Shown one piece after another: positions 1-45,659 of a stretch of 45,659 bases of DNA. Under the pieces are notes generated by a model that saw only the letters and a program-made list of their open reading frames with translations, ran no database searches and had not been told where the DNA came from. The stretch's first letter is position 1. Each line of letters begins with the position of its first letter. The stretch is from an uncultured Cycloclasticus sp. (lineage in GTDB: Bacteria; Pseudomonadota; Gammaproteobacteria; Methylococcales; Cycloclasticaceae). A program made the translations under genes and the position numbers. Location: the NCBI GenBank assembly GCA_913057515.1, contig CAJXOJ010000018.1:1-45659 (forward strand). Reading direction: 5' to 3'.

Positions 1-7
1 TAAGCAT
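1..7 (-). CDS. csrA: Start of csrA (partial, cut by window edge)
   Basis: Only the ATG, a leucine codon and one further base lie inside the window. They are preceded on the minus strand by a good Shine-Dalgarno sequence (AAGGAG, complement of about 13-18) at 5-nt spacing. CsrA/RsmA proteins begin Met-Leu, and csrA follows lysC or alaS in many gammaproteobacteria, so the product, the post-transcriptional carbon storage regulator, is inferred mainly from synteny. The remainder of the gene is outside the window and cannot be checked. Confidence 0.6.
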
Positions 8-75
8 ATTAGCTCCTTATTGCTTCTTCTTTGAAGCGTTGCCAACCAATTATATTTTTTATTATTATTCGGAGT

Positions 76-84
76 ATTATACCA
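76..84 (-). promoter_or_regulatory. Extended -10 promoter for csrA
   Basis: On the minus strand the nine bases read TGGTATAAT, a perfect -10 hexamer (76-81) with an upstream TG extension. No good -35 hexamer is seen at 17 nt, as is usual for extended -10 promoters. It sits between lysC and csrA and would give a leader of about 60 nt. A small hairpin (GCTTC/GAAGC arms, about 23-38) lies in that leader before the csrA Shine-Dalgarno. Confidence 0.6.
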
Positions 85-119
85 TAGCTAATTAAACTCA
101 AACAGCTTTCAAGTGATGA

Positions 120-1340
120 TTATTCACCTGAAAGGCCAAAAGATTCGTGCAAAGTACGAACTGCTAACTCTAAATATTTTTCATCGACCACGACTGAAAT
201 TTTAATTTCTGATGTTGATATCATTCGAATGTTAATACCCTCGTCGGCCAAGGCTGTAAACATCTGGCTAGCAATGCCTGCATGCGAACGCATTCCAACG
301 CCAACGATGGATACTTTGACTATTTTATTATCCCCATCAACTTTTTCGGCGCCTAATTCAGCACAAATATTCTGTAAAATTTGCAGTGTTTTATCATAAT
401 CATTTCTATGGACGGTAAATGTAAAGTCTGTCGTTTTATCTTCTGCAACATTTTGAACAATCATATCAATTTCAATATTAGCTTCTGAAATTGGTTTTAA
501 TATCGCTGATGCTACACCTGGCATATCGGGTACACCTGCTAAGGTAACTTTTGCTTCATCACGATTAAACGCAATACCTGAAATTAGTGCCTTTTCCATC
601 TCATCGTCCTCATAAGTAATTAACGTGCCTTCACCATCAACAAATGTAGATAACACGCGTAATGGAACATTGTATTTCCCCGCAAATTCAACGGACCGAA
701 TTTGCAAAATTTTAGAGCCTAAACTGGCCATTTCCAACATTTCTTCAAAGGTTATTTTAGCTAATCTTTGCGCCTTAGGCTCCACTCGTGGGTCAGTCGT
801 GTATACACCATCTACATCTGTGTAAATTCGACACTCATCTGCTTTTAACGCTGCCGCCAATGCAACCGCTGTTGTGTCTGATCCACCTCGACCCAACGTT
901 GTAATGGCACCCTCTGCCGTAACACCTTGGAAGCCTGCCACAACGACTATTTTATTGTCGTTTAATGCCGCTTGAATGTTATCTGTTTGAATCTCTTCGA
1001 TACGTGCTTTGCTATGCGAGTTATCAGTAATAATTTTAACTTGCCCACCAGTGAACGATGAAGCCGCTTGGCCTAACTCTTCCAAAGCCATACATAACAG
1101 TGCAATGGTCACTTGCTCGCCGGTAGATAGCAGTACATCCATTTGTTTTTTGGAAGGTGCAGACTGCATTAACTGTGCTAAATCTGTCATCCTATTTGTT
1201 TCACCACTCATCGCCGATACAACTACAACAAGGTCATGACCTGTTGCATTTTTCTCATCGACTAACTTTTTAGCCACATTCTGAATTTTTTCAGCTGTAC
1301 CGACCGATGTACCACCGTACTTATGTACATGTAAACTCAT
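120..1340 (-). CDS. lysC: Aspartate kinase (aspartokinase), monofunctional
   Basis: Catalyses ATP-dependent phosphorylation of aspartate, the first step towards lysine, threonine, methionine and diaminopimelate. The 406-residue length is typical of the single-chain class. The N-terminal amino-acid-kinase domain opens with KYGGTSVG (residues 7-14) and contains the TTLGRGGSDTTA substrate loop (147-158). Two ACT regulatory domains fill about 265-335 and 343-405, so feedback inhibition by lysine and/or threonine is expected. It lies 109 bp downstream of alaS and upstream of csrA, the order seen in Pseudomonas. There is no homoserine dehydrogenase domain, which separates it from ThrA and MetL types. 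Confidence 0.96.
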   Translation of the reverse strand: MSLHVHKYGGTSVGTAEKIQNVAKKLVDEKNATGHDLVVVVSAMSGETNRMTDLAQLMQSAPSKKQMDVLLSTGEQVTIALLCMALEELGQAASSFTGGQVKIITDNSHSKARIEEIQTDNIQAALNDNKIVVVAGFQGVTAEGAITTLGRGGSDTTAVALAAALKADECRIYTDVDGVYTTDPRVEPKAQRLAKITFEEMLEMASLGSKILQIRSVEFAGKYNVPLRVLSTFVDGEGTLITYEDDEMEKALISGIAFNRDEAKVTLAGVPDMPGVASAILKPISEANIEIDMIVQNVAEDKTTDFTFTVHRNDYDKTLQILQNICAELGAEKVDGDNKIVKVSIVGVGMRSHAGIASQMFTALADEGINIRMISTSEIKISVVVDEKYLELAVRTLHESFGLSGE

Positions 1341-1383
1341 AATTATTTCACTGTTTTGTATTTAGTTATTGCCTATGAAACAT

Positions 1384-1409
1384 AGAATTAAAAATGTTTT
1401 TTTAATTCT
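1384..1409. repeat. AT-rich perfect inverted repeat between alaS and lysC
   Basis: Eleven-base arms (1384-1394 and 1399-1409, AGAATTAAAAA and its complement) flank a 4-nt loop. It lies in the alaS-lysC gap. It is AT-rich and so a weak hairpin. It could be a partial terminator or attenuator after alaS or a protein-binding palindrome; the function is unknown. Confidence 0.5.
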
Positions 1410-1449
1410 AATGATAGCGGCAGTGCTGTAGTTCTAAAGCTTATTAAAC

Positions 1450-4068
1450 TTAGTTTTTACCACCATTAAGTTTAGTCGCGACCCAACTAGGTACCGATTC
1501 TAAAGCCGCATCTAACGCACCAGGGTTATCACCTCCAGCTTGCGCCATATCAGGTCGGCCACCGCCTTTACCACCCACTTGTAGAGCCACTGAGTTGACC
1601 ATATCACCTGCTTTAATACGGCTGGTTTGGCTTTTTGAAACACCGGCAATCAAAGTCACTTTATTATCTTGAACGGTTGATAATACGATAGCTGCATCAC
1701 CCAGTTTATCTTTTAGTTGATCGACTAAATCACGAAGTGTTTTACTATCGCTACCGGCAATATTTGCGGCCAACACATTAACACCATCAACTTGTACTGC
1801 CTGATTGACTAGATCACCACTAGCCGCTTTTGCAAGCTGGCCTTTTAGTTGCTCTAACTCTTTTTCAAGTAATTTATTTTTTTCTTGAAGCTGTACAATT
1901 TTATCAATCGCAGAATCACGGTTGCCCTTTACGATATGACTGATGTCTTGTAGACGCTGATCACTCTCTTCAACCCACGACAGCGCACCTTCAGCCGCTA
2001 CCGCTTCGATACGTCTTACACCTGAAGCAATTCCAGTTTCCGATAGAATTTTCATTAACCCCATATCGCCGATACGCGTCACATGAGTTCCTCCACAAAG
2101 TTCTGTTGAGAAATCCCCCATCTTTAACACGCGAACCTTGTCTCCGTATTTTTCACCAAATAAAGCCATGGCACCATTAGCAATGGCGGTTTCTTGATCA
2201 GTGATTTGGGTTTCAACACTAACATTTGATCTAATTTGTGAGTTCACTAAACGCTCAATTTCTAACAATTGAGGCTTTGTGATGGGCTCAAAATGGCTAA
2301 AATCAAAACGTAACCGTGTCGCATTAACCAATGAGCCTTTTTGAGTGACATGTTCACCCAATACCTTACGTAAGGCCGCATGTAATAAATGCGTTGCTGA
2401 ATGGTTAGCAGCTGTGGCTAATCGGTTTTGACCATCAACTTCTGCACTAACAGTCTGTTGAACTTTAAATTCACCCTGGGACACCTTACCAATGTGAAAA
2501 TACGTTTCCCCCCTTTTTTGAACATCCAAAACGTCAAAGCTAGCATCTTGCACTGAAATAACACCACGATCGCCCGCTTGGCCTCCAGATTCCGCATAAA
2601 AAGGCGTTTTATCAAGCACCAAGTAGGCCTCGTCACCTGCATTTATTGACGCTAGCTCAACACCATCTTTATAAATAGCTTGTATCGTAGAATCTGCCTG
2701 AAGCAACTCATAGCCGATAAACTCTGTGCTTAAGTTTAAATCAGGCAATTCTGACTGCCCCACAGCAAATGAGCTAGAAGACCTTGCCCGTTCACGCTGT
2801 ACATCCATTGCTTTTTCAAAGCCTTCTAAATCAACCGTTAAGTTATTTTCTCTCGCATAATCGGCTGTCAAATCGACTGGAAAACCATAGGTGTCATATA
2901 GTTTGAAGGCTGTTTCACCTGTTATCAAATTGTTTTTTAGCGACTTTGTGCCGTCTTGCAGAAGCTTCATCCCTTGCTCTAAGGTTTCTGCAAAACGCTG
3001 CTCTTCTTTTAGCAAAATATTACTGACCATCTCAGCTTTAGTCTTCAACTCTGGGTAAGCTTCACCCATTTCCTCAACCAAGGGTTGAACTAGTTTATGA
3101 AAGAAGGCTTCTTTAGTCTCTAGTTTATAGCCATGACGGATCGCCCGACGAATAATACGACGCAGCACATAACCTCTTCCTTCATTAGAAGGCTGCACAC
3201 CATCGACGATTAAAAATGCACATGATCGAATATGGTCAACCAAGACTCGCAATGAAGTATCTTGCGTATCCTTCGTGTTAGTTAATTCAGCCGCTCTTTT
3301 AATCAAGGCCTGAAATAGATCAATATCGTAATTATTGTGAACGCCTTGTAGAACCGCGGCAATACGTTCTAAACCCATTCCCGTATCCACTGATGGTTTT
3401 GGCAGGGCTGTTAATTCACCTTTATCATTACGGTCATACTGCATGAAAACCAAATTCCATATTTCAACATAACGATCACCATCTTCTTCAGGTGTTCCGG
3501 GCGGTCCACCCGCTACCTCTTCACCATGATCATAAAATATTTCCGAACACGGGCCGCACGGACCTGTATCACCCATAGACCAAAAGTTATCCTTTGCACC
3601 AATGCGTGAAAGACGCTCCGGGCTTACACCTATTTCATTCAACCAAATATCGGCCGCTTCAGGGTCTTCATCAAAAACGGTAACCCAGAGCTTTTCTGCA
3701 GGTATGCCCATCTCTTCGACTAAAAAGCCCCATGCATAGTTAATCGCATCGCGTTTAAAATATTCACCGAAACTAAAATTACCCAACATTTCAAAAAACG
3801 TATGGTGACGAGCCGTATAGCCCACATTTTCTAAGTCGTTGTGTTTACCGCCAGCTCTTACGCATCGTTGAGAAGATGTCGCTTTAGTATACGAGCGCTT
3901 TTCTTGACCAAGAAAAACATCTTTAAACTGCACCATTCCAGCGTTAGTGAACAGTAGCGTTGGATCGGTGCCGGGCACTAACGAACTGGACGGTACGATG
4001 GTATGCCCTTGCTTTTCAAAATATGCCAAAAAAGCTGATCTAATCTCAGCACTACTTAAATTCTTCAT
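1450..4068 (-). CDS. alaS: Alanine--tRNA ligase
   Basis: Class II aminoacyl-tRNA synthetase that charges tRNA-Ala. The 872 residues match the usual bacterial length of about 875. The N-terminal aminoacylation core is recognisable from residues near 41-52 ([12 protein letters not shown]) and the [20 protein letters not shown] stretch at 71-90. The editing domain has both zinc/substrate motifs, HSATH (556-560) and CGGTH (658-662), so proofreading of Ser/Gly-tRNA-Ala should be intact. The C-terminal coiled coil and DHHA1-type domain end in a glycine-rich [15 protein letters not shown] segment. It starts 16 bp after recX and is probably cotranscribed with recA-recX. Confidence 0.98.
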
Positions 4069-4084
4069 TTCTTTAAAACCTGCG

Positions 4085-4486
4085 TTAAGACAATTGATTA
4101 AATAACTGCCTGATCATGTCGTGTGTAAACCCTTTGTGTTGAAAAAACCTTGTACGCTTTGCTCGTTCTTTCATGCTATCTGGCGCCTGTTGCCCATATT
4201 TTTTAACGTGTAAGTCACTTAACAGTGCTGACCAATCTGGTTGCTCATCAAACACATCATTTATATGCGTATCAACGCCCTTTTCTTTTAGTTCCTGCTG
4301 AATACGAATAGGGCCAAAGCCTTTGTACACCCTTGAGCGGCCATAGCTTTCGGCAAATCGCTGATCACTTTGCCAGTTCAACTGAACAAACTCTTCCAGT
4401 AAAGCCCTAATATCGTTCGTTTCAAAACCTTTGCTGCTTAGTTTTTGAAAGAGCTCTCGCTGACTATGTTCCCGCCTTGCCAGCAT
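4085..4486 (-). CDS. recX: RecX family recombination regulator
   Basis: RecX binds RecA filaments and limits recombinase and coprotease activity. From the first ATG the product is 133 residues, shorter than the usual 150 or so. The helical repeat region begins [20 protein letters not shown], diagnostic of the family, and later [16 protein letters not shown] is a second repeat. The reading frame stays open upstream of this ATG to within a few bases of the recA stop and encodes RASCLA directly before it, matching the family's first helix. The true start may therefore be a non-ATG codon upstream, for example CTG at 4540-4538, which overlaps the recA TGA. It follows recA and precedes alaS, the conserved order. 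Confidence 0.9.
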
Positions 4487-4536
4487 AGCAAGGCAACTGG
4501 CTCTTAAGCGTGATTGCTCTTTTTTCTTCTCTTCGC

Positions 4537-5577
4537 TCAGTCTTCTTCACCATTAGTTTTATCTTTATTACTGACGAGTTTTTCCTGCTTAGGTAATAAA
4601 GCCTCTCGAATATTCCCCTCAAGCTCGGCTGATTTATCAGGGTTCTCTCTAAAGAAACTCTTCGCGTTGTCCTTACCTTGACCAATTTTAGCGCCATCGT
4701 AGCTGTACCAAGAGCCAGCCTTTTCAACCAAATCGAGGCTAACACCTAAATCAACTAGCTCACCCTCGCGTGAAATCCCTTCACCATACAATATTTCAAA
4801 AAGCGCTTGTTTAAAAGGCGGCGCCACTTTGTTTTTAACCACCTTTACTCGCGTGTCATTTCCTAATATTTCATCACCTTTCTTGATCGCACCAATACGA
4901 CGAATATCAAGACGAACTGAAGAGTAAAATTTTAATGCATTACCACCTGTTGTGGTTTCAGGGTTACCAAACATCACACCGATTTTCATTCTAATTTGGT
5001 TAATGAAAACAACCAATGTATTAGAGCGTTTGATATTACCCGTTAGCTTTCTTAGTGCTTGCGACATTAAACGTGCTTGCAGCCCAACATGGTGATCACC
5101 CATGTCTCCTTCAATTTCAGCTTTTGGCGTTAATGCTGCCACCGAGTCAACGACGACCATATCGACCGCACCAGAGCGTACCAACATATCTACAATTTCT
5201 AGTGCTTGCTCACCGGTATCGGGTTGAGAAACCAGTAATTCATCCATATTAACGCCAATTTTATCGGCATAAATAGGGTCTAGTGCATGCTCAGCATCAA
5301 CAAATGCAGCCGTACCTCCGGCTTTTTGACATTGCGCGATGGTTTCTAAAGTTAACGTTGTTTTACCAGAGGACTCAGGACCATAAATTTCAACAATTCG
5401 TCCACGCGGCAAACCGCCCACGCCTAATGCAACATCAAGCGCGATTGAACCCGTTGAATAAGCTTCTATATCAGGAATACTTGTACCATCACCCATACGC
5501 ATGACAGAACCCTTACCAAATTGCTTTTCAATTTGAAGCAATGCTGCACTTAATGCTTTTTTCTTATTCTCGTCCAT
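4537..5577 (-). CDS. recA: Recombinase RecA
   Basis: Central strand-exchange protein of homologous recombination and coprotease for LexA in the SOS response. The 346 residues agree with the family. Walker A GPESSGKT is at residues 66-73, the same position as in E. coli; [18 protein letters not shown] supplies Walker B and loop L1, and the acidic C-terminus ends NGEED. The start ATG has AGAGGAT upstream. Order cinA-recA-recX-alaS is the standard gammaproteobacterial arrangement. I find no convincing LexA box (CTGT-N8-ACAG) in the 113 bp upstream, although an extended -10 is present. Confidence 0.99.
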
Positions 5578-5637
5578 TTTAAATCCTCTTCAACGCTTCT
5601 ACTCCCTGCAAAAGCTAGTTATCGTTAATAATTTTTA

Positions 5638-5646
5638 ATTATCACA
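5638..5646 (-). promoter_or_regulatory. Candidate extended -10 promoter of recA
   Basis: The minus strand reads TGTGATAAT, an extended -10, about 60 nt before the recA ATG. No good -35 accompanies it. An AT-rich 15-nt palindrome (ATAATT-TTT-AATTAT on the plus strand, 5628-5642) overlaps it and could be an operator. Confidence 0.4.
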
Positions 5647-5690
5647 CATCCGTATGATAAGCACATAATGAAATTAGCTGTTTTATATGG

Positions 5691-6191
5691 CTAAGTACCC
5701 AGTTGCTCAAGTAATAACTTTAGTGCCGCCAACACTGCTTGCTGCCTAATCTGTTCACGATTACCTGTAAATTGTTTCATAACCGAATGAGGCTCAAGCC
5801 CTTGAGCTTTAACAGCAAACCAAACTAAACCAACTGGCTTATCGAGCGTGCCACCAGAAGGCCCTGCAATACCGGTAACGGACAATGAAATAAATGATTT
5901 GAAGCCTTGCTCAACTCCATTTACCATCTGTTCAGCTACTATTTGACTAACGGCCCCATGCTCCTCAATATCACCTTTCTTAACATTAAGAAAACCATGT
6001 TTAGCTTCATTACTATAACTAACAACTCCACCTAAAAACCAAGCACTACTCCCCGATAAATCCGTGAGTACTTTAGAAAGCCAGCCGCCAGTACAGGACT
6101 CGCCAACCGCTACCGTCTTATTCTGTTTAATAAGTCCTTCTGCTAATTTATTTAACGACAAGATAATGTCATCATCAATTGATTCTGCCAT
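5691..6191 (-). CDS. pncC: CinA C-terminal-domain protein, nicotinamide-nucleotide amidase
   Basis: Predicted to deamidate nicotinamide mononucleotide to nicotinate mononucleotide in NAD recycling. The 166 residues consist only of the CinA C-terminal (PncC) domain; the MoCF-like N-terminal domain of full-length CinA is absent, as in E. coli PncC. Diagnostic motifs are GESCTGG (30-36) followed by a GGVVSYSNEAKHGFL segment, and SVTGIAGPSGG. It lies directly upstream of recA, as in Pseudomonas, and diverges from mutS across 65 bp. Competence- or DNA-damage-linked naming of this family is historical; the enzymatic role is the better supported one. Confidence 0.92.
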   Translation of the reverse strand: MAESIDDDIILSLNKLAEGLIKQNKTVAVGESCTGGWLSKVLTDLSGSSAWFLGGVVSYSNEAKHGFLNVKKGDIEEHGAVSQIVAEQMVNGVEQGFKSFISLSVTGIAGPSGGTLDKPVGLVWFAVKAQGLEPHSVMKQFTGNREQIRQQAVLAALKLLLEQLGT

Positions 6192-6256
6192 TCAATTTAC
6201 CTCAAATTTTCTTATTAAAATTTACCGAGTAGCACCAAGATTGTTAAACTAACTAG

Positions 6257-8824
6257 ATGCCGAAAACCGTAAAATTAAAATCCACAATCACCCCCATGAT
6301 GCAGCAATTCTTACGCATCAAAGAGGACTACCCAAACACTTTATTATTTTACCGTATGGGTGACTTCTACGAACTTTTTCTTGAAGACGCTGTTAAAGCA
6401 TCTGCTCTACTTGGCATCACCTTAACTAGTCGGGGGAAAATTGATGGAAAGCCCGTACAAATGGCGGGCATCCCTCATCATGCGGCCGATGGTTATTTAG
6501 CTAAACTATTAAAAAATAGTGAGTCTGTCGCTATTTGCGAGCAAGTTGGCGACCCAGCGACCTCGAAAGGCCCTGTTGAACGTAAAGTTGTACGCGTGAT
6601 TACTCCGGGTACATTAACTGAAGATGCTCTATTAGATGCCGCTAGTGATAGTTTGTTATGTGCTATTTTTGCACAAAAAAGTCACTTTGGCTTAGCAACC
6701 GTCGACCTAGCGAGTGGACGCTTTTTATTGCAAGAAATAGAAGGTGATGCCGCTTTAAAAACTGAACTAGCACGTATCAACCCTGCAGAAACTTTAATTA
6801 GCGAAAACAGTCCTCTATCCAGCCTCCTTAAAACACAAAAGGGGCTTGGCTTGCTATCTGACTGGCACTTTGATTTACAAACAGCTACCCGGCTTCTTAA
6901 TAAACAATTTGCTACAAAAGATTTACAAGGTTTTGGCTGTCACACGATGCATTTAGCCATCTGTGCTGCCGGTGCCTTAATGCAGTATCTTAAAGATACA
7001 CATCAATCTGCACTCCCTCACCTACAGGCCATCAAGGTCATTCAACAGACTGACTTTATACTACTCGACGCCTCTACAAGACAGCACCTTGAGCTGGACT
7101 ACCACCCAAGCGGCAATGTGAATTACACATTATTTGGTTTATTAAATCGCTGTAAAACCGCTATGGGCATGCGTTTATTAAAACGCTGGATTCATCTACC
7201 ATTACGCGACCATAACATTATAAAAAACCGCTATTTAGCAGTCGAGCAATTACAAAGCCCAATAACATTAGACGAGTTACAAGCATCCTTTAGGTTAACT
7301 GGCGATATTGAACGCATAACAAGCCGCATTGCCTTATTGAGCGCTCGCCCACGAGACCTTGTTGTGTTGCGCGACACTCTTAAAGCGCTTCCCGCTATTA
7401 AAGCCAGCTTAAGCAAATTAGATGCTCCTCGCCTTAGCGGTTTATACAGGCAACTAGGAGACCATCAACAACTTGCCGCGCTGCTTGACAAGGCCATTGT
7501 TGAAAACCCGCCCGTTTTGATAAGAGATGGCGGTGTTATTGCTCAGGGTTATAACAAAACGCTCGATGAGCTTAAAAGCATTAGTGCTAACGCTGACCAA
7601 TTTTTACTCGATATGGAGGAAAAGGAGCGTGAAGCGAGTAAAATCGGCAGCCTAAAGCTTAATTACAATCGAGTACATGGCTATTATATTGAGCTTCCTC
7701 GCTCTCAAGCAGACAGAGTTCCAGAACATTTTATTAGAAAACAAACCTTAAAAAATGTAGAACGCTACATAACTCCTGAGCTGAAAGAATTTGAAGACAA
7801 AGTTCTACACGCTAAAGAGCAAGCACTCAGTTATGAAAAAGAGCTCTATAACGAATTACTCTCAAGTTTCTCACCCCACCTTAGTGAGCTTCAAGCCTGT
7901 GCTGAAGCACTGGCCGAACTTGATGTACTAAGCAATTTTGCAGAACGCGCCTTAACATTAAATTTCACTCAACCCTCTTTAAATAAAAACGCTGGAATAA
8001 GCATACAAAAGGGCCGCCACCCCATCGTAGAAAGCGTTATAGACACACCGTTTATAGCGAACGATATTGAGCTAAATGCTGAACGTAAAATGCTGATTAT
8101 TACTGGCCCCAATATGGGTGGAAAATCAACTTATATGCGGCAGGTAGCGCTATTAACCTTAATGGCCCACATTGGTTGTTACATTCCAGCCTCGAGTGCA
8201 AGCTTTGGCCCTATTGATCAAATATTCACTCGTATTGGCGCATCAGACGACCTAGCGAGTGGTCGTTCAACGTTTATGGTTGAAATGTCTGAAACCGCTA
8301 ATATTCTTCACAATGCAAGTGAGAAAAGCTTAGTTTTAATGGATGAGATTGGTCGCGGAACCAGCACCTTTGATGGTCTTTCTTTGGCCTGGGCATCTGC
8401 AAACTACCTTGCTAACAACACTAAACCGATGACCTTATTCGCAACACATTACTTTGAGATGACATCGTTGCCAGAGCATGCCTCAACTGCTGCCAATGTA
8501 CACCTAGATGCTATTGAACATGGTGATCACATTGTGTTCTTACATGCGGTTAAAGACGGTGCTGCAAACCAAAGCTATGGCTTACAAGTAGCCGCATTAG
8601 CAGGTGTACCGAAAGCCGTTATAAATGAAGCACGTGTAAAACTAAGCAGTTTAGAAAAAAAACAAAATACAGCAACCACACCACAGACAAGCCCGCAGTT
8701 TGATATTTTTAATTCTGCCATCGATCAAGAGGTCTCAGACTTTATAACACAGCTATCACCTGATGATTTAAGCCCCAAGGAAGCACTTGAAGCTTTATAT
8801 ACCCTTAAGTCATTAAGTAGCTAG
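6257..8824 (+). CDS. mutS: DNA mismatch repair protein MutS
   Basis: Recognises base mismatches and small loops and recruits MutL. The 855 residues match MutS1. The mismatch-binding FYE motif is at residues 37-39 (RMGDFYELF). The ATPase has Walker [10 protein letters not shown] at about 617-625, a Walker B with [13 protein letters not shown], and FATHYFEM. The C-terminus ends in the helix-turn-helix tetramerisation motif, [20 protein letters not shown]. No strong Shine-Dalgarno precedes the ATG, so initiation may be weak. It is divergent from pncC and convergent with dsbC, with only 6 bp between the stops and no terminator visible. Confidence 0.98.
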
Positions 8825-8830
8825 CACTTA

Positions 8831-9532
8831 TTACCAGTTTAAATGCTTAATAAGTTCTTTAGCAGGCATAAAGCCAGGTACCATCGTGCCATCATCAGCA
8901 ATAATTGCTGGTGTACCAGTAACCCCAAATCTTTGCGCTAATCTCATATGATCATCAACCGGATTCTCACAGGTTTTATTAACCACCTTATCGTGAAGTT
9001 TAGCATCGGTTAAGGCCTTATTTCGATCCTTCGCACACCAAACCGATACTGCTTTAAAGTAAGACTCTGTATTCGGGCCGGAACGAGGGTAAAACAAATA
9101 ACGTACCGTCATCCCTGCCTTGGTATAGTCACTAATTTGCGCATGCATCTTCCTGCAATAACCACAATCAATATCAGAGAATATAGTGACGACATGCTTT
9201 TCATCGGTCGCAGGGTAAATAATCATTGTTTTCTCATCAACTTTAGCTAACACCTCCAATCGGGCTAGTTTTAATGCCTTCTCGGTCATATTTTGACGAT
9301 TCACTAAATCAACCATTTGACCTTGTATTAAGTACCGCCCATCCTCAGACGCATAAACAATCTGCGCACCAACGTTTACTTGATACAAACCTTTGATAGG
9401 AGTTTTGGAAATACTTTCTTTAGTAATATTAGGAATTGCTTTAGACAAACCTGATGCAACTGATGCAGCATCGGCTAAAGCCATCGAACTAAAAGTCACC
9501 ATGAAAAAACCTACAATCAAAAACTTATTCAT
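8831..9532 (-). CDS. dsbC: Thiol:disulfide interchange protein DsbC
   Basis: Periplasmic disulfide isomerase that corrects wrong disulfides and is kept reduced by DsbD. The 233 residues start with a clear signal peptide (cleavage likely after the ALA at residues 18-20). An N-terminal dimerisation region spans about 21-85. The thioredoxin-like domain carries the active site CGYC at 123-126 and a cis-proline loop (VTGTPA). A second cysteine pair (in VWCAKD and NKTCEN) corresponds to the structural disulfide of DsbC. It lies 73 bp after xerD, the gammaproteobacterial xerD-dsbC order. Confidence 0.96.
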   Translation of the reverse strand: MNKFLIVGFFMVTFSSMALADAASVASGLSKAIPNITKESISKTPIKGLYQVNVGAQIVYASEDGRYLIQGQMVDLVNRQNMTEKALKLARLEVLAKVDEKTMIIYPATDEKHVVTIFSDIDCGYCRKMHAQISDYTKAGMTVRYLFYPRSGPNTESYFKAVSVWCAKDRNKALTDAKLHDKVVNKTCENPVDDHMRLAQRFGVTGTPAIIADDGTMVPGFMPAKELIKHLNW

Positions 9533-9605
9533 TTATTAATCTTCCTTCATTTAATTCGTTCTATTAGACACGTTTCATCACAAAAATCATACAGACTATT
9601 TATTT

Positions 9606-10526
9606 TTACCCTCTTGGGTGAAACTGCTCATGAATGTCTTTTAATCGTTCTTTTGCAATGTGTGTGTAAATTTGAGTAGTAGACAAATCACTATGGCCCA
9701 ACAACAACTGCACCACCCTTAAGTCAGCACCATGATTTAGCAAATGTGTCGCAAATGCATGCCGTAAGGTATGAGGGGAAATTTTTGCCTTGATGCCTAC
9801 TTTAGCAACATAACGCTTAATAATGTACCAAAAAGCCTGCCGAGTCATTCCTGTTCCACGATTGGTTGGGAATACAAAATCTGTTTTTCTTTCGCCTAAT
9901 ATATCTAGTCGCCAATCATGAATAAAATCATTCATCCAGGTGAGCGCATCCTCACCTACCGGCACCAAACGATCCTTATTGCCTTTACCAGTAATTCGCA
10001 CCAAACCTTGCCGAAAATTTATTTCAGATAGCTTCAAACCCACTAACTCACTAACCCTTAAACCACTGGCATACATCAACTCAAGCATCGCCCTGTCTCT
10101 AAAACCTAAGGCTGTCGCAGTATCCGGTGCACTTAGTAAGCGTTCCACATCACTTTCAGAGAGACTTGACGGTAAACTTTGTCCTAACTTAGGTGCATCA
10201 ATATTAGCTGCTGGGTCTTTTATCAGCTTTCCTTCTCGAACTGCAAAAACATAAAAACGCTTTAAGCTAGATAAAAAACGTGCTGATGATCGTGCCGATA
10301 TCCCTTTAACCAAGCGGTCCGCTAGGTATGAAGACACGTCTGACGATTCGCAGCTGAGCAGTGTTTTGTCCTTTTGATTAATCCATTTAGAGAATAACTT
10401 TAAGTCAGTTTTATATGCCGCTAATGTATTATCACTCAGCCCGTCCTCAACCCATAACCCGTCGAGAAACAAACGAATTTCCTCGTTATCACATGACTCA
10501 ATAGTTTTTTTTCTTGTTCCTAGCAT
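9606..10526 (-). CDS. xerD: Site-specific tyrosine recombinase XerD
   Basis: With XerC resolves chromosome dimers at dif under FtsK control. The 306 residues contain an N-terminal SAM-like core-binding domain (about 12-100) and a C-terminal catalytic domain with every active-site residue present: R157, K181, H252, R255, H278 and the nucleophile Y287. XerD rather than XerC is chosen because dsbC follows immediately, as in other gammaproteobacteria, and from the overall sequence type. There are no mobile-element genes nearby, so an integron or phage integrase is unlikely. Confidence 0.95.
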   Translation of the reverse strand: MLGTRKKTIESCDNEEIRLFLDGLWVEDGLSDNTLAAYKTDLKLFSKWINQKDKTLLSCESSDVSSYLADRLVKGISARSSARFLSSLKRFYVFAVREGKLIKDPAANIDAPKLGQSLPSSLSESDVERLLSAPDTATALGFRDRAMLELMYASGLRVSELVGLKLSEINFRQGLVRITGKGNKDRLVPVGEDALTWMNDFIHDWRLDILGERKTDFVFPTNRGTGMTRQAFWYIIKRYVAKVGIKAKISPHTLRHAFATHLLNHGADLRVVQLLLGHSDLSTTQIYTHIAKERLKDIHEQFHPRG

Positions 10527-10584
10527 TACGGTATCTTATCAATAAAGTCAGTTTATTCATCAATCACAATATATTTCAGGCACA

Positions 10585-10613
10585 AAAAAAGGCCGAATAA
10601 ATCGACCTTTTTT
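10585..10613 (-). terminator. Intrinsic terminator of the rpsP-rimM-trmD-rplS operon
   Basis: A hairpin with near-perfect 12-bp arms (AAAAAAGG-C/U-CGA type, one wobble pair) and a 5-nt loop, followed on the minus strand by a run of T. It lies about 72 bp after the rplS stop. The T/A runs on both sides mean it could also terminate transcription from the other direction. Confidence 0.88.
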
Positions 10614-10652
10614 AGATACTACTTAGAACAGCGACGCCAAAAGGCATTACTT

Positions 10653-10680
10653 ATATTGAAGTAAAAAACTCCTTCAATAT
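10653..10680 (-). repeat. Stem-loop just after rplS stop
   Basis: Perfect 9-bp inverted repeat (arms 10653-10661 and 10672-10680) with a 10-nt loop, beginning 4 bp beyond the rplS stop codon. It has no T tract, so it is more likely an mRNA-stabilising 3' structure than a terminator. The real terminator lies further downstream. Confidence 0.6.
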
Positions 10681-10684
10681 GAAC

Positions 10685-11029
10685 TTATAGCTTTTCTTTA
10701 ATACGAGCTGCTTTACCACGAAGTTCACGAAGATAATAAAGCTTAGCGCGTCGAACTGAACCACGACGCTTCACTTCAACACCTGCAATCAATTTGCTGT
10801 ATGTTTGGAAAACACGCTCAACACCTTCACCATGTGAAATTTTACGAACGGTAAACGCTGAATTAAGACCACGGTTACGTTTTGCAATCACAACACCTTC
10901 AAATGACTGAATACGCTCGGTTGTGCCTTCTTTAACTTTTACTTTAACAACAACCGTATCACCAGCACTAAACGCGGGGAATTCGTTTGTCATTTGTTCT
11001 GCTTCTAATTGTGCAATTATATTACTCAT
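10685..11029 (-). CDS. rplS: 50S ribosomal protein L19
   Basis: Large-subunit protein at the 30S-50S interface. The 114 residues match bL19. The signature [20 protein letters not shown] and the basic C-terminal [19 protein letters not shown] are typical. It is last in the rpsP-rimM-trmD-rplS operon, 18 bp after trmD, and is followed by a stem-loop and an intrinsic terminator. Confidence 0.99.
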
Positions 11030-11047
11030 TATCTTAGTTCCTTAATT

Positions 11048-11797
11048 TTATCTCTTTAAATTATTCTGCTCTTTTATATATTCATCAAGCAACAATTTTT
11101 GATGCTGACTTAGCTTAATCTTTTCTAGCAAATCAGGTCGTTTTTGCCAGGTCTTACCTAATGCTTGCTTTTCACGCCAAACGGCAATTTTTTTATGGTT
11201 GCCAGTTAATAAAACATCTGGAACCGCAACCCCATCAAACACATCTGGCCTTGTGTAATGCGGGTGATCTAATAGACCATTAACAAACGAATCTTCGATT
11301 GCCGAACACTGATGGCCTAATATATCAGGCAATGTTCTTGCTACAGCATCCATTAATACCAATGCAGGTAACTCGCCACCACTTAGTACAAAATCACCTA
11401 TGGACCATTCTTCATCAATATAGCCCTCTAACAAGCGCTCATCAACACCTTCATATCGTCCCGCTAACAATACCAAACGCGGAAACTGAGATAAATAGTT
11501 TACGCCTTGCTGGTCCAACTTACGCCCCTGCGGGCTCAAATAAATAACCTTAGCTGGTTCTTTAACAACACCAACTGCTGATTGAACTGCTTTTTTTAAC
11601 GGCTCAATCTTCATTACCATTCCAGGGCCACCCCCGAAAGGTCGATCATCTACTGTCTTATGTACATCTTCCGTAAAATCCCTAGGATTCCACGTCTTTA
11701 ACTGGATTTTATCAGACGAGATAGCTCGACCGATGACGCCCATTGATGCTGTTTTTTCAACCACATCTGGAAATAAGCTTATAACATCAAAACGCAT
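11048..11797 (-). CDS. trmD: tRNA (guanine-N1)-methyltransferase TrmD
   Basis: SAM-dependent SPOUT methyltransferase that forms m1G37 next to the anticodon and prevents +1 frameshifting. The 249 residues are the normal length. Motifs are RPFGGGPGM (52-60), GRYEGVDE (113-120) and the trefoil-knot SAM loop IGDFVLSGGE (133-142). It lies 5 bp after rimM and 18 bp before rplS, the canonical operon position. Confidence 0.99.
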   Translation of the reverse strand: MRFDVISLFPDVVEKTASMGVIGRAISSDKIQLKTWNPRDFTEDVHKTVDDRPFGGGPGMVMKIEPLKKAVQSAVGVVKEPAKVIYLSPQGRKLDQQGVNYLSQFPRLVLLAGRYEGVDERLLEGYIDEEWSIGDFVLSGGELPALVLMDAVARTLPDILGHQCSAIEDSFVNGLLDHPHYTRPDVFDGVAVPDVLLTGNHKKIAVWREKQALGKTWQKRPDLLEKIKLSQHQKLLLDEYIKEQNNLKR

Positions 11798-11802
11798 CGC
11801 GT

Positions 11803-12339
11803 TTAAAAATCCGCATCCCAGTCAACCAGCATTTGTTGCTTATCCAAATCAATAGATTTAACGACCTGCTCTGTAACATAAGGGATCAATCGCTCTCTAT
11901 CCCCTTTAACAACAATCACATCGTTAGCACCTGTTTCTAGCATTTGGTCAATAACCCCAAATACCACACCATCGGTAGAAACAACCTGCAGCCCTATTAA
12001 ATCAGACCAGTAATACTCATCTTTAGCTAATTTAGGAAGCTGGTCTGATTTCATATAGATATCAGACCCAACCCACAGCTCAGCCTCATTTCGATCATCA
12101 ACACCATCTAACTGGACAATAATCGTTTTACCATGTGGCTTACCGGCTTTTAACTTAACAGCCTGACGAACTTTATTGCGCTCTATATACCAAGGCTGAT
12201 AAGAAAGAATATTTTCTTTTTTATCCGTATTTGCGTAAACCTTTAACCAGCCTTTAACGCCAAACACACCTGATATATTACCTAGCTTTAACCACTTGCT
12301 TTCTTTATCTTCTACTTTTTCTTGTATCGCTTCAGACAC
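11803..12339 (-). CDS. rimM: Ribosome maturation factor RimM
   Basis: Assists 30S assembly around the 16S head and S19. The 178 residues comprise an N-terminal RimM domain, recognised by LGNISGVFGVKGWLKVY near residues 21-37, and a C-terminal PRC barrel (EYYWSDLIGLQVV onwards, ending with the VDWDADF tail). The start codon is GTG, placed 2 bp after the rpsP TAA, so it is likely translationally coupled to rpsP. Confidence 0.97.
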   Translation of the reverse strand: MSEAIQEKVEDKESKWLKLGNISGVFGVKGWLKVYANTDKKENILSYQPWYIERNKVRQAVKLKAGKPHGKTIIVQLDGVDDRNEAELWVGSDIYMKSDQLPKLAKDEYYWSDLIGLQVVSTDGVVFGVIDQMLETGANDVIVVKGDRERLIPYVTEQVVKSIDLDKQQMLVDWDADF

Positions 12340-12341
12340 CG

Positions 12342-12593
12342 TTAAGCAGCTGCTTCAGATGCCTCTTTGACAAGCTTAGCAACACGTTCTGTTGCTTGCG
12401 CACCTTGCGCAACCCAGTGATCAACACGAGCAGAGTCTAGTGTTAAGCGAACTTCACCACCGGTTGCTCTTGGGTTGTAATAACCCACTCTTTCGATGTA
12501 ACGACCATCACGACTTCTGCGACTATCTGCTACAACAACGTGATAGAAAGGGCGTTTTTTAGCACCAGTTCTTGAAAGACGTATCTTTACCAT
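12342..12593 (-). CDS. rpsP: 30S ribosomal protein S16
   Basis: Small-subunit assembly protein; 83 residues, normal for bS16. Begins [20 protein letters not shown], the family signature, and contains [14 protein letters not shown]. It is the first gene of the rpsP-rimM-trmD-rplS operon and has its own promoter in the 130-bp gap after ffh. Confidence 0.99.
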
Positions 12594-12655
12594 TTATTTT
12601 CCTTAAATTCTGTTTTTTTAAATCTTGATTGAGTTAACCAGTTAATTTTACGCGA

Positions 12656-12684
12656 ATTATATGATTTCGTGAAGTTTTTTTCAC
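12656..12684 (-). promoter_or_regulatory. Sigma70-type promoter of the rpsP operon
   Basis: On the minus strand a perfect -10 TATAAT (12656-12661) is preceded at 17-bp spacing by GTGAAA (12679-12684), four of six matches to TTGACA. It is about 63 bp upstream of the rpsP ATG. Confidence 0.6.
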
Positions 12685-12723
12685 TTTTCAAATAATAATT
12701 AGCTAAAAATCAATTAAGCTTGT

Positions 12724-14091
12724 CTATTGAAAAGGAAAACCTTGTCCTTGCCCTAGCTGCCCTTTCAGTCCACGCATCATTTTAGCCATGCCCCCTTTGG
12801 ACATTTTTTTCATCATTTTTTGTGCTTGCTTATATTGTTTCATCAATTTATTAACATCTTGAACCTGCAAGCCAGCACCCGCCGCTATCCGCTTTCTTCT
12901 AGAACCATTAATGAGGTTAGGAAAGATCTTTTCCTTACGAGTCATCGAGTTAATTAATGCAATTTGCCGAGTAAAATCCTTATCATTCACTTGGCTTTTA
13001 ACATTTTGCGGCACATTAGACATCCCTGGGATTTTATCCATCATTGCGCTCATGCCGCCCATTTCCATCATTTGGCTTAGTTGATCTTTATAGTCATCTA
13101 AATCAAAGCCTTTACCTTTTTGAATTTTTTTCGCTAATTTTTCAGCTTTCTCTTTATCAACCTTGCGCTCAATTTCTTCTACAAGGCTTAATGCATCGCC
13201 CATACCTAATAAGCGAGAGGCAACACGGTCTGGATGAAATGGCTCTAAGGCATCTGTTTTCTCGCCAACACCTAAGAACTTAATTGGCTTTCCGGTAATC
13301 TGACGAATAGATAACGCTGCTCCACCTCTCGCATCACCATCTGTTTTTGTCAGCACAACCCCTGTTAGTGGCAATACATCATTAAAAGCTTTTGCAGTAT
13401 TAGCAGCATCCTGCCCTGTCATACTGTCAACAACAAATAAAGTTTCAGCTGGTTTTGCCGCCGCATGTACTAAACGTATTTCGTTCATCATGTCATCATC
13501 AACATGTAAACGACCTGCGGTATCAACAATTAATACATCATTAAATTGCTTAGTAGCTTGAGCAATAGCATTATTGACAATATCTACCGGCTTCTGTTCT
13601 ATTGAACTTGGGAAAAAATTAGCGCCCACTTCCGATGCTAGCGTCTCCAGTTGATCAATGGCTGCTGGGCGATATACATCGGCGCTGACGACCATCACCG
13701 ATTTTTTATGACGCTCAATTAATAAACGTGACAACTTTGCCACAGTTGTTGTTTTACCAGAACCCTGTAGGCCTGCCATTAAAATAACAACCGGGGGTGC
13801 TGCTGACAAATCTAGCGATTCATTAGCTTCACCCATTGTTTTAACTAACTCATCATTAACAATCTTGAGCATGGCCTGACCCGGCGACAAGCTTTGCATC
13901 ACCTCTTGGCCTAACGCTCTTTCCTTCACGACCTCTGTAAAGTCTTTAACCACTGATAATGCAACATCTGCTTCTAGCAAAGCCATTCTGACTTCGCGCA
14001 TCGTGTCTTTAATATTGCTTTCTGTTAACCGCCCCTGACCTCTAATGTTTTTAAAGGTGGCATTTAAGCGATCTGTTAAATTGTCAAACAT
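12724..14091 (-). CDS. ffh: Signal recognition particle protein Ffh
   Basis: SRP54 GTPase that binds 4.5S RNA and hydrophobic signal sequences and docks with FtsY for cotranslational insertion. The 455 residues show an N-terminal helical domain, the G1 motif GLQGSGKTT (107-115), DTAGRLHVDD (G3), TKTDGDARGG (G4 region), and a methionine-rich M domain (MMEMGGMSAMMDKIPGM; end MKQYKQAQKMMKKMSKGGM). Upstream of the rpsP operon on the same strand and divergent from ypjD, the standard neighbourhood. Confidence 0.99.
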   Translation of the reverse strand: MFDNLTDRLNATFKNIRGQGRLTESNIKDTMREVRMALLEADVALSVVKDFTEVVKERALGQEVMQSLSPGQAMLKIVNDELVKTMGEANESLDLSAAPPVVILMAGLQGSGKTTTVAKLSRLLIERHKKSVMVVSADVYRPAAIDQLETLASEVGANFFPSSIEQKPVDIVNNAIAQATKQFNDVLIVDTAGRLHVDDDMMNEIRLVHAAAKPAETLFVVDSMTGQDAANTAKAFNDVLPLTGVVLTKTDGDARGGAALSIRQITGKPIKFLGVGEKTDALEPFHPDRVASRLLGMGDALSLVEEIERKVDKEKAEKLAKKIQKGKGFDLDDYKDQLSQMMEMGGMSAMMDKIPGMSNVPQNVKSQVNDKDFTRQIALINSMTRKEKIFPNLINGSRRKRIAAGAGLQVQDVNKLMKQYKQAQKMMKKMSKGGMAKMMRGLKGQLGQGQGFPFQ

Positions 14092-14237
14092 AGCTATTAT
14101 CCTAAAAAATTATCACTTATATTTTCGCACGTCTTTCCGCGAGTTGCAGTTGAATTTTTGGTTTAAAACGAGGCTTAGTTAATAATTTTGCCCGTCAGCT
14201 CTTCTACACTACAGTCCTTTGTGACAAACTACTGTCC

Positions 14238-15062
14238 ATGCTTTTCTCAATCACACTATTTAATATATTAACCATTGTTTGTACTGTTATGTACATCATT
14301 AGCGCTTCTTTGGTTGCTATTAATGTAAACAAGGACTCAAGCCAAAGAAACAAACGCCACTTGACTATGTTAAGCGCCCTGACCGCTATTATTGTGCATG
14401 CCCTACTGGTTATCCATAGCTATAACGTTCATCAGATTATTGCGAATGACTTCTTTAGCATGCTGTCCTTAATTTTCTTTGTTATTAGCCTACTGTTTAT
14501 CATTTCAGCCATCAACCAGCCCATTGATACTTTGGCGATGTTGATTTTCCCTTTTTCTGCCATCGCTGTTCTCCTTAATACAAATAATGTCGCACCACTT
14601 GCACCGTCAGTCAACGTTGATGAAAACTTACAAATCCATATTATTTTATCCGTCTTGTCATATAGCTTATTAACTGTCGCAGCCTTCCAAGCTATTTTCC
14701 TCTCATTTCAGGAAAAACAACTTCATAACCGAAAAACTAGCCGACTTATTAGCTGCCTCCCCCCCATGCAGCTAATGGAAGCCTTGTTATTTCGGGTGAT
14801 ATTTTTAGGACTTCTTTTACTGACTTTTGCGCTAACCAGTGGCTTTATTTATCTTGATGATATTTTTGCCCAGCACCTTGTCCACAAAACAATATTATCT
14901 ATATTGGCTTGGATTTTATTTACCACGTTATTGTGTGGCCGACACTTTTTAGGTTGGCGCGGGCAAAAAGCTGTTAAGTGGACTTATGGTGGCTATTTTG
15001 CACTTATGTTGGCGTATTTTGGTAGCAAATTCGTTTTACAGCTTGTATTAAATCAAAGTTAA
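14238..15062 (+). CDS. ypjD: YpjD/CcsA-like inner-membrane protein (cytochrome c assembly family)
   Basis: Predicted polytopic inner-membrane protein of 274 residues with about eight hydrophobic segments starting at the N-terminus. The C-terminal half resembles the heme-handling CcsA/CcmC/HemX family: a histidine-bearing helix (HIILSVLSYSLLTVAAF) and a terminal segment HFLGWRGQKAVKWTYGGY. The gene divergent from ffh in gammaproteobacteria is ypjD, which fits. Its biochemical role is not established. Its stop codon overlaps that of the convergent phosphatase gene within a TTAA palindrome. Confidence 0.88.
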   Translation: MLFSITLFNILTIVCTVMYIISASLVAINVNKDSSQRNKRHLTMLSALTAIIVHALLVIHSYNVHQIIANDFFSMLSLIFFVISLLFIISAINQPIDTLAMLIFPFSAIAVLLNTNNVAPLAPSVNVDENLQIHIILSVLSYSLLTVAAFQAIFLSFQEKQLHNRKTSRLISCLPPMQLMEALLFRVIFLGLLLLTFALTSGFIYLDDIFAQHLVHKTILSILAWILFTTLLCGRHFLGWRGQKAVKWTYGGYFALMLAYFGSKFVLQLVLNQS

Positions 15063-15541
15063 GATTTCAGCTTTTTTTCCAACTCAAACATCAAGCCTTC
15101 GCAAGCATCTTCAAGCAGGTCTAACACCCGCTCAAAGCCATTTCCTTCACCATAATATGGATCAGGCACCTCTTTTATAGTCGTGCGTTGCGCAAAGTCC
15201 AGCATAAATTTTACTTTATGACGATGCTCTTTCGGGCACGACTCAAGTGTCAGATGATAATTATCGTTATCCGCTACTAACAAATAATCAAACTCTTCGA
15301 AATCATAATCATCTAATTGCCTAGCAGTTAAATCACGTATATCGATATCACGAGAAAGCGCTGCTTTTACCGATCTAGCGTCTGGACTTTTGCCCGCGTG
15401 ATAAGCATGTGTCCCCGCCGAGTCTACCTCGATTGAACCGCTTAAACCTTTAGCATTAACCATTTGTTGAAAAACACCATGGGCTGTCGGGGATCTGCAA
15501 ATATTACCCATGCATATAAAGAGTACTTTTATTGCTTTCAT
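15059..15541 (-). CDS. Low-molecular-weight protein-tyrosine phosphatase
   Basis: Cytoplasmic phosphatase of 160 residues. The CX5R(S/T) P-loop is complete, C10-MGNIC-R16-S17, and the general acid D127 sits in the PDPYYG motif (126-131). In Pseudomonas this gene follows kdsB directly; here a 3-kb signalling gene of opposite orientation separates the two. With no capsule or exopolysaccharide tyrosine kinase nearby, it is more likely a general LMW-PTP than a Wzb partner. Convergent with ypjD with a 4-bp overlap. Confidence 0.95.
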   Translation of the reverse strand: MKAIKVLFICMGNICRSPTAHGVFQQMVNAKGLSGSIEVDSAGTHAYHAGKSPDARSVKAALSRDIDIRDLTARQLDDYDFEEFDYLLVADNDNYHLTLESCPKEHRHKVKFMLDFAQRTTIKEVPDPYYGEGNGFERVLDLLEDACEGLMFELEKKLKS

Positions 15542-15747
15542 ATCACCTCAAAAAATTTGATTATTCAATTAAATACATACAGATAACCTAATAACACACC
15601 TCTTAACTAGGCAATCTTTAAAATATTCTTTCTAACCGCACATCAATCTTTTTATATTATACTGCCGCGCCACAACTTGATATGCGATAAAACAGCTTGA
15701 ATTATATGCTGTAACTCATAATTTTAGCTAAAGGAAGCCTTTTTAAA

Positions 15748-18700
15748 ATGCTTAAACAAACGGACTCCATTGACATCTTTCCATGGAACGATAATTTCAA
15801 TACTGGCATTTTTAAAATAGATACGCAACATCGAGTACTGGTTGGTTTAGTAAACCAACTCGCTAACCAGGCTACCTTTCAAACTCACCCCCAAGAAATT
15901 AATAATATTCTGCAGCAACTCTTGGACTATGCCAGCATGCACTTTCAAAGTGAAAAAGAAATATGGCACCAATACCTACCAGAAGACTCCTTAGAGATCG
16001 ACCATAATAAAGAGCATGATAGCTTTATTAATCAAGTTAACAAATTAAAAGAAAATATCCACAAGAAACCTTTAGCTCACGTTATTGAGGAAACCATCAC
16101 CTTCCTCACCCATTGGTTAGCGATACATATCTTAGAAAAGGATCGACATATGGCCATGGTGGTCAGCGCCATGCAGAACGGCCACCCTATTGATGCGGCA
16201 AAAAAGCTCGCTGATCAACAGATGAGAGGGTCTACCAAAACATTAATTAATGTCATCTTGTCAATTTATCAAAACCTTTCGAAAAACTCTTTAAACTTAA
16301 TTCGTAAAATTGGTGAACAAAAACGTTTGGAAAGTGCATTAATCAATAGCGAAGAGAAACTTCTGCTTTTTATCAAAAATGCGCCTGCTTCCCTTGCTAT
16401 GCTTGACCTTAACATGAATTACATAGCCATCAGCCCACGCTGGCAATCAGACTTCAATCTGACAAACCAAGAGATTATCGGACAATCTCACTATAAGGTT
16501 TTTCCAAATATTTCAGACGAACACAAAAGTATAAACCGCCGAGCAATTAATGGTGAAACCATCACCCACGAAGGTGACTATTTCAAACTAAATAATGACA
16601 CAACACTGTGGATAAAATGGGAAGTGAGGCCGTGGCAAGATTTAGAAGGAAATATTGGCGGCCTTGTTATGTTTACCGAAGATATAACAAAGATTAAAAA
16701 AACTGAATTTGCTTATCAGCAAATGGCAAACACCTTAGTAAAAGCTCAAAAAATTGCTAATATAGGCAACTGGTCCTATCGGCTCAAAGACAACAAAATG
16801 GACTGCTCTGATCAGATTTATAAAATTTTTGATCGCAATCAAACGCTCGAACCTATAACATTTAATTCACTTGTCTCGTGGATTCATCCTGACGATCGAC
16901 CTTTGCTAACCGCATTTCAACAAGAAGTACACTCTATTGTAGCTAAAAAATCTAGCCACTTGAGCTCCCCCCTTTTTCGTCTAGTCCGCCCAGACGGGGA
17001 GATTCGCTGGATTGAGGTAACCGCAGAATCTGAGTTTAATGATAATGGAAAGCCAACCCAATGTTTTGGAACAGCACAAGATATCACTGAAAGAAAACAT
17101 GCTGAAACAAGACTATCCAAACTCACCATGGCCGTTGAACAAGCATCTAACTCAATATTTATCACAGACCTTAACGGAACTATAGAACACATCAATAAGG
17201 CATTCACGCAAATTACCGGCTACACCGCTCACGAAGTGGTAGGCAAAAACCCACGCATCCTAAACTCTGGCAAAAACCCAGCATCCACTTATAAAGAAAT
17301 GTGGGCGCAACTCTCACAAGGAAAAGAATGGCGGGGTGAACTGATTAATAAGGACAAGTTTGGTAATGAATATATCGAGGCATCACTCATGTCACCTGTA
17401 TACGACAACGCAGGTAAAGTAACAAATTATTTAGCCATCAAGGAAAATGTAACCGAAAAAAGACAAGCTGAGGAGCGCATCAAACAATTAGCTTACTTCG
17501 ACCAATTAACCGGTCTACCCAACCGAGGCCAGCTAAACCAGCGTTTTGAATATACCCTTGGGCTTGCTGAACGTAACGGCACACCATTTAGTTTGATGTT
17601 CCTCGATCTTGATCATTTCAAAAATATAAACGACACACTCGGCCACAGTATTGGTGATAAGGTTTTAATGGAAGCGGCTAATCGGCTTAAATCAGCTCTT
17701 CGGGAAAATGACACCTTATCACGTACAGGAGGTGATGAATTCATACTACTCTTACCTGATACTGATGAAGATGGCACCAGAGACGTAGCGATAAAACTAC
17801 TACAACTGATGTCTCACCCCTGCCAAATTGATCAACACGAATTGGTAAGCACCCTTTCAATTGGGATCGCCATGTACCCTGACGACGGCAGAGATTTTGA
17901 AACACTATCTAGCAATGCTGATACAGCCATGTACCGGGTCAAAAATGATTCACGTAATGGCTATTGTTTTTTTACCGAACAGATGCAAGCACTCTCAGCG
18001 CGATCACTAAAGCTCACAAATGCACTACATTACGCACTCAAAAACAATGAACTATCGCTTCACTATCAACCTCAACTATCTTTAGATGATGAACATATAA
18101 TCGGCGCTGAAGCATTGCTTCGTTGGCATCACCCTGAAATGGGAATGGTGCCACCTGTCGAGTTCATACATATTGCTGAAATTAGCGGCCAGATTTTAGA
18201 GATTGGTGAGTGGGTGATACGTACTGCTGTTAATCAATTAAAGCAATGGATTGACAAAGGCTTACCTCCTTTTGTCATTGCAGTTAACTTATCGGCGATT
18301 CAATTTCGTCACCCAAATTTACCTGAAATGGTCTCACAGATTCTTAATGAAGCCCAGCTTCCACATAAGTATTTGGAATTAGAGCTCACTGAGGCTGTCA
18401 TGATGGATAGCCCTGATACAGCTATTACGATTATGAATAACTGCCATGATCTAGGCATACATATGTCTATTGACGACTTTGGAACAGGCTACTCCAGCCT
18501 AAGCTACCTAAAAAAGTTTAAAGCTTACAAGTTAAAAATTGATCGGTCTTTTGTAACCGATATTACACAAGATCCTGACGATAAAGCCATTGTCTTAGCT
18601 ATCATCAATTTAGCAAAAAGCTTGGGCATGCTAACCATCGCCGAGGGGGTAGAAACAGCGGATCAATTAGCTTTTTTACGGCATAACGATTGCGATGAGG

Positions 18701-18792
18701 CTCAAGGATTTTACTTCAGCAAGCCCTTACCAGCACACGAATTTGAGTCATATGCGTTAACATGCGACAACAAAAATCAGCTCAATAAGTAA
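15748..18792 (+). CDS. Hemerythrin-PAS-PAS-PAS-GGDEF-EAL cyclic-di-GMP signalling protein
   Basis: A 1014-residue soluble sensor with no membrane segment or signal peptide. An N-terminal bacteriohemerythrin domain (about 10-140) keeps all seven di-iron ligands: H28, H65, E69, H86, H90, H127 and D132. Three PAS domains follow (about 205-325, 335-450, 455-570). The GGDEF domain has an intact GGDEF (661-665) and an upstream I-site RxxD (R652-D655) for product inhibition. The EAL domain has E788-A-L, NLSAIQF, ELTEAV, DDFGTGYSSL, KIDRSF and EGVE, so both synthesis and hydrolysis of c-di-GMP look possible. Inference: O2 or redox state at the di-iron site tunes c-di-GMP turnover. Good Shine-Dalgarno (AAGGAA). 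Located between kdsB and the phosphatase in opposite orientation. Confidence 0.95.
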   Translation: MLKQTDSIDIFPWNDNFNTGIFKIDTQHRVLVGLVNQLANQATFQTHPQEINNILQQLLDYASMHFQSEKEIWHQYLPEDSLEIDHNKEHDSFINQVNKLKENIHKKPLAHVIEETITFLTHWLAIHILEKDRHMAMVVSAMQNGHPIDAAKKLADQQMRGSTKTLINVILSIYQNLSKNSLNLIRKIGEQKRLESALINSEEKLLLFIKNAPASLAMLDLNMNYIAISPRWQSDFNLTNQEIIGQSHYKVFPNISDEHKSINRRAINGETITHEGDYFKLNNDTTLWIKWEVRPWQDLEGNIGGLVMFTEDITKIKKTEFAYQQMANTLVKAQKIANIGNWSYRLKDNKMDCSDQIYKIFDRNQTLEPITFNSLVSWIHPDDRPLLTAFQQEVHSIVAKKSSHLSSPLFRLVRPDGEIRWIEVTAESEFNDNGKPTQCFGTAQDITERKHAETRLSKLTMAVEQASNSIFITDLNGTIEHINKAFTQITGYTAHEVVGKNPRILNSGKNPASTYKEMWAQLSQGKEWRGELINKDKFGNEYIEASLMSPVYDNAGKVTNYLAIKENVTEKRQAEERIKQLAYFDQLTGLPNRGQLNQRFEYTLGLAERNGTPFSLMFLDLDHFKNINDTLGHSIGDKVLMEAANRLKSALRENDTLSRTGGDEFILLLPDTDEDGTRDVAIKLLQLMSHPCQIDQHELVSTLSIGIAMYPDDGRDFETLSSNADTAMYRVKNDSRNGYCFFTEQMQALSARSLKLTNALHYALKNNELSLHYQPQLSLDDEHIIGAEALLRWHHPEMGMVPPVEFIHIAEISGQILEIGEWVIRTAVNQLKQWIDKGLPPFVIAVNLSAIQFRHPNLPEMVSQILNEAQLPHKYLELELTEAVMMDSPDTAITIMNNCHDLGIHMSIDDFGTGYSSLSYLKKFKAYKLKIDRSFVTDITQDPDDKAIVLAIINLAKSLGMLTIAEGVETADQLAFLRHNDCDEAQGFYFSKPLPAHEFESYALTCDNKNQLNK

Positions 18793-18807
18793 CAATACAT
18801 AGAGATT

Positions 18808-19566
18808 TTACTGGCTGAATAAGGCATTAATTCTGTCTAAATCATCCTGCGTATCGACGCCCGCTTCGGGCACTTTATCCACAGAGGGTACGATTAGCCT
18901 CTCACCTTGATACAGAATTCTTAGCTGCTCAAGCGACTCAATGTGCTCAAGCGCACACACTGGCCATGTAATATAGCGTCTCAAAAAAGCTGCCGTATAG
19001 CTGTATATCCCAATATGTCTATAGTACACAGCCTGATGGTCAATAGTCCTAGCTGGAAACACATCACGGTTCCAAGGAATAGGTGCACGACTAAAATACA
19101 GCGCATAATCTTGTGCATCTCGAACTACTTTGACTGCATTCGGGTTAAACACCTCTTCTGCGTCACCAATAGGTGCACATAAACTAGCCACCTGAGCAAT
19201 ATCTTGTTCAATTAAAGCTGTTGCCGCCTTTTTAATCAGCTCAGGAGGTATTAAAGGCTCATCGCCTTGGCAATTTACGATAACAGTATCATCAGTCCAT
19301 TGAAGAGTGTTCGCTACTTCTGCAAGGCGCTCTGTGCCACTGGTGTGCGAAGCCGAGGTCATCACGGCATTAAAGCCAGCCTGTTTTACACGATCTAAAA
19401 TTCGCTCGTCATCTGTAGCCACCACAACTTCCTGCGCACCAGCTAACGAGGCCTTCTCGCACACATGCAAAATCATTTCTTTTCCCGATATTTTAAGTAG
19501 CGGTTTACCCGGCAGCCTGGTCGAGGCGTACCGCGAAGGTATGACAACTTTAAAGGTATTTTTCAT
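18808..19566 (-). CDS. kdsB: 3-deoxy-manno-octulosonate cytidylyltransferase (CMP-Kdo synthetase)
   Basis: Activates Kdo with CTP for inner-core LPS synthesis. The 252 residues begin with the nucleotidyltransferase motif FKVVIPSRYASTRLPGKPL, with VNCQGDEPLIPP and YYRHIGIYSYTAAFLRRY later, all characteristic of KdsB. It lies 4 bp after ycaR and closes the exbB-exbD-lpxK-ycaR-kdsB run. Convergent with the GGDEF-EAL gene. Confidence 0.98.
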   Translation of the reverse strand: MKNTFKVVIPSRYASTRLPGKPLLKISGKEMILHVCEKASLAGAQEVVVATDDERILDRVKQAGFNAVMTSASHTSGTERLAEVANTLQWTDDTVIVNCQGDEPLIPPELIKKAATALIEQDIAQVASLCAPIGDAEEVFNPNAVKVVRDAQDYALYFSRAPIPWNRDVFPARTIDHQAVYYRHIGIYSYTAAFLRRYITWPVCALEHIESLEQLRILYQGERLIVPSVDKVPEAGVDTQDDLDRINALFSQ

Positions 19567-19570
19567 GACG

Positions 19571-19759
19571 TTATCTCAGCGTACTAGCCTCATCGGCGCT
19601 CAGCTGTCTAGCCTCATCAATCAACATAATTGGAATATCATCACGTACGGCATAGGCAAGGCGACAGGGAACACAAACCAACTCTTGCTGCTCTTTTAAA
19701 TATTTCAAACTCGACTTACAAGCAGGGCAAGCAAGTATATCTAACAGTTTTTTATCCAT
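19571..19759 (-). CDS. ycaR: Trm112/YcaR family small zinc-ribbon-like protein
   Basis: A 62-residue protein with two CxxC pairs (CPAC near residue 11 and CVPC near residue 29) and a DDIPIMLIDEA segment, the Trm112-like signature. It overlaps the end of lpxK by 8 bp and lies 4 bp before kdsB, its conserved position in gammaproteobacteria. Its molecular role in bacteria is not settled; a link to LPS synthesis is only contextual. Confidence 0.95.
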   Translation of the reverse strand: MDKKLLDILACPACKSSLKYLKEQQELVCVPCRLAYAVRDDIPIMLIDEARQLSADEASTLR

Positions 19760-20750
19760 TCGTTTTCTCTTTAATCAGTGATAACAGCGCCAACCCAAAT
19801 TTCTCAGTCATTTGCGCCTTAATCGGTACATACCAGTGCTTATCTTTTGCCATATAAGTACATTTAACCGCATCTTTTTCAGTCATTAATATCTGTTTCT
19901 CATCATTAAAATTGATGTCCTTCTCAGAATATTTAAAATGGTCGGGAAAAATATGCGGCTCAACCGTCAACTTGAATTTTTTTAAATGCGAAAAAAAGCG
20001 CGAGGGATTACCTAAACCTGCAATCGCATGACAAGGTGCTGACCTAAAACTTTCCAAATTAAGCCGTTCAGTTTCATCTAGCAATTTAACCGCTTCATCA
20101 CCTTCTACCCTTAGGCTGTATTCACCTGCATTAGCCAAACCATTACAGATAATAAAATCCACAGACTTCAATCGTTCAACCGGCTCACGTAACGCTCCTG
20201 CAGGCAGTAAAAAACCATTACCATAACGACGCTCTCCATCAACTAACGCTATTTCAATATCACGTTGTAAAGCATAATGCTGAAGGCCATCATCTGAAAT
20301 AATAATATCGCATTGATGGCGATCAATTAGTGCTTGTGCACTATCGACCCGGTTTGGCCCAACAGCAACAGGGCAGCCTGTGCGCCTGGCCAACACTTTT
20401 GCTTCATCACCGACTACTCTCGAATCACTATCTGCACGCACCTGTTGCGGCCAACTTGAAGCAATTCCACCATATCCGCGACTGATAATACCCGGAGAAT
20501 AACCCGCAGATTTTAACAGTTCGGCCATCCATATCACCACAGGCGTCTTGCCAGTCCCACCGACCGTAATATTACCAACAACAATAACCGGCACACTTAC
20601 CCGTGTAGATTTTATCCAACCCTTTTTGTAGGATAAAACACGTAGCTTAACAATCAAGCCAAACAGCCATGACAATGGAACAAACAATAATGCGACCAAG
20701 CGTTGCCCGTACCACATAGTATCGAAAAATCGACTTACTTTATGACTCAT
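19752..20750 (-). CDS. lpxK: Tetraacyldisaccharide 4'-kinase
   Basis: Phosphorylates the 4' position of the lipid A disaccharide precursor at the inner face of the inner membrane. The 332 residues have an N-terminal membrane anchor (about 19-36) and a Walker A within GNITVGGTGKTP (59-70), typical of LpxK; SDDGLQHYAL and DFIICNG are further family motifs. It is located between exbD and ycaR-kdsB, so the operon joins lipid A, Kdo and a proton channel pair. Confidence 0.97.
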   Translation of the reverse strand: MSHKVSRFFDTMWYGQRLVALLFVPLSWLFGLIVKLRVLSYKKGWIKSTRVSVPVIVVGNITVGGTGKTPVVIWMAELLKSAGYSPGIISRGYGGIASSWPQQVRADSDSRVVGDEAKVLARRTGCPVAVGPNRVDSAQALIDRHQCDIIISDDGLQHYALQRDIEIALVDGERRYGNGFLLPAGALREPVERLKSVDFIICNGLANAGEYSLRVEGDEAVKLLDETERLNLESFRSAPCHAIAGLGNPSRFFSHLKKFKLTVEPHIFPDHFKYSEKDINFNDEKQILMTEKDAVKCTYMAKDKHWYVPIKAQMTEKFGLALLSLIKEKTNG

Positions 20751-20767
20751 TAAACTTAGGAACTGCC

Positions 20768-21187
20768 TTATTCTTTAGTTGGCGGCTCATTCGCAGCAAA
20801 AGTAATATTAACAAAACCCAGTTGACCCGCCGCATCCAAAACAGTCATCACTGATTGATGTGTCGCTTGAGCATCTGCACTAATTAATAAGGGTGGGTTT
20901 TCTTTATCGCCAGCTTCCTGCTTTAAGGCTTTTTTAATGGTCTCCAAACCCGAGTTAACCACTTCTTTTTGATTAATAAAAAAACGGTTTTCCGAGTCAA
21001 TACTGACTGTTAATGATTTAACTGCCTTTTTATGTTCACCTGATGCTTGCGGTAACTCAATTTTTAACTGCGTCTCTTGCTCAAATGTTGTCGTTACCAT
21101 AAAAAATATAAGCAGTAAAAAGACTACATCGATCAATGGGGTTAAATTCAGGTCGACATCATCAAGGGCTTTACGTTTGAAATTCAT
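20768..21187 (-). CDS. exbD: ExbD/TolR family biopolymer transport protein
   Basis: Partner of the ExbB/TolQ proton channel. The 139 residues show one transmembrane helix (about 15-34) with the proton-relay aspartate D20 in LTPLIDVVFLLLIFF, then a periplasmic domain. It lies 6 bp after exbB and 17 bp before lpxK. No tonB or tolA gene is adjacent. The two TonB-dependent receptors in this window could use this or another ExbBD pair; the sequence cannot decide. Confidence 0.93.
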   Translation of the reverse strand: MNFKRKALDDVDLNLTPLIDVVFLLLIFFMVTTTFEQETQLKIELPQASGEHKKAVKSLTVSIDSENRFFINQKEVVNSGLETIKKALKQEAGDKENPPLLISADAQATHQSVMTVLDAAGQLGFVNITFAANEPPTKE

Positions 21188-21193
21188 AACAAC

Positions 21194-21802
21194 TTACTCA
21201 CGATCCCCGTGCATCATTTCAACCAACTTTAACGCCTCAGTTTCCATCTGTATTACCAACTCATCCACCTTACCTCTAAAGTAGCGATAAAACATAAGTG
21301 ATGGAATAGCCACTGACATACCCGAAGCTGTTGTTATCAATGCTTGAGAGATACCACCGGCTAAAACAGCTGGATCACCCACACCACTTGCCATAATCGC
21401 AGAAAAGACATTGATCATACCGATAACGGTTCCTAGTAAACCCAACAATGGCGTAATCGATGCTATCGTACCTAATGAATTTAAGTACCTCTCAAGCTCG
21501 TGTGCAATTTGACGCCCCACCTCTTCAATACTCTCTTTCATAATCTCACGACCATGAGATTCATTCAGAATACCCGCCGCAAGAACTCGGCCAAGTGGCG
21601 AGCTATTCGACAAACTTTGTACTTTGCTTTTATCTAACTGCTTAGCTTTATGCAGCTTCCAAACCGAGGAAACTAGCTCCTTGGGTAGAATTTTTTTGCT
21701 ATTTAATGACCAAAAGCGCTCTCCAATGATTGCCAATGAAACAATCGAACACGCAACAATAGGAATCATTAACCAACCACCTTGTTCTAGTATTTCAAGC
21801 AC
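21194..21802 (-). CDS. exbB: MotA/TolQ/ExbB family proton channel
   Basis: Inner-membrane proton channel of 202 residues with three hydrophobic segments (about 12-30, 110-130 and 145-165) and the conserved LGLLGTVIGMINVF region. The start is GTG with AGAGGA a few bases upstream. It pairs with the downstream exbD and lies in the comEC-exbB-exbD-lpxK order known from Pseudomonas. Function in TonB-type energy transfer is a family inference; an LPS-linked role has also been proposed for such clusters. Confidence 0.93.
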   Translation of the reverse strand: MLEILEQGGWLMIPIVACSIVSLAIIGERFWSLNSKKILPKELVSSVWKLHKAKQLDKSKVQSLSNSSPLGRVLAAGILNESHGREIMKESIEEVGRQIAHELERYLNSLGTIASITPLLGLLGTVIGMINVFSAIMASGVGDPAVLAGGISQALITTASGMSVAIPSLMFYRYFRGKVDELVIQMETEALKLVEMMHGDRE

Positions 21803-21893
21803 AGCATCCTCTATTTCTAATAATTAACAATCTATTGTCATACTACTTTATTTTTAAACCCTAATCACCCTTCGATCTGAGTTAAAATAATAT

Positions 21894-24185
21894 TTAAGGT
21901 ACCCAGTTCCAAAACCTAGCAGAATCTTCTCGATAACTCCCCACTTCAATATTTAACCCATCAGAGAAACGAACAGTTAAAGCGCCATGCGTAGCCGTAT
22001 CAAACCCCTTAATATGTTGACTTATATACCTACCGACAACTTGTTGCTTTGGAAACCCGAAGCGGTTTCTATAGCCGACTGGAAATAGCACATACCGAGG
22101 ATTGACTGCTTTAATAAACTGTATCGTTGATGACGTTTTACTTCCATGATGTGGCGCAATTAACACGTCCGCCTTAAGTTGCTTCCTCTTATACTGTAGC
22201 AATGACTGCTCGGTACCTTTTTCAATATCTCCAGGCAGTAAAACACTACCATTCGCTGAACTAACCTTTAATACACATGAGGCTTCATTACCTTCAAATA
22301 AAGTATTCTGACCCGGGCTCAAAAACTCAAACTTAACGCCGTCCAATTTCCAATCAATACCTTCTTCGCATGGTAGTGGCTTATACCCTTGAAAAAGCTC
22401 GGGGACACTGGTCACTAAATGATTAACAGGAACATTCGTTAGCAAGGTTTTTGCACCGCCAGCATGGTCATTATCTCCGTGACTGATAATTAACCTATCT
22501 ATCCGCTTAATCCCTTCTCCTTTTAAGTAAGGCAGTATAACCAGTAAAGCTATATCACTTTTTGCGCTATATTTAGCACCCGTATCAAACACTAAGGTAT
22601 TTTCAGCCGTCTGTATCACTGCAGACAAGCCTTGACCAACATCCAACAACACGAGTTTGAACTCCCCCAGACTCAACTCATTAGGCTGATTTGGAAACAA
22701 TAAAGGCAGAAAAAGCAAACAGGCGACTGGTTTATAAAATAAACCCTTCGGTAACAGCAACAAGACCACCCCAATCATCGCTATAACACATGCAACTAAA
22801 GAAACGGATGGCAAACCCATCGAAGAGAAACTGATTTTTGATATTAGTTCTAAAAAATACCACAAAACATCAATTAGGTAAGCAACTAAGTTTAAAGCCA
22901 TCAAACCCAAATCAGCCTGGAATAACGCCAAGATCAATGCCACGAGTAACAAAGGCACAATAACAGTACTAACAAGCGGTACAGCTAGCACATTAGCGAA
23001 CGGTGAAAGCAACGACGTCTGTTGAAAAAAATACAACACCAAGGGACTCAAGCCTATAAAGACTGCCCATTGAATTTGAAATAACTGCCCGATGAATGCT
23101 GGTTTCTCTATTCTCCCAACGCCAGCATATAAAATAATGCCAACCGCTCCAAACGATAGCCAAAAACCCGCTGACATCGCGGCCAAAGGGTCAACAATTA
23201 ACACCACCAATAAAGCCAGTAAAATAATGTGCAGAGCTTGGTAGTGCCGCCGCCAAAATAGACCTCCTAATACCACGGAGACCATTATTAATGCTCGTTG
23301 AGTTGGCACAGAGAATCCCGCTAATGCTGCATACAAAATAGCAGATGATAGACTAGCTAGTATTGCGTACCTTGTTATATCTCTTCTTAAGAAAGGCAAT
23401 CGAAGCCCAAGCCAACGAAAAATGGTAAACACCAACGCGCTGATTAGGCCAATATGCAAGCCAGATATTGCAATCAAATGTGAGGTGCCTGTTTTACGAA
23501 ACACATCCCATTGCTGAGCACTTATATGACTCCTATCACCTAGTACTAGTGCTTTAATAACCCCCATCTGCTGATTACCGGCAAGCGTTACTTCTAAATA
23601 ATTTTTCAGTGATTCACGCCAATAACCAAAAGCCCACCCAGGAGCCGTGCTAAGGCGTTTATTACTATCGCTTGTTCGAACATAACCCGTGGCACCTATT
23701 TGATGCTGAAACAGCCATTTTTCGTAATCAAATCCATAAGGGTTTGATAAGCCATGCGGTTTTTTTAACTTAACTAAAAACTGCCACTTTTCACCAGAAC
23801 GCACTTGTTTGTTTAAATCATACCAACTTAACCTCACTTTACTGGGGAAAGCCAGGTCCTCTATTGGCGTTATGACCTCATCTATTTTAAATAAAAACTT
23901 TATTGAGCGAACACCTTGAACAGGCAAATCAATCACACGCCCACTGATTAATACCTCCTTAGATTCCAAACTATTATTCAGTTGCTTATTGTCTATCAAA
24001 GTAGCGTAAGCTGTTGCCCACACAAACCCAAATACAAAAAAGCTTAACCAGCGAGCCCACTTATAAACAACTGAGCCAGCTATCACGATGATACCTAAAG
24101 TTAATACAGACGGTAACGTTATTAACCATTGAACAGATACGATCCCTGCACAAAAAAATAGCGTTAATTTTTGAAAATTATTCAT
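21894..24185 (-). CDS. comEC: ComEC/Rec2 family DNA internalisation protein
   Basis: Inner-membrane channel for uptake of single-stranded DNA in natural transformation. The 763 residues include N-terminal membrane helices, the DUF4131 region, a competence domain with VLGDRSHISAQQWDVFRKTG and HLIAISGLHIGL, several further helices, and a C-terminal metallo-beta-lactamase-like domain with HGDNDHAGG (569-577) and LIAPHHGSKTS. Full length and intact, so transformation competence is plausible if type IV pili and ComEA exist elsewhere. Upstream of exbB on the same strand, 91 bp apart. Confidence 0.95.
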   Translation of the reverse strand: MNNFQKLTLFFCAGIVSVQWLITLPSVLTLGIIVIAGSVVYKWARWLSFFVFGFVWATAYATLIDNKQLNNSLESKEVLISGRVIDLPVQGVRSIKFLFKIDEVITPIEDLAFPSKVRLSWYDLNKQVRSGEKWQFLVKLKKPHGLSNPYGFDYEKWLFQHQIGATGYVRTSDSNKRLSTAPGWAFGYWRESLKNYLEVTLAGNQQMGVIKALVLGDRSHISAQQWDVFRKTGTSHLIAISGLHIGLISALVFTIFRWLGLRLPFLRRDITRYAILASLSSAILYAALAGFSVPTQRALIMVSVVLGGLFWRRHYQALHIILLALLVVLIVDPLAAMSAGFWLSFGAVGIILYAGVGRIEKPAFIGQLFQIQWAVFIGLSPLVLYFFQQTSLLSPFANVLAVPLVSTVIVPLLLVALILALFQADLGLMALNLVAYLIDVLWYFLELISKISFSSMGLPSVSLVACVIAMIGVVLLLLPKGLFYKPVACLLFLPLLFPNQPNELSLGEFKLVLLDVGQGLSAVIQTAENTLVFDTGAKYSAKSDIALLVILPYLKGEGIKRIDRLIISHGDNDHAGGAKTLLTNVPVNHLVTSVPELFQGYKPLPCEEGIDWKLDGVKFEFLSPGQNTLFEGNEASCVLKVSSANGSVLLPGDIEKGTEQSLLQYKRKQLKADVLIAPHHGSKTSSTIQFIKAVNPRYVLFPVGYRNRFGFPKQQVVGRYISQHIKGFDTATHGALTVRFSDGLNIEVGSYREDSARFWNWVP

Positions 24186-24298
24186 TTAGCTGCATCCATG
24201 CTCTGCTACACTTAACCCGGTTATCTAGTGAACCGATAAAGCCTTTTATAGTTGTACCTCAGCTACCCTTAAAGTATTAAAACGTTAATTCGATCAAC

Positions 24299-24802
24299 AT
24301 GCCAAAAAGATTTATTAAAAAATATTTTCCTGACACAGGCAAAATTAAGGAGCATAAGCACCTCAAGATATTTGGCACCCTGTTACATAACCAAAACTTA
24401 TGGCACCTAAACCGCCGTTCCTTTGCAGGCGCTATTGCTACCGGCCTATTTATCGCCTTTATACCTCTTCCCACGCAAATGCTGATTGCCGCAGCAGCGG
24501 CCATTGTCTTACACGTGAACTTGCCTGTTGCTGTTGCGACAGTTTGGATCACTAACCCCGTAACGATGGCCCCTATTTTTTATGCCGCGTACTCAGTCGG
24601 CGCAAGCCTGATGGAAGTGCCCGCCGACGCGCAACAATTTGCATTTTCTCTTCACTCTATTCTCGACACCTTGGGCACTAGGTGGAAACCATTTTTACTG
24701 GGTTGTTTTATACTCGGTTCAGCCGCATCCGCTGTGGGGTATGTGATAGCAAGGGGTGTGTGGAGGTGGTTGATAATAAGAAAGTGGCTAGCCCGTCAAT
24801 AA
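24299..24802 (+). CDS. DUF2062 domain membrane protein
   Basis: A 167-residue protein of unknown function with a basic N-terminus ([11 protein letters not shown]) and two to three hydrophobic helices (about 45-85 and 130-155). The stretch [20 protein letters not shown] followed by [20 protein letters not shown] is the DUF2062 signature. In Pseudomonas-type genomes this gene sits between comEC and the lol genes, as here. Its 3' end overlaps the convergent lolD by 15 bp. Confidence 0.88.
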
Positions 24803-25468
24803 GCCATCATCAAGTGTCAGCACTTTATCCATTTTATTCGCCAAATCATAATCATGAGTCACCAGCAATAAACTAATATTCAAACGTTGATTTAACGCCA
24901 ACATTAATTCATAAATTTGTTCAGCAGTTTTTTTATCCAAGTTACCCGTTGGCTCATCAGCTAGAACACACTTGGGCTTTGTGACTAAAGCGCGTGCAAT
25001 GGCTACTCGCTGTCTTTCACCACCTGATAATTCAGCATATCGATGCTCCACCCTGTGTTCCAAACCAACTTGGCTCAACATATCGAATGCTTGCTCTTTA
25101 GCAAAGCCAACAGAGTCTCCGCCAATTAATAACGGCATAGCGACATTTTCCAAGGCACTAAACTCGGCTAATAAGTGATGAAACTGATACACAAAACCCA
25201 AGCTCTTATTACGTACTAATGACCGTTCAATTTCCGTTAACTCAGCTAGGTTTTTTCCATCCATCACCACGCTACCGGCAGTCGGTTGATCCAAGCCGCC
25301 TAGCAAATGCAATAAGGTGCTTTTCCCTGAGCCGGAGGTCCCCATAATAGCCAAGCGCTCCCCTTGGTTAAGTTGCATATCAATCCCTTTTAACACCGGT
25401 ACAACTAACTGTTTTTCACCAAACGTTTTGGTTAGCCCAGAACAACTTAAAAATGGCTTATCACTCAT
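24788..25468 (-). CDS. lolD: Lipoprotein-releasing ABC transporter ATPase LolD
   Basis: ATPase that drives extraction of outer-membrane lipoproteins from the inner membrane to LolA. The 226 residues contain Walker A GTSGSGKS (43-50), Q95, the signature LSGGERQ (147-153), Walker B with D171-E172 ([10 protein letters not shown]) and the H-loop H205. It overlaps the permease gene by 8 bp. The next gene is DUF2062 on the other strand, so no second permease follows. Confidence 0.97.
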
Positions 25469-26708
25469 AACGTAACGCCTCCGCCGGATTCACTCGCGAG
25501 GCTTTCCAGGCTGGGTAAATGGTTGAAAAAAAAGACAAAAAGAAAGAATACGTCGCAATCGTTACCACATCCGACCAGACTAACTTTGAGGGTAACTCAC
25601 TAATGTAATAGATATCAGCTGGTAAAAACTGCACATGGAAGAACTGCTCTATCGTATGCACTATGGTTTCAACATTTAATGCTAAAGCAACACCCGATAG
25701 CACACCAAAAACCGTTCCAACTAAACCAATTAAAGTGCCTTGCACCATAAAAACACCCATCACAGAACGTGGTGTTAAACCAAGTGTTCTTAAAATAGCA
25801 ATTTCAGGTTGTTTATCTGTTACCACCATCACTAATGTAGACACAATATTAAACGCAGCAACGGCAACAATTAACATCAAGATAATAAACATTACCCGTT
25901 TTTCCGTTTTGATAGCCTTGAAAAAATTACTGTGCTCCATCGTCCAGTTGGAAATATTGTAATTGGGAGTTAATTTCTGTGCGATTTTATGGGTCACATA
26001 CGGCGCTTGAAACATATCTTTCAATTTTACTCTAAGCCCTGTTACACCTTGATTCAAACGTAATAACTTTGAGCCATCATCAAGGTGAATAAGTGCTAAA
26101 TTTCGGTCATATTCATACATCCCAACTTCAAACAAACCAATAACCGTAAAACGGCGTAAGCGTGGCAAAATACCCGCTGGAGTTGGCGTCACCTGTGGTG
26201 TTATAACCGTCACTTTATCACCTACTGAGACTCGAAGATAACGAGCCAACTCAGCTCCCAAAATAACGCCAAAGCCCGACGACTGCAGTTGATCTAGGCG
26301 ACCATCAATCATTTTCTCCGCGATATCAGAGACCGCGCCTTCTTTTTCAGGAAGAACTCCACGTAATAGGCTTCCACTAACGCGCTGATTCGCACTTAAC
26401 ATCACCTCAGCATTAACAAAGGGCGCCCAACCAGTCACATCGCCAATCTCGCTTAAATCGTGACCTAGCTCACTCCAATTATGTAGTGCATTTTGATATT
26501 CAGAAATAGTGACATGGGATGCCATTCCTAAAATTTTCTCACGGAGTTGCGCTTCAAAACCATTCATCACGGATAGAACGGTTATTAATGCCATCACGCC
26601 TAAAGCGACACCCAGCATAGAAGTCATACTAATAAATGATATAAAACCCGAGCGTTGTTTTGCTCGTGTATAGCGTAGGCCAATAAAAATTTCGATGGGT
26701 TTAAACAT
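25461..26708 (-). CDS. lolC: Lipoprotein-releasing ABC transporter permease (LolC/LolE or LolF type)
   Basis: Inner-membrane permease of 415 residues with the MacB/FtsX-like layout: TM helix near 21-45, a large periplasmic domain (about 46-265), then three helices (about 270-300, 315-345, 375-400). The opening [20 protein letters not shown] is typical of LolC/LolE. It overlaps lolD by 8 bp. Only one permease is encoded here where Pseudomonas has lolC-lolD-lolE, so it may be a LolF-type subunit that forms a homodimer. The gene symbol is therefore provisional. Confidence 0.92.
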
Positions 26709-26822
26709 AGTGGCGAATTAGATCATACATTGATGCTTTTAGTCGATTTACTCTATACAGAATTATCAATATTTAAACTGAAAGTGATATATTGATGCTA
26801 GACAATAAATAAGGACATTAAC

Positions 26823-27125
26823 ATGACATTCCAAAAAATTATTTTAGCGAGCATTTTCTGTATTGTTACTTTTACAAGTAGTGCTGACGTTTTACTTATT
26901 GATGTAATACAAAAAGAACCCGTTAACAGTGCTAGTGGATTACTAAGGCCAAAAAATGGACAAACAATGGAGCATGTTAAATCTCAATTTGGTGAACCCA
27001 CTAAAGTTTACGCTACCATTGGCGAGCCTCCTATTACTCGTTGGAATTACAGCCAATTTTCTGTTTACTTTGAACATAATCTAGTGATTCATAGTGTTGT
27101 TAACAAGCCCAAAAAAGCGCCTTAA
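26823..27125 (+). CDS. Small exported protein of unknown function
   Basis: A 100-residue product with an N-terminal signal peptide (about 1-21, cleavage after SSA) and a short mature domain. The segment GQTMEHVKSQFGEPTKVYAT followed by a tryptophan/tyrosine-rich WNYSQFSVYFEHN resembles in outline the small BamE/OmlA-like fold, but I do not recognise a named family. There is no lipobox cysteine, so it should be soluble periplasmic. A Shine-Dalgarno (AAGGA) precedes the ATG. It is divergent from the lol genes. Confidence 0.75.
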   Translation: MTFQKIILASIFCIVTFTSSADVLLIDVIQKEPVNSASGLLRPKNGQTMEHVKSQFGEPTKVYATIGEPPITRWNYSQFSVYFEHNLVIHSVVNKPKKAP

Positions 27126-27266
27126 TTAAACTGTTTAGTTGGCTGCATAACACTGAGGTGTGCTCCATTAACCAGCTGGCTCAATAAACTTTTTGATATA
27201 CAAATTTGGCAGATACTTGGTTTATAGACAATTAAAGCAATATTCAGCCGGTACACGCTCTATTTT
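27126..27266 (+). other. Unassigned transcribed stretch before a strong terminator
   Basis: About 140 bp between the small exported protein gene and a strong terminator with no open frame of note. It is either a long 3' untranslated region or holds a small RNA. I see no tRNA-like fold and no confident promoter within it. Confidence 0.4.
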
Positions 27267-27301
27267 AAAGGGCCTGACTCATTCTTCGTCAGGCCCTTTT
27301 T
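27267..27301 (+). terminator. Strong intrinsic terminator upstream of mfd
   Basis: Perfect 12-bp GC-rich stem (arms 27267-27278 and 27288-27299, core GGGCCTGAC) with a 9-nt loop followed by a T run. It is 142 bp beyond the stop of the small exported protein gene and 84 bp before mfd. Confidence 0.93.
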
Positions 27302-27384
27302 AGTTAAATGAAATACACCCTCAGTTTTGTTTATGAGAAAATAATGCCTTTATCCTTCTCAATAGCTTTATACCTTCATCCGTT

Positions 27385-30300
27385 ATGCCAGAACTTCCAA
27401 AAAAATCCACGCAATCAGTCTCTTGGGGCGAATTCGATGGTTGTGCAGACGCACTCACTATTGCAAAAGCCGGTTTAGCATCAGAACAACTACTCGTTGT
27501 TATTTGTTCTGATACACAATCAGCGCTGCGTTTAGAACGTGAAATCCCGTTTTTTCTAACCGAAGCACTGCCTGTTATTCACTTTCCCGACTGGGAAGTT
27601 CTTCCTTACGATAGCTTTTCTCCGTTGAGTGAAATTATTTCTGATCGGCTAGCTACCCTATACCGCTTACAAACCTTGGATCGTGGCATTTTGATCGTAA
27701 CAGCTGCCTGTGTACTCCAACGGCTAGCACCTCGCGAACAGTTGCTTAATGAATGCTTTTCATTATCAACCAGCGACACATTGAACATAGAAAAGACCTG
27801 TTTAAACCTCGATAAAATAGGCTATCAACACGTACATTCTGTTCAGGAGTACGGCGAGTATTCAGTCCGTGGATCTATTTTGGACTTATTCCCCATGGGC
27901 AGCAAAAAACCCTACCGTATTGACTTGTTTGATGATGAAGTAGAATCCATTAGAACATTCGACACAGAAACCCAACGCTCCATCGATAAAGTTGATTCCA
28001 TTCAATTATTTCCTGCGCGAGAGTTCCCGATTAACGATAAAAGTATTCAACTTTTTCGCCAGCAATTTCGAGAAAAATTTCCTAATGTCTCCGATAAAAA
28101 CACCTTATACCAACAAGTTTCAAAAGGAAACATTCCAAACGGAATAGAAAACTACTTACCGTTATTCGTTGAACATACTGAGTCATTTTTTGATTATATT
28201 CCAACGGCTACCCTCATTTTACATAATGACACCAGCTTAGCTGCTGAACAGTTTGCCACTCAGGTCATTGAGCGTTTCACTCACCGGCAAACCGATATTG
28301 ATCGCCCAGCCTTGCGCCCTGAGTTGTTATTTCATGATGTTCAGAGCCTTAACAAACGCATCGCACAGTACCCTTCGGTTTCACTCCAAAGCAGCCTTCA
28401 CGAAACTGATAAAAAAGCACTGATAAACGTCGGCGATAAAGATCAACACCAACCCATATTAGAAATACTTAAGCAAGCCGATCATAAAACCTTATTTGTG
28501 GCTGAGTCTGCGGGGCACCGCGAATCGATGCTTAACCAGCTACATAAATTAAATATTCGCCCCACGCTGGTAGAAAGCTGGGCGCACTTTATTGAAAGTG
28601 AGCATTCACCCTGTATTGTGGTCGCCCCTATTGATGAAGGCTTAAGCTCATCCAATATCAGCCTTATTACAGAAAACAACCTATTCGGCACACGTGTTCA
28701 ACAACGCAGGCGCAGACGATCTTCATCTAGCCAACGGCTTGAAAATGTATTCAATAGCCTCGCCGACCTTGAAGTGGGCTCACCGGTCGTCCATCAAGAA
28801 CATGGGGTTGGTCGATACATTGGTTTAAAACACCTAGTTGTTGATGAGATTGAAACTGAATTCCTTACCTTAGAATACGCGAATAACGACAAGCTATACG
28901 TCCCCGTGTCTTCGCTCAATTTAATTGGCCGTTATATGGGCACACAAGGGGATACGGCCCCCTTACATCGACTGGGTAGTGACCAATGGGAAAAAGCTCG
29001 AAAAAAAGCACTTAAAAGAGCACGAGATGTCGCGGCTGAATTGCTGGATATTCATGCGAGGCGCGCCGCTAAACCAGGTCGGCCGATGGTCGTAGAATCA
29101 GCCGATTATGATAATTTTGCGCGTGCATTTCCATTTGAAGAAACTGATGACCAAGCAACTGCCATTGAACAAACGCTGCATGATATGAGCTTGGCTAAAC
29201 CCATGGACCGTGTGATCTGCGGTGATGTCGGCTTTGGAAAAACAGAAGTTGCTATGCGCGCTGCTTTTACCGCTGTTAACAATCATTACCAAACAGCTAT
29301 TTTAGTGCCAACAACGCTTCTCGCCCAACAACATTACCAAAATTTCTCCGACCGTTTTGCCGACTGGCCAATTCGCGTTGAAGTTCTCTCACGTTTCGTT
29401 AGCGCAAAGCAACAGGCTCAGATTATTGCCGACACAGCAGAGGGTAAAGTCGATATTTTAGTTGGCACGCATAAGCTTTTCCAAAAATCGATAAAATACA
29501 AAAACTTAGGGCTAGTGATTATTGATGAAGAGCAACGTTTTGGTGTTCGCCATAAAGAGCATTTTAAATCGATGCGCTCTGACGTTGATATGCTAACGCT
29601 CACCGCAACACCTATTCCACGAACACTCAACCAAGCCATGTCGGGGCTGCGCGATATTTCCATTATTGCAACACCACCACCTAACCGACATGCCATTGAA
29701 ACCTTTGTATCGGAATGGAATAGCGGCCTTATTCAAGAGGCTTTCCAGCGTGAAATACGTCGTGGCGGACAGTTGTTTGTCTTACATAATGATATTTCGA
29801 CAATGGATAGATTAATTCGAGATTTGGCTGAATTAGTCCCAGATGCTCAAATACAAAAAGCACATGGACAAATGCGTGAGAGCGAACTTGAGCAAATTAT
29901 GCTCGACTTCTACCACGCCCGATTCAATGTTCTGGTATCTACCACTATTATTGAAAATGGCATCGACCTCCCAAATGCCAACACGATTATTATTAACCGT
30001 GCCGATAAGCTTGGCTTATCTCAATTACATCAATTAAGAGGCCGCGTTGGGCGCTCACATCACCGTGCTTATGCGTACATGATCGTGCCGCCTGAAGGCG
30101 TTATGACTAACGATGCTAAAAAACGGATAGATGCCATTCAAAGCAGTGCCGACTTAGGTGCTGGTTTCAGCTTATCAACACACGATATGGAAATTCGTGG
30201 CGCGGGTGAATTACTGGGTGATAATCAAAGTGGAGAAATCCAAGAGATTGGCTTCACGCTGTACACAGAGCTACTTGATAACGCAGTTAATGCTATTAAA

Positions 30301-30780
30301 TCCGGTAAACAACCTGAATTAGAACAACGTATTGATAGCGGCCCAGATATTGACCTTCATGCCAGCGCATTGATACCCGATGACTACCTGCCTGACGTCC
30401 ATACACGATTGGTTTTATACAAGCGTATCGCCAGCGCCGAAAACACAGATGAGTTGCGTGACTTACAAGTTGAGATGATTGATCGTTTTGGTTTACTGCC
30501 TGATAGCACCAAATGTTTATTTGGCATTAGCGAAATAAAGCAACTCGCTCAACGTATTGGCGTTGATAAGATAGACTGTGCTAAAGCTAGTGGCAGAGTA
30601 CAGTTTTCATCTGAACCGAATATTGACCCGGCAAAAATCATTGAGCTTATTCAAACTCAACCACAAGTTTTTCAGCTCGATGGGCCACAGAAATTACGCT
30701 TCACTAAAAAACTTAATAGCACTGATGAGAAGGTAACGTTTATACTCGAACTCATTAATTCTATTGCATTAGACGAGTAA
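27385..30780 (+). CDS. mfd: Transcription-repair coupling factor Mfd
   Basis: DNA translocase that removes RNA polymerase stalled at lesions and recruits UvrA. The 1131 residues match the family (E. coli 1148). Order: UvrB-like N-terminal domains, the RNA-polymerase-interacting CarD-like module (QEHGVGRYIGLKHL near 472-485), the RecG-like ATPase with Walker A GDVGFGKTE (613-621) and DEEQ (714-717), and a TRCF C-terminal domain. The ATG has no clear Shine-Dalgarno. csiV follows 6 bp after the stop, as in Pseudomonas and Vibrio. Confidence 0.98.
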   Translation: MPELPKKSTQSVSWGEFDGCADALTIAKAGLASEQLLVVICSDTQSALRLEREIPFFLTEALPVIHFPDWEVLPYDSFSPLSEIISDRLATLYRLQTLDRGILIVTAACVLQRLAPREQLLNECFSLSTSDTLNIEKTCLNLDKIGYQHVHSVQEYGEYSVRGSILDLFPMGSKKPYRIDLFDDEVESIRTFDTETQRSIDKVDSIQLFPAREFPINDKSIQLFRQQFREKFPNVSDKNTLYQQVSKGNIPNGIENYLPLFVEHTESFFDYIPTATLILHNDTSLAAEQFATQVIERFTHRQTDIDRPALRPELLFHDVQSLNKRIAQYPSVSLQSSLHETDKKALINVGDKDQHQPILEILKQADHKTLFVAESAGHRESMLNQLHKLNIRPTLVESWAHFIESEHSPCIVVAPIDEGLSSSNISLITENNLFGTRVQQRRRRRSSSSQRLENVFNSLADLEVGSPVVHQEHGVGRYIGLKHLVVDEIETEFLTLEYANNDKLYVPVSSLNLIGRYMGTQGDTAPLHRLGSDQWEKARKKALKRARDVAAELLDIHARRAAKPGRPMVVESADYDNFARAFPFEETDDQATAIEQTLHDMSLAKPMDRVICGDVGFGKTEVAMRAAFTAVNNHYQTAILVPTTLLAQQHYQNFSDRFADWPIRVEVLSRFVSAKQQAQIIADTAEGKVDILVGTHKLFQKSIKYKNLGLVIIDEEQRFGVRHKEHFKSMRSDVDMLTLTATPIPRTLNQAMSGLRDISIIATPPPNRHAIETFVSEWNSGLIQEAFQREIRRGGQLFVLHNDISTMDRLIRDLAELVPDAQIQKAHGQMRESELEQIMLDFYHARFNVLVSTTIIENGIDLPNANTIIINRADKLGLSQLHQLRGRVGRSHHRAYAYMIVPPEGVMTNDAKKRIDAIQSSADLGAGFSLSTHDMEIRGAGELLGDNQSGEIQEIGFTLYTELLDNAVNAIKSGKQPELEQRIDSGPDIDLHASALIPDDYLPDVHTRLVLYKRIASAENTDELRDLQVEMIDRFGLLPDSTKCLFGISEIKQLAQRIGVDKIDCAKASGRVQFSSEPNIDPAKIIELIQTQPQVFQLDGPQKLRFTKKLNSTDEKVTFILELINSIALDE

Positions 30781-30786
30781 AAAAAC

Positions 30787-31434
30787 ATGATGACGTATTC
30801 AAGGTTCCTCTCCAGTATTGCAGCTACAGTTTTTCTTCTAAATAGTGCTTACGCCTTAGCTGAAGCTAACGAAGCTAGTTGGTATAGCATTGAATACATT
30901 GTTTTTGAAAACACCCCATTAATTAACCAGCCATTAGAAGTCTGGAATAAAGAACCTTTTCAAATGCCTGCTGATGCCATTGCCTTAGAACCTTCATCTG
31001 GAAATAAATCGTTTAGTTCTTTGAGTACCCAGCAACAACAACTACACGGTGTTTATCGACGGCTTGAAAAGCTATCATCGTACACGCCCATTGCTCATGG
31101 AGGCTGGATTCAGCCCGTACGGAATAAACAAAAACGGAAAAGCGTTAGCATCATCCATCAAATGGGCACTGATCGGCTTGAGGGTACACTCACCTTTCAT
31201 CGTGGGCGATTTTTACACTTGAGTGTCGATTTACAGCTCAACGAAATGCTCCCACTAGCCATCAATAATAACTATGCTGCAGATACGATAACCCCTCCTT
31301 CAACCTTATATCGTCTAACAGAAAGCCGCCGAATTAAAACCAGTCAATCAAATTATTTTGATCATCCTCGTTTTGGCGTCTTAGCGATTGTGGAAAAAAT
31401 AAATTCACCGACGCCCAACACGTCAACTCCTTAA
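30787..31434 (+). CDS. csiV: CsiV family exported protein
   Basis: A 215-residue exported protein with a signal peptide (about 1-25, ending YALA). The mature start, WYSIEYIVFENT, and a following EVWNKEPF are hallmarks of the CsiV (DUF2803-type) family, named in Vibrio cholerae for sensitivity to D-amino-acid effects on the envelope. It directly follows mfd, as in other gammaproteobacteria, which supports the call. The exact role is not established here. Confidence 0.82.
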   Translation: MMTYSRFLSSIAATVFLLNSAYALAEANEASWYSIEYIVFENTPLINQPLEVWNKEPFQMPADAIALEPSSGNKSFSSLSTQQQQLHGVYRRLEKLSSYTPIAHGGWIQPVRNKQKRKSVSIIHQMGTDRLEGTLTFHRGRFLHLSVDLQLNEMLPLAINNNYAADTITPPSTLYRLTESRRIKTSQSNYFDHPRFGVLAIVEKINSPTPNTSTP

Positions 31435-31490
31435 AAATAAAAGAGCAACAATAACTCGAGTCTATTGAAATAAAAAAAAACTAATGAGCA

Positions 31491-32201
31491 CTAAGCCAAA
31501 TAGGCCTCTTTTGTCGCATTGTAATCATTAACAATCGTATCAATCGCACTTTGCTCATAGGGCCTTAATCCACTGACCACCATATCTTTCGTACCATGGC
31601 CAATTTTCTGGCGATCGACAAATAAGTCAAACTCAAGCTTTACTGTTCCTTTTTTGCCATCAACGTTCATAACAGCGCCGGAAAAATCCAGCTCTAATTC
31701 GCCGTCCGGAAACTGCTCTATCTCCACCACCATATCTTTATAAATGATAAGTGGCCTAGTTGGGTTAATCATTACGTTATTTTTCCTCAACAAATCAATA
31801 ATGATTTCTGGAAATGTTCGGCCTGAAAATTGAACATACTTTTCAATTAAAGCAGCAACAAAATGACTATTTTTGTTTTTTTCACCTGAACTATGAATCG
31901 TCATCATGGATTTATCGTTTTGATCCAGCAAACTAAACTCACCTGATAATTCCTTAGGAAGCAGCACTCTAGTTTGTTCAGTCACCATACTTTCAAAGTC
32001 AAAACGCATCGACTGACAAACACCTAACTCCGTTAAGGCCACCGCAAATAACAAGTCGCCTGGTACGCAAAAACGTTTGGTTTCAACATTATGTAATGGA
32101 TTAAAATCACCCGCTACCGATTTAGCAAAAAGGCTCGCCTGCTCTCGTGTAAAGCTAACATACTGCCCTTCCACTTTATAAAACTTACTTAAATCCATCA
32201 T
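31491..32201 (-). CDS. DUF3581 family protein
   Basis: Cytoplasmic protein of 236 residues. The opening FTREQASLFAKSVAGDFNPL followed by KRFCVPGDLLFAVAL looks like a hotdog-fold MaoC-type hydratase region, and I recognise the whole as the DUF3581 family seen in marine gammaproteobacteria. Function is unknown; a thioester or dehydratase-like activity would be a guess. It lies 36 bp after mtnP on the same strand and converges with csiV. Confidence 0.75.
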   Translation of the reverse strand: MMDLSKFYKVEGQYVSFTREQASLFAKSVAGDFNPLHNVETKRFCVPGDLLFAVALTELGVCQSMRFDFESMVTEQTRVLLPKELSGEFSLLDQNDKSMMTIHSSGEKNKNSHFVAALIEKYVQFSGRTFPEIIIDLLRKNNVMINPTRPLIIYKDMVVEIEQFPDGELELDFSGAVMNVDGKKGTVKLEFDLFVDRQKIGHGTKDMVVSGLRPYEQSAIDTIVNDYNATKEAYLA

Positions 32202-32236
32202 TTTTTATTACCCACTCTAGAAACCAAAATTATACG

Positions 32237-32995
32237 TTATACATCCACTGTCACGCCCATTTCGTAAACCAAAGCCTTAAGTAACTGCTCTACTTTACAC
32301 ATACCTTCTTTTGCAAAACCCTCAATGTCATGCATACTAATTTCATCACCTTCTAGCCCTGCTGCCCAATTGACAACAAGCGCACAACAAGCATAGCTTA
32401 ACCCTAACTCTCGGGCCAGCGCAGCTTCCGGCATCCCGGTCATACCTACTAGATCGCAGCCATCCCGTTCTAATCGCCTAATTTCCGCTGCCGTTTCTAA
32501 GCGTGGCCCTTGCGTACAACCATATACTGCCTTATCCAAAACAGGAATATCCGCCTGAGACATCGCTCGCTTTATTTTATCTCTAAGGCTTGCCGAGTAA
32601 GGGCTCGTAAAATCGATATGTGTCACTGTCTCCAAGTCATCTTCAAAATACGTTGAGGCTCTACCCCAAGTGTAATCTATCAACTGATCTGGCAGCACGA
32701 GGTTAGCAGGTGACATGGCATGATTAATACTGCCTACCGCAGCCACAGCGACTACATCGGTAATCCCCACCTCTTTCAGTGCCCACATGTTTGCTCGGTA
32801 GTTTATACGATGCGGTGGAATGGTATGGCCATAGCCATGACGCGCCATAAAGACAACATCCACGCCATTTAATCGACCTAATGTAACAGCTGACGAGGGC
32901 TCTCCATAAGGTGTCTTAACAACCCGTTTACTAACATTTTCTAGGTTAACCAGCTTGCTTAACCCTGTGCCGCCAATAATCGCTAGTCTTGACAT
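32237..32995 (-). CDS. mtnP: S-methyl-5'-thioinosine phosphorylase
   Basis: Phosphorolysis of methylthioinosine to hypoxanthine and methylthioribose-1-phosphate in the salvage of polyamine-synthesis by-products. The 252 residues start with the nucleoside phosphorylase loop IIGGTGL and contain CTQGPRLETAAEIRR and GMTGMPEAALARELG, common to the MTAP/PNP family. At the base-recognition site the sequence reads VVNWAAG (N209), where adenine-specific MTA phosphorylases have an aspartate (TDYDCW), so a 6-oxopurine substrate is favoured. Overlap by 13 bp with the hypoxanthine phosphoribosyltransferase gene supports this. Confidence 0.88.
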   Translation of the reverse strand: MSRLAIIGGTGLSKLVNLENVSKRVVKTPYGEPSSAVTLGRLNGVDVVFMARHGYGHTIPPHRINYRANMWALKEVGITDVVAVAAVGSINHAMSPANLVLPDQLIDYTWGRASTYFEDDLETVTHIDFTSPYSASLRDKIKRAMSQADIPVLDKAVYGCTQGPRLETAAEIRRLERDGCDLVGMTGMPEAALARELGLSYACCALVVNWAAGLEGDEISMHDIEGFAKEGMCKVEQLLKALVYEMGVTVDV

Positions 32996-33558
32996 AACAG
33001 CTCCTCTAAATTCTCAGGGCATGCATACAAACCATTTACATTACGCAAATACCCTTTGTAGTCCATACCTAAACCAAATAAGTACCGATCTCCTGTTTGA
33101 AAACCAACAAAATCAGCCTTGCTTGGCTTTTCTTTTTTTATCTCCTTATTTACCAAAACAGCCGTATAACAACGCGCAGCACCTTGCTCTTTGCAATAGT
33201 TTTCCAATTTGGCCATGGTCACACCCTCGTCCAACACGTCATCAATAATAATCACTGCTCTATTTTGCAGAGACGTGCTGGGTAATTGTTTCCATTCTAA
33301 CTCGCCACCTACCATGTCACCTTGGTAACGTGTCGCATGAATATAATCAACTTCAAGCGGAAAATTTAATTGCGGCAGTAACAAGCCCATAGCAACAACC
33401 GCACCGGTCATAACACAAAGGATCACTGGGTTTTCATACTGACACACTTCGGTGATATCTGCGGCTAATTTACTCACCATTTTTTTCGTCGCATACTCAT
33501 CTAATAAGCAAGTGCTATTTGCTTTAACGCATTCTATTTCAGCCAACGAAACCGACAT
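32983..33558 (-). CDS. hpt: Hypoxanthine(-guanine) phosphoribosyltransferase
   Basis: Converts hypoxanthine (and perhaps guanine) to IMP/GMP with PRPP. The 191 residues have the PRPP-binding loop VIIIDDVLDEGVTM (102-115) and the flexible-loop region DYIHATRYQG. It overlaps mtnP by 13 bp and its start ATG shares one base with the nagZ stop TAA. The pairing with mtnP gives a route methylthioinosine to hypoxanthine to IMP. Confidence 0.93.
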   Translation of the reverse strand: MSVSLAEIECVKANSTCLLDEYATKKMVSKLAADITEVCQYENPVILCVMTGAVVAMGLLLPQLNFPLEVDYIHATRYQGDMVGGELEWKQLPSTSLQNRAVIIIDDVLDEGVTMAKLENYCKEQGAARCYTAVLVNKEIKKEKPSKADFVGFQTGDRYLFGLGMDYKGYLRNVNGLYACPENLEELLCQD

Positions 33559-34592
33559 TAGTTCAACTCGTCAATTACTCGCCGACAATATTGCCAACGC
33601 GTTGAGTCTTCAATATTTCCAGTAATTGCTGCTCGCGTTGGGCGCATTCTATTTAAGCGCTCAACTGACTTAGCATTAATTTCAAGCCCATTTAGACTGT
33701 CTATAATTTTTTCTGCCGCCGTCCTATTATTGCAAACCAACGCCATATCCCCACCGGCATTCAGAGCCTGTCGAGCGCGCTGTTCAAAATCACCGACAAC
33801 ACTTGCACCGTGCATACTTAAATCATCACTAAAAATAGCGCCATCAAAAGCAAGCTGTTTACGCAAAACACGTTGCAACCAAAACTCAGAGAACCCTGCT
33901 GGCAACTGATCGACTTGTTGATAGATAACATGCGCTGGCATCACCCCTTTCATGCCTGATTTAATCAGCTGCTTAAACGGTTGCACATCGTTATGCATAA
34001 TCTCTTCAAGCGAACGATCATCAATGGGAATAGCAATATGTGAATCAGGTGCTACTGCACCATGACCAGGAAAATGCTTTCCAACACTTGCCATACCGGC
34101 CTCGGTTAGCCCCTGCTGAAATGCCTCAGCCACCTCAGCAACCACCTGTTTATCTGCTGAAAAAGCCCTATCTCCAATAATCTCACTACAGCCATAATCA
34201 AGATCTAGTACTGGCGCAAAGCTAAAGTCTACGCCTACTTTCCTAAGCTCCATAGCCAGTAACCAAGCGACACTTTGCGCATAATCAACCCCACGTTGCT
34301 TATTATCGGCATACACTTCACCCAAGGTTTGCATACAAGGAATGCGCGTAAAACTGTCCCTGAAACGTTGCACTCGCCCTCCTTCGTGGTCAACCGCAAT
34401 TAATAAGGGCTCTTTTCTTAAACGATGAATCTCATCACAAAGAACCGAGACTTGCTCTATTAATTCGTAATTTCTGGAAAACAGAATAACTCCCCCTACC
34501 AGTGGGTGCTGTAAAATATCTCGATCAACCGCCGACAGTTCAACACCATCGATATCAATCATTAAAGGCCCAATAGGCATAGGCGATTTCAT
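33558..34592 (-). CDS. nagZ: Beta-N-acetylhexosaminidase NagZ
   Basis: Cytoplasmic glycoside hydrolase family 3 enzyme that removes GlcNAc from anhydromuropeptides during cell-wall recycling. The 344 residues are the normal length. Motifs: GKHFPGHG (171-178), the DSH dyad (183-185) and FSDDLSMHG (254-262) with the nucleophile aspartate at 256/257. It has no signal peptide, as expected. First gene of the nagZ-hpt-mtnP-DUF3581 run and divergent from the FliL-like gene. Confidence 0.97.
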   Translation of the reverse strand: MKSPMPIGPLMIDIDGVELSAVDRDILQHPLVGGVILFSRNYELIEQVSVLCDEIHRLRKEPLLIAVDHEGGRVQRFRDSFTRIPCMQTLGEVYADNKQRGVDYAQSVAWLLAMELRKVGVDFSFAPVLDLDYGCSEIIGDRAFSADKQVVAEVAEAFQQGLTEAGMASVGKHFPGHGAVAPDSHIAIPIDDRSLEEIMHNDVQPFKQLIKSGMKGVMPAHVIYQQVDQLPAGFSEFWLQRVLRKQLAFDGAIFSDDLSMHGASVVGDFEQRARQALNAGGDMALVCNNRTAAEKIIDSLNGLEINAKSVERLNRMRPTRAAITGNIEDSTRWQYCRRVIDELN

Positions 34593-34651
34593 TTTTATAG
34601 TCTATCCTTATTCATAATATTTTACCCAACACGCTGTTTCTGGAGAGTGCT

Positions 34652-35041
34652 ATGCGTTTAGTTTTTTTGATTTTTGTTCTGGCCCTGCTACCCCCCATCG
34701 CATTTGCTGAAGAAAGTGAAGAAATGCCAGACACCATTTATTTGGCCTTAACGCCTCAATTTACCGTTAATTTGCTCGGCAATAAACAATATTTACGCGC
34801 AAGCATTCAACTACAACTTACTGATGAAGCAACAAAGACTGCTATTCAGGAAAACAACCCTGCCATTCGGCACGCACTTATTGTATTGTTAAGTAACAAT
34901 AATGTGGAAGATATCTCCAACACTAGCGGAAAACTTGATCTTCAACGTAGAGCCGTTGAAGTGCTTAATAATACCTTAAAAAAACACGCTAATAAAAGTG
35001 GTGTAGACGCTGTATTTTTTACTGAATTTGTCTCTCAGTAG
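34652..35041 (+). CDS. FliL-like exported protein
   Basis: 129 residues with an N-terminal signal peptide or anchor (about 1-19, ending AFA) followed by a domain with IYLALTPQFTVNLL, the start of the FliL periplasmic SPFH-like fold, and AIRHALIVLLS. No flagellar genes are in the window and the usual cytoplasmic tail and cytosolic residues of true FliL are absent, so a flagellar role is unproven. A GGAGAG Shine-Dalgarno precedes the ATG. Its stop abuts that of the convergent transpeptidase gene. Confidence 0.82.
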   Translation: MRLVFLIFVLALLPPIAFAEESEEMPDTIYLALTPQFTVNLLGNKQYLRASIQLQLTDEATKTAIQENNPAIRHALIVLLSNNNVEDISNTSGKLDLQRRAVEVLNNTLKKHANKSGVDAVFFTEFVSQ

Positions 35042-35533
35042 TTATTTATTAATAAGCACATTCGTACCCACAGCAATACGCTCAAAGAGCTCAGCAACGT
35101 CTTCATTTAACATTCGAATACAGCCATGTGATGAGGGCGTTTTACTCACTAATTCGTCTGGTGCACCATGAATATAGATATAACGTCTCATGGTATCAAC
35201 CTGACCTAAACGGTTTTTACCTTTTTCTGACCCCGACAACCACAAAATTCGCGTTAAAATCCAATCTCTATTCGGCTGATGCCTCGCCAGCTCATCATCG
35301 TATACTTCGCCTGTTAACCGACGACCTACAAACACACTACCTAATGGCTTACCATCACCAATTTTTGCACGAATAGTATGCGCACCTCTAGGTGTACATT
35401 CACTACCAAATTGCTCACCTAACCCATTTTTTGCTGTGCACACCCTATACGATTTAATCAGCTTTTCATTCTCATATAAACGCAACAACTGCTCGCTAAC
35501 GCTAACAATAATCTTGGCATTAGCGCTTTTCAT
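35042..35533 (-). CDS. L,D-transpeptidase (YkuD/ErfK family), no signal peptide
   Basis: 163 residues comprising little more than one YkuD domain. The catalytic motif is complete: H122 in YIHGAP and S135-H136-G137-C138-I-R140 in PSSHGCIRM. Family enzymes form 3-3 cross-links or attach Braun lipoprotein in the periplasm, but this one has no signal peptide or membrane helix. The start cannot be moved upstream: the preceding in-frame codon is the stop of rlmD, which abuts the ATG. Cytoplasmic, non-Sec-exported or leaderless use is unclear. Confidence 0.88.
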   Translation of the reverse strand: MKSANAKIIVSVSEQLLRLYENEKLIKSYRVCTAKNGLGEQFGSECTPRGAHTIRAKIGDGKPLGSVFVGRRLTGEVYDDELARHQPNRDWILTRILWLSGSEKGKNRLGQVDTMRRYIYIHGAPDELVSKTPSSHGCIRMLNEDVAELFERIAVGTNVLINK

Positions 35534-36862
35534 TTATTTTTCAAATAACGCGATAGATTCAACATGAGAAGTATGAGGGAACATATCCATCACACCCGCT
35601 TTAACAAGCTTATAACCTAATTCGTTCACCAAAATAGCGGAATCACGTGCCAATGTGGACGGATTACATGAAACATACAAAACCTGCTCCGCACCCCACT
35701 TAGGCAAATAATGCAAAATCTCTTTCGCACCCAATCGTGGCGGATCAATTAATACTTTATTATATTTTTTCTTTGTCCACGCTTCATCACCGACATCTTC
35801 CATTAAGTTTGCAGTATAAAAGTCTACATTCTCTAAATCATTCCTATCGGCGTTTTCTTTTGCCCTGATTATCAGCTCTTCACTGCCTTCAACCCCAGTA
35901 ACCTGACCGGCCACACGTGCCATTGGTAGCGTAAAGTTACCCAAGCCACAGAACAAATCAAGTACGTTATCGTTTTCGTTAAGGTCAAGCGCTTCTAACG
36001 CTCTATTAATCATAGAGCGATTCAGTTCAACGTTAACTTGAACAAAATCACTAGGGCCGAAATATAAGGTCACATCATTAGGTAATTGGTAACTTAATGG
36101 TGGCTTTACACCACTCAAGGGCGCAATGGTATCTGGACCTTTAGACTGGGTATAGATATCCACATCAGCGGACTCTTCAAAACGTTTCAGAACGGCCTCA
36201 TCATCTGTCGTTAAAGGCTCTAAGATTCTAAATACCAAGGCTGTCCGATTATCGCAAATAGACACTTCAATCTGAGGGATTTTATCCTTAATCGACAAAT
36301 CGCCAACCAAGGACGATAAAGCCATTAGGCGTTTACCGACTGATGGATGCAACACCTCACATTGTTCAATTTCTGCTAAAAAAGGACTCGCCTTTTCTCT
36401 AAAGCCAACAAGAACACGTCCTTTTTTAGCCACATCTTTCACACCTAAACGTGCACGATGTCGATAGCCCCAGAAAGGCCCTTTCAAGGCAGGCCATAAA
36501 TCAATGTTTTCTAGTTTTGCAATGCTTTTGAATTGATCAATAAGGATGCTTTGCTTAGCGAGAATTTGCTTTGATGGTTCAAGGTGTTGAAAACTACATC
36601 CCCCACAAATCGAGTAATGCTGACAACCTGGCTCAACACGGTCTTCAGATGCTGTTAAAACCTCTGTAACTCGCCCTTCTGCAAAATCTTTTTTCTTTTT
36701 GCTATATTCAAACGTCACCTCTTCACCGGGTAAAGCACCGGCAATAAAAACCACTTTTTCATCCACATGGGCCACACCACGACCATCGTGTGCCATTGAC
36801 TCTATCGTTGCATTTGCAATTTCTGGAGGTAAATTTTTTCTTCTGTTTCTACGTCTCGCCAT
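35534..36862 (-). CDS. rlmD: 23S rRNA (uracil-1939-C5)-methyltransferase RlmD
   Basis: SAM-dependent m5U1939 methyltransferase. The 442 residues have an N-terminal TRAM domain, four cluster-binding cysteines C80, C86, C89 and C168 (iron-sulfur cluster expected), a SAM-binding VLDLFCGLGNFTLP, and the catalytic C399 in VSCNPSTLARD with E435 near the end. Adjacent to cysM in Pseudomonas and next to barA/relA in other gammaproteobacteria, which supports this assignment over RlmC or TrmA. Confidence 0.97.
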   Translation of the reverse strand: MARRRNRRKNLPPEIANATIESMAHDGRGVAHVDEKVVFIAGALPGEEVTFEYSKKKKDFAEGRVTEVLTASEDRVEPGCQHYSICGGCSFQHLEPSKQILAKQSILIDQFKSIAKLENIDLWPALKGPFWGYRHRARLGVKDVAKKGRVLVGFREKASPFLAEIEQCEVLHPSVGKRLMALSSLVGDLSIKDKIPQIEVSICDNRTALVFRILEPLTTDDEAVLKRFEESADVDIYTQSKGPDTIAPLSGVKPPLSYQLPNDVTLYFGPSDFVQVNVELNRSMINRALEALDLNENDNVLDLFCGLGNFTLPMARVAGQVTGVEGSEELIIRAKENADRNDLENVDFYTANLMEDVGDEAWTKKKYNKVLIDPPRLGAKEILHYLPKWGAEQVLYVSCNPSTLARDSAILVNELGYKLVKAGVMDMFPHTSHVESIALFEK

Positions 36863-37031
36863 GTTGCTTTTAAAACCATCGTGTCTTTGTTCAAGGAACG
36901 GATATTTTAAACGCTAAACAAAGCTTATAGTTACAAACCATCGGCTTCATTGAATTAAATTATTATTTAATTCAATTTCATAGCCAAGGGGCATAAGTTT
37001 CGCTCAAACGTTACTACCGTTTGGCTCAGCT

Positions 37032-37919
37032 TTAACCTGGGAAGACACCGGTTGAGATGTAACGGTCTCCACGATCACAAATAATGACAACGATCGTCGC
37101 ATTACTTAGCTGTTTTGAAAGCTCTAGCGCAACATGCGTAGCCCCACCCGATGAAACACCACAAAAAATACCTTCTTCCTCTGCTAACCGCCTCATCGTA
37201 GTCTCAGCTTGTTGTTGGTTAACTTCAAGAATCTCATCAACACGTGAGCGATCATAAATTTTTGGTAAGTACTCTTCTGGCCAACGACGAATACCCGGGA
37301 TTTTTGAATCTCCTTGCGGTTGAACGCCAACAATTCGAATATTGCTATTTTGCTCTTTAAGATACATCGATGTACCCATAATCGTACCGGTGGTACCCAT
37401 TGAGCTGACAAAGTGTGTCACCGCCCCAGCCGTATCACGCCAAATCTCAGGGCCCGTGCCCTTATAGTGGGATAAAGGGTTATCTGGGTTGGCAAACTGA
37501 TCTAGAATACGGCCTTCACCGTTAGATTCCATTTCCCTAGCTAAATCTATCGCTGCTTCCATACTGCCGGCAGCAGGCGTTAGTATAATCTCTGCACCAT
37601 ATGCTTTCATTGATGAGCGCCGTTCTTCGCTCATATTATCTGGCATAATCAATGTCATCCTGTAGCCTTTAATGGCCGCTGCCATCGCCAATGCAATACC
37701 AGTATTGCCACTCGTCGCTTCAATCAAGCGGTCACCGGGTTTAATATCACCTCGTAGTTCAGCCTGCTGAATCATATTAATGGCGGGCCTATCTTTCACT
37801 GAACCAGCTGGGTTGTTACCTTCTAGTTTAAGTAAAACATTGTTCGTTGTTAAATCCATCCTCTGTAATCTAACCAGCGGCGTATTGCCAACAAAGTCTT
37901 CAATCGTGGGGTATATCAT
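37032..37919 (-). CDS. cysM: Cysteine synthase B
   Basis: PLP-dependent O-acetylserine sulfhydrylase isozyme, able to use thiosulfate. The 295 residues have the PLP lysine K42 in NPAGSVKDRPA, a substrate loop EATSGNTGIALAMAA, and SSMGTTGTIMG near the phosphate cup. The RRWPEEYLPKIYD segment is characteristic of CysM rather than CysK. It precedes rlmD on the minus strand and diverges from the TonB receptor genes. Confidence 0.96.
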   Translation of the reverse strand: MIYPTIEDFVGNTPLVRLQRMDLTTNNVLLKLEGNNPAGSVKDRPAINMIQQAELRGDIKPGDRLIEATSGNTGIALAMAAAIKGYRMTLIMPDNMSEERRSSMKAYGAEIILTPAAGSMEAAIDLAREMESNGEGRILDQFANPDNPLSHYKGTGPEIWRDTAGAVTHFVSSMGTTGTIMGTSMYLKEQNSNIRIVGVQPQGDSKIPGIRRWPEEYLPKIYDRSRVDEILEVNQQQAETTMRRLAEEEGIFCGVSSGGATHVALELSKQLSNATIVVIICDRGDRYISTGVFPG

Positions 37920-38015
37920 TCGTTCCCTTCAAAACACAATAAACATGGAAGACTACCACACCTTACCACTCAGATTAATAGCTTTGGGTTATGTGCTTAG
38001 TGCCATATTTATATG

Positions 38016-38024
38016 CTAAAATTT
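38016..38024 (+). promoter_or_regulatory. Candidate extended -10 promoter of the receptor/kinase cluster
   Basis: A TGCTAAAAT extended -10 lies in the 127-bp gap between the divergent cysM and the first receptor gene, about 30 bp before the start. No matching -35 and no recognisable Fur box are seen. Confidence 0.35.
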
Positions 38025-38052
38025 TTCAAAAAAAAATAGGACTTGGTTGGCC

Positions 38053-40152
38053 ATGCAAAACACTAAACAGCTGCCTTTTGGCAAGCACTGTCTCTTCTTC
38101 ACACTCCTCTTTTGTGGTTTATCACCACCTGTAATCGCAAATGAAATAGATGATTTATCTTATTTCAACACGGACATCCCTATTATCTTGTCCGCTACCC
38201 GTCTAGCCCAACCTCAAACAGAAGCGCCAGCAACCATTACGCTTATTGACCGTCAGATGATTAAACTATCGGGAGCAAAAGCCATTCCTGAGTTATTTAG
38301 ACTAGTACCTGGCATGCACGTAAATTATTTTCGCGGCAACACACCTACTGTTGGTTACCAAGGCTTAAACAGTCAATTCCCTCAGGGCGTACAAGTGCTT
38401 GTTGATGGTCGGTCCATGTACAACCCTTTGTTTGGTGGCGTAAATTGGCGCTCTTTCCCCATCAGTATTGATGAAATCGAACGTATTGAGGTCATCCGTG
38501 GCTCTAATAGCACCTCGTTTGGTTCTAATGCCTTCCAAAGTGTTGTTAGCATTACAACGACTCATGCAAACCAAACAAATGGTGTACAGCTTAAGTCAAC
38601 CGTTGGCGAACGAGGTTACCAACGCTCTTACCTAAGACTCGGACACTCTTTTTCTGATGTGGATTTTCGCCTTAGTGCTTCTCACACTGATAATAACGGC
38701 TACGACAATAATCCAGATGATAGCCGACAAGATATGCTTAGCGCTCGGCTTGACTACCAAATAACCCCTTTTGACAGCCTTCAGATCAATGCGTCAGCCA
38801 CCAATACATTAGTAGAAACTGTTAACCCAGATCCCAGTGATTTTGGCACGATTGGTTTCGATCCAAGCGACCCACAACGTAATTTTGATGAATCAAACTT
38901 TGTACTTCATTCAAAATGGACGCATTTAACTCAAACCGAGCAACAGTTTATCACTCAACTTTCGTTTGCACGCTTTAAAACAAAAGATGCTTTTTCATCT
39001 TCTTTCACTGACCCTAACTTTGGCCCCGCACTTATCAACGTTGACTATACAACGGCTTTTGATCGCTGGGACTTTGAGTTTGAGCACCAACTTAAACCCA
39101 GCGAAAAAACTCGACTTACTTGGGGGCTATCGCTAAGAAGCGACAGAAGCTACCTACCATTATGGACAGGCACTCGTAGTAAGCACGATAATTCCCTACA
39201 GCGTCTGTTTAGTAATCTTGAATGGCGCCCCATAAAGGACCTCATTATAAATACAGGTGTTTTATTGGAACATAGCCAACGAATAGGTGATGATTTTGCG
39301 CCTCGCTTGGCCGCAAATTACTTATTAACCCCTTATCAAAGTTTGCGCTTTATCGCATCTGAATCATTTAGGTCGCCTGCCATTACTGAAAGTGACATTG
39401 ATGCTGAATTGGTAACCCATATCACCGGTGGCCCCTTCCAATCATTGAGCCCCTTAGTAACACCTATATTTGAATATACAAAGGGTATCAAGCCAGAAGT
39501 CGTTAACTCTTTTGAATTGGGTTATCACGGGCTATTTATTGACAACGCCTTAACCTTAGACCTTAAACTATATAGAAATGAGTATGATCGGCTTATTAGC
39601 GATATTAAGTGCCCTAGCTGTGAAGAAGGTAGCCTTGCTGGAATTCCCTTCAGTCAATTCCCATCTAACATAGGCGGGCCTATTGACCCGCCTATCAACG
39701 TTAGAACCCTATTAAACCGACATCAGGTGAACGTTAATGGGTATGAAATTGAAATCAACTACAAACCTAATAAACAAAACTTATTACACATGGGCTATGC
39801 CTATAACCATGCAAAAATTGGCCATATAACATCAGGTGATCTTGAAACGATACGTGCCTCATTCCCTAGCGATGTATTTAATGTACTACTGGCGCATACG
39901 TTTGATAGTGGCTTGTGGGGTAGCGTAGCTTTTTATTATACTGGCAGCCTCGAGAACCTTGATTCTGGCCAACCACAAGGCCCAATGAGGCGCTTAGACC
40001 TAAATACCGGCAAAACCTTTCAAGTTGCTGAAGGGCAAAACGTAGAGCTCAACCTAAGTTTGCAATTAGCACTTGATAAAAATAAAGATTTTCTCGATGA
40101 ATTTGTACTCGACAATCGAGCATTTATAGAGGTTAATTACAGCTATCAATAA
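38053..40152 (+). CDS. TonB-dependent outer-membrane receptor 1
   Basis: About 699 residues from the ATG at 38053; a TTG at 38047 is an alternative start, with AGGA 5 nt before it. An N-terminal signal peptide (ending near VIANE) is followed by a TonB-box-like IPIILSATRL and a plug domain (about 45-175) with GVQVLVDGRSMYNPLFGGV and IDEIERIEVIRGSNSTSFG, then a beta-barrel. An extracellular-loop segment near residues 519-540 has a CPSC pair absent from receptor 2. The last residues (YSYQ) lack the usual terminal aromatic. First gene of the receptor-receptor-SBP-kinase cluster. The substrate is unknown; uptake and/or signalling are possible. Confidence 0.92.
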   Translation: MQNTKQLPFGKHCLFFTLLFCGLSPPVIANEIDDLSYFNTDIPIILSATRLAQPQTEAPATITLIDRQMIKLSGAKAIPELFRLVPGMHVNYFRGNTPTVGYQGLNSQFPQGVQVLVDGRSMYNPLFGGVNWRSFPISIDEIERIEVIRGSNSTSFGSNAFQSVVSITTTHANQTNGVQLKSTVGERGYQRSYLRLGHSFSDVDFRLSASHTDNNGYDNNPDDSRQDMLSARLDYQITPFDSLQINASATNTLVETVNPDPSDFGTIGFDPSDPQRNFDESNFVLHSKWTHLTQTEQQFITQLSFARFKTKDAFSSSFTDPNFGPALINVDYTTAFDRWDFEFEHQLKPSEKTRLTWGLSLRSDRSYLPLWTGTRSKHDNSLQRLFSNLEWRPIKDLIINTGVLLEHSQRIGDDFAPRLAANYLLTPYQSLRFIASESFRSPAITESDIDAELVTHITGGPFQSLSPLVTPIFEYTKGIKPEVVNSFELGYHGLFIDNALTLDLKLYRNEYDRLISDIKCPSCEEGSLAGIPFSQFPSNIGGPIDPPINVRTLLNRHQVNVNGYEIEINYKPNKQNLLHMGYAYNHAKIGHITSGDLETIRASFPSDVFNVLLAHTFDSGLWGSVAFYYTGSLENLDSGQPQGPMRRLDLNTGKTFQVAEGQNVELNLSLQLALDKNKDFLDEFVLDNRAFIEVNYSYQ
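39670..39695. repeat. GC-rich inverted repeat inside receptor 1 gene
   Basis: Perfect 9-bp arms (39670-39678 and 39687-39695, core AGGCGGG/CCCGCCT) with an 8-nt loop, lying in the region encoding the loop after the CPSC pair. It is conspicuous against the AT-rich surroundings, but is in coding sequence with no T run, so any role is unknown. Confidence 0.5.
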
Positions 40153-40190
40153 AAGGACGTTGATATTAGCTAAACCATACATGGACTGTT

Positions 40191-42098
40191 ATGTTAAGAA
40201 TGCTTAAGAACGCACTAAAAACTTTGCTTTTACTGAGCATAACAAACGCCAGTTACGCTGTACACGACAGTATTTTTTTTGATCATCAGATCATTCCCGT
40301 CGTACTATCGGCGACCAAATTACCTCAGCTGCAAACTGAAGCACCCGCAAACATCACTGTTATTGACCGCGCACTTATTGAAGCATCAGGCGCTACGCAG
40401 GTTGCAGAGATATTCCGTTTAGTACCGGGTATGCAAATCGGTAACGCCCGTGGGAATTTTCCCATCGTTGCTTACCAAGGGCTCAGTTCTGAATTCCCAC
40501 AAGGAGTCCAAGTCATCATTGATGGCAGTTCCGTCTACTCGCCCGTCTTTGGTGGCGTTATTTGGAGCCTGTTACCCGTACTCTTAGAGGATATTGAACG
40601 AATTGAGGTGGTCAGAGGCCCTAATAATACGTCTTTCGGTGCTAATGCTTTCCAAGGCGTTATAAACATTACAACCGCTCATGCCTCTCAAGTCCCTAAG
40701 TTGACGAGCAGCTTTAGGCTCAATAACAACCAAGCCGAACGAGCTTTTTTACGATTTAGCAACTCACCCGTCAGTGACCGACTAAATTATCGCATCAGCG
40801 TTGCCTCAGAAAAAAAAGAAGGCTATAAAAATTTGGCTGATGACTTTAACAAGCATGAATTATCTAGTCGCGTAGATTTTCGTTTAAATACAAACAATAC
40901 CTTACAGTTTAATTTTTCTGCTCTAGATTCAATGCGAGAAACTCGCAACCCCTTAGCCATTGATATACCCATTGATCCGAAACGTGATCGTAACGAATCA
41001 ACTCAATTTGCCCAACTCATTTGGGAACAGCAAAAACCTAACGCTGAGCAATTAAATGCTAACCTGTCTTTCTATCATTATGATGGCAAGGACAAGTACC
41101 AGTTTGCTTCCAACACTTTGGACTTAACGACCGAATCTACACGCTGGAATATTGATCTTGAACATATTCAGACCTTAAGCGATTCACAACGTTTAGTCTG
41201 GGGCCTTGGCGCTTCGCACGAATCAGTTTATGCGCCCTTTAGAACCAACTCTCAGCGGACTCGCACTAATGCTCGTGTGCGGTTTTTTGGAAATATAGAG
41301 TCATATTTAGCAAATGCCCTGATATTAAATGTCGGTGGTTTAGTTGAGCATGACAAACTCTTCGGCGTTAACACCTCACCTCGTCTCAGCCTCAGTTACC
41401 TAGCCTCACATCAAGACAGCTATCGATTAACCGTTACTCAAGCATACAGAACACCCGTTATTTCTGAAGAAAAATATGAAATATCTTTACCAACAACCGG
41501 CATTATTCAAAAGTCAGCCGGTGACTTAGAGCCTGAAACAGTCAGCTCAATAGCAGCGGGGTATCATGGTATTCACCTGAAAAATAAGCTTAACACCGAC
41601 CTAAAACTTTTTCAAAATCGTTATGAAAAACTAATTAACAACGATTTAAATAAAGGTCTAAAAATTTTAGATAATCAAGATAATGCGAGAACCTATGGCG
41701 CTGAATTAGAAATCAACCTTCACCTTAACCGTCATAACATTGCTCATCTAGGGTACGCATACACACGTGTTAATCACTCATCAAGTGAGCGGCTAGAAGC
41801 CTCTATTCCTAAACATAATTTCAACCTATTGCTCTCACATCGTTATACCAATGGATGGCATAACAGCCTCGAATATTATTTTATGAGCGAAATGCAATAT
41901 TTAGGCGGCCAAAATGACCCTCAAGGTACCTACCAACGAATCGACCTATCCATTGGAAAGCTGATCAAGTTAGCAGATAATCAAACTATTGATATTACTC
42001 TTGATGCACAGCTCGCACTTAATAAAAATATAGACCTTCACCAACAGGCAACGGCTGATAATTTAATTTATCTCAGGGTTCAATATCATGTGGATTAG
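40191..42098 (+). CDS. TonB-dependent outer-membrane receptor 2 (paralogue)
   Basis: 635 residues, with a signal peptide (about 1-24, ending SYA) and a TonB-box-like IPVVLSATKL. By hand alignment its plug region is identical to receptor 1 at 82 of 132 positions; the barrels have diverged more and this one is about 65 residues shorter. Motifs include GVQVIIDGSSVYSPVFGGVI and LEDIERIEVVRGPNNTSFG. The C-terminus (QYHVD) again lacks the terminal aromatic. No strong Shine-Dalgarno is visible. It lies 38 bp after receptor 1 and overlaps the next gene by 11 bp. Tandem duplication with divergence is the simplest history. Confidence 0.92.
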   Translation: MLRMLKNALKTLLLLSITNASYAVHDSIFFDHQIIPVVLSATKLPQLQTEAPANITVIDRALIEASGATQVAEIFRLVPGMQIGNARGNFPIVAYQGLSSEFPQGVQVIIDGSSVYSPVFGGVIWSLLPVLLEDIERIEVVRGPNNTSFGANAFQGVINITTAHASQVPKLTSSFRLNNNQAERAFLRFSNSPVSDRLNYRISVASEKKEGYKNLADDFNKHELSSRVDFRLNTNNTLQFNFSALDSMRETRNPLAIDIPIDPKRDRNESTQFAQLIWEQQKPNAEQLNANLSFYHYDGKDKYQFASNTLDLTTESTRWNIDLEHIQTLSDSQRLVWGLGASHESVYAPFRTNSQRTRTNARVRFFGNIESYLANALILNVGGLVEHDKLFGVNTSPRLSLSYLASHQDSYRLTVTQAYRTPVISEEKYEISLPTTGIIQKSAGDLEPETVSSIAAGYHGIHLKNKLNTDLKLFQNRYEKLINNDLNKGLKILDNQDNARTYGAELEINLHLNRHNIAHLGYAYTRVNHSSSERLEASIPKHNFNLLLSHRYTNGWHNSLEYYFMSEMQYLGGQNDPQGTYQRIDLSIGKLIKLADNQTIDITLDAQLALNKNIDLHQQATADNLIYLRVQYHVD

Positions 42099-43044
42099 CC
42101 GCTTACTCCAAATAAAACGACCCTATACCCCTCTGCTTATCGTGCTATTACTGATGCCCATCACTTCGTTAGCACGAAACGTAACGCTTATTTATGACGA
42201 TAATAGTCGCTATCAAACTCATTTCGTTAACAGCTTGTCAAATCAGCTGCTTTCCAACACCCATGTAAATTTAACAACAATAACGACGGCGTTGCTCTCA
42301 ATAGAAACACTAAAAAAAGAACCTGGCGATATTATCGTTAACGTCAATAACGATACGATAAAAAAACTCATTGCATCCAATATACCCACAACGGTTTTTC
42401 ATGCTTTAGCCACCCTATCACGCTCTATCAGTTTCGCACCCTGCCTACCAGACTGTATAAAAGCACTCCCTAATCATCACTTTTTCATCTTAGACCAACC
42501 GCCCAACAGACAGCTCAATCTAATCCAACTCATTAACCCAACCTTTAAGGATGTTGGCGTCTTAGTAACCGAGCAATCAAAAAACCAATTGATGCCATTA
42601 CAAAAAATTGCCTCTCGTAAAAAACTACGCATTCACGAAGATGTTGGCAACTCAAAAAATGTTCGTTACAAAATAGATGCTATCTCAAAATCCTCTGATG
42701 TGATTTTAGCCATCGCCGATACTAATATATACAATGCTACTTCTCTTTCTCAAATTTTATTGACCAGTTATCGCTATAGAACCCCTGTCATAGGTTTCTC
42801 AAAGGGTTTTATTAGGGCTGGAGCTCTTGCCGGCACGGTCAGCACCATTGAGCAACTCGCTCAACATATCGCAGAAGCCATTGTGGAGTTAAGCAGCAGC
42901 CATAAACCCTTAGCTACCAGTATTATTCACCCGAAATACTTTAGTGTTATTAGTAATAGGAATGTTGCGAAAAGCCTACACTTACACTTCCCTAATGATA
43001 ATGAGTTAAAAGAACAGTTGATGACTTATGAATCTATTCAATAG
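42088..43044 (+). CDS. Periplasmic ABC substrate-binding-like protein
   Basis: 318 residues, with an N-terminal signal peptide or anchor (about 12-29, ending SLA) and a two-lobed binding-protein fold. The stretch ILLTSYRYRTPVIGFSKGFI followed by RAGALAG and STIEQLAQH is typical of the PF04392-type ABC substrate-binding family that is often coded next to TonB receptors and sensor proteins. No ABC permease or ATPase is nearby, so it probably acts as a ligand sensor or carrier rather than part of a classical importer. It overlaps receptor 2 by 11 bp and the kinase gene by 17 bp. Confidence 0.85.
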   Translation: MWISRLLQIKRPYTPLLIVLLLMPITSLARNVTLIYDDNSRYQTHFVNSLSNQLLSNTHVNLTTITTALLSIETLKKEPGDIIVNVNNDTIKKLIASNIPTTVFHALATLSRSISFAPCLPDCIKALPNHHFFILDQPPNRQLNLIQLINPTFKDVGVLVTEQSKNQLMPLQKIASRKKLRIHEDVGNSKNVRYKIDAISKSSDVILAIADTNIYNATSLSQILLTSYRYRTPVIGFSKGFIRAGALAGTVSTIEQLAQHIAEAIVELSSSHKPLATSIIHPKYFSVISNRNVAKSLHLHFPNDNELKEQLMTYESIQ

Positions 43045-45394
43045 GCTTCAGTTAAGCAATAAATTACTTCTTTTAGGGGTACTCCCAGCCGCTACACTCG
43101 CCTTCATACTCGCAGCTTACCTTACTTCAACTCGTTTGAACGACATGTATGAGCTATTACATAAAACAAATGAGAATTTATCCCATTCAATTGCTGAATC
43201 TAGTCTTAACAGTGTATTTTCCGGTAACTTAGACTCATTAGATAACATTGTGAGATCTGCCATTAACGAACCCGATGTTATTTCCATTCAAATTACCAAT
43301 AAAAGGGGAACTGTTCTTGCGCAAGCGAGCAACCATATTGCCACACCAACTCTACTAACACTGCCGCCTAAAAGAATTACTCAAGCCATCAACCTTAAAT
43401 CAATTAATCAAACTGATGATTTTGATGATTTACTCGTTGGCCCCCACCAAGAAACCAATGAAGTCATCGGTTATGTCATATTAACTCTATCCTATAACAG
43501 CATCCAACAACGCCAGCAAGATATATTACTCAACACCATTTTTATCACCTTGCTACTATTATTTATTATTGGCTTTATCGCAAAATATATCAGCAGCCTC
43601 ATCAGTCGCCCAATTCTTCAATTAACATCTGATGTTAAAAATATTAGCCAAGGAAATTACACTCCCCCTGCTAATAGCACTCACCCTGATAACAAGGATG
43701 AAGTCTCTACTCTTGCTCACGGTATTGATGAAATGGCACACCAAATTAATGACCACAAACAAATACAAGAGCAAAAAATTCTCGAGGCTACACAGGAGCT
43801 TAGGTTACAAAACGACAAGCTCTTTTCTGCTCAAGCTGAAATAGTTAAATCCGCAGAAGCAAAACTTCGGTTTATTTCACACATCAGCCATGAAATACGC
43901 ACTCCTTTAAATGGAATCATTGGTTTTCTTGAAATCATTCAGCAAACGCAGCTTGATAGTAATCAAGTTAAATTAGTTAACGCCTCCTACTCATCCTCAA
44001 AAAACTTACACACTATCATCAATGAAGTGCTTGATTTTGCCCAACTTGAGGCTGGCAAAATTATCATCAATAAAACTAATTTCAACCCTAAAGACACCAT
44101 TCAAGATGCTTTACTATTATTAACCTCCCAAGCACAAGACAATGGAGTAACACTAGAGTATCAGCAGCAAGAAAACCTACCCAAAATTATTCATCAAGAC
44201 CGTGTTAAATTTGGCCAAATACTGATCAATCTTCTTGGCAATGCCATCAAGTTCACGCATCATGCCAGTGTTACAGTTAAGCTAAGCCTTAACCCGCAAA
44301 AAAATAACACCCTTGAAATAAGCATCATTGATCAGGGTATTGGCATTAGCAAACATAACATAAAACAACTCTTTAAAGAGTATTCTCAACTTGACAATGA
44401 CACTCGTGAGCAAGGCAGTGGCTTAGGCTTGGCCATTACGAAACAAATCATAGATGCACTTCATGGCTCAATTATGGTTGAGAGCTCCTTAGGTAAAGGG
44501 TCAACATTTACTGTCAACTTACCGTTCACGCATGTAAAAGATAATTATATTAGTGGCGACACCGCAACACCGGATATAACGTCCCTACCTAATTTAAGCC
44601 CCTTAAGTATATTAGTCGCCGATGATAATGAAATTAATCGTTTGTTATTAACTCACTTACTAGAAAGGCAACACGCCAAAGTCAGCTGTGTGAATGACGG
44701 TCAGCAGGCAGTTGACCTAGCCCAGCAACAACGGTTTGATCTAATCCTCTTAGACCTGAAAATGCCCATTAAAATGGGAAGTGAAGCACTGCTTGAAATT
44801 CGCAGCCAAGCCGACAATCTCAACTATAAAACACCCGCTATTGCCATTACTGCTCACATTACATCGGGAGAGGAAAGGGCTCACCACATAAGCTCATTCG
44901 ATGGTTATCTAATTAAGCCTATTGAGCAACAAAAGTTTTTTCAGTTAGTTGAGCAGCTTATCAACGAACATGATTACGATACGCAGCCGTTTATATCTCC
45001 CAAGAAAAACAATAATAGTAATCTATCGAACAAACCTTTTGTTTATGAACTGGCTAAAAAGAGTATGAATGCAGACCCTTTATTCATGTCTATTATGCTT
45101 GAGAAATTTTTCTCTGAATTACCCAAATACGAAACAAGCATTTCCAAACTAATCATGCAGGGTGACTTTAAAGAAGCTGCGGCTATTGTTCATAAAGCAC
45201 ATGGATCTGCAGCCTATTGTGGAACCCCCTCAATAAAATTATCTGCCAAACAACTGGAAGAGGCGTTAGCATCAAGCGATAAACAACAGATTAAAAAAGC
45301 ACACACAAGATTCTGTCGTAATATAAAAACTTTACTCGGATTAAAGATCGATATTCTCACCTTATTAGGTAATGAATCCCCTAAAGTTAATTAA
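43028..45394 (+). CDS. GacS/BarA-like hybrid sensor histidine kinase
   Basis: 788 residues: TM1 (about 9-31), a periplasmic sensor (32-162), TM2 (about 163-190), HAMP, then the kinase with phospho-acceptor H288 (ISHEIRTPLNG), N box LINLLGNAIKF, G boxes DQGIGIS and GSGLGLAITKQI. A receiver follows with D576 (ILLDLKMP), then a C-terminal HPt domain with H725 in HKAHGSAAYCGTP. The architecture and the HPt resemble BarA/GacS, and the locus beside rlmD-cysM is where barA/gacS usually lies. Fused by a 17-bp overlap to the substrate-binding gene upstream. No response regulator gene is in the window. Confidence 0.93.
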   Translation: MNLFNRLQLSNKLLLLGVLPAATLAFILAAYLTSTRLNDMYELLHKTNENLSHSIAESSLNSVFSGNLDSLDNIVRSAINEPDVISIQITNKRGTVLAQASNHIATPTLLTLPPKRITQAINLKSINQTDDFDDLLVGPHQETNEVIGYVILTLSYNSIQQRQQDILLNTIFITLLLLFIIGFIAKYISSLISRPILQLTSDVKNISQGNYTPPANSTHPDNKDEVSTLAHGIDEMAHQINDHKQIQEQKILEATQELRLQNDKLFSAQAEIVKSAEAKLRFISHISHEIRTPLNGIIGFLEIIQQTQLDSNQVKLVNASYSSSKNLHTIINEVLDFAQLEAGKIIINKTNFNPKDTIQDALLLLTSQAQDNGVTLEYQQQENLPKIIHQDRVKFGQILINLLGNAIKFTHHASVTVKLSLNPQKNNTLEISIIDQGIGISKHNIKQLFKEYSQLDNDTREQGSGLGLAITKQIIDALHGSIMVESSLGKGSTFTVNLPFTHVKDNYISGDTATPDITSLPNLSPLSILVADDNEINRLLLTHLLERQHAKVSCVNDGQQAVDLAQQQRFDLILLDLKMPIKMGSEALLEIRSQADNLNYKTPAIAITAHITSGEERAHHISSFDGYLIKPIEQQKFFQLVEQLINEHDYDTQPFISPKKNNNSNLSNKPFVYELAKKSMNADPLFMSIMLEKFFSELPKYETSISKLIMQGDFKEAAAIVHKAHGSAAYCGTPSIKLSAKQLEEALASSDKQQIKKAHTRFCRNIKTLLGLKIDILTLLGNESPKVN

Positions 45395-45462
45395 TATCTC
45401 TATTCCGCAACCTATTAACCCTAAACTCAGCAGCACACATCAGCGATATTTATACGAGTTAA

Positions 45463-45659
45463 TTAATACTCATACTCTACCAACAGCCGCAACGTACTAT
45501 CAGGGCCTTTATAACCTAAGCCAAATATGGAGCCTACTTCCCAATGCATTTTTTTCGCATGAGCTAAGCGAATATCACCCATCACAACAGGGCCTATCGC
45601 CTGACCATTTTCATTACTATAAAACTCAATGGCAGGTTCTAACTTTTCTGAATACCGAT
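45463..45659 (-). CDS. C-terminal part of an outer-membrane beta-barrel-like protein (partial)
   Basis: The last 64 codons of a minus-strand gene, open to the right edge of the window. The fragment has alternating hydrophobic strands and ends LLVEYEY, a typical aromatic barrel terminus; MHWEVGSIFGLGY precedes it. I do not recognise a specific family. It is convergent with the kinase gene, 68 bp from its stop, with no obvious terminator between. Confidence 0.7.
   Translation of the reverse strand, partial: RYSEKLEPAIEFYSNENGQAIGPVVMGDIRLAHAKKMHWEVGSIFGLGYKGPDSTLRLLVEYEY

Follow-up and report, generated by a model that had tools for sequence, protein, structure and literature searches.

A conserved Cycloclasticus cluster of TonB receptors, a periplasmic binding protein and a kinase probably of GacS/BarA type as a candidate sensory input

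How could a molecule outside the cell switch a GacS/BarA-like regulator? A four-gene cluster in Cycloclasticus, an oil-degrading marine bacterium, suggests one route. We analysed this cluster in a 45,659-nucleotide stretch from an uncultured Cycloclasticus sp. (hereafter the window). A sequence-only reading had placed genes for two TonB receptors, a periplasmic binding protein and a hybrid kinase on one strand with two overlapping junctions, and the coordinates, the shared strand and both overlap lengths were confirmed (Table 1). A scan of reading frames and domains found no ABC permease or ATPase gene in the cluster, as that reading had also held, and the cluster contains no response-regulator gene. 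The frame that follows the kinase (45372 to the contig end, 96 aa) had no family match, and no BLAST match in 20 compared loci. On the other side lie two divergent genes that we take, from their sequences, to be rlmD and cysM. A conserved block between cysM and receptor 1 also occurs 5′ of cysM in two congeners that lack the cluster (G011 and, as a variant, G016); it is therefore probably a cysM-side element, and the candidate of a cluster-specific operator 5′ of receptor 1 was dropped for this reason.

Table 1. Features of the cluster and its flank, in window positions
Feature	Coordinates	Strand	Description
Divergent neighbours rlmD (35534-36862) and cysM (37032-37919)	35534..37919	-	
Divergent intergenic region with conserved block	37920..38046	.	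probably cysM-side
TonB receptor 1	38047..40152	+	Plug and beta-barrel; TTG at 38047 probably not the start, likely true start the in-frame ATG at 38053
TonB receptor 2	40191..42098	+	Plug and beta-barrel; paralogue of receptor 1, 36% identity
Overlap receptor 2/binding protein, 11 bp	42088..42098	+	
Periplasmic binding protein	42088..43044	+	PF04392 ABC_sub_bind; hydrophobic N-terminal segment
Overlap binding protein/kinase, 17 bp	43028..43044	+	
Hybrid sensor kinase, GacS/BarA type (probable), 788 aa	43028..45394	+	reading frame and domain matches
Periplasmic sensor domain, aa 35-165	43130..43522	+	proposed docking surface for binding protein
HisKA and HATPase_c	43859..44530	+	H-box SHEIRTP from aa 287; N, G1 and G2 boxes present
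Receiver domain, Asp576	44609..44950	+	
Hpt, His722	45095..45286	+	BarA-like motif H-x2-HG-x3-Y-x-G-x-P

Outside the window, the order of cysM on one strand and receptor(s), binding protein and kinase on the other recurs at 14 loci: 13 of the 17 congeners have it, as does G029, a genome from another family. Co-occurrence in this strain only, which the sequence-only reading had named as the finding that would tell against it, was thus not what we saw. By first-start reading frames, the binding protein and kinase genes overlap by 4–23 bp at all 15 loci (exactly 17 bp at 10). Both genes are present in 13 of the 17 congeners and both absent in three; in the remaining one, G005, the kinase runs off the end of the contig. 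Such recurrence of gene order and overlap is more than chance. Receptor 1 is fragmented in G002, and receptor 2 is missing or decayed in six congeners. As receptor 2 thus varies, what is conserved is the set of a receptor-1-type gene, the binding protein and the kinase.

For both receptors, the best NCBIfam model was the TOL_0244 family (NF053590), at 178 bits for receptor 1 and 195 bits for receptor 2, far below the curated cut-off of 645 bits. The TOL_0244/OmpS TonB receptors of hydrocarbon degraders are a distant likeness, and a hydrocarbon role of the cluster receptors is a hint only (PMC6304351). At E ≤ 0.001 the receptors contain solely Plug and barrel domains, with no N-terminal signalling (STN) domain, and FecA-type transduction by them was rejected on this ground.

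The binding protein belongs to PF04392 ABC_sub_bind (39 bits; cut-off 25.9). Its AlphaFold2 model (pLDDT 87.1) is closest to the solved folds 3lft, 3lkv and 6hni, with LuxP (2hj9_B) among the structural matches, and Asp211 is invariant across 16 aligned binding proteins. We searched for BPD_transp_2 (PF02653), which we take to be the cognate permease family of PF04392 binding proteins. It was absent from eight of nine genomes, including the window's own, and because of this absence we judged an import role unlikely. The earlier claim that the protein serves no normal importer from this locus is thereby strengthened genome-wide. Fold and family are shared with TrpX, CD0873 and VC_1101, whose solved structures hold aromatic amino acids and of which CD0873 is given as an importer component (PMC6816091). 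The cluster protein differs from these in its identity to them of ~15% and in having no PF02653 permease in its genome. There are weak hints that its ligand may be aromatic or hydrocarbon-related.

A signal from the binding protein to the kinase, as the sequence-only reading proposed, is supported at the level of genes and sequences by the conserved overlap, the joint presence or absence, a natural fusion, and trios both in the host order and on plasmids. The fusion, in another genome of the host order, is a 797-aa protein with the arrangement ABC_sub_bind–TM–PAS–HisKA–HATPase. To gauge linkage at other loci of the order, we surveyed 48 loci hand-chosen from homology matches, exclusive of three-domain proteins and of the 15 focal loci; four of the 48 yielded no frame for the binding protein, and two of the 46 frames come from a single broken gene (L226). 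In 36 of these 46, a kinase or GGDEF protein is fused to the binding protein or lies next to it at no more than 110 bp; a TonB receptor is at most 900 bp away in 36, and 29 show both features. None of the surveyed frames gave a match to a LIV-type permease query. Two Massilia plasmids carry a trio of TonB receptor, SBP-like protein and HAMP kinase together with a response regulator. Plasmid searches for cluster relatives found few.

Evolutionary distances agree with signalling between binding protein and sensor, although this agreement rests partly on three deep genomes. Across 11 of the 15 loci (dropping L038 with a broken kinase, L040 and L043 at contig ends, and L047 with a partial kinase), distances of the binding protein correlated with those of the sensor at r = 0.89 (partial on rlmD, 0.81; as high in 0 of 2,000 permutations), compared with r = 0.67 for the kinase core and r = 0.09 for receptor 1. 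With the three deep genomes removed, the values were 0.66 for the sensor, 0.76 for the kinase core and 0.49 for receptor 1, so that the correlation was no longer special to the sensor.

The kinase has the architecture TM1–periplasmic Cache-like sensor–TM2–HAMP–HisKA–HATPase–receiver–Hpt, and thus the order of domains from HAMP to Hpt expected of a GacS/BarA kinase. In E. coli, barA lies divergently beside rlmD, and the cluster kinase gene occupies the corresponding place. The Hpt motif HxxHGxxxYxGxP, which we defined ourselves from E. coli BarA and the Cycloclasticus cluster kinases, occurs in nine of 1,647 reading frames, namely eight Cycloclasticus kinases and E. coli BarA, in a comparison made without the GacS-like kinases of other families, whose sequences are truncated before the Hpt; six further Cycloclasticus kinases have variants of it. 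In a profile comparison, the periplasmic part alone matched GacS-like sensors of the host order at 98.9% probability; the order's 1660-aa SBP-linked kinases also match the sensor profile, at 96.3%. Comparing profiles with E. coli BarA as a single sequence had no power, since BarA, too, gave no match to the GacS-like sensors of the order. The sCache_4 family (PF09984; cut-off 22.1) matched E. coli BarA at 174.8 bits and the G029 kinase at 48.6, with the G017 orthologue at 21.4 and no match in the window's own kinase. The sensor-domain model is moderate (pLDDT 76.9, pTM 0.51); domains of WalK and LapD type match it best, and the best 50 matches listed include no solved GacS sensor.

Against the curated BarA model NF008318 the kinase scored 386 bits, below the cut-off of 890, in two blocks (BarA positions 3–523 and 665–890) with the stretch 524–664 missing. 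In the window's genome (G000), G007, G008, G014 and G029, the cluster kinase was the sole protein to match this model from the N-terminus into the core among the matches listed at E 1e-30 or better (up to 40 candidates scored per genome). The second SBP-linked kinase of the window's genome matched weakly, over BarA positions 34–219 (22.5 bits). In a tree of kinase cores, 14 Cycloclasticus kinases formed one clade (100/100) within a polytomy that includes BarA and others. From its barA place beside rlmD, its BarA-like Hpt motif and its GacS-like sensor, the cluster kinase is probably a diverged member of the GacS/BarA type, a more literal kinship than the label 'GacS/BarA-like' had been argued to carry. 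It departs from known members in its length, in having no stretch between HATPase and receiver, in scores under the curated cut-offs, and in sharing its gene cluster with TonB receptors and a binding protein. We know of no other GacS/BarA kinase with such partners, and none appeared among the literature matches listed.

Parts of a Gac/Rsm pathway downstream of such a kinase occur in the genus: a GacA homologue, a GacA box and a GGA-rich small RNA resemble those of known systems. Of 18 genus genomes, 13 have a GacA homologue at no less than 72% identity. The window's own genome is one of these, and it also has a GGA-rich small RNA with a GacA box. Three genomes have the kinase with no GacA orthologue found (G001, 73% complete; G002, 80% complete; and G008), and G011 has GacA and no cluster kinase; strict co-loss as proof of partnership was set aside, these four genomes making the pattern unclean. 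An exact GacA box lies 5′ of a terminator-ended RNA with nine GGA motifs in 163 nt (shuffle mean 2.9; 0 of 2,000 shuffles as high). The box also occurs in G011, G015 and G016, all without the kinase, and the exact form was not found in five of 12 genomes, including the single-contig G007 and G014. Rfam, applied to five of the nine box loci, gave two matches, both on L260 and both below gathering scores. CsrA was found in six of eight genomes and not in the window's own, which is incomplete.

Taken together, we lean towards a reading in which the cluster gives a GacS/BarA-type kinase a dedicated sensory input, acting through the binding protein and reaching out to a GacA-type regulator. The TonB receptors would carry a scarce or poorly diffusing compound over the outer membrane, and the PF04392 protein, feeding no importer, would take it up in the periplasm. 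The loaded protein may then dock on the kinase at its Cache-like periplasmic domain, a step in keeping with co-inheritance, overlap and the fusion found elsewhere, and ligand occupancy would shift the balance between kinase and phosphatase. Phosphate could pass from HisKA through the receiver to the Hpt, all of which have their domains and motifs, and on to a GacA-type regulator encoded elsewhere; this regulator would act at the GacA box of a small RNA resembling Rsm/Csr and, by way of that RNA, on the targets of CsrA, with parts present in the genus and a presumed wiring. The path from receptor to binding protein to kinase, as first proposed from the sequence, is well supported, with docking as a putative step.

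It is possible, if doubtful, that the binding protein regulates the kinase but that the kinase is a local sensor with another response regulator, its barA-like features reflecting common descent only. The loose co-occurrence of GacA and kinase, the polytomy together with the score below the curated BarA cut-off, and the several related systems that bear their own GGDEF-EAL outputs would fit such a sensor. The BarA-like Hpt motif, the GacS-like sensor profile and the barA position speak instead for a GacS/BarA role, as do the want of another strong N-terminus-to-core BarA match among those listed in the five cluster-bearing genomes and of a response-regulator gene in the cluster.

Two further explanations concern the binding protein itself. 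YfiR is an inhibitor of YfiN, and on this model the protein could regulate the kinase from the periplasm by inhibition or independently of a ligand, freed by the state of the envelope or receptor rather than by a small ligand. YfiR-like (PF13689) proteins do lie beside kinases, apparently with receptors, at two scanned loci of the host order, and the sensor model weakly resembles a LapD-type periplasmic output domain; yet the protein shares its fold with ligand-binding PF04392 proteins, and Asp211 is invariant in the aligned set. We find this explanation improbable. We give equally little credence to mere neighbourhood, in which receptors and binding protein import a nutrient through a permease from some other family, while co-transcription is all that ties the kinase to them. 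There is precedent in Pseudomonas aeruginosa, where neighbouring sbp and kinase products were found not to interact (PMC11113362), and the turnover of receptor genes and the low distance correlation of receptor 1 with the binding protein point the same way. Against it stand the shared presence or absence of binding protein and kinase, the frequent adjacency or fusion to kinase or GGDEF proteins in the survey, and the near-absence of BPD_transp_2.

We know of no natural signal for GacS in Pseudomonas. A 2020 review describes the GacS ligand as unknown (PMC7695008). An operon that encodes a GacS-type kinase and its presumed ligand carrier offers a purifiable handle for ligand screening and for tests of the sensor domain. 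It also suggests a way in which oil degraders could couple global post-transcriptional control to a substrate cue. More speculatively, a specific outside compound, plausibly aromatic or derived from hydrocarbons, might set the Gac/Rsm switch of Cycloclasticus through the TonB receptors and the dedicated binding protein; if that is so, this would to our knowledge be the first kinase of GacS/BarA type with a genetically encoded route of ligand delivery.

The trio of receptor, binding protein and signalling protein, which occurs across the host order and also on plasmids, has the look of a reusable module for signalling from outer membrane to cytoplasm, of which we found no description among the literature matches listed, a search short of a full review. 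LuxP–LuxQ and TorT–TorS likewise pair the gene of a periplasmic binding protein with that of a hybrid kinase (in E. coli, torT lies next to torS), but the present cluster has a PF04392 protein, a Cache/GacS-type sensor and TonB receptors. Closer in layout are the receptor, ABC_sub_bind and kinase or GGDEF-EAL clusters of the host order, including a second one in the window's own genome (G000:C2, L033), which have the same three-part order; their outputs, where scanned, are either GGDEF-EAL proteins or hybrid kinases with GGDEF-EAL at the end, whereas the window cluster has a GacS-type phosphorelay.

We checked the cluster against the sequence-only reading, which had described four same-strand genes with overlaps of 11 and 17 bp; gene order and both overlaps matched exactly, and a profile scan found every domain claimed for the four products. 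The window is one entire contig of a 2.48-Mb genome in 97 contigs (G000), whose order is probably Methylococcales. Among 17 related loci from a named collection, nine are labelled Cycloclasticus and eight more broadly as Methylococcaceae, Piscirickettsiaceae or Gammaproteobacteria. Receptors 1 and 2 are paralogues (36% identical), and the binding protein starts with a hydrophobic segment, with no lipobox seen by inspection.

Coordinates of the cluster genes and other features
Feature	Contig or locus	Position	Strand
TonB receptor 1	window (G000:C18)	38047-40152	+
TonB receptor 2	window (G000:C18)	40191-42098	+
Binding protein	window (G000:C18)	42088-43044	+
Hybrid kinase	window (G000:C18)	43028-45394	+
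Hemerythrin-PAS-GGDEF-EAL protein	window (G000:C18)	15748-18792	+
GacA homologue	G000:C74	2805-3449	
Small RNA (L265)	G000:C12	~66490-66726	-
Protein with tandem ABC_sub_bind domains	L186	553-3522	-

The gene order receptor(s), binding protein and kinase was found in the 15 loci examined, the window included. The binding protein/kinase overlap occurred in all 15 (exactly 17 bp in 10), and cysM lay divergently upstream in 13, the contig end being reached first in the other two. Besides G000, the binding protein was present in 13 of 17 congeners and in G029, a genome of another family, and a kinase sensor orthologue in 14 of 17 congeners. Only G005, whose contig ends inside the kinase, had a kinase without a visible binding protein. 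Neither gene was found in G011, G015 or G016: the site beside cysM is contiguous and occupied by other genes in G016, the contig stops after receptor remnants in G015, and that of G011 extends just 1.6 kb ahead of cysM. All 13 congeners with the binding protein had a type-1 receptor, which in 12 is intact or cut only by a contig end; it forms two fragments on another contig in G002 and is duplicated in G006, G007 and G008. Receptor 2 is missing or decayed in G003, G004, G008, G010, G013 and G014. G001 has two binding-protein/kinase pairs, on C197 (L038) and on C56; a contig end truncates one of them, and the C197 kinase is broken into two frames.

The lack of a permease, noted earlier for this locus, extends genome-wide for the one permease family searched. 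This family, BPD_transp_2, is the expected permease partner of PF04392 binding proteins, and it gave no match in eight of nine genomes, G000 included. The search is able to detect such permeases, because it found two adjacent ones in G014; 12 of 14 control genomes were positive.

The proposed route from receptor to binding protein to kinase was well supported as to kind, docking and ligand being putative. Across 11 loci, binding-protein distances tracked those of the kinase sensor (r 0.89; 0.81 with rlmD divergence removed; 0 of 2,000 permutations as high), with partial correlations of 0.67 for the kinase core, 0.24 for cysM and 0.09 for receptor 1. The sensor value stayed at 0.70–0.83 after dropping any single genome. 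Without the three deep genomes, it fell to 0.66, below the kinase core (0.76; receptor 1, 0.49), so co-evolution of binding protein and sensor is suggestive only. No invariant basic residue was found in sensor aa 37–161 among 14 Cycloclasticus kinases. For Pseudomonas GacS, a basic pocket has been proposed (PMC7695008). The result is consistent with docking of a protein, without demonstrating it.

A reasonable, if weak, guess is that the ligand is aromatic or related to hydrocarbons, based on aromatic-binding structural relatives, the resemblance of the receptors to the TOL_0244 family, and the host, Cycloclasticus being a hydrocarbon degrader. The predicted model of the binding protein (pLDDT 87.1) was nearest to three solved proteins, each described as holding an aromatic amino acid (PMC6816091). 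The TOL_0244 family was the best curated model for both receptors, with a score far under cut-off. The TOL_0244 protein itself rose sevenfold on a long-chain alkane and was likened to OmpS, a receptor described as indispensable for detecting and using alkanes (PMC6304351).

The kinase is probably the GacS/BarA-type regulator of the genus. A BarA-like Hpt motif occurred in 9 of 1,647 reading frames, namely eight Cycloclasticus kinases and BarA, with variants in six further Cycloclasticus kinases. In G000, G007, G008, G014 and G029, the cluster kinase was the only BarA-model match listed that spans the N-terminus into the kinase core; a second SBP-linked kinase of G000 gave a weak separate match (positions 34–219). 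With the periplasmic part alone, the Cycloclasticus sensor profile matched sensors of GacS-like kinases from another family of the order (L149–L154; 98.9% probability, E 1.3e-17), the next best of four other groups being 1,660-aa SBP-linked kinases (96.3%, E 1.7e-9). The L149–L154 kinases had no binding-protein gene in the flanks examined, and sCache_4 scored above cut-off in three of three scanned. The same domain scored 48.6 bits in the G029 kinase at the same locus and barely under cut-off in that of G017; the scan gave no match in the window kinase. Arguing against a strict GacS/BarA label, the window kinase scored 386 bits against the curated BarA model (cut-off 890), lacks a stretch of that model, and falls in a polytomy with BarA and others in the kinase-core tree. 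When E. coli BarA was used as a lone sequence in the profile comparison, there was no match, and the control likewise failed, leaving this comparison powerless. E. coli barA adjoins rlmD divergently; in the window, cysM and the receptor and binding-protein genes lie between rlmD and the kinase.

As to downstream parts, G000 encodes a GacA homologue, with counterparts of at least 72% identity in 12 of 17 congeners; in G015 a contig end leaves just a fragment, the sole match in G002 has 30% identity, and G001, G008 and G016 gave no match at E 1e-20. The kinase therefore occurs without a visible GacA orthologue in G001, G002 and G008, and G011 shows the reverse. Exact GacA boxes were found in 7 of 12 genomes (not in G003, G004, G007, G014 or G029), including G011, G015 and G016, all lacking the cluster kinase; the reversed control pattern gave none. 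A conserved, unannotated small RNA follows the box at seven of nine sites (L260–L265 and L268). In G000, it has nine GGA over 163 nt and four hairpins whose loops contain GGA, and its end resembles a terminator. Its neighbouring gene resembles typA, and Rfam gave no match above gathering score for the five of nine box loci searched. CsrA was found in six of eight genomes searched, and not in G000 or G015. Since csrA of G017 shares a contig with the cluster, and the window contig starts at an aspartate kinase gene, the G000 gene may be missing simply through falling outside the assembled part.

The module recurs beyond this locus. A second G000 cluster combines receptor, binding protein and a 1,482-aa kinase ending in GGDEF-EAL. 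A survey of 48 further loci from the order gave 46 reading frames of the binding-protein class, at 44 of these loci. Of the frames, 36 had a kinase or GGDEF protein within 110 bp or fused, 36 had a TonB receptor no more than 900 bp away, and 29 had both, with no signalling neighbour for 10; a LIV-type permease query had no match among the surveyed frames. In G049, a single 797-aa protein joins ABC_sub_bind through one membrane segment to PAS, HisKA and HATPase. Two plasmids of different Massilia strains, typed mobilizable (L299, NZ_CP012641.2; L300, NZ_CP103372.1), carry a response regulator, CPBP protease, TonB receptor, binding-protein relative and HAMP kinase between partition (par) and transfer (tra) genes. 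In tblastn searches the window binding protein matched these relatives (E 1e-12 and 6e-11), which gave no PF04392 match; of the two kinases, only WG5 was scanned, and it belongs to the HisKA_3 type. At L155, L156, L157, L160 and L161, an apparent TonB receptor end (judged by eye, with a BLAST match in L157 only) precedes a short protein and a sensor-kinase-like frame. The short protein was YfiR-like (PF13689) in both loci scanned (L155, L160), an apparently analogous design in the order with a YfiR-like protein as alternative adaptor.

Two more families of the order also have, beside cysM-rlmD, a receptor/ABC_sub_bind/kinase set (L104) or an ABC_sub_bind/kinase pair (L119); their kinases are of GGDEF-EAL type and belong to a different clade from the window kinase. 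The protein encoded at L186 (989 aa) has ABC_sub_bind three times in tandem, and seven further genomes of the order have double or triple matches in one frame. Elsewhere in the window, the hemerythrin-PAS-GGDEF-EAL protein is probably a cyclic-di-GMP enzyme linked to oxygen or iron.
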